Assembly: GCF_004341235.1 (NCBI RefSeq)
Contig: NZ_SLUP01000006.1
Coordinates: forward strand, 62,001-126,000
From: Mariniflexile fucanivorans
GTDB lineage: Bacteria > Bacteroidota > Bacteroidia > Flavobacteriales > Flavobacteriaceae
DNA length: 64,000 bases
Direction: 5' to 3'
In this document: positions 1 through 64,000 of the stretch, piece after piece
Layout of the letters: each line of letters begins with the position of its first letter
Numbering within the stretch: the stretch's first letter is position 1
The notes under the pieces: generated by a model
What the model was told of the DNA's origin: nothing
Database searches by the model: none
The model's input: the letters and a program-made list of their open reading frames with translations, nothing else
Made by a program: the position numbers and the translations under genes

Positions 1-386
1 CACATATGAATATGGAAAATCTGTTCTTTTTTTCCGTCAATATTGTATCCCTTTCCAAAAGTCGAGTATTCTTCAATATTATCCCTTGCAGGCACTTTAA
101 AATGAGAATACCCCAATTCGGTGAATGTTGCGATTAAATTTTCATCAAACAACATGTCTTTTGGAATTTCAATCATCAAATCAATATATGGTTTAGACTT
201 TATGGTAGCGATTGAAGAACTTCCAAAATGTTCTACTCGCAAAATAATTTGTTTACCAACCTTTTTTATGATTCGTTCTTTTTCGGTTTCGTAAGCATGC
301 TTCCATTGGGGGTTATGGTCAACCAATTCAATAGGAAAAAGGGTGTTCCAATCTTCTTTGGTCAATTCGTATAAACTCTTTTTCAT
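1..386 (-). CDS. GrpB/UPF0157 family protein, 3' part cut by window edge
   Basis: I translated this by eye from the ATG at 384-386 (minus strand); it stays open to base 1, so the C-terminus lies outside the window. The N-terminal part has the pattern of the GrpB family (UPF0157), which has a nucleotidyltransferase-like fold: an ELVDHNPQW start, then VEHFGSSSIATIKSKPYID, where the family usually reads HxGSTxVxGLxAKPxID. About 128 residues are visible of a usual length near 170-180. The biochemical role of the family is unsettled. No operon partner is visible, and the next gene on this strand begins 335 bases upstream. Confidence 0.75.
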   Translation of the reverse strand, partial: MKKSLYELTKEDWNTLFPIELVDHNPQWKHAYETEKERIIKKVGKQIILRVEHFGSSSIATIKSKPYIDLMIEIPKDMLFDENLIATFTELGYSHFKVPARDNIEEYSTFGKGYNIDGKKEQIFHIHM

Positions 387-448
387 TCTATTCTAGTTTT
401 TTTTCAGTGAACAAAGTTCTGTAAATGGTAAAACGGATCGTGCAAAAA

Positions 449-721
449 TTATGCATAAAAAGTGAACCACATAATCCATATCGCATAAAAAATAAATGGA
501 CTAATTAAGGCATTGGCAAAAAACAATACCGAGGATGGTTTTTTAAGATAATACAATAAAAGTCCCAAAATCAGATTAATTCCAAATAATACAAGGGTAA
601 CTTGTAAAATATTAAGGCCAATGTCTGATGCGGGTTTCATTATGTAAAACCAAACTCCCATAAGTATGGTTTCGATTATTAAAATGCCAATTCCGTACTG
701 AACTATTTTTCTATGTTTCAT
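449..721 (-). CDS. Small hypothetical membrane protein
   Basis: A 90-residue protein that I do not recognise. Three hydrophobic stretches, at about residues 9-27, 36-58 and 66-88, suggest a three-span inner-membrane protein with a short basic N-terminus (MKHRK). No catalytic or binding motif is visible. It stands alone between the GrpB-like gene and the outer-membrane protein gene on the same strand, with gaps of about 60 bases on both sides. The frame is supported by the evenly hydrophobic composition and a clean ATG start. A function cannot be proposed from the sequence. Confidence 0.6.
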   Translation of the reverse strand: MKHRKIVQYGIGILIIETILMGVWFYIMKPASDIGLNILQVTLVLFGINLILGLLLYYLKKPSSVLFFANALISPFIFYAIWIMWFTFYA

Positions 722-787
722 AATGCTTAGTTTTCAACATATTTTTATACATAACTGTTGCCAACTTAAATATAAGAATATTTGATG

Positions 788-1783
788 TTACGTTTTTCTT
801 TTAGCAAAAGGATCAATAGACACACCAACTTGAAAATAACCAGTGACATCTTGTTTGTTTTTATAAATAAAATCTTGTGTAGGTTCTCCTTTTTCGGTTA
901 AACGATTACTGATAAAATTTTGAAGGCCTCCTTGAAAGGTTCCAATCAAATAATCGTTAATACGATGTTCGTAAGTAATTCCAGATTTTATTTCCAATTG
1001 GCTGTATTCAAAAACATCTCCAAATCCAGGACTTTCAACATTCACATAAAAACCTGTGCTTCCAAAAGAGCTTCCAATAGAAAACCGCCCATTTTCACCA
1101 ACCAGTCTGCGGAATAAAAGACGTTGCGGCATAATGAAATCCATTTCCCATTCAGAATTTTTAAATCTGTGACTGTACGTAAACGTAGGAAAAAATGGAA
1201 TTTGTGCCGTTGGGTCTATAAACACAATAGCCCCTAAGGTTATCATAGTGCGCTCTGTTCGTTTCATAATAAAGGACAGACCCACCAATCCTTTAATACG
1301 CTCAAAACCTTTGTCGTTTCCGTCAGCTATAAAAGAGGCGTTATAAATAACAGGTTTTTTAAATAAACTTGAAAAATAGGTTGAACTTAAAGCTGTTGAA
1401 AAATTGTGAAAATCGACGATGCCGTTTTGTTCAAAAACATTCGTGGCAGAGGTATTGGACAGATTATCAAATTCAAATTCGTTGAATTGATAATTCCCAG
1501 ATGCGGTTAAACTCCATTTTCGAGTTTTATAAATAGGAATATTGGCCGAAGCCATAAAGTTTCTCTGGGTTTTAATGTCTCCTTCCTGAAAAACTTCATC
1601 AAATAATTCTGAATTGAAATTTCTGTTTAAACTCTGTCCATATTCAAAATTTAAAATACGTGCTCTCGGAAATTTTTCCTTTATAATTATTGCAGTTTGT
1701 TTCTGTAAGGAATCTGGTGTTTGCTGTGAAAATCCAAATACTGAGGTTAGAAATAATACAATTAATATGGCTAGTTTAATCAT
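788..1783 (-). CDS. Predicted outer-membrane beta-barrel protein (DUF6268-like)
   Basis: A 331-residue protein with a cleavable signal peptide (about residues 1-20, ending FGFSQQ). The rest is rich in alternating polar and aromatic/hydrophobic stretches such as WSLTASGNYQFNEFEF and GRFSIGSSFGSTGFYV, typical of transmembrane beta-strands. The overall pattern resembles the DUF6268 outer-membrane family, but I could not check this. The start lies 10 bases after the end of the mechanosensitive channel reading frame, so it is probably the last gene of a three-gene operon with that channel and the 77-residue protein upstream. Its role is unknown; a passive envelope role is only an inference. Confidence 0.65.
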   Translation of the reverse strand: MIKLAILIVLFLTSVFGFSQQTPDSLQKQTAIIIKEKFPRARILNFEYGQSLNRNFNSELFDEVFQEGDIKTQRNFMASANIPIYKTRKWSLTASGNYQFNEFEFDNLSNTSATNVFEQNGIVDFHNFSTALSSTYFSSLFKKPVIYNASFIADGNDKGFERIKGLVGLSFIMKRTERTMITLGAIVFIDPTAQIPFFPTFTYSHRFKNSEWEMDFIMPQRLLFRRLVGENGRFSIGSSFGSTGFYVNVESPGFGDVFEYSQLEIKSGITYEHRINDYLIGTFQGGLQNFISNRLTEKGEPTQDFIYKNKQDVTGYFQVGVSIDPFAKRKT

Positions 1784-1793
1784 GAAATATAGG

Positions 1794-2911
1794 TTATAGG
1801 TTAGGTTGTAATTCGGTTTTTAGTTGCGCTAATTGGCTTTCTTTGAACACCATCGTTCTGTGAGGAAAAGGAATGGAAATACCTTCTTTATCAAAGCGTT
1901 TTTTAATGCTTTCGTATAAATCGCATTTCATAACAAAGGCCTGGTCAAAATTTAAGGCCCATGCCCAAGCTCTAAGTGTTACGGCACTATCGTCCAATCG
2001 TATCACACGTATGATTACTTTTTTTACATTGTTATATTTATCGAGTTCGCTACGGTGGTCAAGTAAGTTGGGGTGACTTTCACATTCTTCACGCATAATA
2101 TGCTTTGCAAGGTCAATATCGCTATCATACGAAATGCCAATCTCAATCCATTGGCAGCACATACGTTCGCCCAAATCGTAATTAATGACTTTTTCTTTAT
2201 TGATGACCGCATTTGGAATAACAATCATTTTATTTTCATAATTACAAAGATGGTATGTCTTAAAGTAATATCTGTAACCGTGCCAACCATGGTTTCATCT
2301 AGTTTTATAATGTTGCCAATTTTGAAAGGTTTAAAAGCAATAATGAAAATACCACCTACCAGATTTGCTAGTGCCTCTTGTGATGCCACACCAGCAATAA
2401 CCGCTAAAATCCCTGCTCCACCTAAGGCTGTTTGCGCAATGCCCCGCATGGAAGGAAAAGCTAATATGGCTAATATGCCACCAATAAAATAAATACCAAA
2501 AACCACCAAATAGTGTAAAAACTTATCACTGGTGAAATCTGTATCAGCAGCTTTCTTCTTTGCTATGGAACGTGAAAAATACACATTAGCAGAAGAGGCA
2601 AATACAATAGTAAAAATGGCTACAATACCTAAATACAAAATAAGGTAAAAGTTTTCGGTAGCAACTTTGTAGGATTCTTTATCAATGAAAATAAAACTGA
2701 TAGCAGCAATACCTAAAACTATCCACATCACTCTCAATATCCTTCTAATTAATAAAATGGTTGAAGGTTCTTCATTAGGGAATTTTGTTTTTACTTTTTT
2801 AATCAACCATCTGCATAAAAGGTTGGATAAAAAGATTAGGAGCAATACCATGGTAACCACTATTGTTGCGTATATAATTGCTTGTTTGTGGTCGTTAAAA
2901 AAATCTATCAT
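1794..2911 (-). pseudogene. Mechanosensitive ion channel (MscS family), frameshifted
   Basis: Two frames together make one MscS-type channel. The first 228 codons (2911 down to 2225) carry three membrane spans and the start of the beta domain: ALGGAGILAVIAGVASQEA is the pore-lining helix, and LVGGIFIIAFKPFKIGN is the usual continuation. It reads GTVTDITLRHTI and then runs out of frame to a stop. The family's next block, CNYENKMIVIPNAVINKE, is present one frame over and continues for 144 codons to 1794. Losing a single base near 2246-2249 (ATC-ATT-TGT read as ATC-TTT-GT) explains the break. The second frame has its own ATG overlapping the first stop as ATGA, but the conserved residues in front of that ATG argue for a frameshift. 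It could be a real mutation or a sequencing error. Confidence 0.85.
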
Positions 2912-3144
2912 TAGGCTAGGTTTACGATAATGTTATATTTTGGAAGTTGTTGATTATGAATGTTAATCTCATATTGGAGATATTCATGCAATTCTGGAAG
3001 TACATTAAAAATAACAGAATCGTTTAGGTCTTCAATAAATGTTTCTATAAAAAATACCATGCGTTCAAAATCCATTTCTGAAAAAGATTGTTGGACGCTT
3101 ACTTCAAGCTTTGATGTTTTTCGGTTAGATTTATAATAGAACAT
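2911..3144 (-). CDS. Small hypothetical protein upstream of the MscS gene
   Basis: A 77-residue soluble protein that I do not recognise. It has a basic N-terminus, no signal peptide or membrane span, and an amphipathic middle part (FERMVFFIETFIEDLND) that could be helical. Its stop overlaps the start of the mechanosensitive channel by one base (TAATG), which indicates translational coupling, so it is best read as the first gene of that operon. A possible promoter box, TAGGTTTG, lies on this strand at 3169-3176, but no good -33 element was found in front of it. The function is unknown. Confidence 0.55.
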   Translation of the reverse strand: MFYYKSNRKTSKLEVSVQQSFSEMDFERMVFFIETFIEDLNDSVIFNVLPELHEYLQYEINIHNQQLPKYNIIVNLA

Positions 3145-3234
3145 ATCTGTTGTTTTTAATTAAATCCCCAAACCTAAAAGCGTGTTATTAATTGCGAGTT
3201 AGTCAAATTTTGCTTTTAGGCTGGGAATTATATA

Positions 3235-6200
3235 CTAATGTGTCATTTTAATATCGATGGTTCCAATATTTTTGGCTTCTAATTTGGCATCTTTCTTTTT
3301 AATGTCGCCTTTCCATATATCAATAACCACATACATTACAGGAACAATAATCACTGTGAATATCAACGAACTTGTTAATCCACCAATCAATACCAGGGCT
3401 AATCCATTTTTCCATTCGGCACCAGCACCAGAGGCAAATGCAATAGGAATCATGGCGATTACCATGGCTAAAGTTGTCATTAAAATGGGACGTAAACGGG
3501 TTAATCCAGCTTTTTCGATAGCAACTAAAGTGTTGTCTCCTTCGGTCTTAAACTGGTTTGCGGCATCAACAATCAGAATCGCATTCTTTATTACTAACCC
3601 CACAAGCATAATCAATCCTAAAAAAGTAAATACGCCTAAACTTTCTTGAAATAATGCCAGTATTAAAAAGGCTCCAATTAATGCTGTAGGTACCGAAAAC
3701 ATAACTACTAGGGGATAGGCATACGATTCATAAAGTGCCACCATAATTAAATACACCAAAATAATGGACATTAATAAAGCCAATCCTAAACTTGCAAAAG
3801 CTTCAGTCTGACTTTCTAAATCTCCGCCCATTTCAAATTCTACACCATCAGGAAAGGTCATGCCTTCAATGGCCGTTTGCACGTTTGTTGACACATCGCC
3901 AACAGGCAATCCGGCTACTTGTGCACCAACACTTAAAGACGAACGTTTGTTGTCTCGTTCTAATCGTGTTGGTCCTGTAGATTGGGCAACATCTGCAAAT
4001 TGTTGTAATTCAATCAATTCGCCAATGGTGTTTAGAAAGGTTATTTTTTTGATATCCTCAATATTTCTACGGTCAAACTGATCTAATTTCACATTAATAT
4101 CATATTCATTTTCACCATCACGGAATTTGTATTGCGTATTTCCCGCAAAGGCATTTTGCATGGTATTCCCAACATCGCTCATGGTTAAATTAAGGATTGC
4201 CATTTTATCTCTATCCACGGTAATGGCAACTTCAGGATTACCACCACTTACAGAAAGCTCCACATTTCGAGCGCCAGGAACCGATTCAACGGTTGCTTTT
4301 ACTTCATCTGCAACCTTTAAAAGTTCGTCAATACTATTTCCTGTTAATACCACTTGAATGGGGCCAGCAGTACTACCACCAACCATTCCCACAGCCGCAG
4401 TTTTAAATTTGACTCCAGAAATTGTTTTGGTTAATTTTGTTTTAATAGCGCGCGAGAATTCTTCCGAAGAAATAGTACGTTTATCTGGACTAATCATTTT
4501 TGCATTAATCTGTGCAAGATTAGATGAATTTCCACTACCTCCAGTTCCTGTTCCAACTGTAGTAAAAACGGAGCTTACAATGGCGTCACTCAATAATATA
4601 TCTTCAACTTTTAAAGCCGCCAGATTCGTTTCTTCAATGGTAGATTCTTTGGGTAATTCCAATTCTACCAAAAATTCACCATTATCACCATTTTTAACAA
4701 ACTCGCTTCCTATAAAGCCAAAGACCATTAAAGATAAAGACCCAATTACCAAAGCAAGTAATGAAAATGCGGTAACACGTTTCCGAACGAGTGTCCATTT
4801 TAAAACATCTCTATAAAATTTATTAACCCCTTGCAAAAAATTCTCAAAAGCAATTAAAGGTGTGTTCAATATGTTTTTCTTCTCCAGATTGATAACTTTT
4901 GAAAAACGTGATGCCAATAAAGGTGTTAATGTAAATGAAACGGCTAATGAAATAGCTGTTGCAAACGCAACTACTACCGCAAATTGTTTCAATAAATCGG
5001 CAATTAAACCGGTTACAAACGTAATAGGAAGGAATACGGCAATAAGTACCAGGGTAATGGACATGACCGAAAGCCCTATTTTTTTCCAACTCTCTATGGC
5101 GGCTTCCATTCTGGTTTTGCCTTTTTCCATTTCGGCGTGAATACTTTCCAGAACCACAATACTGTCATCCACCAAAATACCAACTACTAACGATAATCCT
5201 AAGAGGGTCATCAAATTTAAAGTATAGCCTAATTGACTCATTGCGATGAATGTAGCTACAATAGATACAGGAATGGATACCATAACAATGATAGAATCTC
5301 TCCAACTCTTTAAAAAGAATAGCATTATGATGGCCACTAAACCAACCGCAAGCATCAAATCGAAAATTACGGCATCAGCGGCTTCCAAAGTAAAAACGGA
5401 GCTATCTTGTGCAACGGCAATCTTTAAATCATCAGCGGTGTGCTCCGACTCAATTTTTTTAATTTCCTTAATGATATCTTCTGCAACTTGTACGGTGTTT
5501 CCATCAGATTGTTTTGAAATGGTTAAACCGATGGAGCTAATGCCATCAATTCTGGAAATGGTGGTTACATCTTTTGTGGTATCATATACTTCTGCAATTT
5601 CTTCAATCTTAACATTGCCGCCATTTTGCGCTGTTTTAATGCTCAACCCTTTAATATCTTCAATGGAATTGAACTTACCTGAAAGTCTAACGGTTACTTG
5701 TTGGTCGTTATCTTTAATATTTCCTGTTGGAAAATCAAGATTTGCAGACGCGATGGCTTGGGTTACTTGTAGGATGCTTAATCCGTAGGCCTTTAATTTA
5801 TCTCGGTCAACATTGATGCGTATTTCGCGTTCATTTCCTCCAATAACTTCAACTCTTGCAACACCTTCAATACGCGATAAGGTTTCTTTTATGTCGTTGT
5901 CAACCAAGTCGTTAAAAGCAATGGCATCCATTTTGGAAGATACTCCCAAACGCATAATTGGCATGTCATCAAACGAAAATTTATCTACACTAGGTTGGAT
6001 TACCTGCTCTGGCAATTGGCCTATAATATTGTTAACTTTCCTTTGTGCATCTTGTAAAGCCTTATCTACATCGGCATTATATGTTAATTCCACAGAAACA
6101 ATAGAAATACCTTCTTGAGAAATGGATTTGATACTTTTTACACCTTCTAAAGCGCTAACTGCGTCTTCAATATTGGTAGTCACCGAATTTTCAACTTCTG

Positions 6201-6369
6201 ATGGTGATGCACCCGGATATGTTGTGCTTATTGACAGCATGGGCGAAGTGATTTTCGGCAACAATTCGTAGCCTAAACCGGTATAACTTATAATCCCTAA
6301 AAGCGCGATTATGGTAAAGACAACAACAGCTAGTGTGGGTCTTTTTACTGATAATTCTGTAATGGTCAT
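3235..6369 (-). CDS. RND efflux pump, inner-membrane permease (AcrB/HAE1 type)
   Basis: This is the 1044-residue proton-driven pump of a tripartite efflux system, the usual length of the family. It starts with TITELSVKRPTLAVVVFTII (first membrane span). The paired aspartates of span 4 are present in GILVDDSIVVLESI, and the partner lysine of the proton relay is in GLVIKNAILIVDAA. The two large periplasmic loops have the family repeats (YPGASPSEVE, GGNEREIRI). It is the last gene of the operon, with 4 bases between the adaptor stop and its start. Whether it exports drugs, metals or other compounds cannot be read from the sequence; the VDD pattern favours the hydrophobic/amphiphilic HAE1 branch over metal pumps. 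Confidence 0.95.
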   Translation of the reverse strand: MTITELSVKRPTLAVVVFTIIALLGIISYTGLGYELLPKITSPMLSISTTYPGASPSEVENSVTTNIEDAVSALEGVKSIKSISQEGISIVSVELTYNADVDKALQDAQRKVNNIIGQLPEQVIQPSVDKFSFDDMPIMRLGVSSKMDAIAFNDLVDNDIKETLSRIEGVARVEVIGGNEREIRINVDRDKLKAYGLSILQVTQAIASANLDFPTGNIKDNDQQVTVRLSGKFNSIEDIKGLSIKTAQNGGNVKIEEIAEVYDTTKDVTTISRIDGISSIGLTISKQSDGNTVQVAEDIIKEIKKIESEHTADDLKIAVAQDSSVFTLEAADAVIFDLMLAVGLVAIIMLFFLKSWRDSIIVMVSIPVSIVATFIAMSQLGYTLNLMTLLGLSLVVGILVDDSIVVLESIHAEMEKGKTRMEAAIESWKKIGLSVMSITLVLIAVFLPITFVTGLIADLLKQFAVVVAFATAISLAVSFTLTPLLASRFSKVINLEKKNILNTPLIAFENFLQGVNKFYRDVLKWTLVRKRVTAFSLLALVIGSLSLMVFGFIGSEFVKNGDNGEFLVELELPKESTIEETNLAALKVEDILLSDAIVSSVFTTVGTGTGGSGNSSNLAQINAKMISPDKRTISSEEFSRAIKTKLTKTISGVKFKTAAVGMVGGSTAGPIQVVLTGNSIDELLKVADEVKATVESVPGARNVELSVSGGNPEVAITVDRDKMAILNLTMSDVGNTMQNAFAGNTQYKFRDGENEYDINVKLDQFDRRNIEDIKKITFLNTIGELIELQQFADVAQSTGPTRLERDNKRSSLSVGAQVAGLPVGDVSTNVQTAIEGMTFPDGVEFEMGGDLESQTEAFASLGLALLMSIILVYLIMVALYESYAYPLVVMFSVPTALIGAFLILALFQESLGVFTFLGLIMLVGLVIKNAILIVDAANQFKTEGDNTLVAIEKAGLTRLRPILMTTLAMVIAMIPIAFASGAGAEWKNGLALVLIGGLTSSLIFTVIIVPVMYVVIDIWKGDIKKKDAKLEAKNIGTIDIKMTH

Positions 6370-6373
6370 GCGC

Positions 6374-7438
6374 TTATTGGTTTGTTATTTTTACTAATGT
6401 ATTATCGGTTAAATTGATGATGCCTTTGGTAACCACCTGTTCTCCTTTTGATAAACCGGCAAGAATAACCACATCGCCATCAATGACGGCACCCGTTTCA
6501 ATTTTCTTTAATTTGGCTTTATTATTTTCAATAACGTAAACCGAAGGACTTTGAAGACTGCCTACAATAGCTTCTCGCGGAATTATGGTTGCTTCAATTT
6601 CATTGGCTTTTAGCCCGTCAAAATTTACCTCTGCAAAGAGTCCTGCTCTTAATTGATGGTCGGTAGTATTTTCAACTTCTATGGTAACTTTAAATTTTCT
6701 GGAAACATCTGCTTTTACACTAATATTGCTCACTTTCCCCTGAAAGGTTTTAAGGGGATAAACATCGGTTTTAATAGCAACCACTTGGCCTTCTTTTATT
6801 TTTGAAAGATTATCTTCGGCTACGTTTACTATAATTTTAAGTCTATCAACTTGTACAATTTCTGCGATGTTATTTCCTGGCATCACAAAGCTGGTTTCTT
6901 CTACCATTAAATCATTAACAATGCCGTTAATAGGAGATTTTATAACCGTAAAACTTAATTGTTGATTGATTTGCGCAATATTGGCACGTGCATTTTCTTG
7001 TTGAATCCGTGCATCTTCCAAAGCACTCTGGCTTACGGCACCTACTTTTTCCAAACGTTCGTAACGTTCTACGTCTTTTTCGGCTTTTGCAAAAGCAGAT
7101 TGTGCACTGGATAATTGAGAATTTAATGACACGGCATCTACTTTGGCGATAACTTGTCCTTTTTTTATTTGCTGGCCTTCTTCAACTCTTAAATATTCAA
7201 TACTCCCTTGAGATTCTGCAACCAAGGTTACTTCTTCCCAACCTTTAAATTCACCTGTTGCCATTAAACCTTTAGATATTTTTTTAGAACCTACTTGGGC
7301 AGTTTGAACAGGAATGGCATAAGCTTCTTCAACCATTTGAGCTTTTTCGGTCATTTCTTTTTTATTGGCATACAAGGTATAAGCGATGGCTAAAACAATG
7401 ATTACTGCTATAATGGCTATGATGTTTTTGGTTTTCAT
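6374..7438 (-). CDS. RND efflux periplasmic adaptor (membrane fusion protein)
   Basis: A 354-residue adaptor that joins the inner-membrane pump to the outer-membrane channel. It has an N-terminal membrane anchor (about residues 5-24). Next comes a split biotinyl-lipoyl domain: the first half is around EGQQIKKGQVIAKVDAVSL, the second around FTVIKSPINGIVNDLMVEE. A helical hairpin lies between them (SAQSAFAKAEKDVERYERL), and beta-barrel and membrane-proximal domains follow (LRAGLFAEVNF, then IPREAIVG). There is no lipobox cysteine, so it is anchored by the N-terminal helix rather than by lipid. It lies between the TolC gene (22-base gap) and the pump (4-base gap) on the same strand and is surely in one transcript with them. 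Confidence 0.94.
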   Translation of the reverse strand: MKTKNIIAIIAVIIVLAIAYTLYANKKEMTEKAQMVEEAYAIPVQTAQVGSKKISKGLMATGEFKGWEEVTLVAESQGSIEYLRVEEGQQIKKGQVIAKVDAVSLNSQLSSAQSAFAKAEKDVERYERLEKVGAVSQSALEDARIQQENARANIAQINQQLSFTVIKSPINGIVNDLMVEETSFVMPGNNIAEIVQVDRLKIIVNVAEDNLSKIKEGQVVAIKTDVYPLKTFQGKVSNISVKADVSRKFKVTIEVENTTDHQLRAGLFAEVNFDGLKANEIEATIIPREAIVGSLQSPSVYVIENNKAKLKKIETGAVIDGDVVILAGLSKGEQVVTKGIINLTDNTLVKITNQ

Positions 7439-7460
7439 TTCTATTTGGTATGGTATTTAA

Positions 7461-8798
7461 TTAATTTTTTGAGATAAGTTGAGCCAATTGACCACTTGTT
7501 TTAAGTATTCTTAAGGTGGCAATTTTAGATTGTAATAAAGCATTTAGATAATTGGATTGTGCTTGGCGTAATGCAAATTCTGAATCCAATAGCTCTGTTA
7601 AATCGGCAACACCTTCCTTGTATGATGTATTAATGCCGGTGTAATTTTCATAAGCCAATTGCATGTTTTCATTTTGGCTTGTAATTTGGCTTTGGCTTAA
7701 TAGCATTTGCTGTAAAGCATCCTGATAATCTTTTTCAATAGATGTTTTTAGCATTTTTTGGTCTTCTTCAAGCTTAAGCGTTTCCAGCTGTTTTTGTTGT
7801 ATGCGTTTTCGTCTGGCACCTCCGTCAAACACGTTTAAGGTTGCCGAAAGCCCGTAAGTTCCGTTCCATTGATCCGTATATGGTGGTGTGTCAAACGTAA
7901 ATTCGTTAGTGTTTCCTTGATAATTGTAATTGAAAAATGCACTTATTTTAGGTAAATAATTGGCGCGTTCCACTTTTTGGTCGAGGATTGATAAATCCAC
8001 TTGTTTTTCTAATTGTTGATACTGAATATTTGAATGGAGATCCAAATTGTTTTGCAACGGAAAAGCCTCGTTATCTTCTAGTTTTTCGGTGAGATTAACC
8101 TCAGCATCCATAGGAATGTACAAGTACAGTTTAAAAAGCCTTTTTTGCTCGTCCATTTGATATTGGGCATCCTCAATTTGGGTGCGCAAATTACTTCTAT
8201 TAACCTTTAACTGGTTAAGATCCAGTTTCTTGATAATGCCCTCTTTGTATTTTAAATCGGAAAGGTTAATTAAACTGTTGGTACGGTTAAAATTTTCTTC
8301 CAAGAGTTGCACCTGTTTTTCGGTTACTTGTATTTGAATATAAACCTGAACCACGTTAATAATCAAATCTTCGGTAGTTTGAAGTGTAGCAAGTGCCTGA
8401 ATTTCATTTAAGGCCTTTGCCGCTTTTATAGAGTTAAACAATTGAAAATTTAAAAGCTGTTGTTCAGCTCGAACGCCTCCTGTGAAGGCATAACGGTTTC
8501 CAAAGGCTACACCCACGGTGGTTCCTGGTTCACCTCCAACTATTTCGGCAGGTAATTGTTGTTCTGCAAGCGAAAAGTTATCGGTAAATCCGCCGGTTGC
8601 AGAAATTTGTGGGAATGCCGCCGCTTTAACTTCAGCAATTTGAGCAGCAATAATATCTTGGTCAATCTTTGATTTTGATAAAGTTATATTGTGGTCTACG
8701 GCATACGTCACCGCTTCTTCAACATTAAAATTGAAGGTTTGGGAACCCATTGTATAAGTTGTTATATAAAAAATAATAGTTATTAGTATTGATTTCAT
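7461..8798 (-). CDS. TolC-family outer-membrane efflux channel
   Basis: A 445-residue outer-membrane factor. It has a signal peptide (about residues 1-19) and two repeated halves with long alpha-helical coiled regions. The first runs from FNFNVEEAVTYAVDHNITLS. The second ends with the family's usual pattern: YKEGVADLTELLDSEFALRQ, then NYLNALLQSKIATLRILK. The length matches the family. It is transcribed with the adaptor and pump downstream. A 66-base gap separates it from the regulator gene upstream, and the palindrome AACTAATTTAGTT lies in that gap. It should form the exit duct of the RND system encoded here. Confidence 0.93.
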   Translation of the reverse strand: MKSILITIIFYITTYTMGSQTFNFNVEEAVTYAVDHNITLSKSKIDQDIIAAQIAEVKAAAFPQISATGGFTDNFSLAEQQLPAEIVGGEPGTTVGVAFGNRYAFTGGVRAEQQLLNFQLFNSIKAAKALNEIQALATLQTTEDLIINVVQVYIQIQVTEKQVQLLEENFNRTNSLINLSDLKYKEGIIKKLDLNQLKVNRSNLRTQIEDAQYQMDEQKRLFKLYLYIPMDAEVNLTEKLEDNEAFPLQNNLDLHSNIQYQQLEKQVDLSILDQKVERANYLPKISAFFNYNYQGNTNEFTFDTPPYTDQWNGTYGLSATLNVFDGGARRKRIQQKQLETLKLEEDQKMLKTSIEKDYQDALQQMLLSQSQITSQNENMQLAYENYTGINTSYKEGVADLTELLDSEFALRQAQSNYLNALLQSKIATLRILKTSGQLAQLISKN

Positions 8799-8840
8799 TT
8801 TTTTTAGTTATAGTAAGTATAGTTTGTTCTGTATAAAAAG

Positions 8841-8853
8841 AACTAATTTAGTT
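8841..8853. promoter_or_regulatory. Candidate operator, 13-bp palindrome between regulator and tolC
   Basis: AACTAATTTAGTT is a perfect palindrome around a central base, 43-55 bases upstream of the tolC start. The nine bases AGAACTAAT that include its left arm recur, in the opposite orientation, in front of the regulator gene at 9352-9360. The sharing of the half-site is seen directly; binding by the GbsR/MarR protein is inference. Confidence 0.4.
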
Positions 8854-8864
8854 AAAAAAATAGC

Positions 8865-9326
8865 TTAGCGTTTTTCCCAACGATCAATAATGGCGATGCT
8901 TTCTTTAATATAGTAGTCCATGAAATTTGCCAGTTCTTCCAGTTGTTTGTTAAATTGAACCGTATCGGTAGTTCTATTTTCAAGTATTTCTCTAATCATA
9001 TTGGTGTAGCCATCCAACCCTAAAATACTTTTTCGAAAGGAAGCTTTCCATTGGTTTAGTCTGGAATAAAAATATCTTTTTCTATCACCAGGTTTTGTTT
9101 TGTAACCAATCCTATCAAGAGTCAATAAATAATTAATAGCATTACTAGTAGCACTTTTGCTAAGTTGTAGTGCTTCGCGAATTTCATCAAAAGTCAATTC
9201 AGGAGAATCGGAAATTGTTAAAAGTGCATTAACACGAGCAGGTGCAGGTGCAATTCCCATTTGCTCCTCAATAACCCCGAACTTTTCAACAAGTTCTCTT
9301 TGCTTTTCTGTGATTGAATTTTCCAT
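8865..9326 (-). CDS. GbsR/MarR-family transcriptional regulator of the efflux operon
   Basis: A 153-residue winged-helix regulator. The helix-turn-helix is in LTFDEIREALQLSKSATSNA (about residues 44-63), followed by the wing with KPGDRKRYF, as in GbsR-type MarR proteins. The C-terminal half is helical and should make the dimer. It is the first gene of the operon regulator-tolC-adaptor-pump, which suggests it controls the pump and itself. The start is supported by a TATATTTG promoter box only 9 bases upstream, which implies a very short or absent leader. A repressor relieved by pump substrates is the usual arrangement for such a setup; this is inferred. Confidence 0.88.
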   Translation of the reverse strand: MENSITEKQRELVEKFGVIEEQMGIAPAPARVNALLTISDSPELTFDEIREALQLSKSATSNAINYLLTLDRIGYKTKPGDRKRYFYSRLNQWKASFRKSILGLDGYTNMIREILENRTTDTVQFNKQLEELANFMDYYIKESIAIIDRWEKR

Positions 9327-9334
9327 ATCGGGTA

Positions 9335-9342
9335 CAAATATA
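9335..9342 (-). promoter_or_regulatory. Bacteroidota -7 promoter box of the RND operon
   Basis: TATATTTG on the minus strand fits the TAnnTTTG consensus of Bacteroidota sigma factors. It ends 9 bases before the regulator ATG, so the message would start almost at the start codon. Two copies of the element TTAGTT (9344-9349 and 9353-9358 on the plus strand) adjoin it, where a repressor could block polymerase. Confidence 0.6.
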
Positions 9343-9604
9343 GTTAGTTTTATTAGTTCTGCGATAAGAGAACCAAAATATTAAGATAATTTTAACGTTA
9401 TAAAATTGAATATTATGGTAATATACTTGAAAAAATTAGTTTATCATAAATGTTTGATTGTATTTAAATGCTTGTAATTATAAAAATGTCTGTTAAAGTC
9501 ATTTCTATATTAGTCCTAAAAAAGAACACATATAAACGATTATATATAATATGTTTTGATTTAGAAATGAGGCGCTTACTAATGATTAAAGGGCTTTTTA
9601 GGAT

Positions 9605-10315
9605 TTATTCCTCCATGGTGTGATATACATTCTGTACATCATCATCATCATCTAACTTTTCTAAAAGTTTTTCAACATCGGCTGCTTGTTCTGGAGTAAT
9701 TGATTTTGTAACCTGAGGAATACGCTCAAAACCAGATGAAAGTATTTCAATACCTTTTTCTTCTAAAGCGGCTTGAATGGTTCCAAAACTTTCAAAAGGA
9801 GCGTAAATTAAAATGCCATCTTCATCGGCAAATACTTCTTCGGCACCATAGTCTATAAATTCTAATTCTACTTCTTCTGGGTCTAAACCTTCAGCATTGA
9901 TTCTAAAATTACAGGTATGGTCGAACATAAATACAACCGAACCAGATGTGCCTAAACTACCATCGCATTTGTTGAAATAGCTACGTACATTGGCAACGGT
10001 TCTGGTATTATTATCGGTAGCGGTTTCAACTAAAATAGCAATACCGTGGGGTGCATACCCTTCAAAAATAACTTCTTTATAATCGCCTTGACCTTTTTCG
10101 CTTGCTTTTTTTATAGCACGTTCCACATTGTCTTTAGGCATGTTTACCGCTTTGGCATTTTGCATAACGGCTCTTAACCTGGCGTTTCCTGCTGGGTCTG
10201 GACCGCCTTCTTTTACAGCCATAACAATGTCTTTTCCAATACGAGTAAATGCTTTACTCATAGCAGACCAACGTTTCATTTTACGTGCTTTTCTAAATTC
10301 AAAAGCTCTTCCCAT
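9605..10315 (-). CDS. yebC: YebC/PmpR (TACO1) family protein
   Basis: A 236-residue member of the YebC family, of full length. It starts MGRAFEFRKARKMKRWSAMS, the usual Bacteroidota form, and contains the family blocks GGPDPAGNARLRAVMQNAKA, MPKDNVERAIKKASEKG and YEGYAPHGIA-like YAPHGIAILVETATDNNTRT. The family was described as transcription regulators (PmpR), and TACO1/YebC proteins are also known to help ribosomes translate difficult stretches; which applies here cannot be told. The acidic C-terminus (LDDDDDVQNVYH) is normal for the family. It is a single gene; a TAAATTTG box on this strand at 10372-10379 is a plausible promoter. Confidence 0.95.
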   Translation of the reverse strand: MGRAFEFRKARKMKRWSAMSKAFTRIGKDIVMAVKEGGPDPAGNARLRAVMQNAKAVNMPKDNVERAIKKASEKGQGDYKEVIFEGYAPHGIAILVETATDNNTRTVANVRSYFNKCDGSLGTSGSVVFMFDHTCNFRINAEGLDPEEVELEFIDYGAEEVFADEDGILIYAPFESFGTIQAALEEKGIEILSSGFERIPQVTKSITPEQAADVEKLLEKLDDDDDVQNVYHTMEE

Positions 10316-10453
10316 AATTTATGTTTAATGTTAAAAAGTAAAAAGTTTAAAAGTCTATTTTAAAACTGTGGCAAATTTAAAAAAATCCGTGAATTGAAAT
10401 AATGATATTTATCTTAAAATATTTGACTAAAACCTGTTTCTGTAAATTGAATT

Positions 10454-10750
10454 TTAATCTTCGTCTTCTGGTACAACAATAGCTTCGATGGCTTTTGCTA
10501 GTTTGAAATCTTTTTCGGTTACACCGTGTGCTGAATGTGTTGTTAATGAGATGTTAAGCACGTTGTAAACGTTGGACCAATCTGGGTGGTGGTTGAGCGC
10601 TTCACACTCGAAAGCAATTCTGCTCATGGCACTAAAGCAATCTTTAAAGTTTTCGAATTCGAATTCGGCGTGAATGGCATCATCATAATAATCCCATTCT
10701 GGTAAGCTTAATAATCTTTTTTCTATATCTTCTGCTGTAAGTTTGCTCAT
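10454..10750 (-). CDS. phhB: 4a-hydroxytetrahydrobiopterin dehydratase (PCD/DCoH)
   Basis: A 98-residue pterin-4a-carbinolamine dehydratase, the enzyme that dehydrates the 4a-hydroxy pterin made by aromatic amino acid hydroxylases so the cofactor can be recycled. The family's active-site pattern is visible in NHHPDWSNVYNVLNISLTTH (two His, Asp-Trp, then the second His), and the end reads GVTEKDFKLAKAIEAI. No hydroxylase gene is near, so the partner must be elsewhere in the genome. It appears to be a single gene; the upstream gap to the next gene contains the GC-rich structured element at 10898-10987. Confidence 0.93.
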   Translation of the reverse strand: MSKLTAEDIEKRLLSLPEWDYYDDAIHAEFEFENFKDCFSAMSRIAFECEALNHHPDWSNVYNVLNISLTTHSAHGVTEKDFKLAKAIEAIVVPEDED

Positions 10751-10897
10751 AATTTAGTTTTTAATGTTGATTGTAAATTTACTAATTTCAAAATGAAAAA
10801 CAGAATTATTGTTGTGGCTTATTTTGGTTTAAGCTTACAAAGTTTTATAAAATTTAGACGGAAGAAAAACATTGGTTTTGCCTTTATTTAGCAAGTA

Positions 10898-10987
10898 TGC
10901 CCGCGTTAGGGATTGAAGCGGAAAGCCCACAGGGACGCAGGAGCGAGGACTTGCAGCAAAAAGCCCGACCCGATAGGGGAACGCCCA
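10898..10987. ncRNA. GC-rich structured intergenic element, candidate flavobacterial ncRNA
   Basis: A sharply bounded stretch of about 90 bases that is far richer in G and C than its surroundings. It holds several complementary blocks: GCGTT (10903-10907) pairs with AACGC (10980-10984), and GGG/CCC runs inside can pair (GGGATTGAAGC, AAAGCCC, AGCCCGACCC, ATAGGGG). I recall very similar words (GTTAGGGATTGAAGCGG, GCCCGACCC) recurring between genes in many Flavobacteriaceae. It may belong to the Rfam Flavo-1 class, which I could not verify. It begins 6 bases after the end of the epimerase gene on the minus strand. The strand of transcription is not decided. Confidence 0.55.
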
Positions 10988-10993
10988 CATGGT

Positions 10994-11824
10994 TTATATT
11001 TCTAATTCGGTTAGTATTTCCTGACTTATTAATTGTAGGTTTTTTGGGAGTAAATTGTATTTGGGCAAAACGGCTAGATAGCGCTCGTTGTTGGTGGTGT
11101 ACACTTGTTTGAAAATGGGGTTGGTGATGCCTAGGGATTTGATGATGTCTTTAAAAAAATCGTCATGATGCACCAAATCGCTACTGCCCAAATGAAAAAT
11201 ACCCGATTTATTGCGGTTGATGATGTAATGGATTTGTTGTGTTACCTTGGTATCGGTGGTGACATTCATTATTAAATTAGGAAATACTTCAATGGGTTCT
11301 TTATTTTTTACTTGCTGAATAATTTCTTGAATTCTAGGTGATTTTGATCCGAAAACCATAGGTAACCTCAATATAGCGACTTGATTTTTTGGCAAGCGCA
11401 ATAGCATATTTTCGATTTTTATTTTGAAATGACCGTAGATGCTGTTGCTGTAGGTTTTGTCGGTTTCGTAACTTGGGTATTTGCTGTAGGCATCAAAAAC
11501 GTTTGCAGATGATAGAAAAAGGAGTTTGATATTACTAGCGAATACATATTCTGTAAGATGTTGATGTACCATCACTTGCTTTGAGAAATCGCCACGAAGT
11601 GCGGAGATAATGATGGTTGGTTTAACGATATCTAAAATTTCATAAATATCATCTTCCTCTATGTTGTATTGAAAAAAATGGTTGTTTTTTTCTAATTGTG
11701 TGTTTGATGTTCTATAAGTGCCGAAAGTTTTAAAATAGGAGCATAGTTCTCTGTATAAAACGTTTCCTAAAAAGCCGTTAGCGCCTAAAATTAAAATTCT
11801 ATGTTTGCTTTCTTTTTTATCCAT
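10994..11824 (-). CDS. NAD(P)-dependent sugar-nucleotide reductase/epimerase (RmlD-like)
   Basis: A 276-residue short-chain dehydrogenase of the extended type. It has a Rossmann fold with ILGANGFLG (about residues 12-20, the GxxGxxG motif) and the catalytic YGHFK (YxxxK) near residue 129. The pattern LLFLSSANVFDAYSKYPSYE with a later LRLPMVFG resembles RmlD-type dTDP-4-dehydrorhamnose reductases. No other rhamnose genes are near, so the substrate is uncertain. It is the last gene of an apparent operon behind gcvT and glsA (14-base gap to glsA), which gives no clear pathway link. The GC-rich RNA-like element begins directly after its stop codon. Confidence 0.75.
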   Translation of the reverse strand: MDKKESKHRILILGANGFLGNVLYRELCSYFKTFGTYRTSNTQLEKNNHFFQYNIEEDDIYEILDIVKPTIIISALRGDFSKQVMVHQHLTEYVFASNIKLLFLSSANVFDAYSKYPSYETDKTYSNSIYGHFKIKIENMLLRLPKNQVAILRLPMVFGSKSPRIQEIIQQVKNKEPIEVFPNLIMNVTTDTKVTQQIHYIINRNKSGIFHLGSSDLVHHDDFFKDIIKSLGITNPIFKQVYTTNNERYLAVLPKYNLLPKNLQLISQEILTELEI

Positions 11825-11838
11825 AAACCAATTTTTTT

Positions 11839-12753
11839 TTAGAAAATGGATAGTTTTGTTTTTGTGGTAAATTGCTCCAGGGCTTGCATGCCTAGTAGTG
11901 AATTTCCTTTTTTATTAAGTCCGGGAGACCAGGTAACAATAGTATATTGGTCGGGTAGAAGTGCTACAATACCTCCGCCAACGCCACTTTTACCTGGTAA
12001 GCCTACTTCGAAAGCGAACTCGCCCGCTTCATCATAAAACCCACAAGTTAGCATGATGGCATTTATACGTTTTGCTTGAGACTCTTTTAAATGAGCTACA
12101 TTTTTTAAACAGGCTCCTTTGTTTGCTAAAAAGAAAAATGTTTTTGATAGTTGGCTGCAAGTCATTTCTATGGAACATTGATGAAAATAAAAATCTAAAA
12201 CAGCATCAACGGGATTTACTAAATTGTTAAAGGATTTTAAAAGGTTTGCTGCCGCGTAATTTTTAAAACCTGTATTTCTTTCTGATTCAGCAACTTCTAA
12301 ATTAAAGTTAATGGAGGCATCGTTCGCTAAATCTCTTACAAATTGTAAAAAATCTTCTTTCGGGTTTTTTAAATGGGTTAAAAGAATATCTGCTATAACA
12401 ATAGCTCCCGAATTAATTAATGGGTTTCTAGGAATGCCATTTTCAATTTCTAATAAAGCTAATTGATTAAATGGGTGACCAGAGGGTTCTACATCTACAC
12501 GCTCCCAAACCGATTCGCCAATTAATGCCATGGCTTTTGATAAAGCTAAAACTTTGGAGATACTTTGTATTGAAAAAAGCGTATTGAAGTTGCCAACACC
12601 ATATTCAAAACCATCTAGAGTTCTTAAATGAATTCCAAAATTATTTTTATCAACATGTGCTAATTCTGGAATGTAGGATGCTACAATGCCTTTATCTTTT
12701 GCATTTATTGCATCTGAATAAATTCCATCCAAAACAGCTTTTAAATATTGCAT
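11839..12753 (-). CDS. glsA: Glutaminase
   Basis: A 304-residue glutaminase of the serine-dependent, beta-lactamase-like fold, hydrolysing glutamine to glutamate and ammonia in the cytosol. Motifs: FSIQSISKVL contains the catalytic Ser-x-x-Lys; EPSGHPFNQL and NPLINSGAI are conserved substrate-pocket blocks; and the C-terminal GLPGKSGVGGGIVALLP is a strong family signature. Its length fits the family. Its start lies 1 base after the end of gcvT, so the two are co-transcribed. Pairing of glutaminase and the glycine cleavage T protein may simply reflect shared nitrogen/one-carbon metabolism. Confidence 0.95.
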   Translation of the reverse strand: MQYLKAVLDGIYSDAINAKDKGIVASYIPELAHVDKNNFGIHLRTLDGFEYGVGNFNTLFSIQSISKVLALSKAMALIGESVWERVDVEPSGHPFNQLALLEIENGIPRNPLINSGAIVIADILLTHLKNPKEDFLQFVRDLANDASINFNLEVAESERNTGFKNYAAANLLKSFNNLVNPVDAVLDFYFHQCSIEMTCSQLSKTFFFLANKGACLKNVAHLKESQAKRINAIMLTCGFYDEAGEFAFEVGLPGKSGVGGGIVALLPDQYTIVTWSPGLNKKGNSLLGMQALEQFTTKTKLSIF

Positions 12754-12754
12754 A

Positions 12755-13837
12755 TCAGCCTTTATAAAACGGAAGCTTTACAATTGTTGCAGGAACCGCA
12801 TTTTTACGAATTTGAATATAAATTTTGCTTCCCACTTCGGTAAAAACAGTAGGAACGTAACCTAAACCAATGCCTTTGCCTAGTGATGGTGCCATAGTGC
12901 CCGAAGTTACGATGCCTATTTTGTTTCCGTTGCTGTCAACAATATCGTAATCGTGACGTGGAATTCCACGTTCGTCTAACTCAAAAGCTACCAATTTGCG
13001 TTCAGTACCTTGTTCTTTTTGTTTTTTTAAGGCTTCGGAATTTGTAAAGTATTTTGTGAATTTTGTAATCCACCCTAAACCAGCTTCTATAGGTGAAGTG
13101 GTATCGTTAATATCATTTCCGTAAAGGCAATAACCCATTTCTAAACGTAAGGTATCACGAGCAGCCAACCCGATGGGTTTGATGCCGAAATTTTTCCCAG
13201 CTTCAAATACGTTGTCCCAAATTTGTTTGACTTCGCTATTTTTGCAATAAATTTCAAATCCGCCACTACCGGTATACCCTGTTGCCGAAATAATAACATG
13301 CTCGATACCTGCAAAATCGCCCACAATAAAATTGTAAAAGTTTATGGCGGACAAATCATGACTTGTTAAACTTTGCATCGCTTCAATAGCTTTTGGCCCT
13401 TGAATGGCAAGTAAGGAATAGTCATCGCTTAAATTGCGTATGGTCGCATTCATTGTGTTTTTAGAGCTAATCCAGTTCCAATCCTTTTCAATGTTGCTAG
13501 CGTTTACAACTAGTAGATATGTATCTTCTTTAACGCGATAAACAATTAAATCGTCTACAATGCCGCCATCATCATTTGGTAAACAACTGTACTGCGCTTT
13601 TCCAATGGTTAATTTTGAAGCATCATTACTTGTTACTTTTTGAATAAGAGCCAAAGCATGCTCACCTTCAATTAAAAACTCACCCATGTGCGATACATCA
13701 AATACGCCCACGGCTTTTCTAACGGTTTCATGTTCTGCAGTGACACCTTCGTATTGAACAGGCATATTAAATCCTGCAAAAGGCACCATTTTAGCACCAA
13801 GTGCTTCGTGAGTTTTAGTTAAGGCTGTATCTTTCAT
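12755..13837 (-). CDS. gcvT: Aminomethyltransferase (glycine cleavage system T protein)
   Basis: This 360-residue T protein transfers the methylene group from the lipoyl-bound aminomethyl intermediate to tetrahydrofolate and releases ammonia. Features: [20 protein letters not shown] at the N-terminus, [16 protein letters not shown] with the conserved Asp, [13 protein letters not shown] in the middle, [20 protein letters not shown], and the C-terminal [11 protein letters not shown]. The length is typical. The genes for the P and H proteins are not in the window. It heads the operon gcvT-glsA-epimerase; a TACATTTG promoter box sits at 13896-13903 on this strand, about 59 bases upstream. No glycine riboswitch is recognisable there. 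Confidence 0.96.
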
Positions 13838-14199
13838 TTTAAATATATTTTTATTATTTCTTATGAGCGAGAAATAAAATTATTTTTAACGAAAGCAAAT
13901 GTATTGAAATTTTATGGAAGGTGGTTTTGGGATGGGAGTTAAAAATGTGTAAAGAAATATAGTAGTATGTTAGTTTAATATAAAAATAAATTTCAGTGTA
14001 AACTATGTTTTATATTAAATGAAGATAGTTGAATTTTCTGCAAAGTCAGATTTTCTATAACTATTATTAAATTTTAATTTAACGGACACTTCTTCAAATG
14101 TGTTGCTAAAATTTAAACAATCTTATGTATTACATCAGTATCACAATTGATGAAAAGGTAATGTTTGCGGATATTATTTAAGTATTTAAATGAAATATT
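13838..14199. other. Intergenic region with the gcvT promoter
   Basis: This 362-base, AT-rich gap contains the box TACATTTG (minus strand, 13896-13903), a match to the TAnnTTTG consensus that would start the gcvT message near 13889. A -33 TTG at the usual distance is not evident. The rest, up to the stop of the Hcp-like gene, shows no reading frame with coding character and no convincing hairpin or terminator. Confidence 0.5.
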
Positions 14200-14742
14200 T
14201 TATTTGCCCACAGACAAATCATACGTTATTTCGTGTTCCTTTCCCTTATTAATATACTTTGTGGTAATTTTTTCAAAGTCTAAAGAAATAATTTCTTGCC
14301 GGTTTGAGCTTGAATCTATTTGATGCTTTTTAATAGAAACGTTTTGAAGTTTTATAATCAAATAGGGGGTTTGTGCGTTGTTTTCAGATTTAACAAGAGT
14401 AATGATCACCTCGCGAAAAACTTTACCTTGCATATTTGCTAACATTAAATATGGTGTTGCAGCATCAATATTTTTTACTAAAGAAATTGGAGTCATATTG
14501 GCTTTTGCTCTAATTCTTCCAGTTCCCAAACTGTTTCCACTAGTTTGTTCAATTAAAGAGGCTAATCCGAAAATCTCTATTTCATCTTTAAATCGACTTG
14601 ATTTTGATTCTCCTGATATATCTGGGATTTTTAAATAGCCAGTAACATTAGTCGACGTGATTGGGTTTTCTTGGGTGCTTTGAGCATTTACTGTTATTGA
14701 AAACAAAAACAAACTGACAAATAATAGCTGAATTAATTTCAT
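14200..14742 (-). CDS. Hcp-family (type VI tube-like) protein with a signal peptide
   Basis: A 180-residue protein with a clear signal peptide (MKLIQLLFVSLFLFSITVNA, cut before QSTQEN) followed by an Hcp1/DUF796 domain. Blocks that fit Hcp are YLKIPDISGES at the N-terminus, GRIRAKANMTPISLVKNIDA, TPYLMLANMQGKVFREVIIT, YLIIKLQNVSIKK, and ISLDFEKITTKYI at the end. Hcp normally forms the cytosolic tube of type VI secretion and has no signal peptide. Here no other type VI genes are present, so it is an orphan exported Hcp-like protein. It may be an independent envelope or secreted protein built on the Hcp barrel; the function is unknown. Confidence 0.78.
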   Translation of the reverse strand: MKLIQLLFVSLFLFSITVNAQSTQENPITSTNVTGYLKIPDISGESKSSRFKDEIEIFGLASLIEQTSGNSLGTGRIRAKANMTPISLVKNIDAATPYLMLANMQGKVFREVIITLVKSENNAQTPYLIIKLQNVSIKKHQIDSSSNRQEIISLDFEKITTKYINKGKEHEITYDLSVGK

Positions 14743-14856
14743 AATAAATTGATTTTCTTAAAGTTATAATTTTTTTTCGAAATTCACAATATAATTTTCA
14801 GAATAATATTTTGAGTTATTACGTTTTTATACAAGACGAGTAAAAATTATGTTTTT

Positions 14857-16398
14857 TTATTCCACTACAAGTCGTTTTGAAATAATATTTCCTCCTTCAA
14901 ATTTGAATTTTACAACATAAACCCCTGAATTCAACATAGTAATATCTATTTGTTGAGATGTTGATGAGTTAACACGCTGACCTAAGTTATTATAAATAAT
15001 CAATTCTTCAAACTTACCAGAAGTAATTGTGAAACTAAACGTGTTCTTAGCGGGATTTGGTATTAATTTTATTGAAGTATTCATTTCCAGTTCATCAACG
15101 GATAAACTTTCTTGATCAATACTATAAGCAACTATAACGGGTATTACGTCGTAAGCACCAGTAGAAGCTCCATCATAAATAGAAAGGTAAAGTAAATTAG
15201 AATCGGCATCATAAGTACCTCCAACAATTTCGTGATGCTCTGGTGTACTGGAATAAGCATCATATTGAAAAGGCACACTAAATTCTCCATAAGCATAAGG
15301 TCTAACGCTATATGCTTCAGAGGTTCCGTTTTTTACAGCTAATAAATCATTAACATCCCAAAGCCAATAATAGTTATAGTTATCTTCTGCATCATAAGCA
15401 CAAGGGCCGCCGCAAACATTACCATTATTTTGTTTGGCTTTGTAACCAATACCAGAATTATGCCCGCTGGAGGAGCCAATGGTTATGTAGGTTCGCGTGT
15501 TGGGAACAATAAAACCATAGCTTGCTTGCGATTGTTCTGTCCATAAATTATTAGTGCCAACAACAATATCTGCATCGGCTGAAGTATGACCAGAAAATGT
15601 AGTGCCATTGAGTTCTAATACATTATAATTGGCATTGTAATAAGTATTGAAATCTGCATACAACGGATTGCTGAGATCAAAATTCAACAATGTTGTGGTT
15701 GATATGTTTGTAGTCGACGCATTTATTAAATCTGTTACATTAAAGGAAAATGCAGAAATTCCCATGGCGAGTCGGCTATTAATAGGATATTTACTTGAGT
15801 TACCAGTAATATGAGAGCCACCAAGTAAGGTTTGCCATTCTGTTGGGATTTCAGAAATCCAACCCGAAGCATGTGCTTCTCCATTTAAAGAGAAATACCC
15901 TGTAATAGCACTCGTTTCTATAGCTGAAGCATTATCGACAATTAAAGTAGTGTGCGAATTGTTAGCAGCTGCATCGTAATATTCTAAAGCGTTGACTATA
16001 AGCTTATTGTTGAAAAGGTATAATCCACTAATTCTATCGATGTTTTGAGGATTAGAGTCTGGTGTTGCATTTAAAATACTTCTAAAATTCTGTAAAATGG
16101 AAGCACTATTTAAATCGTTTAAATTTGTGCTGTTTACTAAAATTGGTATTGAAAATTCAGCAACAGCACCATGCAAATTAAAACCAGCTAGGAATAAGGA
16201 ATTATTGGCACTGTTAAACGCTAATGTTCCTGAAGCATAATTGGCATTGGAATCGCCATATTCATTTCCGGGAATAGTAAAAGCGCCTTCATACTTTAAT
16301 TTGTTTATTTGTAATAAAGGAAGTTCGGTGGCTTGTGCTAAACAAATCTGTACACTTGAAATTGTAAACAATAAAGAAAATAGGTTGTTTATCTTCAT
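14857..16398 (-). CDS. Secreted protein with type IX secretion C-terminal sorting domain
   Basis: A 513-residue protein with a signal peptide (about residues 1-21, ending CLAQA). It has a long central part of unknown fold that is rich in Asn, Ser and Tyr, and a C-terminal sorting domain of about 75 residues. The sorting domain shows the type A pattern: IKLIPNPAKNTFSFTI, then ELIIYNNLGQRV, then LNSGVYVVKFKFEGG, and KRLVVE at the end. It should be exported by the type IX system and attached or released outside. The central part contains a Cys pair (CGGPC) and beta-rich repeats; I cannot name a domain. It stands 114 bases upstream of the Hcp-like gene on the same strand, perhaps co-transcribed. 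Confidence 0.8.
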   Translation of the reverse strand: MKINNLFSLLFTISSVQICLAQATELPLLQINKLKYEGAFTIPGNEYGDSNANYASGTLAFNSANNSLFLAGFNLHGAVAEFSIPILVNSTNLNDLNSASILQNFRSILNATPDSNPQNIDRISGLYLFNNKLIVNALEYYDAAANNSHTTLIVDNASAIETSAITGYFSLNGEAHASGWISEIPTEWQTLLGGSHITGNSSKYPINSRLAMGISAFSFNVTDLINASTTNISTTTLLNFDLSNPLYADFNTYYNANYNVLELNGTTFSGHTSADADIVVGTNNLWTEQSQASYGFIVPNTRTYITIGSSSGHNSGIGYKAKQNNGNVCGGPCAYDAEDNYNYYWLWDVNDLLAVKNGTSEAYSVRPYAYGEFSVPFQYDAYSSTPEHHEIVGGTYDADSNLLYLSIYDGASTGAYDVIPVIVAYSIDQESLSVDELEMNTSIKLIPNPAKNTFSFTITSGKFEELIIYNNLGQRVNSSTSQQIDITMLNSGVYVVKFKFEGGNIISKRLVVE

Positions 16399-16631
16399 GA
16401 GGTATTGGTTTAGTTAGAATACATATTAACAAAATAAAGTTTTAAACTGAACTTTGTTTTAATATTTACGTGAAGTAGGTGAGAAGTAGATGTTTTTTTG
16501 TTTTAGGCTTTCGATTAACATTTTATGGATATAAACTGTTGCGTGGTTTTAGCACGAACCTAAGCAAGTATAAAACTCACTTTCAAAAAATCGTGAAAAT
16601 TTTTGTAAACAATCTAAAACCAAGCAATTAA

Positions 16632-17498
16632 TTACATACGTTTTTGTTGTAATCTGTGCTCCATTTTATACCACCAATAGTCTTCGTCTATTGTACCTCT
16701 TAGTTTGTCGAATAGTGGCGCAAATTGTTGGAAGTCATATGTTTCATTTGGTTCGGTTTTATTAACGTAACAATAAGCAGGTCTATATTTATCGGAAACA
16801 AGTCCGTTTATAGGTTTTTCATTAATAGTGTTTTCGTAGATTAACGATTTTCTATCGAAATCATTTATTTTTTTTAGATTTTGAAGGTCATATGAGAACA
16901 CCGAATAATTATCTGCCCAAAAGAATTTAGTAATCCGTTTTAAACTGGAATGTATATCTTTTGATAATTTTCCATTCCAATAAATTCGTTCTCCCGAAAT
17001 TGCTATTTTCGAATTCCATAGATTAGCAAAAGTGTTATTGCTATTAGGACTTGAATTAATCCATTCCTTTTTGTAAGTGTCGTCAAAAAATAATTCTAAG
17101 CTATCACCTTTAATTATTTTTCCTCCAGGTCCAAAATAAAAACGATTATTGTCTTTTGCGTAAAAACGTCCAATAGCTTTAAATGACTTAAAATCAACAT
17201 TGCCTTTTACCTGCGTTAAGAATAACTTTGTAGAATTACTTTTTTCAATCAAACTAAATCCATAAAGTTCTTTTTTATTTCTAATAAATGTTGGACTTAA
17301 CCATTCGCAATCATTTTCGTCAAAAAATACAGGGGTAACTTTTCTGTCATTTATAAACCAATTCTTATATATATTCGTTTTATAATCACGAAAATAATTT
17401 TCAACAAGACGGTTATCTTTTATTATGATAGTAGATATTATTTGATACTCTCTGCATTGAGGTACATTATTAGGAAATAGACTTTCAGAAATCTTCAT
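16632..17498 (-). CDS. Hypothetical protein with DKNYY-like repeats
   Basis: A 288-residue soluble protein without a signal peptide. It contains short aromatic repeats such as GRFYAKDNNRFYFGPGGKII and KIAISGERIYWNGKLSKDI, which recall the DKNYY family (repeats of a residue pattern YAKDxxxVYY), but the match is loose. No catalytic motif was found. It is flanked by gaps of 233 and 115 bases, so it is likely a single transcription unit. The function is unknown, and the family link is only a suggestion. Confidence 0.5.
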   Translation of the reverse strand: MKISESLFPNNVPQCREYQIISTIIIKDNRLVENYFRDYKTNIYKNWFINDRKVTPVFFDENDCEWLSPTFIRNKKELYGFSLIEKSNSTKLFLTQVKGNVDFKSFKAIGRFYAKDNNRFYFGPGGKIIKGDSLELFFDDTYKKEWINSSPNSNNTFANLWNSKIAISGERIYWNGKLSKDIHSSLKRITKFFWADNYSVFSYDLQNLKKINDFDRKSLIYENTINEKPINGLVSDKYRPAYCYVNKTEPNETYDFQQFAPLFDKLRGTIDEDYWWYKMEHRLQQKRM

Positions 17499-17613
17499 TA
17501 TTTTAATAGTTTACAAGGCAAAGATAAAGCTCCGTTTCAATAAACTTTATCGTTTTTTAAACGAAGGTAGCAGGGCGTTTTTCCAAAATGAAACAAGAAA
17601 TAAAAATTTCTAA

Positions 17614-17940
17614 TCAATTAGAAACTACCTTCAAACCAATAATTGAGGCAATAAGCGTAGTAATAAAGAAAATTCTCCAAAAACTGGCCGGTTCTTTAAA
17701 AACGAAAATACCTAGCAACACGGTTCCAACGGCTCCAATACCTGTCCAAACCGCATAAGCAGTACCAATAGGAAGTTGATTTGTGGCTTTAATAAGTAAT
17801 GACATACTTAATATTAAAAAACCTAAAAAGCCTACATACCAATATAAGGATTCGTTGCCAGTGCTTACTTTAGCCTTTCCGAGGCAAAAAGCAAACGCCA
17901 CTTCCGATAATCCTGCAATAATTAAAATGAGCCAATTCAT
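17614..17940 (-). CDS. Small multidrug resistance (SMR) exporter, SugE/Gdx-like
   Basis: A 108-residue transporter with four membrane helices, the exact family size. The essential membrane glutamate is in span 1 (IIAGLSEVAFAFCLGKA), and the signature AYAVWTGIGAVGTVLLGI is intact. The short loop pattern is closer to SugE/Gdx guanidinium exporters than to EmrE, but the subgroup is not sure. Dimers of this family exchange protons for cationic substrates. The start is 19 bases after the end of thrC on the same strand, so it may be carried on the threonine operon transcript, an unusual neighbourhood with no known metabolic reason. Confidence 0.85.
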   Translation of the reverse strand: MNWLILIIAGLSEVAFAFCLGKAKVSTGNESLYWYVGFLGFLILSMSLLIKATNQLPIGTAYAVWTGIGAVGTVLLGIFVFKEPASFWRIFFITTLIASIIGLKVVSN

Positions 17941-17959
17941 AGCACTTCAAATAACATGT

Positions 17960-19255
17960 TTACTTTTTCAATAAAAAAGCCTTTAAATCATCATATGTCG
18001 AAATGATAGTAGATTCTTTTTCTTTACCCATAACAGATTGTATTTGTGATGGTAAAGCTTGTTTCACTTGAACTACTTCTTCAACTACATCTAAAAATTT
18101 TGTTGGGTGTGCTGTTTCTAAAAATACGCAATGTGCGTTTGGCTTTTCTTTTAAATAATCTTTACATCCCAAATATCCAACCGCACCATGTGGATCGGCT
18201 ACGTAGTTGTAATTTTTATACATTTCTAACATCGCTTCTTTAGTTTCCTTATCGGAATAACTATAAGATGTCAGGTTTGATTTTAAAGCATCAAAATTGT
18301 TTTTATAAATTTCTTGAATACGAATAAAGTTGCTAGGTGCTCCAACATCCATGGCATTGCTAATGGTTTGTATGGATGGCTTTGGTTCGTATAATTGAGA
18401 TATTAAATAACGAGTTACCACATTATTGGCATTGTTTGAAGCTACAAAGTGTTTGATTGGTAAGCCTAATTGTTGCGCCATCATACCTGCGCATATATTT
18501 CCAAAATTCCCACTTGGAACAGAAAAAACGATGTCTTTGTGTTGTTTGTGTAATTGCTTGTAAGCAAACATGAAGTAAAACAATTGGGGCAGCCAACGCG
18601 CTACATTTATAGAGTTTGCTGATGTTAATTGCATTTGGCTCGTCAATGCTTCATCTAAAAAAGCTGTTTTTACCATGTCTTGACAATCATCAAACGTGCC
18701 ATGAACTTCCAATGCTTTGATGTTTTGACCTAAAGTAGTTAATTGCATTTCTTGAATGTCGCTCACTTTTCCGCTAGGGTAAAGTATCACCACATTTACG
18801 CCTTTTACACCTAAAAACCCATTGGCAACCGCGCCACCAGTATCTCCCGATGTTGCTACCAAAACAGTAACTTCTCTATCATTATTTTGATTGAAATAAC
18901 CTAAACAACGTGCCATAAAGCGTGCGCCCACATCTTTAAACGCCATAGTTGGCCCGTGAAATAATTCCAATGTTGAAATATTTTTATTTAATTTCACAAC
19001 AGGAAAATCAAAAGACAACGTTTCTTCAACAATCGTTTTTAAAATTTCCTCTGGAATTTCTGGAGAAACGAATTGTTTAATTGCTTCAAAAGCAATTTCT
19101 GAGTGTGACAAATTATCAATGCTATCGAAAAAAGATTTAGGTAAAGCTGTAATGGTTTCTGGAAAATATAAGCCTTTATCTGGAGCAATTCCTTTTATAA
19201 CAGCATTTTTAAACGTTGTGTTTGGTGCTTTATGGTTTAATGAATAGTAGTTCAT
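17960..19255 (-). CDS. thrC: Threonine synthase
   Basis: A 431-residue PLP enzyme that converts O-phosphohomoserine to threonine, the last step of threonine synthesis. It starts YYSLNHKAPNTTFKNAVIKG, typical of the E. coli-like class. The PLP lysine lies in GPTMAFKDVGARFMA (about residue 107), and VLVATSGDTGGAVANGFLG is the phosphate-binding region. VPSGNFGNICAG is the family's second conserved block. It is the third gene after thrA and thrB on this strand. A perfect 8-bp hairpin (19265-19284) lies only 9 bases before its start codon, which could tune its translation. Confidence 0.97.
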   Translation of the reverse strand: MNYYSLNHKAPNTTFKNAVIKGIAPDKGLYFPETITALPKSFFDSIDNLSHSEIAFEAIKQFVSPEIPEEILKTIVEETLSFDFPVVKLNKNISTLELFHGPTMAFKDVGARFMARCLGYFNQNNDREVTVLVATSGDTGGAVANGFLGVKGVNVVILYPSGKVSDIQEMQLTTLGQNIKALEVHGTFDDCQDMVKTAFLDEALTSQMQLTSANSINVARWLPQLFYFMFAYKQLHKQHKDIVFSVPSGNFGNICAGMMAQQLGLPIKHFVASNNANNVVTRYLISQLYEPKPSIQTISNAMDVGAPSNFIRIQEIYKNNFDALKSNLTSYSYSDKETKEAMLEMYKNYNYVADPHGAVGYLGCKDYLKEKPNAHCVFLETAHPTKFLDVVEEVVQVKQALPSQIQSVMGKEKESTIISTYDDLKAFLLKK

Positions 19256-19264
19256 ATTGTTGTT

Positions 19265-19284
19265 ATTTCTGCAAAGGCAGAAAT
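19265..19284 (-). promoter_or_regulatory. Hairpin directly before thrC
   Basis: ATTTCTGC-AAAG-GCAGAAAT is a perfect 8-bp stem with a 4-base loop, ending 9 bases from the thrC ATG. No T-run follows, so it is not a classical terminator. It may cover the ribosome entry site or stop RNA decay. Confidence 0.45.
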
Positions 19285-19325
19285 CTGTTTTATTAGTTAT
19301 TCTTAATGTTCCTTGATCTAATCTC

Positions 19326-20249
19326 TTAAATAATTTTTACGCCACTCGTGTTAATTTTAGATACATGAATATCAAAATTTATTCCTGTTTTTGCATATAC
19401 TTTATGCATAGCATCTTTCACATTGTTAGCAGTTTCCAATCCTTTACTTAATGAAAATATTGAAGGTCCTGAGCCTGAAATACCTGCACCTAAAGCGCCT
19501 ACTCTTATAACTTCGGATTTTACTTCGTAGTAGTGTGGAATCAACTGACTTCTATAAGGTTCTACAATCACATCGTTTAATGAACGCTTTATAAGCTCAA
19601 AATCGCTGGTATGTAGTGCGTGAATTAAACTGCCAAAATTAGCCCACTGTGTTATCGCGTGACTTAACGGAACTTCTTTAGGAAGAATGGCTCGCGCTTC
19701 GGATGTTTTAACTTCAATTTGTGGATGAATGATAGTAGCGTACAAATCGTTAGGCGATGGAATTTGTAAGATTTCTAAAGGAGACATACTTTTAACGAGC
19801 GTAAAACCCCCAAATAGGGCAGGGGCAAGGTTATCTGCGTGCTCACATTTACTAGCTAAAGCTTCACCTTTAACGGCAAATTCGGTAAGTTGGGTTTTGT
19901 TGTAAGGTCTTCCTAAAAGTTCATTCATTCCAAAAACACTTCCAACAGCACTTGCTGCACTGCTTCCAATGCCACTTCCCGGTTTTATTTTTTTGTTGAT
20001 TTCAATTTCAAATCCGAAATCAGGTTTTATTGCTTCATACATGGCTAAAGCTGAAACACCTGCTACGTTTAATTCAGTTTCGTAAGGTAAATCGAAACCG
20101 CCTTCAATTTTTGTAATGAAAATGCCTTTTTTATCGGTTTTTCTAATCACCATGTCATCTCCAACACTGTCTAAACAAAAGCCTAGCACATCAAATCCAC
20201 AAGCTACATTGGCTACGGTTGCAGGTGAAAATATTTTTATTTCGTTCAT
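19326..20249 (-). CDS. thrB: Homoserine kinase
   Basis: This 307-residue GHMP-family kinase phosphorylates homoserine with ATP. The N-terminus (IKIFSPATVANVACGFDVLG) is the usual start of the family. The ATP-binding GHMP motif is in KPGSGIGSSAASAVGSVFG (about residues 90-108), and the C-terminal block GALGAGISGSGPSIFSL is the second conserved motif. The length is typical. It lies between thrA (86-base gap upstream) and thrC (70-base gap downstream) and acts between their enzymes in the pathway. The gap to thrA contains a tandem 13-base A-rich repeat and a possible hairpin. Confidence 0.96.
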   Translation of the reverse strand: MNEIKIFSPATVANVACGFDVLGFCLDSVGDDMVIRKTDKKGIFITKIEGGFDLPYETELNVAGVSALAMYEAIKPDFGFEIEINKKIKPGSGIGSSAASAVGSVFGMNELLGRPYNKTQLTEFAVKGEALASKCEHADNLAPALFGGFTLVKSMSPLEILQIPSPNDLYATIIHPQIEVKTSEARAILPKEVPLSHAITQWANFGSLIHALHTSDFELIKRSLNDVIVEPYRSQLIPHYYEVKSEVIRVGALGAGISGSGPSIFSLSKGLETANNVKDAMHKVYAKTGINFDIHVSKINTSGVKII

Positions 20250-20260
20250 TCTATTCAGAT

Positions 20261-20321
20261 AAAAGAAAATAGAGAAAAGAAAATAGACTAAAATGCTGTC
20301 TTTATTCTTTTTTCTCTATTC
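20261..20321. repeat. Tandem 13-mer and inverted repeat between thrA and thrB
   Basis: The 13-mer AAAAGAAAATAGA occurs twice (20261-20273 and 20275-20287). Part of it is complementary to TTCTTTTTTCTCTATT about 30 bases further on, so the intercistronic RNA could fold into a long imperfect stem. I see no proof of function; it could be a partial terminator or a processing site between thrA and thrB. Confidence 0.4.
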
Positions 20322-20335
20322 CCAAGTCTTTTTTT

Positions 20336-22780
20336 TTAGTCGTTTCCAATTCTAATAATATCTGCAAATAAACCAGAAGCTGTTACATCGGCTCCCGCAC
20401 CAGCACCTTTAATGATCATGGGTTGTTCTGGGTAACGTTGCGTGTAAAACATCACAATATTATCTTTTCCTTTTAAATTATAGAATGGGTGAACGCTAGG
20501 TATTTCTTGCAAACTTACGCTTGCTTTTCCATTGTTAAATTGTGCCACATATTTTAATTGGCAATCTTTCGCTTTCGCGGAAGCATATAAAGCTTGGTAA
20601 TGTGCTTCATCTGCAATCAATGTTTCATAAAAATCGTCTACAGTATCGCTTTCCATACCAGATTCTGATAAGAAAGGTGTGTTTTCGATATTTTCCAAAT
20701 TCATTTCCACACCGCTTTCTCTGGCAAGAATTAAAATTTTTCTAGCCACATCCACACCACTTAAATCTATTCTTGGGTCTGGTTCTGTGTAACCTTCGGC
20801 TGCAGCTTGTTTTACTACATCGTAAAACTTGGTTGTGTCATCAAAATTGTTAAAAACAAAATTCAAACTACCAGATAACACTGCGTGTATAGAGGTGATT
20901 TTATCTCCCGAAACTATTAAATTATTTAACGTATCGATAATAGGTAATCCCGCTCCCACATTGGTTTCAAATAAATAAGGTGCATTGTATTTTAACGATA
21001 ATCGCTTTAATAATTTGTAGTTTTCATAATCGCTAGAACAGGCGATTTTATTACACGCTACCACGCCAATACTTTGACGTAAATATTTTTCATATAAATT
21101 TGCAACATCCTTATTTGCAGTAACATCCACGAATATACTGTTGCGAAGGTTTAAGGATTTTGTGTTTTCGAAAAAACCATTTAAAGTCGCTTTTTCACCG
21201 TTTTCTAATTGCTCTTTCCAATTTGTTAAATCGATACCATCTTCACTAAAAATCATTTTTCTGGAATTTGATAATCCAGCAATACGTAAATTAATTTTTA
21301 AATTATCTTTCAGGTATTTTCGTTGTTGTTTTATTTGCTCTACTAATTTTACGCCCACATTTCCAACACCCGTAATAAACACATTTAGCTGTTTGGTTTT
21401 GATTTCAAAAAATTGTTCATGTAGAGTGTTCAATGCCTTTTTAACATCGCTTTGCAATATAACTGCTGAAATGTTTTTCTCTGAAGCCCCTTGAGCAATC
21501 GCTCTAATATTGATATTGTTTTTACCTAATGTACTAAACATTTTACCACTGATTCCTTGGTGGTTTTTCATGTTATCACCTACTAAAGCAATGATAGACA
21601 ATTCTTTTTCAACAATAATTGGATCAATTTTATGTAAGGCGATTTCATTTTCAAACGCGGCATCAATAGCTGTTTTTGCTAATTCAGCATCATTTTCATC
21701 AATTCCTAAACAAATAGAATGTTCGGATGACGCTTGTGTAATTAAAATGACATTAATTTTTTCCTGAGAAAGCACTTCAAATAAACGTCTGGAAAATCCA
21801 GGAATACCAATCATGCCGCTTCCTTGAAGGGTTAGCAGCGCAATATTTCCAATATTACTAATGCCTTTTACTGGTGAAGTAGTAGTTATTTCATCGTTAG
21901 AAATAATCGTTCCAACTGCTTCAGGCTCTAAAGTGTTTTTTATGTGAATGGGAATATTCAAATTTAAAACCGGTTGTACCGTTGGCGGATATAGTACTTT
22001 TGCTCCAAAATGCGATAATTCCATCGCTTCTTGATACGATATTTTCTCGATAGGGTAGGCTTGCTTAACCAATTTTGGGTTGGTAGTGAACATGCCACTA
22101 ACATCGGTCCAGATTTCTAATTGTTCAACTTTTAGAGCTGCAGCAACAATAGCTGCTGTAAAATCAGATCCACCACGACCTAAGGTAGTTTGTTCACCTA
22201 TTTTAGATTTAGAGATAAACCCAGGAAGTATGGTGATTTGTTGATTTGCTGAATTAAAATAAACTTGTATATTTTTATTGGTGAGGGTGTAATCTACTTC
22301 AGCTTTTGTAAAGTTTGAATTTGTGACTACTAATTCTTGTGAATTTTTGCTTTCAGCAGATAATCCACGATTTTTCATGGTTTCAGCAATAATATAAGAT
22401 GATAGTAACTCACCAAAACTCACTAATTTATCAGATGTTTTTGGCGATAATTCATTTATTAAAAAGATACCATCTAACAAACTTTTAAGAGCATTGAGTT
22501 TTTCGTCCACAAAAGCGATGATGTTTGAACTCTTATCTAAATTAAGTTCATTCACTATATTAAAATGAATGTCTTTAACTAAATTAAACGTATCAATATA
22601 GTCTGTTTCTTTGTTTTGTGCTTGTTTTCCAGCTAAAAGCAATTTATCGGTAATACCGCCAACTGCTGATACCACACATACTACTTTATCTTTTTTAGCA
22701 TAATTTTCTAAAATGCTAATAACGTTATTTATGTTTTTTGACGAACCTACAGAAGTTCCTCCAAATTTTAAAACTTTCAT
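20336..22780 (-). CDS. thrA: Bifunctional aspartate kinase / homoserine dehydrogenase I
   Basis: This 814-residue fusion catalyses the first and third steps from aspartate to homoserine. The kinase domain (about residues 1-290) starts MKVLKFGGTSVGSSKNI and has GFISKSKIGEQTTLGRGGSD. Two ACT regulatory domains follow (about 310-460; GISNIGNIALLTLQGSGM and ELSIIALVGDNMKNHQGISG). The dehydrogenase part begins with the NAD-binding FITGVGNVGVKLVEQ (about residue 467), then IFVDVTANKDVANLYEKYL, GVVACNK and AAAEGYTEPDPRIDLSGVDV. The domain order and length match ThrA/MetL. Together with thrB and thrC it forms a threonine operon; a Thr/Ile-rich leader peptide lies 174 bases upstream. Confidence 0.97.
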   Translation of the reverse strand: MKVLKFGGTSVGSSKNINNVISILENYAKKDKVVCVVSAVGGITDKLLLAGKQAQNKETDYIDTFNLVKDIHFNIVNELNLDKSSNIIAFVDEKLNALKSLLDGIFLINELSPKTSDKLVSFGELLSSYIIAETMKNRGLSAESKNSQELVVTNSNFTKAEVDYTLTNKNIQVYFNSANQQITILPGFISKSKIGEQTTLGRGGSDFTAAIVAAALKVEQLEIWTDVSGMFTTNPKLVKQAYPIEKISYQEAMELSHFGAKVLYPPTVQPVLNLNIPIHIKNTLEPEAVGTIISNDEITTTSPVKGISNIGNIALLTLQGSGMIGIPGFSRRLFEVLSQEKINVILITQASSEHSICLGIDENDAELAKTAIDAAFENEIALHKIDPIIVEKELSIIALVGDNMKNHQGISGKMFSTLGKNNINIRAIAQGASEKNISAVILQSDVKKALNTLHEQFFEIKTKQLNVFITGVGNVGVKLVEQIKQQRKYLKDNLKINLRIAGLSNSRKMIFSEDGIDLTNWKEQLENGEKATLNGFFENTKSLNLRNSIFVDVTANKDVANLYEKYLRQSIGVVACNKIACSSDYENYKLLKRLSLKYNAPYLFETNVGAGLPIIDTLNNLIVSGDKITSIHAVLSGSLNFVFNNFDDTTKFYDVVKQAAAEGYTEPDPRIDLSGVDVARKILILARESGVEMNLENIENTPFLSESGMESDTVDDFYETLIADEAHYQALYASAKAKDCQLKYVAQFNNGKASVSLQEIPSVHPFYNLKGKDNIVMFYTQRYPEQPMIIKGAGAGADVTASGLFADIIRIGND

Positions 22781-22816
22781 GTGTTTTTATTTATTTTTTT
22801 CAATGGTCACATGGTG

Positions 22817-22863
22817 CTTCCATATAATTTTTTCTCTTTGGTTTCGAAACCTCGTTATGGAAG
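22817..22863 (-). promoter_or_regulatory. Candidate attenuator structure between leader peptide and thrA
   Basis: An 8-bp stem, CTTCCATA (22817-22824) with TATGGAAG (22856-22863), encloses the perfect palindrome GGTTTCGAAACC (22840-22851). It lies between the thr leader peptide and the thrA start. On the minus strand an A-rich stretch (TTGAAAAAAATAAA) follows, not a T-run, so a classical terminator is not proven. A position in the leader suits a regulatory fold, which is inferred. Confidence 0.45.
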
Positions 22864-22954
22864 GTTCATGTTTTTTAATGAATTGATGATTTAAATAGAA
22901 TATTAAAGATGTTGTGATTATAAAAATCACAAAGATAGACCGAAGAATATTTAA

Positions 22955-23062
22955 TTAGCAACCCCAAAGGGTTGTAATAATTGTAGTGGTTCCAAAAATA
23001 GAAGCGGTTCCTTTTGCTATAAAAGGAAGTGTCGTGTTTATATTTTGGTTTAAATGATTCAT
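22955..23062 (-). CDS. thrL: thr operon leader peptide, 35 residues
   Basis: A short frame from the ATG at 23060-23062 to the TAA at 22955-22957. It encodes 35 residues, of which 8 are threonine and 5 isoleucine, clustered as NTTLP, GTASIFGTTT and IITTLWGC. This is the composition expected of a leader peptide that senses charged tRNA-Thr and tRNA-Ile in transcription attenuation. The last codons (ACC CTT TGG GGT TGC) form the hairpin CAACCC-CAAA-GGGTTG (22959-22974). It precedes thrA by 174 bases on the same strand, with a TATTTTTG promoter box at 23085-23092. A longer frame on this strand (22875-23096) overlaps it but has no such composition and is probably chance. Confidence 0.85.
   Translation of the reverse strand: MNHLNQNINTTLPFIAKGTASIFGTTTIITTLWGC
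22959..22974 (-). promoter_or_regulatory. Hairpin over the end of the thr leader peptide
   Basis: CAACCC (22959-22964) and GGGTTG (22969-22974) form a perfect 6-bp GC-rich stem with a 4-base loop, covering the last six codons of the leader peptide including its stop region. A ribosome stalled at the Thr codons just before it would leave it free; one finishing the peptide would cover it. This is the geometry used by classical attenuators. Confidence 0.55.
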
Positions 23063-23084
23063 TATTATCTATAATAATAGATTT

Positions 23085-23092
23085 CAAAAATA
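23085..23092 (-). promoter_or_regulatory. -7 promoter box of the threonine operon
   Basis: TATTTTTG on the minus strand fits TAnnTTTG and lies 22 bases upstream of the leader peptide ATG. A TTG at the usual distance is not present, so the assignment rests on the box and its position. Confidence 0.45.
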
Positions 23093-23332
23093 TCACATTT
23101 AACCTTATAAAAAAATTAAAAATTCCTTTTTATAGTATTCTTATTTTCAATCAAGTTTCATTTAATAAAAACAACAATTTTTAATAAGTACTGAAAAATC
23201 TATAATACTAAAGAGGTGTTTGTGAAATTTCATTTACCATATTTATTTATGTGGGTGTGTATTTTAAATAAGAATTATATTCTTACAATATTTATTAAAT
23301 AATCGATTAAAATCAAATTTATTCGATAAAAT

Positions 23333-23362
23333 TTGTTTTTAATAAGTTTTTTCATATATTTG
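23333..23362 (+). promoter_or_regulatory. Bacteroidota promoter of the 23.4-kb secreted protein gene
   Basis: TTG (23333-23335), a 19-base spacer and TATATTTG (23355-23362) match the Bacteroidota housekeeping promoter. Transcription would begin near 23369, about 24 bases before the ATG at 23393. Confidence 0.75.
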
Positions 23363-23392
23363 TATTGTTAATTAATATAAAATCCTTCAATA

Positions 23393-24043
23393 ATGAAACC
23401 TCAAACACTCTTAAAAGGAATTTTAAGAATTCTATGTTTAATGTTTGTACTATCTGTACAGGCACAAGAAACTTCAAAATCGACCTTAGAAAAATCTGAA
23501 CTAGCAAAAGCAGAAGTGATTGGTAGTGCAGGTTTAAATAATGCGACCAACGAAATAGATATGACTGGAGAAATTATAAACAATAACGAAGCTGTGATAA
23601 CCGAAAGAGGCTTTGTTTATAGTACTTCAGAAAATCTTCCCACGGTTTTAGATACTAAAATTATTGTAGAAAATACAGAAGCTATTTTTAGCGATAAATT
23701 ATCGGATATTTCAGCAAACACAATTTATTATATTCGCTCGTATGCAACTACTGCTAAAGGAACGTTTTATGGAAGTTTAAGCACGGTCGATACCAGTACA
23801 CAATCCAATATTGAAGTGAATTTAAAAAATAGAATTAAAACATACCCCAATCCATCAACCAGTTATATTAGTCTATCTGGTTTAATGGAAACCAAAAATT
23901 ATATTATTTACAATATAACGGGAAAAGAATTGGTAAGAGGTAGCATATCGTATAACAACAAAATTGATGTTCGGTTTTTAGATAATGGTATGTACCTTCT
24001 TAAATTAGATGACTTTGAAATGATTAAGTTTATAAAGGAATAA
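23393..24043 (+). CDS. Secreted fibronectin-like protein with T9SS sorting domain
   Basis: A 216-residue protein with a signal peptide (about residues 1-24, ending SVQAQ). The middle part of about 100 residues resembles the fibronectin-like repeats common in Bacteroidota cell-surface proteins: ITERGFVYSTSENLPTV, then ANTIYYIRSYATTAKGTFYG. A C-terminal type IX sorting domain of about 70 residues follows (IKTYPNPSTSYISLSG, IIYNITGKEL, LDNGMYLLKLDDFE, ending KFIKE). It is expected on the cell surface or in the medium. It is a single gene with its own promoter and a strong terminator at 24070-24102. No catalytic domain is present, so adhesion or binding is only a guess. Confidence 0.85.
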   Translation: MKPQTLLKGILRILCLMFVLSVQAQETSKSTLEKSELAKAEVIGSAGLNNATNEIDMTGEIINNNEAVITERGFVYSTSENLPTVLDTKIIVENTEAIFSDKLSDISANTIYYIRSYATTAKGTFYGSLSTVDTSTQSNIEVNLKNRIKTYPNPSTSYISLSGLMETKNYIIYNITGKELVRGSISYNNKIDVRFLDNGMYLLKLDDFEMIKFIKE

Positions 24044-24069
24044 AAGCTTTAATTAAGAAAATAAGAATG

Positions 24070-24102
24070 AATCCTTGACTAATTTTGGTCAAGGATTTTT
24101 CA
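24070..24102 (+). terminator. Rho-independent terminator
   Basis: AATCCTTGAC (24070-24079) and GTCAAGGATT (24088-24097) form a perfect 10-bp stem with an 8-base loop, followed by T residues. It ends the message of the T9SS cargo gene 27 bases after its stop. Confidence 0.85.
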
Positions 24103-24176
24103 TTTATATAAAGCTATGGTTTGATTTAAAATATAAAAATTCGTAATATTAGTGTTGCTTAAAAATATATGGATTA

Positions 24177-25739
24177 ATGAAAATATTCTCGAAGGAACAA
24201 ATTTATAAAGGAGACCAACTAACTATAGAGCGCCAAAAAATCACATCAACAGATTTAATGGAACGTGCCGGTGCACAAATTTTTAATTGGATGCATGTGC
24301 GTTTACAAGGCGCTCAAGTGCCTATTCATATTTTTTGCGGTATTGGCAATAATGGTGGGGACGGTTTGGTGTTGGCAAGACATTTAATTTTAGATGGTTA
24401 TAATGTTAAAATGTACGTTGTTAATTGTAGTGATAAACGCTCCAAAGATTTTTTAATTAATTATGATCGGGTTAAAAATGTAACAAAAGAATGGCCAACA
24501 CTTTTAAGTTGTACAGAAGATTTTCCTGAAATTAACGATCAAGATATTATTGTTGATGCCATTTTTGGAATTGGATTAAATAGACCTGTTGATAAATGGA
24601 TAAAAGCTTTATTTGTCTATTTTAGAAAAACGAAGGCTTTTACTTTGTCAATCGATGTGCCTTCTGGATTAAGTACCGATAGCGTTCCTAAAGATGAAGA
24701 CGCCGTTGTTTGGGCAAGTTATACTTTAAGTTTTGTTACACCTAAGTTGGTTTTCTTTTTGCCTGAAACCGCAAAATACACAGTACACTGGGAAGTATTG
24801 GATATTGGTTTGGATATGAATTTCTTATCTGAAACAACAACGGAAGCCGAATTAATAGGAAAACATGAAGTACTACCAATATACAAACCAAGAGATAAAT
24901 TTTCACATAAAGGGCAATTCGGTCATAGTTTGATTATTGGTGGTAGCTACGGGAAAATAGGTGCCGTTATTTTGGCTAGTCGAGCAGCTTTGGCTTCTGG
25001 TGCTGGTTTGGTTACGGTGTATGTTCCAAAATGTGGGTACATACCGTTACAAGCTTCATTTCCTGAAGCTATGGTGATTACAGATGAAGATGAAAAAAAA
25101 ATAACCAATATTTCTTTTGAAATTGAACCGACCGTGATAGGTTTAGGCGTAGGTATAGGAACCGATACTAAAACCATGAAAGCTATTGAAGGATTTTTAA
25201 AAACAAATAAAACACTACTTGTTATTGATGCCGATGGTATTAACATTTTAGCAAAAAGAAAAACCTTATTAAAACTTCTGCCAGAACAAGCCATTTTAAC
25301 ACCGCATCCTAAAGAATTAGAGCGTTTAATAGGGAAGTGGACAGACGATTTTGATAAATTAGAAAAAGTAAAAGCTTTTTCGAAAAAGCATAATTTAATT
25401 GTTGTTGTGAAAGGCGCTAATAGCATCACCGTGTTTCAAGAAAAACTATATATTAATTCCACAGGAAACCCTGGTTTAGCAACTGGAGGAAGTGGGGATG
25501 TGCTAACGGGCATCATTACAGGCCTAATGTCACAAGGGTACAATCCATTAAGCGCAAGTGTTTTTGGTGTTTATTTACACGGAAAATCGGCAGATATCGC
25601 TGTGGAAGATTTTGGTTACCAAAGCCTAATTGCAAGTCATGTTATTGAATATTTAGGTGAAGCTTATAAAGATTTGTTTAAACAACCTGAGCAACCACAA
25701 GTACAAGTACAAGAGGAAGCTGTTGATAAAAAGAAATAA
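24177..25739 (+). CDS. nnr: Bifunctional NAD(P)H-hydrate epimerase / dehydratase
   Basis: A 520-residue repair enzyme that restores hydrated NADH and NADPH. The N-terminal YjeF domain (about residues 1-210) epimerises NAD(P)HX and shows HIFCGIGNNGGDGLVLARHL and VDAIFGIGLNRPVD. The C-terminal ribokinase-like domain (about 225-500) is the ADP/ATP-dependent dehydratase, with KGQFGHSLIIGGSYGKIGA, AILTPHPKELERLIG and the signature NPGLATGGSGDVLTGIITGL. The order and length match fused Nnr proteins. A hydrophilic tail (QPQVQVQEEAVDKKK) is an addition of no known role. The gene is alone on its strand and faces lgt, with a long inverted repeat in between. Confidence 0.96.
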   Translation: MKIFSKEQIYKGDQLTIERQKITSTDLMERAGAQIFNWMHVRLQGAQVPIHIFCGIGNNGGDGLVLARHLILDGYNVKMYVVNCSDKRSKDFLINYDRVKNVTKEWPTLLSCTEDFPEINDQDIIVDAIFGIGLNRPVDKWIKALFVYFRKTKAFTLSIDVPSGLSTDSVPKDEDAVVWASYTLSFVTPKLVFFLPETAKYTVHWEVLDIGLDMNFLSETTTEAELIGKHEVLPIYKPRDKFSHKGQFGHSLIIGGSYGKIGAVILASRAALASGAGLVTVYVPKCGYIPLQASFPEAMVITDEDEKKITNISFEIEPTVIGLGVGIGTDTKTMKAIEGFLKTNKTLLVIDADGINILAKRKTLLKLLPEQAILTPHPKELERLIGKWTDDFDKLEKVKAFSKKHNLIVVVKGANSITVFQEKLYINSTGNPGLATGGSGDVLTGIITGLMSQGYNPLSASVFGVYLHGKSADIAVEDFGYQSLIASHVIEYLGEAYKDLFKQPEQPQVQVQEEAVDKKK

Positions 25740-25765
25740 GTTTAAAAAATTACTGCGAATACACT

Positions 25766-25902
25766 AATGAGGCTGTCTGAAAAGTGTAATTCTGTGTCAT
25801 ATGGAGCCTGTCGAAATATTTTAACTTACAGATAATCAATATCAGTTTCGACAAGCTCAACCTGACAAAGTAAATACAATACACTTTTCGGACAGCCTCA
25901 TT
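25766..25902. repeat. Dispersed inverted-repeat element, copy 1
   Basis: About 137 bases bounded by 23-base inverted ends with one mismatch (left 25766-25788 with GAGGCTGTCTGAAAAGTGT, right 25880-25902). The interior has its own inner inverted words (CCTGTCGAAA and TTTCGACAAGCTCAACC). A related copy is at 48113-48244. It lies between the convergent genes nnr and lgt, 26 bases after the first stop and 3 before the second, so both messages would run into it; it may end transcription in both directions. There is no coding capacity. It resembles a small non-autonomous mobile element (MITE). Confidence 0.75.
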
Positions 25903-25905
25903 TGG

Positions 25906-26757
25906 CTAAATTTTAATATTTCCGCTTGCTAAAACGTTTCGCTCTTGTTTGGGGTTTTTCTTAATAAAAATTAAAATTAATCCAACTATTATAAAAGGAA
26001 TACTCAAAATTTGCCCCATATTTATAAACATTCCGTCTTCAAAACCAACTTGGTTTTCTTTAAAAAATTCAATTATAAATCTAGCCGAAAAAACCAAAAC
26101 TAAAAGCAGTCCAAAAATCTGTCCGTTATATTTAGTTTTATTCTTGTAGGTAAACATTAATATTCCGAAAATTAAAAGATATGAAAATGCCTCATAGAGT
26201 TGAGTAGGATGTCTTGGTATTAAATCATCTCTTTGAAAAACAATTCCCCAATTTCCATTTGTAGGTTTTCCATAAATTTCAGAATTCATAAAATTCCCTA
26301 ATCTTATAAATACAGCTACTATAGGAGTAACTATGGCAATTCTATCTAAAACCCCTAAAAAGTTTGTTTTATACTTTTTGCAGTAAATGCCGATGGCAAT
26401 TAACGTTCCAATTCCTCCTCCGTGACTTGCTAATCCTTGAAAGCCAATAAATTGATATGAATCTCCAATTTTCTTAATTGGCAACAAAATTTCAATCGGG
26501 TTGTTAAAGTAATATGAAGGTTCATAAAAGAAACAATGCCCAAGTCTTGCGCCTAAAACTATTCCAATAACAATGTAGATAAATAATTTCTCTAAATTTT
26601 CAAGGGGTATATTTTCTTTAATATAAATGCGTTTCGCAACGTAATTTGCTAATAGAATACCTGTTATGAAAAATAAGCCGTAATATTTTAAAGGAAAACT
26701 GCCTGTTATCCAATAAATTACTGGATCCAGATTCCAATTTAAAATAGTATCGTTCAT
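25906..26757 (-). CDS. lgt: Prolipoprotein diacylglyceryl transferase
   Basis: A 283-residue inner-membrane enzyme that moves diacylglycerol from phosphatidylglycerol to the lipobox cysteine of prolipoproteins, the first step of lipoprotein maturation. It has seven predicted membrane spans. The Lgt signature is intact: RLGNFMNSEIYGKPTNGNWG, then RHPTQLYEAFSYLL. The block GARLGHCFFYEPSYY and QGLASHGGGIGTLIAIG hold other conserved residues. The window encodes several lipoproteins (TlpA-like, DUF4251, beta-helix) that would be its substrates. It follows the TlpA-like gene on the same strand with a 50-base gap, probably co-transcribed. Confidence 0.96.
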   Translation of the reverse strand: MNDTILNWNLDPVIYWITGSFPLKYYGLFFITGILLANYVAKRIYIKENIPLENLEKLFIYIVIGIVLGARLGHCFFYEPSYYFNNPIEILLPIKKIGDSYQFIGFQGLASHGGGIGTLIAIGIYCKKYKTNFLGVLDRIAIVTPIVAVFIRLGNFMNSEIYGKPTNGNWGIVFQRDDLIPRHPTQLYEAFSYLLIFGILMFTYKNKTKYNGQIFGLLLVLVFSARFIIEFFKENQVGFEDGMFINMGQILSIPFIIVGLILIFIKKNPKQERNVLASGNIKI

Positions 26758-26807
26758 TAGTTATTGTGTGCTTATCAGTCTAGTGAATAACATTGCTAGA
26801 TACTTAA

Positions 26808-27839
26808 TTAGATATTCAGAGATGTAAACAATTTGGTCAGCTCACTACTTGAAGGTCTTGGTGCATCTGGAGTTACTACGTTACCATTTGGATCAATTAA
26901 AATAAAACGAGGAATCCCTTGAATTTTATAATCTAAAATAAATTGTGATTGCCATCCATTTGGTGCAAATAATTGTACACCACTTAATTGTTTGTCGGCT
27001 ATCATAGCTTTCCAATTTTCACGGGCTTTATCCCAAGAGCCGCCGTGGCTTCTATCATCATCAATAGATAGGCTTACAAATTGAATGTTTTTTCCGTGAT
27101 ATTGTTTTTCTAAAGCTTTTAGCGAAGGGATTTCTGCTTTGCATGGACCACACCAAGTTGCCCAAACATCTACATACACATATTTTCCTTTTAAATCGGT
27201 TAACGAAGTTTTTCCTCCATTATAGTTTTCATAATTTTCAAAAGTTGGTGAAGGAGCGCCAGTTGCCAAGTCTGTTTTTAATGCAATAGATTCTGCTAAA
27301 TATCCTTTATAGTAATCTAGCATAGGGTCGATATTTTTAGATAAAACGTTAGTTATTGAGGTATCTACATCTTTATTTGCATTGTAAAATTCGGTTAATT
27401 TAATTTTAATCTCACCGAATCTTGATTCTAAGCTTTCCATATCCAAACTACTCAAAGCATCCATATCTAAAAGTTGTTCTTGCATTAAGCTGTTTTTAGC
27501 TAAAAAATTACTGTGTTCTGCACCAGTTCCTGTGTATGTTATAGTTTCATCAAACTGCTTGGTATCTAAAGTAATGCTGATATCAAAACCATTTTTTAAA
27601 AATAAATTTGTAGATTCATTACCATCAAATAAATTATAAACACCTGTTTCTACTTTTAATGTATCACCAAAAGTACCATCTGTATTTACTTTAATGGTTT
27701 TTGAATACGTACGTGATCTTATTACAAGTGAGTCGCTATTTTTATCAGTGATTTTCCCAGATAACGTTACATAGTCTTTTGGTTTTTCATTACAAGCTAT
27801 TATAGCAATGGCGGCAGTTAATAAAAGTAGTTTTTTCAT
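26808..27839 (-). CDS. TlpA-like thiol-disulfide reductase lipoprotein
   Basis: A 343-residue lipoprotein: signal MKKLLLLTAAIAIIAC with the lipobox cysteine at about residue 16. The first part (about 25-110) is beta-rich and looks like DUF4369 (YVTLSGKITDKNSDSLVIRS). A helical linker follows. The C-terminal thioredoxin-like domain (about 205-343) has the redox motif WATWCGPCKAEIPSL and the cis-proline region IQGIPRFILIDPNGNVV. It should reduce or shuffle disulfides on the periplasmic side. The next gene downstream on this strand is lgt. A TACTTTTG promoter box lies at 27863-27870. Confidence 0.92.
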   Translation of the reverse strand: MKKLLLLTAAIAIIACNEKPKDYVTLSGKITDKNSDSLVIRSRTYSKTIKVNTDGTFGDTLKVETGVYNLFDGNESTNLFLKNGFDISITLDTKQFDETITYTGTGAEHSNFLAKNSLMQEQLLDMDALSSLDMESLESRFGEIKIKLTEFYNANKDVDTSITNVLSKNIDPMLDYYKGYLAESIALKTDLATGAPSPTFENYENYNGGKTSLTDLKGKYVYVDVWATWCGPCKAEIPSLKALEKQYHGKNIQFVSLSIDDDRSHGGSWDKARENWKAMIADKQLSGVQLFAPNGWQSQFILDYKIQGIPRFILIDPNGNVVTPDAPRPSSSELTKLFTSLNI

Positions 27840-27918
27840 GCTTTTTTCTATTTTTTGGAATTCAAAAGTAACTTTTTTATAATTTTTGAGGGTTAATTTT
27901 GATAAACATTAACATTTT

Positions 27919-28773
27919 CTAAAGTTTATGAGTTAACCTTTCATAAGGAACGATTTTTGGAATAATATTTAAAGCAAACAACTCTTTTTGAATGGTGTTT
28001 ACTGTTTTTTTATCAATCAAGCTTTGAGACCATTCTGTAATACCTAACCATTCTTGTACATCTTCAAGCTGTTGTTCATAACGATTAGCAATGGTTCTAT
28101 CTATACTTGGTATGTCCTTAAATTCAATAGTGGTATTATTGATAATCTTCAAAATGGTTTTTAAATCTTCTTTATTCGATTCAATAAAACCGTCTCTAGC
28201 GGCAATTACAAAACAAGGCCAAGGCGTTGGGCAGTTGCCAATTCTTCTAAAAGTACCATTATCAACAAGTGGTTTGGTGGTAAATTTCTCCCACATAAAA
28301 TAATCGGCCGTACCAGTTGTTAAGGCTTCAACCGCACCTTCTAAATTGTTTATGACTTCAAAATTTAAATCTTTTTTTAAATCCCAACTATTTTTTTCAG
28401 CATTTATATAAGCCATTAAATGCGATCCTGAACCGTGTCTACTAATAGCTGCTTTGGTTCCTTTTAAATCTTCAATAGTTTTATAAGGTGAATTTTTGCC
28501 AACGTGAATACCCCAATTTAAAGGTGTTTGCACAAATGTTTGTACAATTTTACTAGGGTTGCCATCAATAATATCTTTAATAATACCCTCGGTAAGTATT
28601 ACGGCAATATCAATTTCTTCATTACGCAAAGCTTTACACATGGCGCCTGTACCTTCGGGGTAATCTTGCCAACGTAAATTGATGTTTTCATCTTTATATT
28701 CACCATTTTTTAAGGTTAAATACCAAGCTAAATTAAAATGTTCTGGTACGCCACCTATGTTTACTTTGTTCAT
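27919..28773 (-). CDS. Signal-less periplasmic-binding-fold protein
   Basis: A 284-residue protein with the fold of NitT/TauT- or THI5-type solute-binding proteins: VNIGGVPEHFNLAWYLTLKN, then NEEIDIAVILTEGIIKDIID, YKTIEDLKGTKAAISRHGSG and LTTGTADYFMWEKFTTKPL. It has no signal peptide or lipobox and no ABC transporter genes nearby, so it probably stays in the cytosol, and is either an enzyme or a ligand sensor. Signal-less proteins of this fold are known as enzymes (THI5 in thiamin synthesis, MqnA and MqnD in menaquinone synthesis). Its start is 12 bases after the nucleoside phosphorylase gene; the two are the last genes of a tight operon. Confidence 0.75.
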   Translation of the reverse strand: MNKVNIGGVPEHFNLAWYLTLKNGEYKDENINLRWQDYPEGTGAMCKALRNEEIDIAVILTEGIIKDIIDGNPSKIVQTFVQTPLNWGIHVGKNSPYKTIEDLKGTKAAISRHGSGSHLMAYINAEKNSWDLKKDLNFEVINNLEGAVEALTTGTADYFMWEKFTTKPLVDNGTFRRIGNCPTPWPCFVIAARDGFIESNKEDLKTILKIINNTTIEFKDIPSIDRTIANRYEQQLEDVQEWLGITEWSQSLIDKKTVNTIQKELFALNIIPKIVPYERLTHKL

Positions 28774-28785
28774 GAATTCAATAGT

Positions 28786-29655
28786 TTATTCAGTAAGTTT
28801 ATTAAGGGTATATGTTATAAGATTTGCAACAACTTGTGAAGGGTTTTTGCTAAATGTGCCATTGGCTCTATTAGCAATGACCGCATTTAAAGATACAGCA
28901 TGATGCCCAAGCAATTTTGCTAACCCGTAAATAGCAGAAGTTTCCATTTCAAAATTTGCGATATTCAAACCATTAAAATTGAAATGATCCATTTTATGGT
29001 TTAATGTTTTATCTTGAAGAGCTAAACGTAAAACTCGACCTTGTGGGCCATAAAAACCACCTGCGGTAGCCGTTAAACCTTTAAACGTTACCTCACTTTC
29101 AAGCTTTTTTTGTAGTAATCCACTGTTTTTTATTACAATTGGTTTTGCCTTATCAGGATGCCAGTTGGTATGTTTCATGAAAGCAGCTTCAATGTCTGGA
29201 TGGCAAATAGATTCTATTTGATAAAAGTGAAGCATACCATTAAGGTCGAGACCATAAGTGCTTAAAACAAAACTGTCTACAGGAATATCGGCTTGTAGTG
29301 AACCCGATGTTCCAATTCTGATTATTTCAAGACTCGTCAACTCTGTTTTTACTTGCCTTGTTTTTAAATCGATGTTAAAAAGGGCATCCAATTCATTTAA
29401 AACAATATCAATATTATCAGGACCAATGCCTGTTGAAATAACCGTTAATCGTTTTCCTTTATAAGTACCTGTGTGAGTTTTGAATTCTCTTTTTTGGGTT
29501 TCAAACTCTATCGTATCAAAATGTTTTGAAACTTTTTCAACACGATCTTGGTCGCCTACAAATATGATGGTTTTAGCAACATGCTCTGGTTTTAAGTTTA
29601 AGTGATATACGCTGCCGTCTGGGTTGAGTATTAATTCAGATTCTTTAATGGGCAT
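28786..29655 (-). CDS. Nucleoside phosphorylase (uridine phosphorylase-like, NP-I family)
   Basis: A 289-residue enzyme of the PNP/UDP phosphorylase superfamily. Motifs: VAKTIIFVGDQDRVEKVSKH (the phosphate site, with the family's GDPxR read as GDQDR), VISTGIGPDNIDIVLNELDA, IRIGTSGSLQADIPV and ANFEMETSAIYGLAKLLGHH (the ribose-binding MET block). It should split a nucleoside, with phosphate or water, into base and sugar; the substrate is not evident. It overlaps the DUF1835 gene upstream by 11 bases and is followed by the binding-fold gene after 12 bases, so all three belong to one transcript. Confidence 0.85.
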   Translation of the reverse strand: MPIKESELILNPDGSVYHLNLKPEHVAKTIIFVGDQDRVEKVSKHFDTIEFETQKREFKTHTGTYKGKRLTVISTGIGPDNIDIVLNELDALFNIDLKTRQVKTELTSLEIIRIGTSGSLQADIPVDSFVLSTYGLDLNGMLHFYQIESICHPDIEAAFMKHTNWHPDKAKPIVIKNSGLLQKKLESEVTFKGLTATAGGFYGPQGRVLRLALQDKTLNHKMDHFNFNGLNIANFEMETSAIYGLAKLLGHHAVSLNAVIANRANGTFSKNPSQVVANLITYTLNKLTE

Positions 29656-30586
29656 TATTAATGGTTTTTATTAATTTATTTTCTTTTTTATTGAATTGAA
29701 AATCCAATTTTCGAACACCGCCAAAAGTCATTGCATTATCAATTTCAAAAGCGAAATTGTGCAGCCCAAGTAAGGCTTCGTGTCCATACCTACTTAATTT
29801 TATCAGGTTTTCTTCTTCAATAAAAAAGATACTCAATTTTTCAATAATTCTATTAACCTGCATATCGCCATAGCCATAATACCCTTGGTAATTGAGTGCA
29901 TAGCCCAATAAGTGGTGTCTGGACTTTATGGTTTTATCTCTAACTATTTCCAAAATATTACGTTCCATCACGTTTAAACCGTCTTTAGTTTCCGGGAATC
30001 GTTCTAAATGAGCTTTTAAACAATTGCTTAAATATTTAAAAGATGATTTTTGAACAATAAGAGGTTTTAATAAATTATGATCCATTCCGCAATAAATACT
30101 CCAAGCATTGGTAGCCATATCTAAATCTTCTGGCGTAAGAGCTACTTTATCTCTAAAGTGTTTTAATAGTTGTCCCGAATTAAGTTCGGCCAGACCTTTT
30201 AAATGCTTGTTTCTTTCAACTTTGCCACTGCAAACTAAGTAGAGTGGAAGCTTGATTTTTTTCTGTTTGATAAGACTTATTACAGCTATCATATTGATGT
30301 GGCAGAATAAATCATATTCAAACCAAAGAATGATTTCTGAATAATTTTCAGGATGATTTAACTTTTCTAACTCCGTTTCAATTTCAGAAATATTTAATTC
30401 AACATCATAAAATGAACTAAAAAAATCTTTTCTAATTTTTGAAAATTCTTCTGAATATACCTGTTCAACAGTAGAGCCTTCACAAAGCATTTCTTGCCAT
30501 GTGATAATGTCTCCTTCAACATTTAATTCGTTGAGGCGATTGGTTAAAACGGAACCATTGGTAACGTGAAGCGGATGTTTTTCCAT
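29645..30586 (-). CDS. DUF1835 domain protein
   Basis: A 313-residue cytosolic protein with an N-terminal DUF1835 domain: LHVTNGSVLTNRLNELNVEG, DIITWQEMLCEG, and IILWFEYDLFCHINMIAVIS. The C-terminal half (about 170-313) is helical and has the conserved-looking HHLLGYALNYQGYYGYGD. Family members are common in Bacteroidota and Firmicutes and have no settled activity. It is sandwiched in an operon: 5 bases after the SUI1-like gene and overlapping the nucleoside phosphorylase by 11 bases. The close packing suggests a shared process, perhaps in nucleotide or RNA metabolism, which is inference. Confidence 0.8.
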   Translation of the reverse strand: MEKHPLHVTNGSVLTNRLNELNVEGDIITWQEMLCEGSTVEQVYSEEFSKIRKDFFSSFYDVELNISEIETELEKLNHPENYSEIILWFEYDLFCHINMIAVISLIKQKKIKLPLYLVCSGKVERNKHLKGLAELNSGQLLKHFRDKVALTPEDLDMATNAWSIYCGMDHNLLKPLIVQKSSFKYLSNCLKAHLERFPETKDGLNVMERNILEIVRDKTIKSRHHLLGYALNYQGYYGYGDMQVNRIIEKLSIFFIEEENLIKLSRYGHEALLGLHNFAFEIDNAMTFGGVRKLDFQFNKKENKLIKTINNAH

Positions 30587-30591
30587 ATAAA

Positions 30592-30921
30592 TTAACCGCC
30601 TACGCGTTTTACATTAAACCCTTTGTCTTTTAGCATTTTCATGATTTTATCACGATAATCGCCTTGAATAATAATTTTATCATCTTTAAAACTACCACCA
30701 ACACTTAGTTTTGTTTTAATTTCTTTGGCTAGAATTTTAAAATCATCAGTCGCTCCTGTATAGCCTTCCAAAATAGTAATGGGCTTCCCTTTACGTTTTT
30801 CGTATTTACAAAGAATAGGATCGTCTTGCATCCATATTTTTGATGTGTTTTCAGAATCCTCTACAGGTTCTTCTTGTATATGGTCCGGAAATAGGTTTTT
30901 TAATTGATCTTGTAAATCCAT
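30592..30921 (-). CDS. eIF1/SUI1-like translation initiation factor (YciH type)
   Basis: A 109-residue protein with a C-terminal SUI1 domain: RKGKPITILEGYTGATDDFK, then LSVGGSFKDDKIIIQGDYRD and MLKDKGFNVKRVGG, the same pattern as bacterial YciH and eukaryotic eIF1. The N-terminal 35 residues are acidic and unlike the domain, as usual. Bacterial homologues are thought to affect start-codon choice in stressed cells, but are not essential. It is 59 bases downstream of the oxygenase gene and 5 bases before the DUF1835 gene on the same strand. Confidence 0.92.
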   Translation of the reverse strand: MDLQDQLKNLFPDHIQEEPVEDSENTSKIWMQDDPILCKYEKRKGKPITILEGYTGATDDFKILAKEIKTKLSVGGSFKDDKIIIQGDYRDKIMKMLKDKGFNVKRVGG

Positions 30922-30980
30922 CTTTTTAAGTATTCAGTCTCATTCGCAGGTTCAATGATAAGAAAACTGCGATTGAAAAC

Positions 30981-31931
30981 TTATTTTTTTATTAAACCAA
31001 GTTCGATTAAGCGTTCAGTTAAAAATTCTCCAGCAGTAATATCATCAAATGCTTTTGGGTTATTTTTATCAATACAACCTTCTAAAACATCTAATTTCAT
31101 ATCACTAATGGGGTGCATAAAAAATGGAATGGAATATCGAGACGTTCCCCAAAGTTCTTTTGGAGGATTTATAACGCGGTGAATGGTCGATTTTAGTTTA
31201 TTATTGGTGTGTCTCGATAGCATATCGCCCACATTAATCATTAATTCATCGGGTTCCGCCACGGCATCAAGCCATTCGCCTTTATGGTTTTGTACTTGCA
31301 ACCCACGACCTTGAGCCCCCATTAACAGTGTAATTAAATTAATGTCGCCATGCGCTGCGGCACGAACGGCTTCTTTAGGTTCTTCGGTAATTGGTGGGTA
31401 ATGTATGGGTCGCAAAATGGAATTTCCGTTGTGTATATAATTATCAAAATAAGTTTCTTCCAAACCTAAATGCAAAGCCAAAGCACGTAATACATATTTA
31501 GCTGTTTTTTCAAGCATTCTGTAGGTTTCTTTTCCTATTTTATTAAATTCCGGAAGTTCATCAACAATGACATTATTGGGGTATTCCGCTTCCAGTTTTG
31601 GATTGTCGTCAACATATTGCCCGAAATGCCAAAACTCTTTTAAATCGCCTTCTTTTTTGCCTTTAGCACTTTCTTTTCCGAATGAAACATAACCTCTTTG
31701 ACCGCCAATACCTGGTATTTCATATTTGCGTTTCGTTTCAACTGGTAAATTGAAAAAATTCTTTACTTCGCTATATAAAGTTTCAACTAATGCATCATTT
31801 AAAAAATGACCTTTTAATGCTACAAACCCAATATCTTCGTAAGCTTTTCCAATAGCATCCACAAATTTTTGTTTTCGAACGGGATCTCCCGAAATAAAAT
31901 CACTTAAATCTACGCTTGGTATTGTGTTCAT
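30981..31931 (-). CDS. 2-oxoglutarate/Fe(II) oxygenase, isopenicillin N synthase family
   Basis: A 316-residue oxygenase. The N-terminal DIOX_N domain starts MNTIPSVDLSDFISGD, and the double-stranded beta-helix has the iron ligands H-x-D in AAAHGDINLITLLMG and the distal His in STIHRVINPP, with the 2-oxoglutarate Arg/Ser in RYSIPFF. The substrate is unknown. I chose the ATG at 31929-31931: an upstream in-frame TTG at 31959-31961 lies inside the promoter box TACATTTG (31959-31966), so it cannot be translated from that message. It heads the operon with the SUI1-like, DUF1835, nucleoside phosphorylase and binding-fold genes. Confidence 0.88.
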   Translation of the reverse strand: MNTIPSVDLSDFISGDPVRKQKFVDAIGKAYEDIGFVALKGHFLNDALVETLYSEVKNFFNLPVETKRKYEIPGIGGQRGYVSFGKESAKGKKEGDLKEFWHFGQYVDDNPKLEAEYPNNVIVDELPEFNKIGKETYRMLEKTAKYVLRALALHLGLEETYFDNYIHNGNSILRPIHYPPITEEPKEAVRAAAHGDINLITLLMGAQGRGLQVQNHKGEWLDAVAEPDELMINVGDMLSRHTNNKLKSTIHRVINPPKELWGTSRYSIPFFMHPISDMKLDVLEGCIDKNNPKAFDDITAGEFLTERLIELGLIKK

Positions 31932-31958
31932 AAGGAGTCTCTTTAATTTGTTGTATAG

Positions 31959-31966
31959 CAAATGTA
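31959..31966 (-). promoter_or_regulatory. -7 promoter box of the five-gene operon
   Basis: TACATTTG on the minus strand matches TAnnTTTG and ends 27 bases before the ATG of the oxygenase. It also decides the start codon, because the earlier in-frame TTG lies inside the box. Confidence 0.6.
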
Positions 31967-32125
31967 CAAAAACATTGTAAAAGTTTTAGGTAATCTATTT
32001 GAGAGAACTTTGGGGCGTTTAGTATAATGTTTATGGACTATTTGATTGTGTTTTATTGTAATTTTATTTTTTAAAACAACAACTGTACAGATATATGGTA
32101 TATTTACTAAACTAAATACAGTGTT

Positions 32126-32548
32126 TTGAGGATTATAGTCATTTTATGTTTATTGGTTACATTTGGTTGCAAAAAGAAAGAAATTCCTTTTGAAGAAAAC
32201 TATACGTGGCATGATTTGAAAGTGACGGCATCTGCCTATAATTCTGTAAAAAATCAAACCGATTCCAATCCACATATTACAGCATTTGGCGATAGTTTAA
32301 AACCTGGTTTAAATTACATTGCTGTTTCCAGGGATTTATATAGAAAAGGCTTAAAACGGGATACACCTGTAAAAATTAAAGGATTCGATAGCATTTTTTT
32401 TGTAAAAGACCGTATGCACCCACGCTGGAAAAATAAAATTGATATTTATATGGGAACTGATGTGAAAGCTGCAAAAAAATGGGGTAGAAAAAAGGTTTCA
32501 ATTTCCTATGGCATATTGAAACCTGTTGATAGTATTGTTGTAAAGTAA
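32126..32548 (+). CDS. 3D-domain lipoprotein
   Basis: A 140-residue protein with a short lipoprotein signal (RIIVILCLLVTFGC, lipobox cysteine at about residue 15). It also has a 3D (Asp-Asp-Asp) domain as in MltA-like and Rpf-associated proteins: YIAVSRDLYRKGL, VKIKGFDSIFFVKDRMHPRW, KIDIYMGTDVKAAKKWG. The three conserved aspartates are in FDS, KDR and KIDIYMG. A role in peptidoglycan is likely by family, with no proof here. The frame has no ATG before the signal, so it must start at the TTG at 32126, a rare start codon. Its 3' end is 2 bases from the ExbD stop on the other strand. Confidence 0.8.
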   Translation: MRIIVILCLLVTFGCKKKEIPFEENYTWHDLKVTASAYNSVKNQTDSNPHITAFGDSLKPGLNYIAVSRDLYRKGLKRDTPVKIKGFDSIFFVKDRMHPRWKNKIDIYMGTDVKAAKKWGRKKVSISYGILKPVDSIVVK

Positions 32549-32550
32549 AC

Positions 32551-33108
32551 TTATTTTGTTTCAGCTTCTATAAGTGTAAAAGGATAGGCATCTCTTACAT
32601 TTTTCAACTCTTCAATTGTTAATTTATCCGAAGTTTTTTTAATTATTTGTTCTGAATAAGTGTTTCTTAATTCATAATATGCTTTTGCCAATTCATTTTG
32701 AACGTTAACATATTTCTTGTAAGATGTTTGCTGTCCGTTCTGTAAAGAAACAACAGCTTCTTTTGGGTTTTTTGATGCATTAATCGATTTATCGCCCGCA
32801 CAATAGGTACAAGTACCATCACCGTTATTGTCAATAAAATTTTTTGTGATGTCTTTTAAGGCTTCAATTGAAACAAGCTCGTTTTCAACCATTATTTCAT
32901 CATTATTGTTTATTACGATACGTAGAATATTCCTTTCATTTATAGGGCTTGTACAATCGACTCCAGGTGGGCATGCTTCGGGCAAAACCCTGCTAATTCC
33001 TTCGTCTGAAGAAATAGTAGCAGTAACCAAAAAGAAAATAAGTAATAAAAATGCAATGTCTGCCATGGAGCCTGCATTTACTTCGGGCATTAATTTTGAA
33101 TGTCTCAT
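32551..33108 (-). CDS. ExbD/TolR-family biopolymer transport protein
   Basis: A 185-residue inner-membrane protein. The single membrane helix is at about residues 16-33 (MADIAFLLLIFFLVTATI) and contains the critical Asp of the ExbD/TolR proton path. The rest is periplasmic. Odd features are two cysteine pairs outside the membrane, CPPGVDC and CTYC, which could form disulfides or bind a metal. No exbB or tonB is nearby, so the stator partner is encoded elsewhere. In Bacteroidota such proteins energise TonB-dependent receptors or gliding/secretion motors; which one applies is unclear. It is convergent with the 3D-domain gene. Confidence 0.9.
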   Translation of the reverse strand: MRHSKLMPEVNAGSMADIAFLLLIFFLVTATISSDEGISRVLPEACPPGVDCTSPINERNILRIVINNNDEIMVENELVSIEALKDITKNFIDNNGDGTCTYCAGDKSINASKNPKEAVVSLQNGQQTSYKKYVNVQNELAKAYYELRNTYSEQIIKKTSDKLTIEELKNVRDAYPFTLIEAETK

Positions 33109-33297
33109 GTTTATGAAGTTTAAATGTTAATAAAAACTTAAATAACAAAGACAATGCCATAAATTATACATTTTCAAGTTGTTATATAGAGTTGTATTTT
33201 TTCTGAAAAAAATTTATAAAACCCGTTTTAAGGAACGGTTTTTGTTAAATGATTGTAAAATATAGGAGCTTTTAAGGATGTTTTTAAGATAAAAAAA

Positions 33298-33305
33298 TAT
33301 CTTTG
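33298..33305 (+). promoter_or_regulatory. -7 promoter box before the 33.4-kb secreted protein gene
   Basis: TATCTTTG matches TAnnTTTG and lies 53 bases before the ATG at 33359. No -33 TTG at a good distance was found. Confidence 0.45.
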
Positions 33306-33358
33306 ATAAATAATTAGTCCTGTAATCAATATAAACCCAAAATTATTTTACAAAACTG

Positions 33359-34042
33359 ATGAAGTTTTTTTTATCATTTTTAATTTTAATTTCAGCAACT
33401 TTTTTTGCTAACGCTCAAATAGATAGTCAGAATAAATCTACAGCTATTCCTGCGGTTGAAAGTAAGAAAGAAGTTGATAATACTCCTAAAATAACACCTT
33501 CGCAACCCAATAACAATACAAACAACTCTACATTTGGAAGCTTAAACGTACCCAATCTTTCAACGGGTGTTGAAGCACCTAAAAAAGAATTTTCATTATT
33601 TGGTGAAAAATTTGGAAATCCTGGTGAGCTTTACACAAAGCAATTGGATGATCAATTAGCCAACACGAAGCTAACACCAGAGGAAGTAGAAGCTAGAAAC
33701 GGCAGTTTAACCGACCAGTATTTTGGTGATTTTAAAAGTAATGCGAAGTCTGTAAATGTATCATATCGAGATCATGGTTATGTGGATGGCGATTTAATAC
33801 AGGTTTTGGTAAATGACGATGTGGTACAAGCCAGGGTATTTCTAAATGGTGGATTTAGAGGCTTTAAACTCGACTTACAAAAGGGTTTTAACAAAATAGA
33901 CTTTTTAGCTTTAAACCAAGGAGAATCTGGACCAAATACCGCCGAGTTTAGAGTGGTTGACGATAAAGGTATTTTAGTGTCTGCAAACCGTTGGAATTTA
34001 GCAACAGGTGTAAAAGCAACTATTATTATTGTAAAAGATTAG
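33359..34042 (+). CDS. Hypothetical secreted protein
   Basis: A 227-residue protein with a signal peptide (about residues 1-20, ending FANAQ). A low-complexity linker follows, rich in Pro, Asn, Thr and Ser (KITPSQPNNNTNNSTFGS). The C-terminal domain of about 90 residues looks like a beta-sandwich (VNVSYRDHGYVDGDLIQVLV, GFKLDLQKGFNKIDFLALNQ) and ends IIIVKD. There is no lipobox and no type IX sorting signature, so it is probably periplasmic or in the outer membrane space. I do not recognise the family. It has its own promoter box and faces the aldo-keto reductase gene with a 4-base gap. Confidence 0.65.
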   Translation: MKFFLSFLILISATFFANAQIDSQNKSTAIPAVESKKEVDNTPKITPSQPNNNTNNSTFGSLNVPNLSTGVEAPKKEFSLFGEKFGNPGELYTKQLDDQLANTKLTPEEVEARNGSLTDQYFGDFKSNAKSVNVSYRDHGYVDGDLIQVLVNDDVVQARVFLNGGFRGFKLDLQKGFNKIDFLALNQGESGPNTAEFRVVDDKGILVSANRWNLATGVKATIIIVKD

Positions 34043-34046
34043 TTTT

Positions 34047-35060
34047 TTAAGAAACTATCTTATCTATCAACTTCAATTCGTCTTCAGAAAAACTTAAGTT
34101 ATCCAACGCTTTTACATTTTCTTTTAATTGATTAGCCGAACTTGCACCAACTAAAACCGATGCAACCTGTGGTTGTCTTAAAATCCAAGCAATGGCCATT
34201 TGCGATAATTTTTGACCTCGTTCTATAGCTAACGTATTTAAACGCTGAATTTTATCTAAATTGTTAGTCACGGTATCGACATCCAAATAGGTTAAATCTT
34301 TAGCAGCTCTAGAATCTTTTGGAATGCCTTTTAAATATTTGTCTGTCAGCATACCTTGTGCTAAAGGTGAAAAAGCAATACAACCCGCTCCATTTTCATC
34401 TAAAGTATTTAAAAGTCCATCTTCAACCCAACGATCGAACATAGAATAACGTGCTTGGTGCAATATAAAAGGCACATTTAAACGCTTTAAAATTTTAGCG
34501 GCTTCTTGGGTTTCTTTAGGTTGATAATTGGAAATACCCACATATAAAGCTTTTCCTTGTCGAACTATATCTGCCAAAGCACCCATGGTTTCTTCCAACG
34601 GGGTGTCCGGGTCTGGTCTGTGATGATAGAAAATATCCACATAATCCAATCCCATACGCTTCAAACTTTGGTCTAAGCTCGAAATTAAATACTTTCTGGA
34701 GCCCAAATTTCCATAAGGTCCCGGCCACATATCATAACCTGCTTTACTGGCGATAAACAATTCATCTCTATAATTTTTGAAATCTTTTTTAAGAATGGTT
34801 CCAAAATTTTCTTCAGCCGAACCATAAGGAGGTCCGTAGTTGTTTGCCAAATCGTAATGGGTAATACCTAAATCGAACGCACATTTTAATACCTCTCTAC
34901 CATTTTGAATGTTGTCTACAAACCCAAAATTGTGCCATAAACCAAGAGAAATAGCTGGTAAAAGTACGCCGCTTTTGCCGGTTCTTTTATAGGTCATGGT
35001 TTCGTAACGTTGCGCGTTTGCTATATATTCTTTTGTGCCAGATTTATCGTTGATTTGCAT
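34047..35060 (-). CDS. Aldo-keto reductase (YghZ/L-glyceraldehyde-3-phosphate reductase type)
   Basis: A 337-residue TIM-barrel NADPH-dependent reductase. The block KRTGKSGVLLPAISLGLWHN is typical of the YghZ/Gpr and Kv-beta-like branch. Catalytic residues of the family are seen in ITHYDLANNYGPPYGSAEEN (Asp and Tyr), ELFIASKAGYDMWPGPYG (Lys) and VDIFYHHRPDPDTPLEETMG (His). The NADPH site is in CIAFSPLAQGMLT and the C-terminal VASVLVGASSANQLKENV. The likely role is removing toxic or dead-end aldehydes such as L-glyceraldehyde 3-phosphate or methylglyoxal, inferred from the family. It is a single gene. Confidence 0.9.
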   Translation of the reverse strand: MQINDKSGTKEYIANAQRYETMTYKRTGKSGVLLPAISLGLWHNFGFVDNIQNGREVLKCAFDLGITHYDLANNYGPPYGSAEENFGTILKKDFKNYRDELFIASKAGYDMWPGPYGNLGSRKYLISSLDQSLKRMGLDYVDIFYHHRPDPDTPLEETMGALADIVRQGKALYVGISNYQPKETQEAAKILKRLNVPFILHQARYSMFDRWVEDGLLNTLDENGAGCIAFSPLAQGMLTDKYLKGIPKDSRAAKDLTYLDVDTVTNNLDKIQRLNTLAIERGQKLSQMAIAWILRQPQVASVLVGASSANQLKENVKALDNLSFSEDELKLIDKIVS

Positions 35061-35116
35061 GATTACTTTTGTTTGAAAATAAAAAAACTAAATTATGTTT
35101 TATTATTGATTAAATG

Positions 35117-35155
35117 AAAAAAAGCCTTTTGAAAATTTTTCAAAAGACTTTTTAA
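35117..35155 (-). terminator. Rho-independent terminator of the S9 peptidase gene
   Basis: On the minus strand, AAAGTCTTTTGAAAA and TTTTCAAAAGGCTTT pair with one mismatch, followed by a run of T. It lies 42 bases past the S9 peptidase stop. Confidence 0.75.
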
Positions 35156-35196
35156 TAGGTGAAAAACAATTGTTTTTTTGAAGGGTTCCTAATGTT

Positions 35197-37476
35197 TTAC
35201 TTTAAATGTTTAGCATAAAAACCCATCATAGCTTTATATAAATCAATTCTATTTTCTTCTTTTCCAAAGCCATGGCCTTCATCATATTTAACCATATAAG
35301 GAACATCGACTCCCTTTTCCCGTAATGCTTTTACAATTTGATCCGATTCATCAATATTAACTCTCGGATCGTTAGCACCTTGAACTACAAAAAGTGGTTT
35401 TTTAATTTTATCTATTTGATAAGCAGGAGATACGTTTTCCATTATGGTTTTTTCCTCAGGAATAGACTCGTCGTACCAAATTTCTTTGAGAATTTCTAAG
35501 TAAGGTGCCCAATATGGAGGAATCGTTTTCATGAAAGTAAATAAATTTGAAACTCCTACATAATCAACCCCACAGGCATATAAATCTGGTGTTTTTGTTA
35601 AGCCTCTTAATACCGCATAGCCTCCGTGGCTACCACCGTAAATGGCAGCATTATCTTTGTCAACCCAACCTTGTTCAATTACGTATTGCAATCCATCTTC
35701 AACATCATCCATCGCTTTTCTGCCTATTTGTTTAAAACCAGATTCTAAAAATTCTTTGCCATAACCACCACTAATTCTAAAATTTACTTGTAAGGTAGCA
35801 TAGCCACGACTTGCAAATAATTGCGCTTCAGGATTAAACCCCCAAGAATCTCTAACACCTTGTGGACCACCATGAGGGTTTACAATTACGGGGACTTTGT
35901 TGCCTTTTATAGCGGCTTTAGGCAAGGTGATATAGCCATGTAGTGTAATACCATCTCTACTTTTAAACGTGATGGGTCGCATTTCTGCCATATCCTTTTC
36001 AGCTAAATTTGGCATTAAATCATACAATAACTTGAATTCATCTTTTACAGCATCATAAGAATAATAGGTGCCATACAATTTATCACTTTGAATAAAAATT
36101 AAATATTTGCTTTCATCATCAGTAACATCAGCAATAGAGTAGTCGTAGTTTGGAAATTTAGAAGATATTCGTTTGTGTAGTTTTTTATAATAATCACTTA
36201 CAGGAATCACTACCGATTTCTCACCTTCATAACTAAAATAATCCAGTTCGTAATTTCTTTTTCTTGATAATCTCAAACCAGAAACATCATAATTATCATT
36301 AGAAAATAATTCCTTAATCGTTTTGTCTTCTTTTAAATCGTATAAATATATTTTTGATTTATCGCTTAAAAGATTTGAAACTACATAAGCTTCATCGGGG
36401 TTGCTAGAGGCATAATTAAAACTTATAATTGAAAAAGCATCTTTCCAATTTAGTTGTTTTTTTAATGTATAATTAGAACCATCAAGCGTATAATATAAGT
36501 CTATGTTAACACCATCTCTCAATCTTGAAAACCCTCGTAATTTACCATATTTATCAAATTGATATCCCATAATAGGGTTGGTAGTATCTTCGTTTTTATA
36601 TAGTTGTTCTAAATCGCCAGTAACAATGTTAATTTTAAAAGGCTCAAATATTTGAGGATTGTTTTTGTTCATGGAAATAATCATATGATCTTTATCTTCC
36701 TTCAACCCTTCTAAAATTTCTACTTTAACGCCATCAAAAGGGGTTAATTCTTTTTGATTATTACCATCAATATCTACTGCAAATAAATGATATTCTTCAT
36801 TACCACCTTTGTCCATTATATAAATTAACCTGTTTTCATTAGCCCATCCATAACCTCTAACAAGTTCTTCTTTTTCCTCAATGACTTTTTTTACTTCTTC
36901 GGTTTTAACATTTTTTATATAAACATGGTTTTTTAAATTTTCATCCTTTTCTCTATAAGCTAAATAATTTCCATTTGGTGAAAATTTAAATGAGCTAGCC
37001 TTCGGTTTTGAGAAATAATCTTCAACCGAATATTTATAATCCATTTGGTCCCAATTAGCCATTTTTGCTAAATCTTCTTCAGTTGTTGGCAAGGTTGTGT
37101 CTCCGGGCAAAGTTTTTTCCGTTTTATTGAGCGTTAAAGGAAACTCGGCGCCATTTTGATAAAAAGTACCAGCGAGTTCTGTGTCATTCAAAGTTGCCAC
37201 ATATTTTATACTGGCTTGTTTAAATACAATGGTGAGTATGTTATCTATAAAAGATGTTTCATCCATTGGGATTCCAGTAGCGCCTTGCGAAGGACTATCC
37301 ATTGTTGAAGACATTTCTCCCGCTTCATCGGTAATATGAAATACTAAAGGAATTTCCATGCCTTGAACTTCTAATGTTCCTTTCCACGAACCGTAAATAG
37401 TTTGAGATTTAGCTTCTGTTATCATAGAAAAGAGTAATATCAATGAGATTCCAAATGTTAAGTGTTTTGTTTTCAT
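35197..37476 (-). CDS. S9-family prolyl oligopeptidase-type peptidase with extra N-terminal domain
   Basis: A 759-residue exported peptidase with a signal peptide (about residues 1-24). Residues 27-125 form a beta-rich domain (YGSWKGTLEVQGMEIPLVFH, MSSTMDSPSQGATGIPM) usually found before alpha/beta hydrolases in Bacteroidota, here fused to a peptidase. Then comes a beta-propeller (about 150-500) and the S9 catalytic domain: nucleophile Ser in AAIYGGSHGGYAVLRGL, Asp in VVQGANDPRVNIDESDQI, and His in KYDEGHGFGKEENR. It should cut short proline-containing or other small peptides in the periplasm. It is a single gene with its own terminator. Confidence 0.92.
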   Translation of the reverse strand: MKTKHLTFGISLILLFSMITEAKSQTIYGSWKGTLEVQGMEIPLVFHITDEAGEMSSTMDSPSQGATGIPMDETSFIDNILTIVFKQASIKYVATLNDTELAGTFYQNGAEFPLTLNKTEKTLPGDTTLPTTEEDLAKMANWDQMDYKYSVEDYFSKPKASSFKFSPNGNYLAYREKDENLKNHVYIKNVKTEEVKKVIEEKEELVRGYGWANENRLIYIMDKGGNEEYHLFAVDIDGNNQKELTPFDGVKVEILEGLKEDKDHMIISMNKNNPQIFEPFKINIVTGDLEQLYKNEDTTNPIMGYQFDKYGKLRGFSRLRDGVNIDLYYTLDGSNYTLKKQLNWKDAFSIISFNYASSNPDEAYVVSNLLSDKSKIYLYDLKEDKTIKELFSNDNYDVSGLRLSRKRNYELDYFSYEGEKSVVIPVSDYYKKLHKRISSKFPNYDYSIADVTDDESKYLIFIQSDKLYGTYYSYDAVKDEFKLLYDLMPNLAEKDMAEMRPITFKSRDGITLHGYITLPKAAIKGNKVPVIVNPHGGPQGVRDSWGFNPEAQLFASRGYATLQVNFRISGGYGKEFLESGFKQIGRKAMDDVEDGLQYVIEQGWVDKDNAAIYGGSHGGYAVLRGLTKTPDLYACGVDYVGVSNLFTFMKTIPPYWAPYLEILKEIWYDESIPEEKTIMENVSPAYQIDKIKKPLFVVQGANDPRVNIDESDQIVKALREKGVDVPYMVKYDEGHGFGKEENRIDLYKAMMGFYAKHLK

Positions 37477-37606
37477 TTTAAATTAAGGGTTTAAATTAAC
37501 TCATAATAGAGTTAAATGTAAGAAATTATTGGGTAAAATAGTTAATCAGTTATATTTTAATTAAAATTTTTACAATAAACATTCGTTAAAAACCCTTTAA
37601 AGATGC

Positions 37607-37614
37607 TATTTTTG
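37607..37614 (+). promoter_or_regulatory. -7 promoter box of the XPB-like helicase gene
   Basis: TATTTTTG matches TAnnTTTG and ends 22 bases before the ATG at 37637. There is no clear -33 TTG. Confidence 0.5.
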
Positions 37615-37636
37615 CACGCCTTATATTAAGAATTAC

Positions 37637-39190
37637 ATGTCTATATCAAAAACAGAACAAGAAGAAAGAAATGCCGGTAAAGATTTATACAGCTACCAAA
37701 AAGGTGCTATAGATAAAATTTTTAAAGCGTTTGAAGAATCTCCTGACGATTACCATTTGCTTTACCAATTGCCAACCGGTGGTGGTAAAACTGTTATATT
37801 TTCTGAAATTGTAAGACAATACCTTAAGCACCACAAAAAAAAGGTGTTAGTAATGACGCATCGTATCGAGTTGTGCAAACAAACCTCAAATATGCTTACC
37901 GAATTTGCTGTTGACAATAAAGTGATTGATAGTAAAGCCGATTTAAGTGACCAAGCCAATTATAGCTGTTTTGTAGCGATGGTTGAAACCTTAAACAATA
38001 GGTTAAATGATGACAAATTAGATATTTCTGATATTGGTTTGGTAATTATTGATGAGGCGCATTACAACTCGTTCACCAAATTATTTAAGTTTTTTAGTCA
38101 ATCGTTTATTTTAGGTGTTACAGCAACACCTTTAAGTTCCAGTATTGAGTTACCTATGACCGATAATTACGATGAGTTAATTGTAGGCGAAAGTATCGAA
38201 TCGCTTATTTCTAATGGATTTTTGGCGCAAGCTGAAATGTTTACGTATAATGTGGGCTTAACTTCGTTAGTAGTTGGAGCAAATGGTGATTACACCGTTA
38301 AATCTTCAGAAGATTTATATACGGCTGATGATATGCTTTCTAAACTTATTCAAGCGTATGAAGAGCGTTGTAAAGGCAAGAAAACACTAATTTTTAATAA
38401 TGGTATCAATACTTCTTTACACGTCTATGATTCCTTCAGGAGAGCAGGATACCCTGTAGCTCATCTTGATAATACAAATACTAAGAAAGAACGTGCTGCC
38501 ATCCTGAGATGGTTCAAGAAAACACCGGACGCAATTTTAACATCCGTAAGTATTTTAACTACTGGATTTGATGAGCCTACGGTAGATAGTATTATTTTGA
38601 ATCGTGCTACAAAATCGTTAACCCTTTATTATCAAATGATTGGTCGTGGGTCTCGTATCTTAAAAAATAAAAAGACTTTTAGTGTTATCGATTTAGGAAA
38701 TAACTTCCATCGTTTTGGGCCTTGGGGAGATAACTTAGATTGGCAACGTATTTTCAGATCACCAAATTATTATCTAGATTCTATTTTAAGTGATGATGAA
38801 CTTGAAAGCAATTTTAGATACGAAATGCCCGATGAATTGCGTGCTGAGTTCGCAAAATCGAAGGAAGTGTATTTTGATATTCAAAAAACCTATGTAGATT
38901 CTATTAGAAACGGTGAATCTTCAAAAGTAGTTTTAGAACGTTCTATTGAACAACACGCAAAAATTTGCACAGAAAATAGCGAAGATGTTTATGATGCTTT
39001 GGCATTGGCTAAAATGTTGGGGGATGATATTGATTTCAGAATTCAACGTTACACCAAATGCATTAGCAAAAGCACCTATAATTTTGTTGAATGGTTGAAA
39101 GACGATTACAGAAAAAAACTAAATTCATATTTGCGATCTAACTTTGACGAGGTTTTTGAAAGTATTCATGGGTATCCACCAGAAGATTAA
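37637..39190 (+). CDS. Superfamily 2 DEAD/DEAH-type helicase (XPB/SSL2-like)
   Basis: A 517-residue ATP-dependent helicase or translocase. Walker A is in LLYQLPTGGGKTVIFSEIV (about residue 50), the Walker B box is IIDEAH, motif III is GVTATP, and the C-terminal RecA domain has SILTTGFDEPTVDSIILNR (motif V) and LYYQMIGRGSRILKNK (motif VI, QxxGRGxR). This layout fits SSL2/XPB-like or restriction-subunit-like DNA helicases more than DEAD-box RNA helicases. The C-terminal 130 residues are specific to this group and unassigned. The gene ends 94 bases before the DEAD-box helicase start, with an inverted repeat in between. Confidence 0.9.
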   Translation: MSISKTEQEERNAGKDLYSYQKGAIDKIFKAFEESPDDYHLLYQLPTGGGKTVIFSEIVRQYLKHHKKKVLVMTHRIELCKQTSNMLTEFAVDNKVIDSKADLSDQANYSCFVAMVETLNNRLNDDKLDISDIGLVIIDEAHYNSFTKLFKFFSQSFILGVTATPLSSSIELPMTDNYDELIVGESIESLISNGFLAQAEMFTYNVGLTSLVVGANGDYTVKSSEDLYTADDMLSKLIQAYEERCKGKKTLIFNNGINTSLHVYDSFRRAGYPVAHLDNTNTKKERAAILRWFKKTPDAILTSVSILTTGFDEPTVDSIILNRATKSLTLYYQMIGRGSRILKNKKTFSVIDLGNNFHRFGPWGDNLDWQRIFRSPNYYLDSILSDDELESNFRYEMPDELRAEFAKSKEVYFDIQKTYVDSIRNGESSKVVLERSIEQHAKICTENSEDVYDALALAKMLGDDIDFRIQRYTKCISKSTYNFVEWLKDDYRKKLNSYLRSNFDEVFESIHGYPPED

Positions 39191-39205
39191 TTAAATCAAT
39201 TACGA

Positions 39206-39242
39206 ATTATCAATTGTTAATTGTCAATTGTCAATTGATAAT
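39206..39242. repeat. CAATTG-rich inverted repeat
   Basis: ATTATCAATTG (39206-39216) and CAATTGATAAT (39232-39242) are perfect inverted arms around repeats of TCAATTG. The stem may close the helicase message at 39190; it also overlaps the -33 region of the next promoter. No clear T-run follows. Confidence 0.5.
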
Positions 39243-39265
39243 TGATAAAATAAGGTGTACCTTTG
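39235..39265 (+). promoter_or_regulatory. Bacteroidota promoter of the DEAD-box helicase/CSD operon
   Basis: TTG (39235-39237), a 20-base spacer and TACCTTTG (39258-39265) match the consensus. The start would be near 39272, so the ATG at 39285 is the true translation start and the earlier in-frame GTG at 39255 is not. Confidence 0.75.
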
Positions 39266-39284
39266 CAACATCGTAAAAACAAGT

Positions 39285-40403
39285 ATGCCAACATTTTCAG
39301 AATTAGGGGTTCAAAAAGACTTCATAAAAGCACTTAAAGAATTAGAAATAAAAACCCCAACCGATATACAAGAACAAACCATTCCTGTATTGTTAAAGTC
39401 ACCCACAGATTTTATAGGTTTAGCACAAACAGGAACTGGTAAAACAGCTGCTTATGGGTTACCTATTCTACATCAAATTGATACTTCAATAAATCAAGTA
39501 CAAGCTTTAATATTAGCGCCTACGCGTGAATTGGTTCAACAAATAAAAAAGCAACTTTTTAAGTTTACGAAGTATTCTGAAAACAAAATATTTGCAGAAG
39601 GTGTTTATGGAGGTGAGAAAATTGAAAAACAAATTTCAGCATTAAGACGCACCACCCATATAATTATTGCAACACCAGGACGATTACTGGATTTAATAGA
39701 GCGTAGTGATGTAAACATAAAAAACGTTAAAACCTTAGTTTTAGATGAAGCAGATGAAATGCTTAGTATGGGTTTTAAAGAAGATTTGAACAATATACTA
39801 AAACACAACACGAGCAAAAGACATACCTGGTTGTTTTCGGCAACTATGCCTGAAGAAATTCAGCACATCATTAAAACATATATGTCGCCAAACGCTGTTA
39901 AAGTAGAGGTGAATAAAGAGGATTTGGTTAATGCCAACATTACGCATCAATACATTTCTACGCATATAAAAGAAAAATTTAATATCTTAGTAACAGTATT
40001 GGGAAGAAGACCTAATGAAAGAGGTATTATTTTTTGCAGAACCAAAGCCGGTACTAAAGATTTAACCGAGAAATTAATTGACGAAGGTTTTTCAGTTGGT
40101 GCTTTAGAAGGCGATATGCAACAAAAGGAACGCGACAAAGTAATGCGTGCTTTTAAAAATGGCTCGTTGCAAGTTTTGGTTTCAACCGATGTATCTGCTA
40201 GAGGCATTGATGTAAACAACTTATCATTTGTTATTCACCATCAACTACCAGAACAACTGGAATATTATACACACCGAAGTGGCAGAACAGCAAGAGCAGG
40301 AAATACAGGCTATTCCATAGCATTAATAATTCCTGGAGAAATGCAAAAAATACTCGATATTCAAAAAGCTTTGAATATTCAAATAAAAGAAACAATTATA
40401 TAA
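39285..40403 (+). CDS. DEAD-box ATP-dependent RNA helicase
   Basis: A 372-residue RNA helicase core without an extra C-terminal domain. Motifs: Q motif near LKELEIKTPTDIQEQTIPVL, I in GLAQTGTGKTAAYGLPIL, Ia in APTREL, Ib in ATPGRLLDLI, II in LVLDEADEMLSMGF, III in LFSATMPEEI, V in VLVSTDVSARGIDVNN, and VI in HRSGRTARAGNTG. It should unwind structured RNA, for instance in ribosome assembly or cold response. It is 25 bases before a cold-shock-domain protein gene in the same direction, so the pair is likely one cold- or stress-related operon. Confidence 0.96.
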   Translation: MPTFSELGVQKDFIKALKELEIKTPTDIQEQTIPVLLKSPTDFIGLAQTGTGKTAAYGLPILHQIDTSINQVQALILAPTRELVQQIKKQLFKFTKYSENKIFAEGVYGGEKIEKQISALRRTTHIIIATPGRLLDLIERSDVNIKNVKTLVLDEADEMLSMGFKEDLNNILKHNTSKRHTWLFSATMPEEIQHIIKTYMSPNAVKVEVNKEDLVNANITHQYISTHIKEKFNILVTVLGRRPNERGIIFCRTKAGTKDLTEKLIDEGFSVGALEGDMQQKERDKVMRAFKNGSLQVLVSTDVSARGIDVNNLSFVIHHQLPEQLEYYTHRSGRTARAGNTGYSIALIIPGEMQKILDIQKALNIQIKETII

Positions 40404-40428
40404 TTAATTAACCCCGTTAACGTAAACA

Positions 40429-40881
40429 ATGGCAAAATCGCAAGTAACTTTTAACAAAATTGAAAAAGAAAAGAAACGCTTAAAAAAACGAGAGGATAAG
40501 CAAAAGAAAAAAGAGGCTCGTAAAGCAGAGGCAAAGGAAAACCCACAAGGTATTCAGTTTGCTTATGTAGATTATAATGGAAATTTAACCGATACACCAC
40601 CAGATCCAAACTTAAAAGTGAAAGTGGATGCAGAAAGTATTGAATTAGGTATTCCTAAAAAGGAAGATAGAGAAGAGGAAGAACCAACAGCAAAAGAAGG
40701 TAAAGTATCCTTTTTTGATACCACAAAAGGTTTTGGTTTTATTCTAGACAGCATCAATCAAGAAAAATATTTCGTTCATGTAAGTGGTTTATTAGAACCC
40801 ATACAAGAAAATGACAAAGTTACTTACGAACTAGAACGCGGTCAAAAAGGAATGAATGCAGTACGTGTAAAAAAGATTTAA
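40429..40881 (+). CDS. Cold-shock-domain protein with basic N-terminal extension
   Basis: A 150-residue protein. The first half is very charged: a Lys/Arg/Glu-rich stretch (KEKKRLKKREDKQKKKEARK) that could bind RNA or ribosomes, then an acidic linker (KKEDREEEEPTAKEG). The C-terminal domain (about residues 88-150) is a cold-shock OB fold, with RNP1-like TKGFGFIL and the RNP2-like KYFVHVSGL. Known members of this type in Bacteroidota are linked to DEAD-box helicases; the gene here follows one directly. It probably acts as an RNA chaperone together with the helicase. Confidence 0.9.
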   Translation: MAKSQVTFNKIEKEKKRLKKREDKQKKKEARKAEAKENPQGIQFAYVDYNGNLTDTPPDPNLKVKVDAESIELGIPKKEDREEEEPTAKEGKVSFFDTTKGFGFILDSINQEKYFVHVSGLLEPIQENDKVTYELERGQKGMNAVRVKKI

Positions 40882-40914
40882 CGCGTTTTATTATATAGTT
40901 TATTTTAATAATTT

Positions 40915-41829
40915 ATGAGTTTACCTCGTAAAACGATGCTCATTATATTGGCCTTTTTTGCCATATATGTCATTTGGGGCTCTACATATTTGCTCAATAA
41001 AATTGTGGTTACAGAAGTAGCACCTTTATATTTAGCATCCATTCGCTTTACAGCTGCTTCAATATTAATATTTATAATTGCTAAAATTTTACAACTAAAT
41101 TTAGCTATTAGTAAGCGGCAATTTCTAAACAATATTTTTGCAGGTTTTTTATTTCTAGTATATGGCAATGGTGTCTTTGTTTGGGCACTTAGATATGTAG
41201 ATAGTGGGTTCGGTGCTTTAGAAGCTTCCATACAACCATTAATGGTTTTGGCGTTGATGCGCATGATTGACGGAAAGAAAATAAAAACAAGTTCTATCAT
41301 AGGGATTTCATTAGGTATTATTGGTATGTACTTATTGGTTAGCCAACAGCAATTAACTTATCAAGAAAATAGCTTAATTGGTATTATCATGATATTTACA
41401 TGTGTCATCAGTTGGAGTTTTGGGAGTTTGTTTGTGGCGCGAGCCGAATTAGGTCCCAGTTATTTTGTGAATACCGGTTACCAAATGCTAAGTTCTGGCA
41501 TCTTATTATCTTTAATTAGTTTATTATTGGGTGAAACTTGGTTGTCGCCTTTACAATGGAGCGGTTCAGCTCAATTATCAATGGGACTTCTCATCATATT
41601 TGGAAGTATTGTAGCGTTTACGGCATTTAATTTTTTACTTAAAGAAGTTTCGACTGAAAAAGTATCAACTTCCGCTTACGTAAATCCAGTAATTGCCTTA
41701 ATTTTGGGCTGGTATGTTTTAGATGAACACATTACGATGCAATCCATTATTGCTGCTATAATTTTATTAACTGGTGTGTATTTTATAAATTCAAAACGTA
41801 CCATAAAACCAAGAATGCATGGACGTTAA
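40915..41829 (+). CDS. EamA/DMT-superfamily transporter
   Basis: A 304-residue transporter with ten predicted membrane spans arranged as two EamA repeats: WGSTYLLNKIVVTEVAPLYL at the start and LKEVSTEKVSTSAYVNPVIA in the second repeat. The second is the well-known proline-containing stretch near the fourth span of each half. It belongs to the drug/metabolite transporter superfamily, close to YedA-like exporters. The substrate is unknown. Its 3' end overlaps the next transporter gene by 11 bases. Confidence 0.9.
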   Translation: MSLPRKTMLIILAFFAIYVIWGSTYLLNKIVVTEVAPLYLASIRFTAASILIFIIAKILQLNLAISKRQFLNNIFAGFLFLVYGNGVFVWALRYVDSGFGALEASIQPLMVLALMRMIDGKKIKTSSIIGISLGIIGMYLLVSQQQLTYQENSLIGIIMIFTCVISWSFGSLFVARAELGPSYFVNTGYQMLSSGILLSLISLLLGETWLSPLQWSGSAQLSMGLLIIFGSIVAFTAFNFLLKEVSTEKVSTSAYVNPVIALILGWYVLDEHITMQSIIAAIILLTGVYFINSKRTIKPRMHGR

Positions 41830-42664
41830 AAACGCTATTAAATTCATGATAATAAGTGCTTTAGCATTTGCAATTATGAATATTATTGTAAAGCATCTTG
41901 ACAATGTAAACTCCTATCAAATAGTGTTTTTTAGGTCTTTAGGCTCTTTGTTTTTTACTTTTGGCTACTTAATAAAAAACAAAATTCCGTTTATAGGGAA
42001 TAAAAACAAATTACTTATTCTAAGGTCGATAGTTGGTGCCGGATCCATGCTATTTTTCTTTATATCTCTCAAATATCTTTCCGTAGGAACAGCCGTTTCA
42101 TTACGCTACATCGCACCTATTTTTGCTGCTATTTTTGCTGTATTCATACTTAAGGAAAAAATAAAACCATTTCAGTGGCTATTTTTTATAGTATCGTTTA
42201 TTGGCGTGCTTGTTTTAAAAGGGCTTGATTCTCAAATTGATACACTTGGTTTAATTTTTGTATTAATAGCCGCAGTGCTAAGTGGTTTGGTTTATATCAT
42301 GATTAATCAAATAGGGCAAACCGAACATCCCGTGGTGGTAGTAAATTATTTTATGATTACCGCTATGGTTTTAGGCGGTGTACTTTCTATAGGAAATTGG
42401 GTAACGCCAACAGGAATGGAATGGCCGTTATTATTTAGTTTGGGTGTTTTTGGTTATTTCGGACAGATTTATATGACCAAAGCTTTTCAAACGGCATCTA
42501 CCAATATTATAGCGCCTTTAAAATATGTTGAAGTTGTGTTTTCTATGCTTTTAGGCGTTGCTTTATTTAATGAAATTTACACTTTTTGGAGTATTTTAGG
42601 TATTATTTTAATTATTACCGGTTTGGTTTTGAACGTTTGGTACAAGGCACGATTGAAACAATAA
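41819..42664 (+). CDS. EamA/DMT-superfamily transporter, second gene
   Basis: A 281-residue transporter with ten predicted spans in two EamA halves (SLKYLSVGTAVSLRYIAPIF in the first, FQTASTNIIAPLKYVEVVFS in the second). It is not close in sequence to the transporter directly upstream, which it overlaps by 11 bases; two different exporters are coupled in one message. Substrate unknown. A promoter for the following glycosyltransferase gene lies over its last codons (42637-42669). Confidence 0.9.
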   Translation: MDVKNAIKFMIISALAFAIMNIIVKHLDNVNSYQIVFFRSLGSLFFTFGYLIKNKIPFIGNKNKLLILRSIVGAGSMLFFFISLKYLSVGTAVSLRYIAPIFAAIFAVFILKEKIKPFQWLFFIVSFIGVLVLKGLDSQIDTLGLIFVLIAAVLSGLVYIMINQIGQTEHPVVVVNYFMITAMVLGGVLSIGNWVTPTGMEWPLLFSLGVFGYFGQIYMTKAFQTASTNIIAPLKYVEVVFSMLLGVALFNEIYTFWSILGIILIITGLVLNVWYKARLKQ

Positions 42665-42669
42665 TTTTG
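42637..42669 (+). promoter_or_regulatory. Promoter of the GT9 gene
   Basis: TTG (42637-42639), a 22-base spacer and TAATTTTG (42662-42669). The spacing is slightly long. It overlaps the end of the upstream transporter gene; the start would be near 42676, before the ATG at 42710. Confidence 0.5.
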
Positions 42670-42709
42670 TAATTTTACGCACCTTTATTTTTTAACTAGA
42701 ATTTATATT

Positions 42710-43759
42710 ATGGGGTTTAAAAAAAGCATCAATCAAGTAAGAAGACAACTGATGCATAAAATTACCAAAAGTGTTGGTAATTCTCATTCGGAGCCAAAAA
42801 TTATTCCGGGTCAAAAAATAGACATTAAGAAAGTTTTGATTATTAGACCCAATCACCGATTGGGTAATCAATTACTTCTTACGCCTCTGGTACAAGAAGT
42901 TATAGATACCTTTCCAAATTGTGAAATCGATTTGTTTGTGAAGGGCGGGGTTGCCTTTCCTGTTTTTGAAAATTATAAACAGGTTAAAAAAATTATTCAA
43001 TTACCCAAAAAACCATTTAGTAATTTATTTAAATATGCTGGTGGATGGATTTCAATTAAAAGTAAATCTTACGATTTAGTTATAAATGGTGATAAAAACT
43101 CATCGTCTGGTCGTTTATTAACACAAATTTCCAATGCAACTTTTAAAGTTTTTGGAGATGTAAATGAAGATATCAAAAAGCAATATGCAGATTATAAGCA
43201 TATTTCCAAATCGCCCATTTATAATTTAAGACATTACTTAACCAAATTAGGTTTACCAGAAAACTTGGGTGCTGTTCCTGTGTTGGATATTAAGTTGAGT
43301 GATTCTGAATTGGCTAAAGGAAAAGCCATTTTAGACGCTATTATTAAGAACGATAAAAAAACGATTTGCATTTACACCAATGCGACGGGTAATAAGTGTT
43401 ATTCTGAAACTTGGTGGGAAACTTTTTATGCCCGTTTACTAAAAGAATACCCAGAATACAACATTATTGAAATGTTACCCATTGAAAACATTTCAAAAAT
43501 TAATTTTAAAGCTCCTCATTTTTACAGTAAAGATATTCGTGAAATGGGAGCCATTATAAAAAATACAGCCATTTTTATTGCTGCCGATAATGGGGTGATG
43601 CATTTGGCTAGTGCCTCATTAACACCAACGGTTGGCTTCTTTTCGGTTACCCAACCACAAAAATATGCGCCTTATGGAAATGGGAGTATTGCGCTAAATA
43701 CCAATGAATCGACTATTGAAGATTGGATTCATAGCATCGATACCATACTTACAGGTTAA
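42710..43759 (+). CDS. Glycosyltransferase family 9 (heptosyltransferase-like)
   Basis: A 349-residue GT-B enzyme. The N-terminal block KVLIIRPNHRLGNQLLLTPL corresponds to the ADP-heptose acceptor side of the GT9 family. FIAADNGVMHLASASLTPTV is the family's sugar-nucleotide motif (DxGxxHLAxA). ICIYTNATGNKCYSETWWET contains the usual WPxxxW-like substitute. It should transfer a sugar to the lipid A core or another lipopolysaccharide precursor at the inner membrane. The stop overlaps the TonB-receptor gene on the other strand by 4 bases. Confidence 0.9.
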   Translation: MGFKKSINQVRRQLMHKITKSVGNSHSEPKIIPGQKIDIKKVLIIRPNHRLGNQLLLTPLVQEVIDTFPNCEIDLFVKGGVAFPVFENYKQVKKIIQLPKKPFSNLFKYAGGWISIKSKSYDLVINGDKNSSSGRLLTQISNATFKVFGDVNEDIKKQYADYKHISKSPIYNLRHYLTKLGLPENLGAVPVLDIKLSDSELAKGKAILDAIIKNDKKTICIYTNATGNKCYSETWWETFYARLLKEYPEYNIIEMLPIENISKINFKAPHFYSKDIREMGAIIKNTAIFIAADNGVMHLASASLTPTVGFFSVTQPQKYAPYGNGSIALNTNESTIEDWIHSIDTILTG

Positions 43760-46101
43760 CGTATGCGTTGACCTGAAAATTCCATGGCTTCACCTTTTCC
43801 AAAACCATAACTAATTCCAAAGGTTATAAAACGTCCTCTTTTTCGGCTGTTATATAAGTAATAGGTTGGTTGTGTTGTGGTAGTTTCATCTACGCGCGAT
43901 GCGAATAAATCGCGCACACTTATGTTTAAAATTGTTTTTCCTTTAAATATTTTTTTGCGCAGTCCAACATCCGCGAATAAATTATCGGATATCTCATTTT
44001 GAAACGTTTTGAAACTAGAATTGTAATTTCCAGAAATTTCTAAATCGAATCGTGCCGGTAAATTGAATTTAGATGTTAAACTTGCAGACCATCGGTTTCC
44101 TTTAAAATCAAACGAAGTTGTTTCAAAATCTCCTTTTCTATTAAAATGGTTCCAATTAAAATCGCCATTCAATGAAAACCAATCTATTGGATTGTATTTT
44201 CCATTCATCTCCAATCCTGACGTATTATTAGTCCCAATGTTTTCTGGTTTTGATGTGTTTACACCATCTTCAAACGTATTTACTCGTTCTATAACATCTT
44301 CGGTATAACGATTATAAAAACTAAAATTTAACGATGCTTTTTCAAATTTATGAATGGTTGTAATTTCAAAAGAATCGGTATATTCTGGTTGTAAATCTGG
44401 ATTTCCTGTAGAAATGCTAAAATTATTTCTAATATTAGAAAAAGGATTCAATTCCCGCAAACTCGGTCTGTTTATTCTTTTTGAATAGCCTGCCTGAAAA
44501 GACGTGTTTTCTGAAAATTTGTAAGAAGTATGTATAGTAGGAAACAGATTGGTATAAGATTTACTGTTTTCAACATTTGAAGTTTTTAAAAGCGTATTAG
44601 TTTCAGTGTTTTCAAGTCTGAGGCCTAATTTAATCCCCCAAATTTCACCTTCATAAGCCAGCGTATTGTAAATACCAAGTACATTTTGATTAAAGTTGAA
44701 CACGTCTCCTAAACCATCAACGGCATAATCGTTTGTTACTTTATTAATAGCGTATTGACTACCCGTTTCTAAAGTGAAAACTTCAAGAAAGGGATGTGTG
44801 TAATCGAGTTTAAAGGTGTAATCTTCTAAGGCGTAATCGGTTCTAGATAGTTGTGTTTCATCTGGTTCGTCACCTAAAATGGTTGTGTTGTTGAAAATGG
44901 AAGATTCATCTTTTTTAAAAGAACTACCTATCGCACTGAATAATAATGATTGGTCTTTATGTCTTTTAAAATTCTTTTTATATTGTAATTCGTAACTCAA
45001 TTTAGGGTTGGTAGCTTCTGTTGTTTCTTCTCGTAACCAACTATCTGTTATGGTTTCGGTTATATCAGTTTCATTATAATTTGCTTTTGAATTCTGATCT
45101 TCAATTTCATAGGCATACGATCCAGAAAGCGTAAGTACATTTAAAGCATTGATGTGATAATCGGTTCCTAGTATGAAGTTTTTGAACTTTTCATTCATTT
45201 CGCGTTTTCCAACACTGCTTACGGTAGTATTATCTGTTAAATCGGAATTTATTGTTTTATTATCTTCAGGGTAAGTACGACGCCCGAACCCCATTTGACT
45301 AAAAATATTAAAATGTTCGGTACGTTTATTTAAACTCATACCAAAACTATTGCTGTTAGGAACACCAGCATTTAAAGAAACTGAACCATTAAGTCCGCGC
45401 TTTTCTGACTTTTTCATGATGATATTGATGATACCACCAGTTCCAGAAGCTTCATATTTAGCTGATGGATTGGTGATTACCTCAATTTGCTCAATCATAT
45501 CTGCGGTAATCGTTCCCAGAGCATTGCTTCCAGCACTTGAAAGAACGGAAGGTTTTCCGTTAATTAAAATTTGAACACCAGAACTTCCGCGTAAGCTAAT
45601 TTCACCTTCAATATTTACGTTTACAGAAGGTACGTTATTCAAAACTTCAAGAGCACTCGCACCTGTGTTGCTTAAATCGGTTCCTACATTAAAGATGCGT
45701 TTATCTAGCTTAAATTCTGTTTGGGATTTTTCAGCATTCACAACAATTTCATCTAACGCATGTTGATCTTCAGACAATAATATCGTTCCTAAATTTATTT
45801 TTCTGCCAACAAATTTTTCTTTATTAAATCGTTTTGTTGTGTAGCCCATAAAACTCACTTCAATATAAAAATTATGAGTTTCTACTTTTATTGAGAACGT
45901 ACCGTTAGCATTTGTAACAGTGCCAGTAATGGGTTTTTTAGTGGTATGGTCTATAACCGAAATGGTAGCATATTCAATGGGTTGATTGTTTGTAGATTCA
46001 AGTACTTTACCTGTAATTTCTACTGATGTTTGCTGAGCATTTACAGTAAAATAAGGCAGAACTATGAATAATAATAAATATGTGTAGAGCTGTTTGCACA
46101 T
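43756..46101 (-). CDS. Outer-membrane beta-barrel receptor with carboxypeptidase-regulatory domain
   Basis: A 781-residue protein with a signal peptide (about residues 1-22, ending NAQQ). It has a carboxypeptidase-regulatory-like domain (about 26-115, EITGKVLESTNNQPIEYATI) and a plug domain (SALEVLNNVPSVNVNIEGEI, then GTGGIINIIMKKSEKRGLNG). A 22-strand barrel of the OMP_b-brl_3 type follows. There is no SusD gene beside it, and no TonB box can be clearly read, so it is probably a plain outer-membrane receptor rather than a glycan SusC. A TATATTTG promoter box is at 46125-46132 on this strand. Confidence 0.9.
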   Translation of the reverse strand: MCKQLYTYLLLFIVLPYFTVNAQQTSVEITGKVLESTNNQPIEYATISVIDHTTKKPITGTVTNANGTFSIKVETHNFYIEVSFMGYTTKRFNKEKFVGRKINLGTILLSEDQHALDEIVVNAEKSQTEFKLDKRIFNVGTDLSNTGASALEVLNNVPSVNVNIEGEISLRGSSGVQILINGKPSVLSSAGSNALGTITADMIEQIEVITNPSAKYEASGTGGIINIIMKKSEKRGLNGSVSLNAGVPNSNSFGMSLNKRTEHFNIFSQMGFGRRTYPEDNKTINSDLTDNTTVSSVGKREMNEKFKNFILGTDYHINALNVLTLSGSYAYEIEDQNSKANYNETDITETITDSWLREETTEATNPKLSYELQYKKNFKRHKDQSLLFSAIGSSFKKDESSIFNNTTILGDEPDETQLSRTDYALEDYTFKLDYTHPFLEVFTLETGSQYAINKVTNDYAVDGLGDVFNFNQNVLGIYNTLAYEGEIWGIKLGLRLENTETNTLLKTSNVENSKSYTNLFPTIHTSYKFSENTSFQAGYSKRINRPSLRELNPFSNIRNNFSISTGNPDLQPEYTDSFEITTIHKFEKASLNFSFYNRYTEDVIERVNTFEDGVNTSKPENIGTNNTSGLEMNGKYNPIDWFSLNGDFNWNHFNRKGDFETTSFDFKGNRWSASLTSKFNLPARFDLEISGNYNSSFKTFQNEISDNLFADVGLRKKIFKGKTILNISVRDLFASRVDETTTTQPTYYLYNSRKRGRFITFGISYGFGKGEAMEFSGQRIR

Positions 46102-46124
46102 AAGGATAATTAATTAGTGAAAAG

Positions 46125-46132
46125 CAAATATA
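46125..46132 (-). promoter_or_regulatory. -7 promoter box of the outer-membrane receptor gene
   Basis: TATATTTG matches TAnnTTTG on the minus strand, 24 bases before the receptor ATG. No TTG at the usual distance is visible. Confidence 0.5.
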
Positions 46133-46195
46133 ACCATACTAAGTTAAGATATTCGAAAAAGAATTTTAATTTGCTTAATAATTACTTATCAAATT

Positions 46196-47428
46196 ATGTT
46201 TATAAAAGTAGCGGGGAATCAGTTTATTAAGAATAGTAAACCATATCATTTTATTGGTACAAACTTTTGGTACGGTGCACATTTAGGTGCCCAACAATCG
46301 GGAAATAGAGAACGTTTGTTAAAAGAACTAGATGTTTTACAAGCACATGGCATTACTAATTTAAGAATTATGGCAGGTTCTGAAGGTGCAGACCATTTAC
46401 CTTATAGCATTCCCATATCCATGCAACCCGAACTAGGTGTTTATAATGAGGATATTTTAGAAGGTTTAGACTTTTTACTTGTTGAAATGCAAAAACGAGA
46501 CATGCATGCTGTGGTTTGTTTGAGTAATTTTTGGTATTGGTCTGGTGGTTTATCGCAATATCTTTCTTGGATTACCGGTGAAACTATTCCGTATCCAAAT
46601 GACACAAACGATTGGGAAAAGTACATGCGTTTTACTGCAAAATTTTATACAAATGAAAATGCAATAAAAGCTTATAATAATCATGTTGAAACCATTATTA
46701 CTCGCGTAAATAGTATGAGCCAAATTCCTTATTTTGAAGATACCACTATTATGAGTTGGGAATTGGCAAACGAACCTTACGCCATTCAACATCAAATTGA
46801 ATATTTAAAATGGATAGAAAACTCTAGTCTACTTATTAAAAAACTTGTTCCAAATCAATTGTTAACTATAGGAGGAGAAGGGAATACACCTTTCCCATGG
46901 TTTACAAATAATAACTGTTTATCCGATTATAAATTTGATAGTTTAGACTATATAAGCATCCATATCTGGATTCAAAACTGGGAATGGTTCAATCCTAAAA
47001 AACACGATAAAACTTATAAAAAGGCTTTAAAAAAAGCTATAAATTATATTAATGAACACTTAGCAATTGCGAATACATTGAATAAACCAGTAGTTTTGGA
47101 AGAATTTGGAATATCAAGAGATTATTTAGAATACACCAAACAAGCATCTGTAAATCATAGAAATACATATTTTAATGATATTTTTAATATCCTGTTAGAA
47201 AGCACTAAAAACAATAGCAATTTAGTTGGTTGTAATTTTTGGGCGTGGGGTGGTTTAGGGCATGTAAATACCCCTGGTGAAGTTTCAAATAATAACAAGG
47301 AATTTATTGGCGACCCTGCACACGAGCCTCAAGGTTGGTATAGTATTTTTGAAAGTGATACTACAACGTTACAACTTATTAAAGAATATAATACAGAATT
47401 AAAAAAGCGAAATGAAACCTATTTATAA
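46196..47428 (+). CDS. GH5-family beta-mannanase-like glycoside hydrolase without signal peptide
   Basis: A 410-residue TIM-barrel enzyme close to GH5 subfamily 7 endo-beta-1,4-mannanases. The acid/base Glu is in IMSWELANEPYA (about residue 193) and the nucleophile Glu in PVVLEEFGIS (about residue 302). GTNFWYGAHLG and HIWIQNWEWF are typical of the substrate cleft. Unlike most such enzymes it starts directly with the barrel: no signal peptide, lipobox or carbohydrate-binding module is seen. It would therefore act in the cytosol on imported manno-oligosaccharides, or be exported some other way. No other glycan genes are adjacent except the receptor on the opposite strand. Confidence 0.88.
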   Translation: MFIKVAGNQFIKNSKPYHFIGTNFWYGAHLGAQQSGNRERLLKELDVLQAHGITNLRIMAGSEGADHLPYSIPISMQPELGVYNEDILEGLDFLLVEMQKRDMHAVVCLSNFWYWSGGLSQYLSWITGETIPYPNDTNDWEKYMRFTAKFYTNENAIKAYNNHVETIITRVNSMSQIPYFEDTTIMSWELANEPYAIQHQIEYLKWIENSSLLIKKLVPNQLLTIGGEGNTPFPWFTNNNCLSDYKFDSLDYISIHIWIQNWEWFNPKKHDKTYKKALKKAINYINEHLAIANTLNKPVVLEEFGISRDYLEYTKQASVNHRNTYFNDIFNILLESTKNNSNLVGCNFWAWGGLGHVNTPGEVSNNNKEFIGDPAHEPQGWYSIFESDTTTLQLIKEYNTELKKRNETYL

Positions 47429-47511
47429 TTTAGATATATCATTTTAACTTTTTGTTATTAGTAACATTTCTAAGTATTTAGTATATTAGGTTTATGTATA
47501 ATATAATAAAA

Positions 47512-48066
47512 ATGAAGTTTTTTTATCTTTTTGTTAGTTTAAGTATTTTAACGATGGTATCGTGTAAATCGCAAAAGCCTATAATGTCTCAAGCAGATAT
47601 GGATGCTTTCAATACTTTAGTGAAAAGCCAACACTATGAAATTGAGTCCGATTGGTTATATCCTCATGCTTCCATGGCTTTACAGCAGGTTTTAAATTCT
47701 GGGGTTTTACCAGCAGGTAACAACGCCAATAGCATTAGTTTAGGTGGTAACTCTAATTTTTTAAAGATTTCAGGCGACAGTATTTCATCTTACTTACCTT
47801 ATTATGGTGAACGACAAATGAGCGTGGATTATGGAGGTAGAGATAGCACTATTGAGTTTGATGGTACCGTAAATAATTACCAAATTGAACAAAACAAAGA
47901 CATGAGCTATACCATTACTTTTGATGCGAAAAGTAATTTTGAAGGTTTCAAAGTTTTTATAAAATTAAGTCCGAATTTAAAAAGTGATATGACTATTAGT
48001 GGAAACACTCGCAGCAGCATACGATACACTGGAACAGTAAAACCAATAGTAGAGGATGAATTATAA
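47512..48066 (+). CDS. DUF4251 family lipoprotein
   Basis: A 184-residue lipoprotein: signal MKFFYLFVSLSILTMVSC with the lipobox cysteine, then a DUF4251 domain (AFNTLVKSQHYEIESDWLYP, then LPYYGERQMSVDYGG and YTITFDAKSNFEGFKVFIKL). The function of the family is unknown; it is frequent in Bacteroidota envelopes. An in-frame ATG 18 bases earlier (47494) would add the peptide MYNIIK; I prefer 47512 because it begins a normal lipoprotein signal. The 3' flank holds the second copy of the dispersed inverted-repeat element. Confidence 0.85.
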   Translation: MKFFYLFVSLSILTMVSCKSQKPIMSQADMDAFNTLVKSQHYEIESDWLYPHASMALQQVLNSGVLPAGNNANSISLGGNSNFLKISGDSISSYLPYYGERQMSVDYGGRDSTIEFDGTVNNYQIEQNKDMSYTITFDAKSNFEGFKVFIKLSPNLKSDMTISGNTRSSIRYTGTVKPIVEDEL

Positions 48067-48112
48067 ATTAGCTATATTTTAAATAATTTATTAAGGAGAT
48101 TTTGAAAAACAT

Positions 48113-48244
48113 AAAAGAGGCTGTCTGGAAAGTGTAACTATCAGGACTTTCGAAATATTTCAACTTATTGATAATCAATACCGGTATCGACAAGTTCAAC
48201 CTGACAAAGTAAATATAACACACTTTTCAGACAGCTTTTTTTTT
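48113..48244. repeat. Dispersed inverted-repeat element, copy 2
   Basis: About 132 bases, clearly related to the element at 25766-25902. It has the same inverted ends (left GAGGCTGTCTGGAAAGTGT, right ACACTTTTCAGACAGC) and the same inner blocks (TTTCGAAATATTTCAAC, TATCGACAAGTTCAACC, CTGACAAAGTAAATA). The right end runs into a T-stretch, so on the plus strand it could also act as a terminator. Like copy 1 it lies between convergent genes. The interior has diverged more than the ends. Confidence 0.75.
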
Positions 48245-48269
48245 ATAATAACTTTTTACTATTTAGGCA

Positions 48270-49430
48270 TCAATAGGCCATTTTTACTATTTTTTCAACC
48301 TTATCTGGTGATAAATTTTGATGCTCACCTAAACCTAACCAACCACGTTCTGTAAAGCGTTTGGATATTTTTTCAGCGGTTCCTTCGTAATCCTTAGTAT
48401 AATCTGATAGTTTTGTATCGATTCCTAATTCGTTAAAAAATGCTTCAGTTTTTTCAATGGCAGCATAGGCTTTATCATCGGTAGTACCTTCAGTAACATT
48501 CCAAACTCGTTCAGCATATTGTGCTAATTTTTCTTTTTTAGTTTCAAAATTAAATTTGTAATGGCTAGGTGCAATTACAGCTAAAGTACGTGCATGATCG
48601 ATACCAAATAAAGCGGTTAATTCATGTCCCATAGCGTGTACCGCCCAATCTGTTGGCACACCTTTTTGTATTAATCCGTTTAAAGCCATAGTACAACTCC
48701 ACATAAAATTGGATGCTGATTTATAGTCCGTTGGATCTTTTATAACCTTTGCAGCCACCTCTATTAATGTCTGCATGATGCTTTCAGCAAAACGATCTTG
48801 TAATAAAGCCCCAATTGGGTAGGTCATATATTGTTCTAAAACATGCGTAAAAGCATCGGTAATGCCATTTACCAATTGACGTTCTGGAATAGAAGCAATC
48901 ACTTGTGGGTCTAGTATGGAAAACTGAGGGAATAAACCGGGGCCGCCCATAGCTAATTTTTCTTTAGTTTCTTCACGAGTAATGACGGCTCCAGAATTCA
49001 TTTCCGATCCAGTGGCAGGTAAGGTTAATACGGTTCCAAAAGGCATACCCGTTTCCGTTCTAATACTTTTTGACAAAATATCCCAAGGTGAATCTCCATC
49101 AAATAAAGCTGCAGATGATAAAAACTTAGTACCATCTATCACAGAACCACCTCCAACGGCTAATAAATAAGTTATTTTTTCATCCTTTATAACTTTTAAA
49201 GCTTTCATTAAAATGGCATATTCTGGGTTGGCAGGAATACCACCAAATTCTATAACCGTATGTTTTGATAAAGCTGATTTTACTTGCTCGTAAATACCAT
49301 TTTTTTTAATACTTCCGCCGCCGTAAAGCAATAATACTTTTGCTTCTTGAGGGATTTCAGTTGTTAATTTTTCTATTGTGTTTTTACCAAAAATGATTTT
49401 GGTAGGGTTTTTAAATTCAAAATTGTTCAT
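48270..49430 (-). CDS. Iron-containing alcohol dehydrogenase (YqhD/BDH type)
   Basis: A 386-residue group III alcohol/aldehyde reductase. Nucleotide site: LLLYGGGSIKKNGIYEQVKS and LAVGGGSVIDGTKF (GGGS motifs). Metal-binding residues: the Asp/His set is seen in NGITDAFTHVLEQYM and WAVHAMGHELTALFGIDHAR. Such enzymes reduce toxic aldehydes with NADPH. It is the last gene of a TetR-headed cluster (with an NAD-binding protein and a nitroreductase), a layout like the yqhC-yqhD aldehyde-response locus of enteric bacteria. The gap to the nitroreductase gene is 35 bases. Confidence 0.93.
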   Translation of the reverse strand: MNNFEFKNPTKIIFGKNTIEKLTTEIPQEAKVLLLYGGGSIKKNGIYEQVKSALSKHTVIEFGGIPANPEYAILMKALKVIKDEKITYLLAVGGGSVIDGTKFLSSAALFDGDSPWDILSKSIRTETGMPFGTVLTLPATGSEMNSGAVITREETKEKLAMGGPGLFPQFSILDPQVIASIPERQLVNGITDAFTHVLEQYMTYPIGALLQDRFAESIMQTLIEVAAKVIKDPTDYKSASNFMWSCTMALNGLIQKGVPTDWAVHAMGHELTALFGIDHARTLAVIAPSHYKFNFETKKEKLAQYAERVWNVTEGTTDDKAYAAIEKTEAFFNELGIDTKLSDYTKDYEGTAEKISKRFTERGWLGLGEHQNLSPDKVEKIVKMAY

Positions 49431-49465
49431 CTTATTTTATTAAAATTATGAATGAAGTGTTTAAT

Positions 49466-50098
49466 TTATTCAATTACAGTTACCAAATCTTCCATTGGTT
49501 TTCTAACCTTAACCAGATTTACTAACCAATCTTTATCTTCTTGTCTGTAACCAATTGGCAATAACACAGCACTGCGCAAACCTTTTTCACGTAAGTTTAA
49601 AATTTCATCTACCGCAGTAGGGTCGAAGCCTTCAATAGGCGTTGCATCTAAACCTTCAAAAGCGGCAGCAATAATAGCTTGAGAAAATGCGATATACGCT
49701 TGTTTTGCAGCATGGTTAAAGTTTACTTCGGCATCTTTTTGCGGGTATGCATTTAATAGCATTTGACGGTAGTTTTCCCATCCTTCATTTTTAAACCCAC
49801 GAATTTCGTTTGTTAAATCAAACATATAGTTAATACGCTCGACAGTGTAAGTGTCCCAAGCAGCAAAAACGAGTAGGTGAGAGCAGTCTGTAATAACAGA
49901 TTGATTCCAAGCTACAGGTTTTATTTTTTCCTTAATCGATTGGTTTTTAATGACGATAATTTCAAAAGGTTGTAATCCACTTGATGTTGGAGCTAATCGA
50001 GCAGCTTCTAAAATACGAGCTATTTTATCTTCAGGTACTTTTTTACCATTCATTGCTTTTGCAGCATATCTCCAATTCAATTTATCTAATAATTCCAT
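49466..50098 (-). CDS. NAD(P)H-dependent nitroreductase (NfsB-like)
   Basis: A 210-residue FMN oxidoreductase. The FMN-binding blocks are at the N-terminus, LNWRYAAKAMNGKKVPEDKI and EAARLAPTSSGLQPFEIIVI, and near the C-terminus, LREKGLRSAVLLPIGYRQED. The family reduces nitro compounds, quinones or dead-end electrophiles, with NAD(P)H. It is the third gene of the TetR-controlled group, between the NAD-binding protein (19-base gap) and the alcohol dehydrogenase (35-base gap). The real substrate is not known. Confidence 0.92.
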   Translation of the reverse strand: MELLDKLNWRYAAKAMNGKKVPEDKIARILEAARLAPTSSGLQPFEIIVIKNQSIKEKIKPVAWNQSVITDCSHLLVFAAWDTYTVERINYMFDLTNEIRGFKNEGWENYRQMLLNAYPQKDAEVNFNHAAKQAYIAFSQAIIAAAFEGLDATPIEGFDPTAVDEILNLREKGLRSAVLLPIGYRQEDKDWLVNLVKVRKPMEDLVTVIE

Positions 50099-50117
50099 GT
50101 AATTACTTGTTTTTAAT

Positions 50118-50783
50118 TTAATTTCTTTCTGATAGTTTTTTTATATTATTTGAACTAATAATCACTTGATCACTACTTCTACCATTGGCCAAATTTATCA
50201 TGCATTGTGCAATATCCTCTGGCTCAATTATTTTGTACTGTTTTAATTTGCCTATAAATAAAGGCTCGATAACTTTAAAAATGCTTAAACTTATTTTTTC
50301 TAATAGCCGTTTTTCTTTACGGTCTCCACCAATTAAAGAAGGTCTTAAAACAAAGGTGTTTTTAATGTGTTGTTGCAGGACGCCTTCTTCCATTTCACCT
50401 TTTGTTTTATTGTAAAACACACTGCTTTTTGCATGAGCTCCCATGGCAGAGATTACTAAGAATGTTGGTATATTATTTTCTTTTGATAATTTTGCAGCAG
50501 CAACAGGTATACCGTAATCTATTTGTTTATAAAGTGATTTATCTGGTGTTTTTTTTGCTGTAGTGCCAATACAACAATACACCTCATCTGCTATAAAATC
50601 TTGTTTGAATTGATTGAGATTTAAAAGATCTCCAATAAATTGTGTTACTTTATTAGGTAATCCACCAATTTTTGAACGTGAAAATAATTTGATGCTTTCA
50701 TATCTATCATCTTCAATTAATTTTTGAAGTAATATTTTACCGGTTAAACCAGTTGCACCTAAAATAATAGCTGTTTTTTTCAT
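50118..50783 (-). CDS. NAD(P)-binding oxidoreductase (HTATIP2/atypical SDR-like)
   Basis: A 221-residue Rossmann-fold protein with TAIILGATGLTGKILLQKLI (GxxGxxG) at the start and FSRSKIGGLPNKVTQFIGDL as the usual next element. The Cys-rich EVYCCIGTTAKKTPDKSLYK and FVLRPSLIGGDRKEKRLLEK are typical of the TIP30/HTATIP2 atypical SDR group. An active-site Tyr is likely in NKTKGEMEEGV or a similar block, but no clear YxxxK is seen, so it may be a reductase with weak or different activity. It lies 7 bases after the regulator gene and 19 before the nitroreductase gene. Confidence 0.82.
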   Translation of the reverse strand: MKKTAIILGATGLTGKILLQKLIEDDRYESIKLFSRSKIGGLPNKVTQFIGDLLNLNQFKQDFIADEVYCCIGTTAKKTPDKSLYKQIDYGIPVAAAKLSKENNIPTFLVISAMGAHAKSSVFYNKTKGEMEEGVLQQHIKNTFVLRPSLIGGDRKEKRLLEKISLSIFKVIEPLFIGKLKQYKIIEPEDIAQCMINLANGRSSDQVIISSNNIKKLSERN

Positions 50784-50790
50784 CTTATTT

Positions 50791-51369
50791 TTAAACTTTT
50801 ATACTATTCCAAGCAGCTTGATAAGCTTGTTCTATATGTTTTTTATCTAATTGAAATGCGCCACGCTTTTGAGCTATCATTAAAAATGACAAGGGATTTA
50901 TGGAATAAGCATATAACAAATAATCTGACAAAGGTTTTATAACACCTTCTTTCTTGCCACGTTCCCATAAGTCGAGTAGGGGTTGTAGGTGCTTAATCCC
51001 TTCTTGTCTACTTGGTTCGTCAATCATGGGTGTGTTATCACATTGTGCTAAAAACATGGCTTCTTCACACTCTTTAAGCTTAAAATCGGCAATACGCTTC
51101 CATATTATTTCAAACCCTTCAGAAACGGACATGCTTTCATTATAAGTTTCAAACGCATATTTTGTGTATTCAGCTTTTACATCTATATAAGTTTGATTCA
51201 CTAAATCTTGCTTATTTTCAAAGTATAAATAGATGGTAGCAGGAGAAACATTAGCCATTTTAGCAATTTTACTCATGGGCGTAGCATGAAAACCATTGTT
51301 GTTAACTAACTCAATGGTAGCCTTAACTAATGCGTTACGCTTATCGATGCTTTTTTGAAGTTTTGCCAT
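50791..51369 (-). CDS. TetR/AcrR-family repressor of the oxidoreductase cluster
   Basis: A 192-residue regulator. The N-terminal helix-turn-helix is intact (ELVNNNGFHATPMSKIAKMA, then VSPATIYLYFENKQDLVNQT). The C-terminal ligand-binding part is helical, as usual. It heads the operon with the NAD-binding protein, nitroreductase and alcohol dehydrogenase and presumably controls it. A perfect 14-bp palindrome, a typical TetR-family operator, lies 35 bases upstream of the ATG next to the promoter box. Ligands may be electrophiles such as aldehydes or quinones; this is inferred from the enzymes. Confidence 0.92.
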   Translation of the reverse strand: MAKLQKSIDKRNALVKATIELVNNNGFHATPMSKIAKMANVSPATIYLYFENKQDLVNQTYIDVKAEYTKYAFETYNESMSVSEGFEIIWKRIADFKLKECEEAMFLAQCDNTPMIDEPSRQEGIKHLQPLLDLWERGKKEGVIKPLSDYLLYAYSINPLSFLMIAQKRGAFQLDKKHIEQAYQAAWNSIKV

Positions 51370-51387
51370 TTCATTTAAATTCTAATG

Positions 51388-51395
51388 CAAATGTA
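51388..51395 (-). promoter_or_regulatory. -7 promoter box of the TetR operon
   Basis: TACATTTG on the minus strand (consensus TAnnTTTG) ends 18 bases before the TetR ATG. The operator palindrome lies 8 bases upstream of it, within the promoter spacer. Confidence 0.55.
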
Positions 51396-51403
51396 ACTAT
51401 AAA

Positions 51404-51417
51404 AATGAACGTTCATT
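51404..51417. promoter_or_regulatory. TetR-family operator palindrome
   Basis: AATGAACGTTCATT is a perfect 14-bp inverted repeat, the TGAACGTTCA type recognised by several TetR/AcrR proteins. It lies in the promoter of the regulator's own operon, so binding would block polymerase (autoregulation). Seen in sequence; binding itself is inferred. Confidence 0.7.
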
Positions 51418-51547
51418 CTTTTTTTTGCATAGATTTAACTTATTGAGGTATTATGGCTTTAATAGATTAAATAAAAAAAGAAGTGCATACATTCCAGATA
51501 AATGGATGTAGTAAACTGAATATTGAAAATTAAAAAGAAAATTGGTG

Positions 51548-51594
51548 ATAAAAAAAACACCCATTTTAACTTCGTTTAAAAAATTAAAATGGGT
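51548..51594 (-). terminator. Rho-independent terminator of the acetate transporter gene
   Basis: ACCCATTTTAA (51559-51569) and TTAAAATGGGT (51584-51594) form a perfect 11-bp stem, and the minus strand continues with a T-run (51551-51557). It ends transcription just past the stop at 51615. Confidence 0.88.
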
Positions 51595-51614
51595 ATTAAA
51601 TATGTGAATTTAAA

Positions 51615-52184
51615 TTAGTTAACCTTTAACCAAGGTTTTCCAACTTTTAGTAGTTGTTTGCCAGACACATCATTAATAATAATAGCGGCCATCATATACC
51701 AAGCAGATAGGGCACATGCAATTAAAACATAAGCGGCAAAAGTAGTTGCTTCCGGAAAGCCAAAATGAGCTAAATCTAACAAAATAAAACCTATAGCTAA
51801 AGTGCTAAATGTAAAGGCCATAGCAGTATGAATAAATAAAGACCCAATCCAAAAAATAATAGTTAATAAAGTCCAAGCTATTAGATAATATCCAACATCG
51901 GTTTTTGAAGAAGTGTAAATTTCAAAATGGTTTAGTATCCAAATAATGCCTAATCCAATCCAAAAAGAGCCATAACTTGAAAAAGCAGCAAACCCAAAGT
52001 TGTTACCCGTTTTTTGTTCCATAAAGCCAGCAACTAATTGTGCTAATCCTCCAAAAACAAATCCCATGGCTACAACAGGTCCTAAACCGCACCATCCTAA
52101 ATTGTGAAATTGTAATAATAAGGTCGTTAATCCAAAACCTGCCAAACCTACAACCGCAGGGTTTCCTAATTTTATAGTATTCAT
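51615..52184 (-). CDS. Acetate uptake transporter (GPR1/FUN34/YaaH family, SatP-like)
   Basis: A 189-residue inner-membrane protein with six spans. The family signature NPAPLGL is found as KLGNPAVVGLAGFGLTTLLL at the start. Other conserved blocks are LGPVVAMGFVFGGLAQLVAG and FGFAAFSSYGSFWIGLGI. The family exchanges acetate or succinate with protons. It is a single gene; a TATTTTTG box at 52207-52214 on the minus strand may be its promoter, and a strong terminator follows. This suggests uptake of acetate as carbon source or overflow recovery. Confidence 0.93.
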   Translation of the reverse strand: MNTIKLGNPAVVGLAGFGLTTLLLQFHNLGWCGLGPVVAMGFVFGGLAQLVAGFMEQKTGNNFGFAAFSSYGSFWIGLGIIWILNHFEIYTSSKTDVGYYLIAWTLLTIIFWIGSLFIHTAMAFTFSTLAIGFILLDLAHFGFPEATTFAAYVLIACALSAWYMMAAIIINDVSGKQLLKVGKPWLKVN

Positions 52185-52469
52185 TTATATATTTTTTAAA
52201 ATCGAGCAAAAATACCAACTTAATCTTAATTCATATTATGATTTTTATCAGTTCATATTATAAATTTTCGTCAAAGCAATAACGTTGGTTTTTTTATTAT
52301 TGTTGCATAAAATTCAAAAATATAAAATAACTGCTTGCCTCTTGTAGAGTTCATTTGTATTTCATCGACATTTAGTCTTTTTAACGAAAATTTTTAGATT
52401 TCATAAGGTTTTTAATTTACTAATGAATCAAATTATCTAATTTTAAACTAATTAAAATCCCTCACGTTC

Positions 52470-53102
52470 ATGCAAAATCTAACAAAATTAAGCCTTGTTG
52501 TCGCTTATATAAGCACAATTTTTACATTAAATGCCCAAGAATACACCAGTACTTTAGAAAATGTATCTGTTAATCAAAAATCACATAATCCCATTTATGA
52601 TGTTTCTGAAGAGCAACTAAACAACACAGATACCATTCCAGATTTCGATATAAAACCCAATAAACTTAAAATTTCGGGTACCATTTATCAAAGTGATGGA
52701 AAAACACCAGCTAAAGATGTTGTTCTGTTCATATACCAACCAGATGAAAATGGCGATTATGAAATTAAGAAAGATGCTAACCGTAAACGTTACGTATACC
52801 ACCGCTCTTGGGTAAAAACAGATGCCGATGGGCATTATACCTTTTATACCTTTATGCCAGGAAAATATTTACGAAGTAAAGAACTAAAACAAATACACCG
52901 CGTTATTAAAGAACCAGGAAAAGCAGAATATGATATGGCCTCTTTTTTCTTTAACGACGATCCGCTAATACCAGAATTAACCCTAGCATGTCGTGCTAAA
53001 GCTGTTCCAAGTATGCTTAGACTTGAAAAAGAAGGGGACATGATTGTAGCAAAAAAAGATATTAAACTTAGATCTTCTAAATCAACGGCATACGAACAAT
53101 AA
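52470..53102 (+). CDS. Exported intradiol ring-cleavage dioxygenase-like protein
   Basis: A 210-residue protein with a signal peptide (about residues 1-23, ending LNAQE) and an intradiol dioxygenase beta-sandwich. Matching blocks are KISGTIYQSDGKTPAKDVVL, DGHYTFYTFMPGKY and SFFFNDDPLIPE. In the true enzymes iron is held by two Tyr and two His in PxHIH. Here the motif reads LKQIHRV, so the first His is replaced by Gln. The Tyr of the FMPGKY block is kept. It may bind iron poorly or use a different substrate, or be non-catalytic. The protein is exported, which is unusual for aromatic degradation. It ends with a strong terminator. Confidence 0.75.
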   Translation: MQNLTKLSLVVAYISTIFTLNAQEYTSTLENVSVNQKSHNPIYDVSEEQLNNTDTIPDFDIKPNKLKISGTIYQSDGKTPAKDVVLFIYQPDENGDYEIKKDANRKRYVYHRSWVKTDADGHYTFYTFMPGKYLRSKELKQIHRVIKEPGKAEYDMASFFFNDDPLIPELTLACRAKAVPSMLRLEKEGDMIVAKKDIKLRSSKSTAYEQ

Positions 53103-53195
53103 TGTTTTTATTCCTTGTTGCAAATAAATGTAGTGTATTGAAACTATTCAATACCAGTTTTTATGCAATGTAATACCATAAGTACTAAATATATA

Positions 53196-53246
53196 AATGA
53201 ATTACCTAACACCCGTGGGTCGATGGTAATTCATTTTTTTTTTTTT
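53196..53246 (+). terminator. Strong rho-independent terminator
   Basis: AATGAATTACC (53196-53206) and GGTAATTCATT (53225-53235) make a perfect 11-bp stem with an inner ACCC-GT-GGGT hairpin, then a run of 13 T (53234-53246). It sits between convergent genes and ends the dioxygenase-like message. Confidence 0.92.
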
Positions 53247-54623
53247 CTACCAACCATCAAGCACACATTGCATGGTATATGGGTTAGTTTCAAATAATGG
53301 TAGGTCTTGAAGCTCATCACCTAAATAATTACCGCTTGCAAAACCTGTCGCATTTTTAAAACGGTACGACCAGCAGTACCTTAAACTAGGATGCGCTTCG
53401 GAATAAGTAACCAAATTATCAACTAATGTGACATTTTCGAAATCGCTAAATGCCATAAAGTAACCTAAAAATTGGTTACGGCGTACATCGGCATCAGAGC
53501 TATCATACATATACATACCACAACTATTACATACATTTTCATGTACATAAGTAGCCCTGTTGTGTCCTTTATCACCACCGCTAGAGTATTGAATATAACC
53601 TAACCTGCCGTTTACTGAACCCGTAGTCATACTAATGGTGTTTCTTGCTATAATATTATGAGTTTTATGCCAACTTACTATAGGGCCATCTACATAGGTA
53701 CTGCCTTCACCTTGTTCCATAACATTGTCTAGAATATAGACGTTTTCACCTGTAGCATTCACGATATCTCCACCTGTATTATGATGAAAATAATTATTTT
53801 GAATCAAAATATCTTCATCTACGCGTCCTGGACCTTCAATATCAATTCCAAATTGTGGACTCGTCCCCTTTATATGATGAATTTCATTGTTTGTAATTTT
53901 AATACGAATACCACCTACAATAGAAATACCTTGGCGCCTGTTATTATAAATATTATTCTTGGTAAAGGTCACATCATTGGAATCTAAAACTAAAGAGCCA
54001 TCTCCTGTTACGCTTTGTATTTCCATGTTTTCAATCAAAATATTCTTATTTTCCCAAACACAAATACCATGACCTTCATCATGTGCTGTGGCACTATCAC
54101 TACTGCGTGGTGTATATACATGGGTATCTCTATCTCCTTTAATAATGCCATTTCTAACGGTAATATTGTCACCATTCAACCGGAGTACACAATAGTTCCA
54201 TTTATCATTGGTTTCAATTTCTAAAACGGCACCCGTACTGAAAATAAATTCGGTGTTGCTGTAAATTTCGATACCACCTTGGTAAATATCGTTTACATCT
54301 TCACCAACTAAATAATTTCCAACTGGCAAAATTACTTTAGCAAACCCTTCATTATGCGCCCAATCGATGGCGGCTTGTAAGTTAGCGGTGGTTTTAGTTG
54401 CATCGGTTCTGTTAATGGGAATATCCCATTGCACAACATCAATTTTATATTCTAAGGTGTTGGTAAGATTGGGTGATTGTACATCAAAGCTCATGGTAGG
54501 TAAGCCATTTGCGTCTAAATCTTCGGTTTGGGTACTAGAATCGATATTATCTAATTCTTCATTGTTGCAAGCGCTAAACGTAAAAAGTAGTAAAAAGAGT
54601 AGGGCGTAGGTATAGGTTTTCAT
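53247..54623 (-). CDS. Right-handed parallel beta-helix lipoprotein
   Basis: A 458-residue lipoprotein with the signal MKTYTYALLFLLLFTFSAC (lipobox Cys) and an acidic linker. A right-handed beta-helix follows: repeats such as NITVRNGIIKGDRD, KNILIENMEIQSV, NDVTFTKNNIYNNRRQGISI and KITNNEIHHIKG. The start resembles pectate-lyase-superfamily proteins (ATKTTANLQAAIDWAHNEGF). The fold is typical of polysaccharide lyases and hydrolases, but no catalytic set was identified, so it may also be a binding protein. A Cys pair is near the C-terminus (CNSCG). It is anchored in the outer membrane by lipid. Confidence 0.8.
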   Translation of the reverse strand: MKTYTYALLFLLLFTFSACNNEELDNIDSSTQTEDLDANGLPTMSFDVQSPNLTNTLEYKIDVVQWDIPINRTDATKTTANLQAAIDWAHNEGFAKVILPVGNYLVGEDVNDIYQGGIEIYSNTEFIFSTGAVLEIETNDKWNYCVLRLNGDNITVRNGIIKGDRDTHVYTPRSSDSATAHDEGHGICVWENKNILIENMEIQSVTGDGSLVLDSNDVTFTKNNIYNNRRQGISIVGGIRIKITNNEIHHIKGTSPQFGIDIEGPGRVDEDILIQNNYFHHNTGGDIVNATGENVYILDNVMEQGEGSTYVDGPIVSWHKTHNIIARNTISMTTGSVNGRLGYIQYSSGGDKGHNRATYVHENVCNSCGMYMYDSSDADVRRNQFLGYFMAFSDFENVTLVDNLVTYSEAHPSLRYCWSYRFKNATGFASGNYLGDELQDLPLFETNPYTMQCVLDGW

Positions 54624-55002
54624 GGGGTAATAAAAAATTAGGTTTAGTATAAATTTTGGGATTTATTAAACTCTTTTCTTTTTCTTCAAAAAAAGGTTCT
54701 ATTTGTTATACGAGTGAATAGGGTGTTACGGATATTACAAAAGTGTTTTTTTAAATGACTCCGTATTACTTTATAATTGTCTTCAGGTTTTACGCAAAAT
54801 GAAGTTGTAATTCAATACTATTCATACAGGTTAATTTTTTTTCTTTTCAGACTAAACTCTTCTTAAAATATACAAGATATTGCAAAAAATAAATTCTATG
54901 GAAATAATACATTTCTATATTTTAAGGTATTCCTTTAAATAGAAAATAAAGCTATTTAGAAGTTATAGCCTTATTATTTTATAAATTTTAAAAACAGATA
55001 TT
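54624..55002. other. Intergenic region between divergent genes, no firm element
   Basis: A 379-base AT-rich stretch between the beta-helix lipoprotein gene (minus) and the peroxiredoxin-like gene (plus). It must hold both promoters, but I could not find a good TTG/TAnnTTTG pair. I see no coding frame, hairpin or repeat of note in it. Confidence 0.4.
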
Positions 55003-55509
55003 ATGATTAAACCTAGAACCGAAACCCCAGATATTACAATCAATTTAGTAGATGATACCACATGGACGCTAAGTGAACAGAATCCTTCAAATTTTACATT
55101 GCTTGTGGTTTACAGAGGAAAACATTGTCCCGTTTGTAAAAAATATTTAGAAACTCTTCAAGAATATATACCAGATTTTGAAAACAGAGGCGTAAATGTT
55201 GTGGCTATTAGTGCCGATTTAGAAGAACGCGCCAAAGCAACTTATAAGGAATGGGATATTAAAAATGTGCCATTAGGTTATGAGTTTTCTATTGAAGAAG
55301 CGCGAGCTTGGGGCTTGTATATTTCAAAGGGAATAAAAGAAGAACCAGAAGAATTTATAGAACCTGCCATATTTATAATTCGTCCAGATAGAACGTTATA
55401 TGCATCTTGCATTCAAACCATGCCTTTTGCCAGACCAGAAATAGAAGCTTTAATAAAGTCCATCGATTTTGTTTTAGATAAGAAATACCCGGCTAGAGGA
55501 GAAGCTTAG
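55003..55509 (+). CDS. Peroxiredoxin-like (AhpC/TSA redoxin) protein
   Basis: A 168-residue thioredoxin-fold protein. The redox motif is LLVVYRGKHCPVCKKYLETL, a CxxC at about residues 45-48, where true peroxiredoxins usually have TxxC. The next blocks are VNVVAISADLEERAKATYKE and FIEPAIFIIRPDRTLYASCI, with further Cys. It lacks a signal peptide, so it is cytosolic. It could be an AhpC-like peroxidase or a thiol reductase; the CxxC favours the latter or the AhpE/Redoxin group. It is a single gene followed by a long inverted repeat. Confidence 0.85.
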   Translation: MIKPRTETPDITINLVDDTTWTLSEQNPSNFTLLVVYRGKHCPVCKKYLETLQEYIPDFENRGVNVVAISADLEERAKATYKEWDIKNVPLGYEFSIEEARAWGLYISKGIKEEPEEFIEPAIFIIRPDRTLYASCIQTMPFARPEIEALIKSIDFVLDKKYPARGEA

Positions 55510-55532
55510 TCTACATTAAAATATATAGGAGA

Positions 55533-55646
55533 CTCTTTGAAAAATCAAACCAAGTCATTTAAGAAACGTTATGAAGTAATCTTTTATTTTCAATAAGTTA
55601 AAGGTTACTTCATTTCTAATGAGGTAAAGCATACTTTTTCACAGAG
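55533..55646. repeat. Long nested inverted repeat after the peroxiredoxin-like gene
   Basis: Outer arms CTCTTTGAAAAA (55533-55544) and TTTTTCACAGAG (55635-55646) pair with one mismatch, and inner arms ATGAAGTAA (55571-55579) and TTACTTCAT (55605-55613) pair perfectly. The 114-base element lies between convergent genes. Structure like this is typical of a small mobile element or a two-way terminator. It is unlike the element at 25.8 and 48.1 kb. Confidence 0.55.
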
Positions 55647-55675
55647 CCATTTATATTAGTAGCAATTAAATAGCG

Positions 55676-57076
55676 TTATAAACTTTTACTAATGACTATA
55701 GATTTGATATTAACAAATTCCTTCATTCCGAAGCCGCCATGTTCTCTTCCATAACCAGAATCTTTAACGCCTCCAAAAGGCATATTTGGGTTTGCTAAAC
55801 CAAAACTGTTTATAAATACCATTCCTGTATCAAAATGATTTTGTGCTAACCTAACAGCACGTTTTTCATCTTTTGAAAAAATACCACCACCCAGTCCAAA
55901 TCTACTATCATTCGCAATACGCATGGCATCTTCTTCATCTTTGGCTTTAATTAGAGAAGCTACGGGACCAAATAATTCATCATCATAAGCGGGTTGCCCA
56001 GGCTCTACGTGTTCCAATACTGTTGCAGGATAAAAGTATCCATCGGTATCAGGAATTTTTCCACCACATAAAATTTTTGCACCTTGGGTTACACTTTTCG
56101 TCACTTGTTCGTGTAATTTCTCTCTTAAATCTTGGCGTGCCATAGGACCTAATTCACTAGTGTCATTTTTAGGATTTCCTAATTTTAAATCGGACATCGC
56201 TTTTACAAATGCCGTTTTAAAGGCATCATAAATAGTGTTTACCGCTATAAAACGTTTGGCTGCAATACAGGTTTCTCCATTATTATAAATACGCCCCATA
56301 ACCGACTGTTTTACGGCATTTTCAATATCGGCATCTTCTAAAATTAAATATGCATCATTACTTCCAAGTTCCATTACGGTTTTCTTTAATTCAGCACCCG
56401 CTTTTTCAGCAATAATTTTACCTGCACCTGGACTTCCTGTTAATGTGACCCCCCGGACTAATTTATTTTCAATAAGCGTATTCGATTGATCGTGGTCTAT
56501 AATTAAAACAGTAAATAGTCCATCTGGCAACCCAGCATCTTTAAATATAGACTCTAACATTTTAGCAGTTCCAGTTACATTGGAGGCATGTTTTAAAAGC
56601 ACGCTATTCCCCGCCATTAAATTGGTAATTGCGTATCTAATTACTTGATATGCAGGGTAATTCCAAGGCTGAATCCCATAAATAATGCCAATAGGGGCGT
56701 ATGTGATAATACCATTTCCACCATCTTCTAGTTTGCGTTCTTCATTTTTTAAAATTATGGGAGCTTCAGTAGCGCAATAATTGCATATAGCAGTGCAGGT
56801 ATCAACTTCTTGATGACTTTGTTTTAAAAGTTTACCCATTTCATCGGTCATCAAATTTGCCAAATCTTCTTTTCGATTTTGAAGTTCTTCTCCAATAGCC
56901 TTAACGATTTTTCCGCGGTATTCGTGGGATTGTAATCGCCAGTCTAAAAATGAATGGTGTGCATTTTTAACAATCTCTTCTATTTCCTTATTCGATATGT
57001 ATTCATAAGATGACAACTCCTTTCCAGTGGCTGGGTTTATAGTTTTAAATGTTTTATTGTTAGTGTGCGTTTCCAT
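55676..57076 (-). CDS. NAD(P)-dependent aldehyde dehydrogenase (succinate-semialdehyde dehydrogenase type)
   Basis: A 466-residue aldehyde dehydrogenase. The catalytic Cys is in GRIYNNGETCIAAKRF, the general base Glu in KKTVMELGSNDAYLILED, and the cofactor region in GVTLTGSPGAGKIIAEKAGA. The start FKTINPATGKELSSYEYISN and the C-terminal GGVKDSGYGREHGGFGMKEF are typical of succinate-semialdehyde dehydrogenases. A second, distinct aldehyde dehydrogenase starts beyond the window and ends at 63665. The gene is single, and the substrate is a guess from family likeness. Confidence 0.93.
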   Translation of the reverse strand: METHTNNKTFKTINPATGKELSSYEYISNKEIEEIVKNAHHSFLDWRLQSHEYRGKIVKAIGEELQNRKEDLANLMTDEMGKLLKQSHQEVDTCTAICNYCATEAPIILKNEERKLEDGGNGIITYAPIGIIYGIQPWNYPAYQVIRYAITNLMAGNSVLLKHASNVTGTAKMLESIFKDAGLPDGLFTVLIIDHDQSNTLIENKLVRGVTLTGSPGAGKIIAEKAGAELKKTVMELGSNDAYLILEDADIENAVKQSVMGRIYNNGETCIAAKRFIAVNTIYDAFKTAFVKAMSDLKLGNPKNDTSELGPMARQDLREKLHEQVTKSVTQGAKILCGGKIPDTDGYFYPATVLEHVEPGQPAYDDELFGPVASLIKAKDEEDAMRIANDSRFGLGGGIFSKDEKRAVRLAQNHFDTGMVFINSFGLANPNMPFGGVKDSGYGREHGGFGMKEFVNIKSIVISKSL

Positions 57077-57298
57077 AATTTTTTCTTTTTTCTTAAAGAT
57101 ATGGATACACAGCCTAGAAGTTTAGCTCATTAATAGGAGATATTGACTCTATCACAAAAAAACATTATTACGCTAGGTTATAATCGATTTATAAAATTTA
57201 TGTATATCTTAATTTAAATTATAAAAATTAAAACTTTAAAATGATAATTTATTACTTAGCTTGCATATTAAAACACTCATTGCTTGACTGATTTATAG

Positions 57299-58297
57299 AT
57301 GGATTCATTAACACAAATTGTTTTAGGAGCTGCTGTTGGAGAAGCAGTTCTTGGTAAAAAAGTAGGAAACAAGGCCATGTTATATGGCGCCATAGCAGGC
57401 ACGATTCCTGATTTGGATGTGTTGGCTTCACAGGTGACAGATACGGTTACGGCGTTGGAAGTTCATAGAGGTTTTACGCATTCCATCTTTTTTTCCATAG
57501 TTGCTGGACTCATTCTAGGTTGGTTAGTTTCTAAATATGAAACGTATAAAGATGTAAAAGGTTGGTCGTGGTTATTTTTCTGGTGTTTTGTAACGCATCC
57601 TATACTAGATGCGCATACTACTTGGGGGACTCAATTATTTTGGCCTTTTGATTATAGACTCGCTTTTAAAACTATTTTTGTAATAGACCCCTTGTACACC
57701 TTGCCTTTTTTGGTGTTTTTAATATTGGCACTATTACAGAAACGAGAAGCCCCAAAAAGAAAATTTTATAACAATATGGGGCTTATGGTAAGTTCTGTTT
57801 ATTTATTGCTAACCTTTTTATTGAAAGGGGTGGCATTTAAGGAGTTTAAATCAGCTTTAAAAAATCAACAGGTTGACTATGTTGATATTGAAACCAAACC
57901 AGCACCATTTAACACCATCTTATGGACAGCAAATGTAGATACGAAGGATGCATATTTAATTGGTGATTATTCGTTTTTTGATAAAAACCCCATTCATTTT
58001 GAAAGGTATCCTAAAAACCATGAGTTAATAGCACATTTAATTACTAATGAAAAAGTACAGCGCATGATTAATATATCAAAAGGCTGGTACACCATTACTA
58101 AAAAACGCGACACATTATTGTTTAATGATTTACGCTTTGGTTTATTAAGTATGAAACCAAATTCTCAAAATTTTATATTTCAATATGAAATTAAAACGAA
58201 TAATTTAGGTGAAGTATCTTTTATTGAAACAGAGAAAAACAGAGCCGATGCGAAACAACTTTTAAACGATTTATGGGTGCGTGTAAAAGGTAACTAA
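57299..58297 (+). CDS. Membrane-bound metal-dependent hydrolase (YdjM/DUF457 family)
   Basis: A 332-residue membrane protein. The N-terminal part (about residues 1-160) has the conserved pattern MDSLTQIVLGAAVGEAVLGK, GTIPDLDVLASQVTD, HRGFTHSIFFSIVAG and THPILDAHTTWGTQLFWPFD, with the His and Asp residues likely to bind metal. About four to five membrane spans follow, and a soluble C-terminal domain (about 200-332) of unknown role. The substrate is unknown. A promoter with a clear TAnnTTTG was not seen; it is a single gene. Confidence 0.88.
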   Translation: MDSLTQIVLGAAVGEAVLGKKVGNKAMLYGAIAGTIPDLDVLASQVTDTVTALEVHRGFTHSIFFSIVAGLILGWLVSKYETYKDVKGWSWLFFWCFVTHPILDAHTTWGTQLFWPFDYRLAFKTIFVIDPLYTLPFLVFLILALLQKREAPKRKFYNNMGLMVSSVYLLLTFLLKGVAFKEFKSALKNQQVDYVDIETKPAPFNTILWTANVDTKDAYLIGDYSFFDKNPIHFERYPKNHELIAHLITNEKVQRMINISKGWYTITKKRDTLLFNDLRFGLLSMKPNSQNFIFQYEIKTNNLGEVSFIETEKNRADAKQLLNDLWVRVKGN

Positions 58298-58540
58298 TGT
58301 ATCTATTTTGTTTAAATGAAAATATAACCTTTATATATTAAATAATAACAGGTGATTGATACCTACACACATATTTTGAACAGTTCAGTTTTCTAAACAA
58401 CTCAGTAAATATTAACATACTTTTAAGCCTAATAAATGTAAATTGTAAGGATTATGAACGACTGAAACCCACTAGAAATTATTAAAATTATTTAGTGATT
58501 TTATTTAAGTCACGAGTTTTATAATTATCATTATTTATTT

Positions 58541-59548
58541 ATGAAAACACCTCATACATTATACTCCATATTAGACCTAGCTTTAGTTTCTCAAGATAAT
58601 TCCCTTAAACAAACCTATAACGATGCACTTAAGTTGGCACAACATGTGGAAACCTTTGGTTACACACGGTATTGGTTGGCAGAACATCATAATGCACCCA
58701 ACATTGGTAGTAGCGCTACGTCAGTATTAATAGGTTATGTGGCAGAAGGAACAAAAACCCTCCGTATAGGTTCTGGGGGTATTATGCTCCCTAATCATTC
58801 TCCTTTAATTATTGCAGAACAATTTGGTACGTTAGCATCCCTATATCCAGGGCGTATTGATTTAGGCTTAGGGAGAGCTCCTGGAACAGATAGAGAAACT
58901 GCAGAAGCCATTCGCTCTGATTTTATGCATGCGGCACATCGATTTCCTGATGAATTGGAAAAGATAGAAACTTATTTCTCTTTAGAGAATTCAGCATCTA
59001 AAGTGCGCGCTACTGTTGCAGAAGGGGTAGAGGTGCCAATTTATATTTTAGGATCTAGTACTGATAGTGCCCATTTAGCGGCTAAAAAAGGTTTGCCATA
59101 TGCATTTGCTAGTCATTTTGCAACCACACATTTATGGGATGCCTTGGACATTTATCGTAAAGAATTTAAGCCTTCTCCACATTTGGAGAAACCTTATATC
59201 ATGGCTGGTGTGAATGTCATTATCGCCGATACCGAGGAAGAGGCTCAACGCTTATACACCTCGCTAATCCGTATGATTATAGGCATCTTTACAGGTAAAC
59301 GTGATTATGTACAACCGCCAACTGCCATGACTCAAGAGTTAAGTGAAACCATAAAACATCCACAAATACAACAGATGCTTAAATATACCTTTGTGGGTAG
59401 TAAAGCCACTGTTAAAGAACAAGTAAAAGCATTTTTAGAACAAACAAAAGCAGATGAACTTATTGCGGTAACTAATATCTATGATGTGAAAGATAGAATA
59501 CGATCTTATGAATTGTTTGCAGAAATTATGAAGGAATTGAATGAATAA
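58541..59548 (+). CDS. LLM-class flavin-dependent oxidoreductase
   Basis: A 335-residue luciferase-like TIM-barrel monooxygenase. Markers are GYTRYWLAEHHNAPNIGSSA (the flavin region), IGSGGIMLPNHSPLIIAEQF and YPGRIDLGLGRAPGTDRETA, all typical of the LLM family. The C-terminal end VKEQVKAFLEQTKADELIAV is also usual. The family oxidises many substrates with FMN and oxygen. No pathway context is visible. It is a single gene. Confidence 0.92.
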   Translation: MKTPHTLYSILDLALVSQDNSLKQTYNDALKLAQHVETFGYTRYWLAEHHNAPNIGSSATSVLIGYVAEGTKTLRIGSGGIMLPNHSPLIIAEQFGTLASLYPGRIDLGLGRAPGTDRETAEAIRSDFMHAAHRFPDELEKIETYFSLENSASKVRATVAEGVEVPIYILGSSTDSAHLAAKKGLPYAFASHFATTHLWDALDIYRKEFKPSPHLEKPYIMAGVNVIIADTEEEAQRLYTSLIRMIIGIFTGKRDYVQPPTAMTQELSETIKHPQIQQMLKYTFVGSKATVKEQVKAFLEQTKADELIAVTNIYDVKDRIRSYELFAEIMKELNE

Positions 59549-59667
59549 TCTTAAATGAAATGACTATGAATGCTGGTTGTATTTCGTTTCATAAATCGTT
59601 TTAAAATCAAAATTTTCGACTCTTCTAAATTGCTTTGTTTGATTAATAAACATAATAAGAAACCCAA

Positions 59668-59702
59668 TTGGTGGTATTCCGCATAAAGTGTGGTTATCTT
59701 TG
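59668..59702 (+). promoter_or_regulatory. Promoter of the tandem helicase operon
   Basis: TTG (59668-59670), a 24-base spacer (long) and TATCTTTG (59695-59702). The start would fall near 59709, so translation begins at the ATG at 59718 and not at the earlier in-frame GTG at 59688, which lies upstream of the box. Confidence 0.6.
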
Positions 59703-59717
59703 CTCAAAAATTATGCT

Positions 59718-61058
59718 ATGTTAAAACCGTTTTCAGATTTAGGTATCAATAACCCCTTGCAACAAAGTTTAAAGGCTTTACATATTACAGAACCTACTGC
59801 TATACAAGTAAAAACCATTCCTGTTGTACTAAATCAAAAAGAAGATGTGGTTGTTTTAGCAAAAACGGGAACTGGGAAAACAGCGGCTTTCGGTTTACCC
59901 TTATTACAATTAATCGATATTGAAAATAATGAGGTTCAAACACTAATTTTAGCACCCACTCGAGAATTAGGCCAACAGATTTATAACAATTTAGTGTCTT
60001 TTTCTACTAACACTCCAGAAATAACGATAGCCTCTATATGTGGTGGTACCTCAATAAAACCTCAAATAGCAGGTTTAAAAGACGCTACACATATTGTGGT
60101 GGCAACACCAGGGCGTTTGGTCGATTTAATAAAACGCGATGCCATAAGCCTCAAAAACTTAAAGTATTTGGTTTTAGATGAAGCCGATGAAATGGTGAGT
60201 GCTTTAAAAGAAGATTTGGATCTTATTATTAAAGACGTTCCAAAAACAAGAAGAACCTTATTATTTACAGCCACCATGCCAGGGGCTATCAAGCAATTGG
60301 TTCAAAATTACATGTCTAAAAAAGTCGTACAGATTGAAGCAGACATGGAAACGGTTGGCCACCAAGGCATAGACCACCAATATGTGGTAGTAGAACCGAT
60401 TGAAAAACTTGAGGTTTTACTTCATTTTTTAAATTCGAAAGAAGGCGAACATGGTATTATATTTTGTAAAACAAAGGCGGCCGTTAATAAATTGGCTAAA
60501 AACTTAGCGATCAATAAGTTTTCATCGGGTGCGTTACATGGTAGCTTAACCCAAGGCATCCGCGACCGTATCATGGGACAATTTAGAGAAGGTTTTATCG
60601 ATATTTTGGTGGCGACCGATTTAGCTGCCCGTGGAATTGATGTTAAAGATGTATCCTACGTTATTAATTACCACTTACCAGATACTTATGATGCTTATGT
60701 GCATAGAAGCGGACGTACCGCCAGAGCAGGAGCGAAGGGACTTTCTCTAACTATTTTACAACAAGAAGAGGTTGTAGATATTTCAGATTTTGAAAAAGAA
60801 CTAGGCATTACATTTAAACCCTTTAAAAAAGCCGATGCCCAAAGCATTGAAGAAAATAATGGTTTATTGTGGGCTAAAAAAATATTTAAGACCAAACCGA
60901 ATCGTGAGGTTTCTGAAGATTTTAAAGCAAAAATAAAAACTATTTTTCATCATTTAACGAAAGAAGAGTTGGTCGATAAAATCCTAGCCAATTACTTAGC
61001 GCAAACAGGTGCAGAAACCTTAAAACCAGAGATAACTAAAAAAGGGAAAAGACATTAA
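59718..61058 (+). CDS. DEAD-box ATP-dependent RNA helicase
   Basis: A 446-residue RNA helicase. Motifs: I in VLAKTGTGKTAAFGLPLL, Ia in APTREL, Ib in ATPGRLVDLI, II in LVLDEADEMVSALK, III in LFTATMPGAI, V in ILVATDLAARGIDVKD, and VI in HRSGRTARAGAKG. After the core comes a C-terminal tail of about 100 residues with charged patches (KKADAQSIEENNGLLWAKKI) that may bind RNA. It is 5 bases upstream of another DEAD-box helicase gene; the pair is co-transcribed. A second helicase/cold-shock pair exists at 39.3 kb. Confidence 0.95.
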   Translation: MLKPFSDLGINNPLQQSLKALHITEPTAIQVKTIPVVLNQKEDVVVLAKTGTGKTAAFGLPLLQLIDIENNEVQTLILAPTRELGQQIYNNLVSFSTNTPEITIASICGGTSIKPQIAGLKDATHIVVATPGRLVDLIKRDAISLKNLKYLVLDEADEMVSALKEDLDLIIKDVPKTRRTLLFTATMPGAIKQLVQNYMSKKVVQIEADMETVGHQGIDHQYVVVEPIEKLEVLLHFLNSKEGEHGIIFCKTKAAVNKLAKNLAINKFSSGALHGSLTQGIRDRIMGQFREGFIDILVATDLAARGIDVKDVSYVINYHLPDTYDAYVHRSGRTARAGAKGLSLTILQQEEVVDISDFEKELGITFKPFKKADAQSIEENNGLLWAKKIFKTKPNREVSEDFKAKIKTIFHHLTKEELVDKILANYLAQTGAETLKPEITKKGKRH

Positions 61059-61063
61059 ACATT

Positions 61064-62377
61064 ATGGCAAATAGTATAAAAAATCAGCAAGATATTTTAG
61101 AAAAATTAAATATCGAAGCTTTAAACCCCATGCAATTGGAGGCTGTTTCCGTAATTGAAGCGAATACAAACACCATGATATTATCACCTACGGGCACCGG
61201 TAAAACATTGGCGTTTTCATTGCCATTATTAGATCTTTTAGATCCAGAATCTGACGAAGTTCAAGCCTTAATCTTAGTGCCTTCTCGCGAACTTGCAATT
61301 CAAATTGAACAAGTCATTCGTTCTATGGGTTCTGGCTATAAAGTGAATGCGGTTTATGGTGGACGCCCCATGTCCAAAGACAAAATAGAGATAAAACATA
61401 ATCCTGCCATTTTAATAGGAACACCAGGTAGAATATTAGACCATTTTACGAGTGATCGTTTTTCAAAATCGAGTATAAAAACACTTGTTCTAGATGAGTT
61501 TGATAAATCGTTAGAAGATGGTTTCGAAGAAGAAATGAAGGCTATTATAGGTGAAATTCCTAATATAAATAAACGTATTTTAACTTCTGCAACAAAAGCA
61601 GTTACCGTTCCTGGTTTTGTTAGATTAGACACTCCATATACTATTAATTATTTAAGTGAAAAAACACCCTCGGAATTAACTATAAAAACAGTGGTGTCAC
61701 CAGATAAAAACAAGTTAAAAACCTTGTTGGAATTATTAAAACACATTGGTAACGAACCGGGTATTGTTTTCTGCAATTTAAGAGATAGTATTGATGAAGT
61801 GAGTCGTTTTTTAGACCGAAATAAAGTGAATCATACCTGTTTTTCGGGAGGCATGGAACAAAAAGATAGAGAGCGTGCATTAATAAAATTTAGAAACGGA
61901 ACCAGCCAAATATTAATTGCAACCGATTTGGCGGCGCGTGGTATTGATATTCCAGAAATGGCATACATTATTCACTACGAATTACCAAAGCATGAAGAAG
62001 AGTTTATACATAGAAATGGAAGAACAGCACGTGTAGAAGCCCAAGGAACGGCATATATATTGAAATGGGAGAAGGAATTATTACCTGAGTTTATAAAAAA
62101 CAGCAATGGCATCAATATTTCGAAAAAAGCCCCAGTAACGCCACAAATATGGGAAACCTTATTTATTTCGGGTGGCAGAAAAGATAAAATATCCAAAGGC
62201 GATATTGCAGGCTTGTTTATTAAGGAAGGTGGTTTAGAAAAAGACCAATTGGGAACCATTGAACTCAAACCAGATTGTGCTTTTGTAGCGGTTCCATTAA
62301 CTTTAGCCGATACTTTAGTAGATAAGTTAAATAATTCTCGTTTAAAGAAGAAAAAAGTACGGGTTACTATTTTATAA
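61064..62377 (+). CDS. DEAD-box-family RNA helicase with DbpA-type RNA-binding domain (motif DEFD)
   Basis: A 437-residue helicase with variant motifs: I LSPTGTGKTLAFSLPLL, Ia VPSREL, Ib GTPGRILDHF, and II TLVLDEFDKSLEDGF. The last is DEFD instead of DEAD; the two acidic residues that hold magnesium remain. V is ILIATDLAARGIDIPE and VI HRNGRTARVEAQG. The C-terminal 75 residues look like the DbpA domain that binds 23S rRNA hairpin 92 (ISKGDIAGLFIKEGGLEKDQ, CAFVAVPLTLADTLVDKLNN). A role in large-subunit assembly is therefore likely. The start is 5 bases after the previous helicase. Confidence 0.92.
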   Translation: MANSIKNQQDILEKLNIEALNPMQLEAVSVIEANTNTMILSPTGTGKTLAFSLPLLDLLDPESDEVQALILVPSRELAIQIEQVIRSMGSGYKVNAVYGGRPMSKDKIEIKHNPAILIGTPGRILDHFTSDRFSKSSIKTLVLDEFDKSLEDGFEEEMKAIIGEIPNINKRILTSATKAVTVPGFVRLDTPYTINYLSEKTPSELTIKTVVSPDKNKLKTLLELLKHIGNEPGIVFCNLRDSIDEVSRFLDRNKVNHTCFSGGMEQKDRERALIKFRNGTSQILIATDLAARGIDIPEMAYIIHYELPKHEEEFIHRNGRTARVEAQGTAYILKWEKELLPEFIKNSNGINISKKAPVTPQIWETLFISGGRKDKISKGDIAGLFIKEGGLEKDQLGTIELKPDCAFVAVPLTLADTLVDKLNNSRLKKKKVRVTIL

Positions 62378-62399
62378 AAACTTTTTGAATTTTATTTAA

Positions 62400-62437
62400 G
62401 GGTGTTGAAGTGGTTGTAAATGATTACTTCAACACCC
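62400..62437. terminator. Hairpin terminator after the helicase operon
   Basis: GGGTGTTGAAGT (62400-62411) and ACTTCAACACCC (62426-62437) form a perfect 12-bp stem with a 14-base loop; a short T-rich stretch follows. It lies between convergent genes and may act in both directions. Confidence 0.75.
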
Positions 62438-62485
62438 TCTTTAAGATATTTTTTAAATGAAAAACGCAAGCTCCCTAATTACGTA

Positions 62486-63352
62486 TTATAAGTTATTTTT
62501 ATCCGAGAATTTAAATTTATAAGTGATACCAAAATTAATCCCGAAAGAAGAATAGGGCACTTTTTGAGCTAATTTCTTTGATGTATCTGTATTACTGCTA
62601 GGTAAATCATCTACATAGGTTGTTTTCTTAGAATAACCTGCTGGTAAATTATCTATTGTGTATAAACCACTTACGGCCACTGTGCCATGAGGCAATATAA
62701 TATTTGTGTTAAATTCTGAAATTTCGGAATCTTTACGTTTTAAACTAATGCCATAATATTCGCCTTCAACAAAAAGACTAAAGGTTTCATTTAAATCATA
62801 TTTATAACCAAGCGCAGCCACAAAACCTAAAGGAAATTGACCGTGGTAGTCTTCTATATAATTAGTTTCGGTGTAAGATCCAAAGGGTAAGCTATTAGCA
62901 TCAGCTTGTTCTTGTGTGAACGTAGTTTTATTGTAAACTACAGCTTCCGTTTTACCTCCAGCTTTAATTAAAGCACCAAAACGTCCGTAAATATTATTGT
63001 TAAACCGGTAGACCATTGAAGCGGATGCTCCAAAAGCACGGGCTCTTGCAATGGCTTCTATATCAGTATTAGGTACTGTTATTTTCGATACCGTTTGATC
63101 GGATCCATTTAAATAACCAAATGCTAAATCTGCACCAAATGATTTATTAAAGAAATAAGTACCTCGTATTTGAACATTGGCACCTTCACCATAACTACCA
63201 TAAGAATTTTTAGTTCCATTTACATTAGTTTCTTCTCCAAGTTTCATCCCTGCGCTTCCTATAGCATAGCCTGTGCTAACAGAAACCTGAAATTGAGCAT
63301 AAGACATCGTGCTTATTAAAATGACAGTACATAGTATTGATAAATGTTTCAT
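62486..63352 (-). CDS. Outer-membrane beta-barrel protein
   Basis: A 288-residue protein with a signal peptide (MKHLSILCTVILISTMSYAQ). It has a predicted small barrel with alternating strands (FQVSVSTGYAIGSAGMKLGE, YFFNKSFGADLAFGYL, ETFSLFVEGEYYGISL). The end SSFGINFGITYKFKFSDKN fits an outer-membrane barrel C-terminus. It is close to OmpW/OprF-like porins but not assigned. I chose the ATG at 63350-63352; the earlier in-frame TTG (63377-63379) lies inside the promoter box TAGTTTTG (63377-63384). It is a single gene. Confidence 0.78.
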   Translation of the reverse strand: MKHLSILCTVILISTMSYAQFQVSVSTGYAIGSAGMKLGEETNVNGTKNSYGSYGEGANVQIRGTYFFNKSFGADLAFGYLNGSDQTVSKITVPNTDIEAIARARAFGASASMVYRFNNNIYGRFGALIKAGGKTEAVVYNKTTFTQEQADANSLPFGSYTETNYIEDYHGQFPLGFVAALGYKYDLNETFSLFVEGEYYGISLKRKDSEISEFNTNIILPHGTVAVSGLYTIDNLPAGYSKKTTYVDDLPSSNTDTSKKLAQKVPYSSFGINFGITYKFKFSDKNNL

Positions 63353-63376
63353 AATAATTGATTTTAAAAATGACGA

Positions 63377-63384
63377 CAAAACTA
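63377..63384 (-). promoter_or_regulatory. -7 promoter box of the outer-membrane barrel gene
   Basis: TAGTTTTG on the minus strand fits TAnnTTTG. It overlaps the upstream in-frame TTG and therefore supports the start at 63352. Confidence 0.5.
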
Positions 63385-63664
63385 AACATCTTATAGCTAT
63401 TAATTGAAAATAAATATGTTTTTTTAATGGCTACCATGCTTGCTTAATTTAGTTGGATGTAGTTGATTATTATATCTATAAATACACCATGATTATTCAT
63501 AAAATGACTTTATAATCCACACTTTTAATAAATTTTTTATTTGTAGATTCGATATGTATAACTTGTTGTGTATGAATACATAGCAATTATATGTATTAAA
63601 TTCATGTATCAATGATATTGCTTATTTATAGAACATGAAAAATAATTTACAGAACATTAAAACT

Positions 63665-64000
63665 TTAATCAATCCAAACGGATTTGGTATTTACAAATTC
63701 TTTGATTCCATATCCAGAAAGTTCTCTTCCATAACCACTTTCCTTCACCCCTCCAAATGGTAATCTCGGGTCGGATGCTACTAATTTGTTTACAAAGCAA
63801 TTTCCAGCTTCTAATTGTAAGGCGAGTGCTTCGCCTTTCTCTTTATTTCGTGTTATAACTCCTGCACCTAAACCAAACTTAGAGTGGTTTGCCAATGCTA
63901 CAGCCTCAGTGTCGTCTTTAGCCCGAATCACCGACGCTACGGGTCCGAATAATTCCTCATCAAAAGCTTCCATACCCGGTTTCAAATTTGCCAATATCGT
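63665..64000 (-). CDS. Aldehyde dehydrogenase, C-terminal part (start beyond window)
   Basis: The last 111 codons of a second aldehyde dehydrogenase; the frame stays open to the window end, so the N-terminus and the catalytic Cys are outside. Seen are FDEELFGPVASVIRAKDDTE, ALQLEAGNCFVNKLVASDPR and LPFGGVKESGYGRELSGYGI, the normal C-terminal part of the family. It resembles the full-length gene at 55.7 kb but differs in many places (for instance NCFVNKLVASDP against MVFINSFGLANP), so it is a paralogue, not a recent copy. Confidence 0.92.
   Translation of the reverse strand, partial: TILANLKPGMEAFDEELFGPVASVIRAKDDTEAVALANHSKFGLGAGVITRNKEKGEALALQLEAGNCFVNKLVASDPRLPFGGVKESGYGRELSGYGIKEFVNTKSVWID

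Follow-up and report, generated by a model that had tools for sequence, protein, structure and literature searches.

What joins five neighbouring genes from such different families, encoding a 2OG-Fe(II) oxygenase, a SUI1-type translation factor, a DUF1835-type protein, a nucleoside phosphorylase and a cytosolic protein with a periplasmic-binding-protein (PBP) fold? The genes lie in the window, the whole stretch of 64,000 nucleotides from Mariniflexile fucanivorans (Flavobacteriaceae) that was analysed. A sequence-only reading had described them as one transcript and proposed, by analogy with the futalosine pathway, that they make or break down a modified nucleoside. All five were found on the minus strand where that reading had placed them, with intergenic distances of 59, 5, -11 and 12 bases from the oxygenase to the binding-fold gene, the last three as it had described. 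The oxygenase starts at the ATG at 31931; its listed open reading frame opens 30 bases upstream at a TTG. The family labels held as well, that of DUF1835 through an alignment of orthologues.

Table. Features of the five-gene locus, in transcriptional order (positions are those of the window).
Feature	Position	Strand	Basis or remark
TAnnTTTG promoter box TACATTTG	31959..31966	-	27 bases 5' of the 2OG oxygenase start codon
2OG-Fe(II) oxygenase, DIOX_N type, thymine-7-hydroxylase-related	30981..31931	-	DIOX_N and 2OG-FeII_Oxy domains
SUI1/YciH-type translation factor	30592..30921	-	SUI1 domain; only SUI1 match in the genome
DUF1835-type protein, predicted type IIA topoisomerase core-like fold	29645..30586	-	orthologue alignment and predicted structure
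Nucleoside phosphorylase, uridine phosphorylase type	28786..29655	-	PNP_UDP_1; FYGPQGR motif, Q205/R207
Cytosolic PBP-fold protein, Ca3427 family	27919..28773	-	NMT1/Ca3427-like; PF22384

As a bare 8-mer the promoter box occurs in the window at chance level (104 observed against 114.9 expected). Across the 77 related loci that carry the cluster, however, it lies within 80 bases upstream of the oxygenase gene in 63 of the 75 that are readable (the two truncated on their upstream side are not counted), compared with a mean of 5.0 loci, and 12 at most, in 200 mononucleotide shuffles; by this comparison the box exceeds chance. Upstream of the four inner genes, taken in gene order, it was found at 2/77, 1/44, 2/77 and 0/77 loci. 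This pattern bears out the earlier proposal of a single transcript and suggests lasting co-transcription of the five genes. A second box at 27863-27870 precedes the next gene, which encodes a thioredoxin-like protein; the unit therefore probably ends with the binding-fold gene. No riboswitch or other RNA family reached its gathering score between 25000 and 35000.

The phosphorylase links the locus to nucleosides. Its FYGPQGR motif supplies, as Q205 and R207, the uracil-binding Gln and Arg that have no counterpart in PNPs (PMC7271239). Outside the Flavobacteriaceae, 18 of 20 phosphorylase copies have FYxPQGR, one has FYGPQNR and one has no such motif. The closest solved relative of the window enzyme is 3bje from Trypanosoma brucei. 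With this and other uridine phosphorylases (6k5g, E. coli Udp) it shares the fold family, the Q-x-R motif and an E-M-E motif, but it differs from them in scoring 96.3 bits with the uridine phosphorylase equivalog TIGR01718, below the curated cut-off of 280.3. Its six NCBIfam matches up to E 0.1 are all uridine or purine phosphorylase models, none of them a futalosine hydrolase. The other two PNP_UDP_1 genes of the genome score above curated purine phosphorylase cut-offs, and a search of the genome for a PYNP_C protein found none. No other candidate for a pyrimidine nucleoside phosphorylase turned up in the genome, and the operon enzyme likely has uridine phosphorylase activity. A link to the Bacteroides drug-cleaving enzyme BT_4554, which PMC10289814 names, is conceivable.

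Two further products may point towards translation or nucleic acid. Like YciH/SUI1 factors, the SUI1 protein has a SUI1 domain over the cut-off, while its score with the YciH equivalog model (71.9 bits) falls below the cut-off of 111.65. The DUF1835 model gave 17.6 bits on the window protein, under its curated cut-off of 21.1; at E up to 0.1 it matched 29 of the 30 members of the orthologue alignment, the window protein included. This alignment took 30 of 35 sequences (the window and 34 from named loci), leaving out L082, L110, L118, L122 and L139, of which L110 has a stop codon in its stretch, and it also omits 10 Flavobacteriaceae loci with DUF1835 from the fetched relatives. A type IIA topoisomerase-like fold is predicted for the DUF1835 protein: all 47 Foldseek matches of its model with E up to 0.001 were type IIA topoisomerases, and the modelled fold resembles the core of these enzymes, an arrangement of TOPRIM and winged helix, over its full length (Z 11.9, 281 aligned, rmsd 4.3), although Pfam finds no such domain in it. 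On our own reading, the acidic residues usual in TOPRIM domains are not seen in their common form. The portion of PMC2770484 that treats DUF1835 gives it no function, and the literature searched did not pair DUF1835 with a phosphorylase.

The best explanation, which we put forward tentatively, is a vertically inherited single-promoter operon centred on uridine-type phosphorolysis. Such a unit would have come together at the base of the Flavobacteriaceae or close to it. In RNA or nucleoside turnover, the phosphorylase would split uridine or a 5-substituted uridine into free base and ribose-1-phosphate; in the cytosol the oxygenase may oxidise a base or nucleoside-derived small molecule, and the Ca3427-type protein may bind or transform one. 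The SUI1 and DUF1835 proteins would connect it with translation or nucleic acid. We infer that all five products act in a single process, and a role in pyrimidine salvage is plausible. About equally possible is a mixed housekeeping operon, whose genes would have a promoter and expression level in common but not a pathway: the phosphorylase would salvage uridine, the SUI1/YciH protein would act in translation, and the roles of oxygenase and Ca3427 protein would lie elsewhere.

Gene linkage bears on both of these explanations. The oxygenase, SUI1 and phosphorylase genes lie together in all 27 sampled Flavobacteriaceae genomes, 25 of which have the binding-fold gene; in the two members without it, the three share contig, strand and order, and in one of these members the oxygenase is followed by a gap of 3.3 kb. 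The operon genes were found in 24 of 24 fetched Flavobacteriaceae relatives and in 53 of 80 named loci, and gene order and strand were identical in all 77 loci with the cluster. Ten weak matches to family f17 (E 3.4e-7 or worse) were not counted as relatives, and one mapping of the named loci left L106 unmapped and placed L070 wrongly. At the remaining 27 of the 80 loci, some of them short, the binding-fold gene occurs without the other operon genes; at one of these a SUI1 gene lies 3.6 kb downstream. We regard the five genes as a genuine, long-inherited operon of this Flavobacteriaceae genome.

Outside the family the linkage dissolves: the scattering of the genes in relatives, which the sequence-only reading had named as a refutation, is seen beyond the Flavobacteriaceae and not within them. 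The oxygenase was near the phosphorylase in none of the 24 genomes having both (called at E 1e-70 and 1e-30, respectively); there the two are on separate contigs or separated by 289 kb or more. The binding-fold gene is located elsewhere in varied contexts. Among 20 oxygenase loci and 20 phosphorylase loci outside the family, the neighbours were unrelated and no consistent pathway partner was found. By our own reading, a ChrA-like permease gene lies 3' of the oxygenase in 5 of these 20 loci, and a DapF-like gene 3' of the phosphorylase in 5 of 20. Linkage of the genes is specific to the Flavobacteriaceae. Of the 61 genomes sampled in the class, all have SUI1, 58 have the phosphorylase and 54 have the oxygenase; beyond the family these genes are mostly unlinked, which favours a mixed operon.

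Two features within the family also agree with a mixed operon. An E1 dehydrogenase-like gene flanks the cluster at 64 of 77 loci and a uracil-DNA-glycosylase-like gene at 39 of 77; because these flanks are widely conserved too, part of the operon linkage is ordinary regional synteny. Unrelated genes have moreover entered the unit in several genera: foreign genes stand between the phosphorylase and binding-fold genes in many loci, including Flavobacterium and some others, and the distance between the two exceeds 500 bases in 32 of 77. From our own sequence reading, the inserted genes in several genera resemble those for polyphosphate kinase, GNAT, DinB and VOC proteins. Against a mixed operon, the window keeps its five genes together although both usual flanks are absent, about 70 bases already separate the SUI1 gene from the phosphorylase gene in G095, one of three sister-family genomes, and the box pattern, which holds despite the inserted genes, suggests lasting co-transcription.

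The oxygenase raises a more specific alternative, a bacterial version of the thymine salvage of fungi. In it, thymine or a base like it would be freed by the phosphorylase, the oxygenase would oxidise the 5-substituent of that base and a PBP-fold Ca3427 enzyme would remove or carry the oxidised product. Among solved enzymes of known reaction the oxygenase comes nearest to thymine dioxygenase (E 1.6e-38), and it shares with Neurospora crassa thymine-7-hydroxylase (5c3p) the family, the Fe ligands (H194, D196, H251), the conserved 2OG arginines R174 and R265 and, as F271, an equivalent of the stacking Phe292 (residue roles from PMC4787775). Two PBP-fold enzymes acting on ring substituents, DszB (Z 18.4) and 4,5-dihydroxyphthalate decarboxylase (Z 17.0), have the same fold as the binding-fold protein, but a common fold is no proof of function. 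Of the six substrate contacts in thymine-7-hydroxylase (Asn87, Glu122, Tyr217, Phe292, Asn294 and Arg190, the last counted among the arginines), four are replaced, by Gln78 (Asn87), His102 (Glu122), Ile197 (Tyr217) and His273 (Asn294), which rules out strict thymine-7-hydroxylase identity. With the oxygenase and phosphorylase also unlinked outside the Flavobacteriaceae, we consider this alternative unlikely.

The binding-fold protein is, on sequence, a member of the Ca3427 family of fungi and Bacteroidota. It matches PF22384 at 69.3 bits (gathering score 27) and resembles Candida albicans CA3427 (PDB 2x7p/2x7q) in sequence (E 1.5e-33, 119.6 bits); its model resembles 2x7p in fold (Z 34.3, rmsd 1.7 over 280), and the two have Glu11-His12 and Trp-Glu pocket residues in common, while the window protein, unlike the fungal one, is bacterial and operon-borne. 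SsuA reaches at best 26.2 bits and Z 27.1. These rankings of sequence and fold, rather than a tree, rule out an ordinary transporter subunit that lost its signal peptide, an outcome that the sequence-only reading had named as a refutation; the first beta strand of the model begins at residue 2 with no signal peptide apparent, and no ABC transporter genes adjoin the gene within the window. A Thi5-type HMP-P synthase was also rejected, Thi5 being only a fold relative (Z 22.8 at best, 14% identity), and a thiamine annotation of Ca3427 had been rejected by the authors of its structure in 2011 (PMC3073944). In a midpoint-rooted tree of 46 Ca3427 proteins (the window protein, 18 from the 53 named loci that have the operon, and 27 others), the 19 operon-borne ones form a single clade with support 1.0, which favours their common descent.

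The structure authors described a hydrophobic groove and proposed a long hydrophobic ligand, an acyl chain or carotenoid (PMC3073944); on this view the operon location would be incidental. Residues E11, H12, W87, R112, W161, E162, W185 and W242 are invariant in 46 bacterial sequences. The conserved pocket residues Glu11, His12 and Glu164 of Ca3427 correspond to E11, H12 and E162, and its Thr167 corresponds to Thr165 in the window protein and to Met in several relatives, including L025, L006 and L012. The invariant Trp, Glu, His and Arg residues, which lie in the groove or close to it, would better suit a small polar or cationic site. Phaeodactylibacter and a related bin carry the Ca3427 domain as a fusion with a small-molecule-type methyltransferase, which likewise points to a small-molecule ligand, and we regard the hydrophobic one as very unlikely. 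The literature searched gave no ligand for the family, although the 2011 authors had suggested that it might serve as a target for antifungals (PMC3073944). Within an operon centred on phosphorolysis, the Ca3427 protein might serve in the cytosol as a PBP-fold enzyme, or as an obligate carrier, that handles an oxidised pyrimidine base or a fragment of a nucleoside made by the phosphorylase and the thymine-hydroxylase-like oxygenase, and the operon a new bacterial route dismantling modified pyrimidine nucleosides from RNA. We think this quite unlikely; if true, it would give a first function to a family acquired and kept by fungi. By joining a likely uridine-splitting enzyme to a Ca3427 protein, the operon offers a gene context to test for that family, and its stability in tractable flavobacteria, together with the candidate base oxygenase, narrows the ligand to a few testable compounds.

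A futalosine-like menaquinone route, to which the pairing of a nucleoside enzyme with a PBP-fold enzyme bears a general analogy only, is extremely improbable and, as far as the tools reach, ruled out by genome content: the MqnA/MqnD family PF02621 has no match in the genome, nor with the binding-fold protein up to E 0.01, each of the three PNP_UDP_1 proteins found has its best match to a model other than MqnB, and in fold MqnD (Z 19.1) and MqnA (Z 17.4) rank below Ca3427, SsuA, ThiY and Thi5. Of the nucleoside operon first proposed, the nucleoside link survives through the phosphorylase, and the futalosine analogy does not.

In a plasmid collection, the oxygenase matched 330 records, at about 34% identity for the 25 matches listed; the phosphorylase matched 62, with three from Bacteroidota at 44-47% among the 12 listed; and the binding-fold protein had one match, at 25%.

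The five-gene unit lies on the minus strand of the window, which corresponds to contig C6, positions 62001-126000, of a 4.74 Mb genome in 29 contigs. In the order of transcription its genes are spaced by 59, 5, -11 and 12 bases, recovering the tight packing that the sequence-only reading had described for the last four genes (an 11-base overlap between gaps of 5 and 12 bases).

Layout of the unit in the window, in the order of transcription
Feature	Position	Strand	Remark
Promoter box TACATTTG	31959-31966	minus	ahead of the 2OG oxygenase, first gene transcribed
2OG-Fe(II) oxygenase	31931-30981	minus	first gene
SUI1 factor	30921-30592	minus	second gene
DUF1835-type protein	30586-29645	minus	third gene
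Nucleoside phosphorylase	29655-28786	minus	fourth gene
Binding-fold protein	28773-27919	minus	fifth gene

The bare 8-base box (TAnnTTTG) was not above chance when counted within the window; its meaning comes from comparison across 77 related loci carrying the oxygenase, SUI1, phosphorylase and binding-fold genes. The box was found within 80 bases 5' of the oxygenase in 63 of the 75 readable loci (shuffles: mean 5.0, maximum 12), and ahead of the inner genes at only a few: SUI1 in 2/77, DUF1835 in 1/44, phosphorylase in 2/77 and the binding-fold gene in 0/77. Half of the 12 box-less loci have two extra same-strand genes ahead of the oxygenase (L036, L050, L054, L094, L101, L137); the remaining half carry the label Aquimarina. 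The phosphorylase and binding-fold genes lie more than 500 bases apart in 32 of the 77 loci, mostly owing to interposed same-strand genes, and at these separated loci too the binding-fold gene has no box of its own. The comparative evidence is good that the operon would be read as one transcript, as had been proposed. A second TAnnTTTG box is located at 27863-27870, just ahead of a thioredoxin-like gene downstream of the operon.

Checked across Bacteroidota, the genes proved to stay together within Flavobacteriaceae and to be scattered outside it. An even sample of 247 Bacteroidota genomes gave matches to the binding-fold protein in 40 (E ≤ 0.001). Ten of these matches were weak (3.4e-7 or worse) and confined to one family; of the 30 true relatives that remain, 25 fell within Flavobacteriaceae (27 genomes, including that of the window). 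The order oxygenase-SUI1-(DUF1835)-phosphorylase-binding-fold was kept in all 24 other loci of this family, with the DUF1835 gene present in ten, and in two members without a binding-fold gene the oxygenase, SUI1 and phosphorylase genes were still linked. Outside the family, the 24 genomes encoding both oxygenase and phosphorylase had them on separate contigs or with no less than 289 kb between them. Scanning GTDB representatives gave at least 572 binding-fold relatives; among the best 80 of these, the closest were from Algibacter and Tamlana (80-81%), labels by which the window's genome was assigned to Flavobacteriaceae. Of the 80, 53 lay in the unit (34 with DUF1835), and in 27 the unit was absent, some of these loci being short.

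In three sister-family genomes SUI1 and phosphorylase are separated by ~70 bases in one and by ~6 and ~11 kb in the others, and 19 operon-borne binding-fold proteins form a single clade (support 1.0) in a tree of 46 sequences. Together with the linkage survey, these results indicate that the unit was probably assembled once and then inherited, perhaps starting from a SUI1-phosphorylase core. Linkage must be read with caution because the flanks are syntenic too: genes labelled from sequence as a divergent E1-dehydrogenase-like gene and a convergent uracil-DNA-glycosylase-like gene occur in 64 and 39 of the 77 loci, respectively. The window has neither flank, yet its five genes are together. Separately, one of the 27 loci lacking the unit, in a Chitinophagales bin without other operon genes, has a SUI1 match (L138, 7748-7951) 3.6 kb downstream of its Ca3427-type gene.

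All the operon proteins are members of known families. The binding-fold protein is a Ca3427-family member: it scores 69.3 bits against PF22384 (cut-off 27) and matches PDB 2x7p at E 1.5e-33, and 280 residues of its predicted model (pLDDT 95.8) superpose on 2x7p at an rmsd of 1.7 (Z 34.3). Other folds scored lower (SsuA 27.1, ThiY 24.4, Thi5 22.8), setting the protein apart from transporter subunits. The available portions of Santini et al. 2011 (PMC3073944), who solved the Ca3427 structure, mention flavobacterial relatives, propose a hydrophobic ligand and leave the function open; they do not mention the operon. Because the residues invariant in 46 bacterial sequences are Trp, Glu, His and Arg (E11, H12, W35, W87, R112, W161, E162, W185, W242), conservation suggests that the ligand is small and aromatic or cationic, and not an acyl chain of great length. 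Outside Flavobacteriaceae the contexts of the gene vary; it often adjoins opposite-strand genes and in two loci (L056, L096) apparently sits within another operon.

The nearest solved relative of the oxygenase is an uncharacterised protein (3oox, E 1.4e-74), followed by thymine dioxygenase (5c3p, E 1.6e-38). Alignment against the contacts listed in PMC4787775 assigns H194, D196 and H251 as Fe ligands and R174, Y178, R265 and S267 to 2OG. The stacking Phe of thymine dioxygenase is kept as F271, but Asn87, Glu122, Tyr217 and Asn294 are replaced by Gln78, His102, Ile197 and His273; the protein is thus a relative whose substrate is different or has been altered. A bold alternative, a thymine-type route, would accord with the kinship and the retained Phe, and these replacements leave it improbable. 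Beyond Flavobacteriaceae, 5 of the 20 loci surveyed (L174, L176, L177, L178, L182) have a same-strand gene, labelled by inspection as a ChrA-like permease, after the oxygenase.

The phosphorylase has the uracil-contacting Gln and Arg, as Q205 and R207 within FYGPQGR; according to PMC7271239 these two residues are absent from PNPs. Of 20 copies from outside the family, 18 retain FYxPQGR, one has FYGPQNR instead and one shows no such motif. The genome's two other PNP_UDP_1 proteins score above curated purine phosphorylase cut-offs, and no PYNP_C protein was found in the genome. For these reasons the operon phosphorylase is the leading candidate for the role of uridine phosphorylase in this cell. 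It falls below the cut-off of the uridine phosphorylase equivalog model, and its nearest solved relative is 3bje, a Trypanosoma brucei protein. At three of the 20 outside loci (L200, L201, L207) the phosphorylase gene directly follows a same-strand gene resembling TrhO, a tRNA uridine hydroxylase.

Most likely, then, the phosphorylase would cleave uridine-type nucleosides, with the oxygenase and Ca3427 protein acting on a small molecule, perhaps one of the same source. A mixed operon with no common pathway carries nearly the same weight. The earlier analogy to the futalosine pathway was rejected; in the fold comparison MqnD (Z 19.1) and MqnA (17.4) rank below Ca3427, SsuA, ThiY and Thi5. Searches of open-licence PMC, aimed at the component families rather than the operon itself, found no paper about the operon or about what Ca3427 does; the operon turns this old question into a testable one.

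For the DUF1835 protein (model pLDDT 92.1), all 47 Foldseek matches at E ≤ 0.001 were type IIA topoisomerases (best 1.1e-6). The topoisomerase core aligned over the full length (Z 11.9, 281 residues, 4.3 A), a score that may mean a common arrangement, and the C-terminal part of the model appears winged-helix-like (three helices and a hairpin). The model hints at nucleic-acid binding rather than topoisomerase activity. In the window's protein and 29 orthologues an 'NG[DS]' turn and an 'ExD' appear to occupy the places of the Glu and the DxD of TOPRIM enzymes.

A pointer from outside the window is the fusion of Ca3427 to a SAM methyltransferase, found in Phaeodactylibacter xiamenensis (order Saprospirales; L115, 6989-8665, 558 residues) and in a bin of Bacteroidetes (L068, 6812-8683). 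The best solved matches of the methyltransferase domain were MitM and phosphoethanolamine N-methyltransferases. A LysR-type gene follows the fusion in L115, its L068 counterpart being assigned by clustering. Among 80 Phaeodactylibacter-group genomes 23 had a match and two reached the methyltransferase part: the query's own and G262, whose reading frame (contig C99, L169) includes a run of unknown bases. Two Ca3427-type genes come from Kangiellaceae assemblies labelled Gammaproteobacteria (L091, L092); 299 sampled genomes of the phylum of that label gave only the query's own match. In the tree both genes fall within Bacteroidota branches, and they reflect either transfer or binning error. A Chitinophagales copy (L107, 1502-2863) joins the Ca3427 domain to a DUF1569 domain at its C-terminal end.
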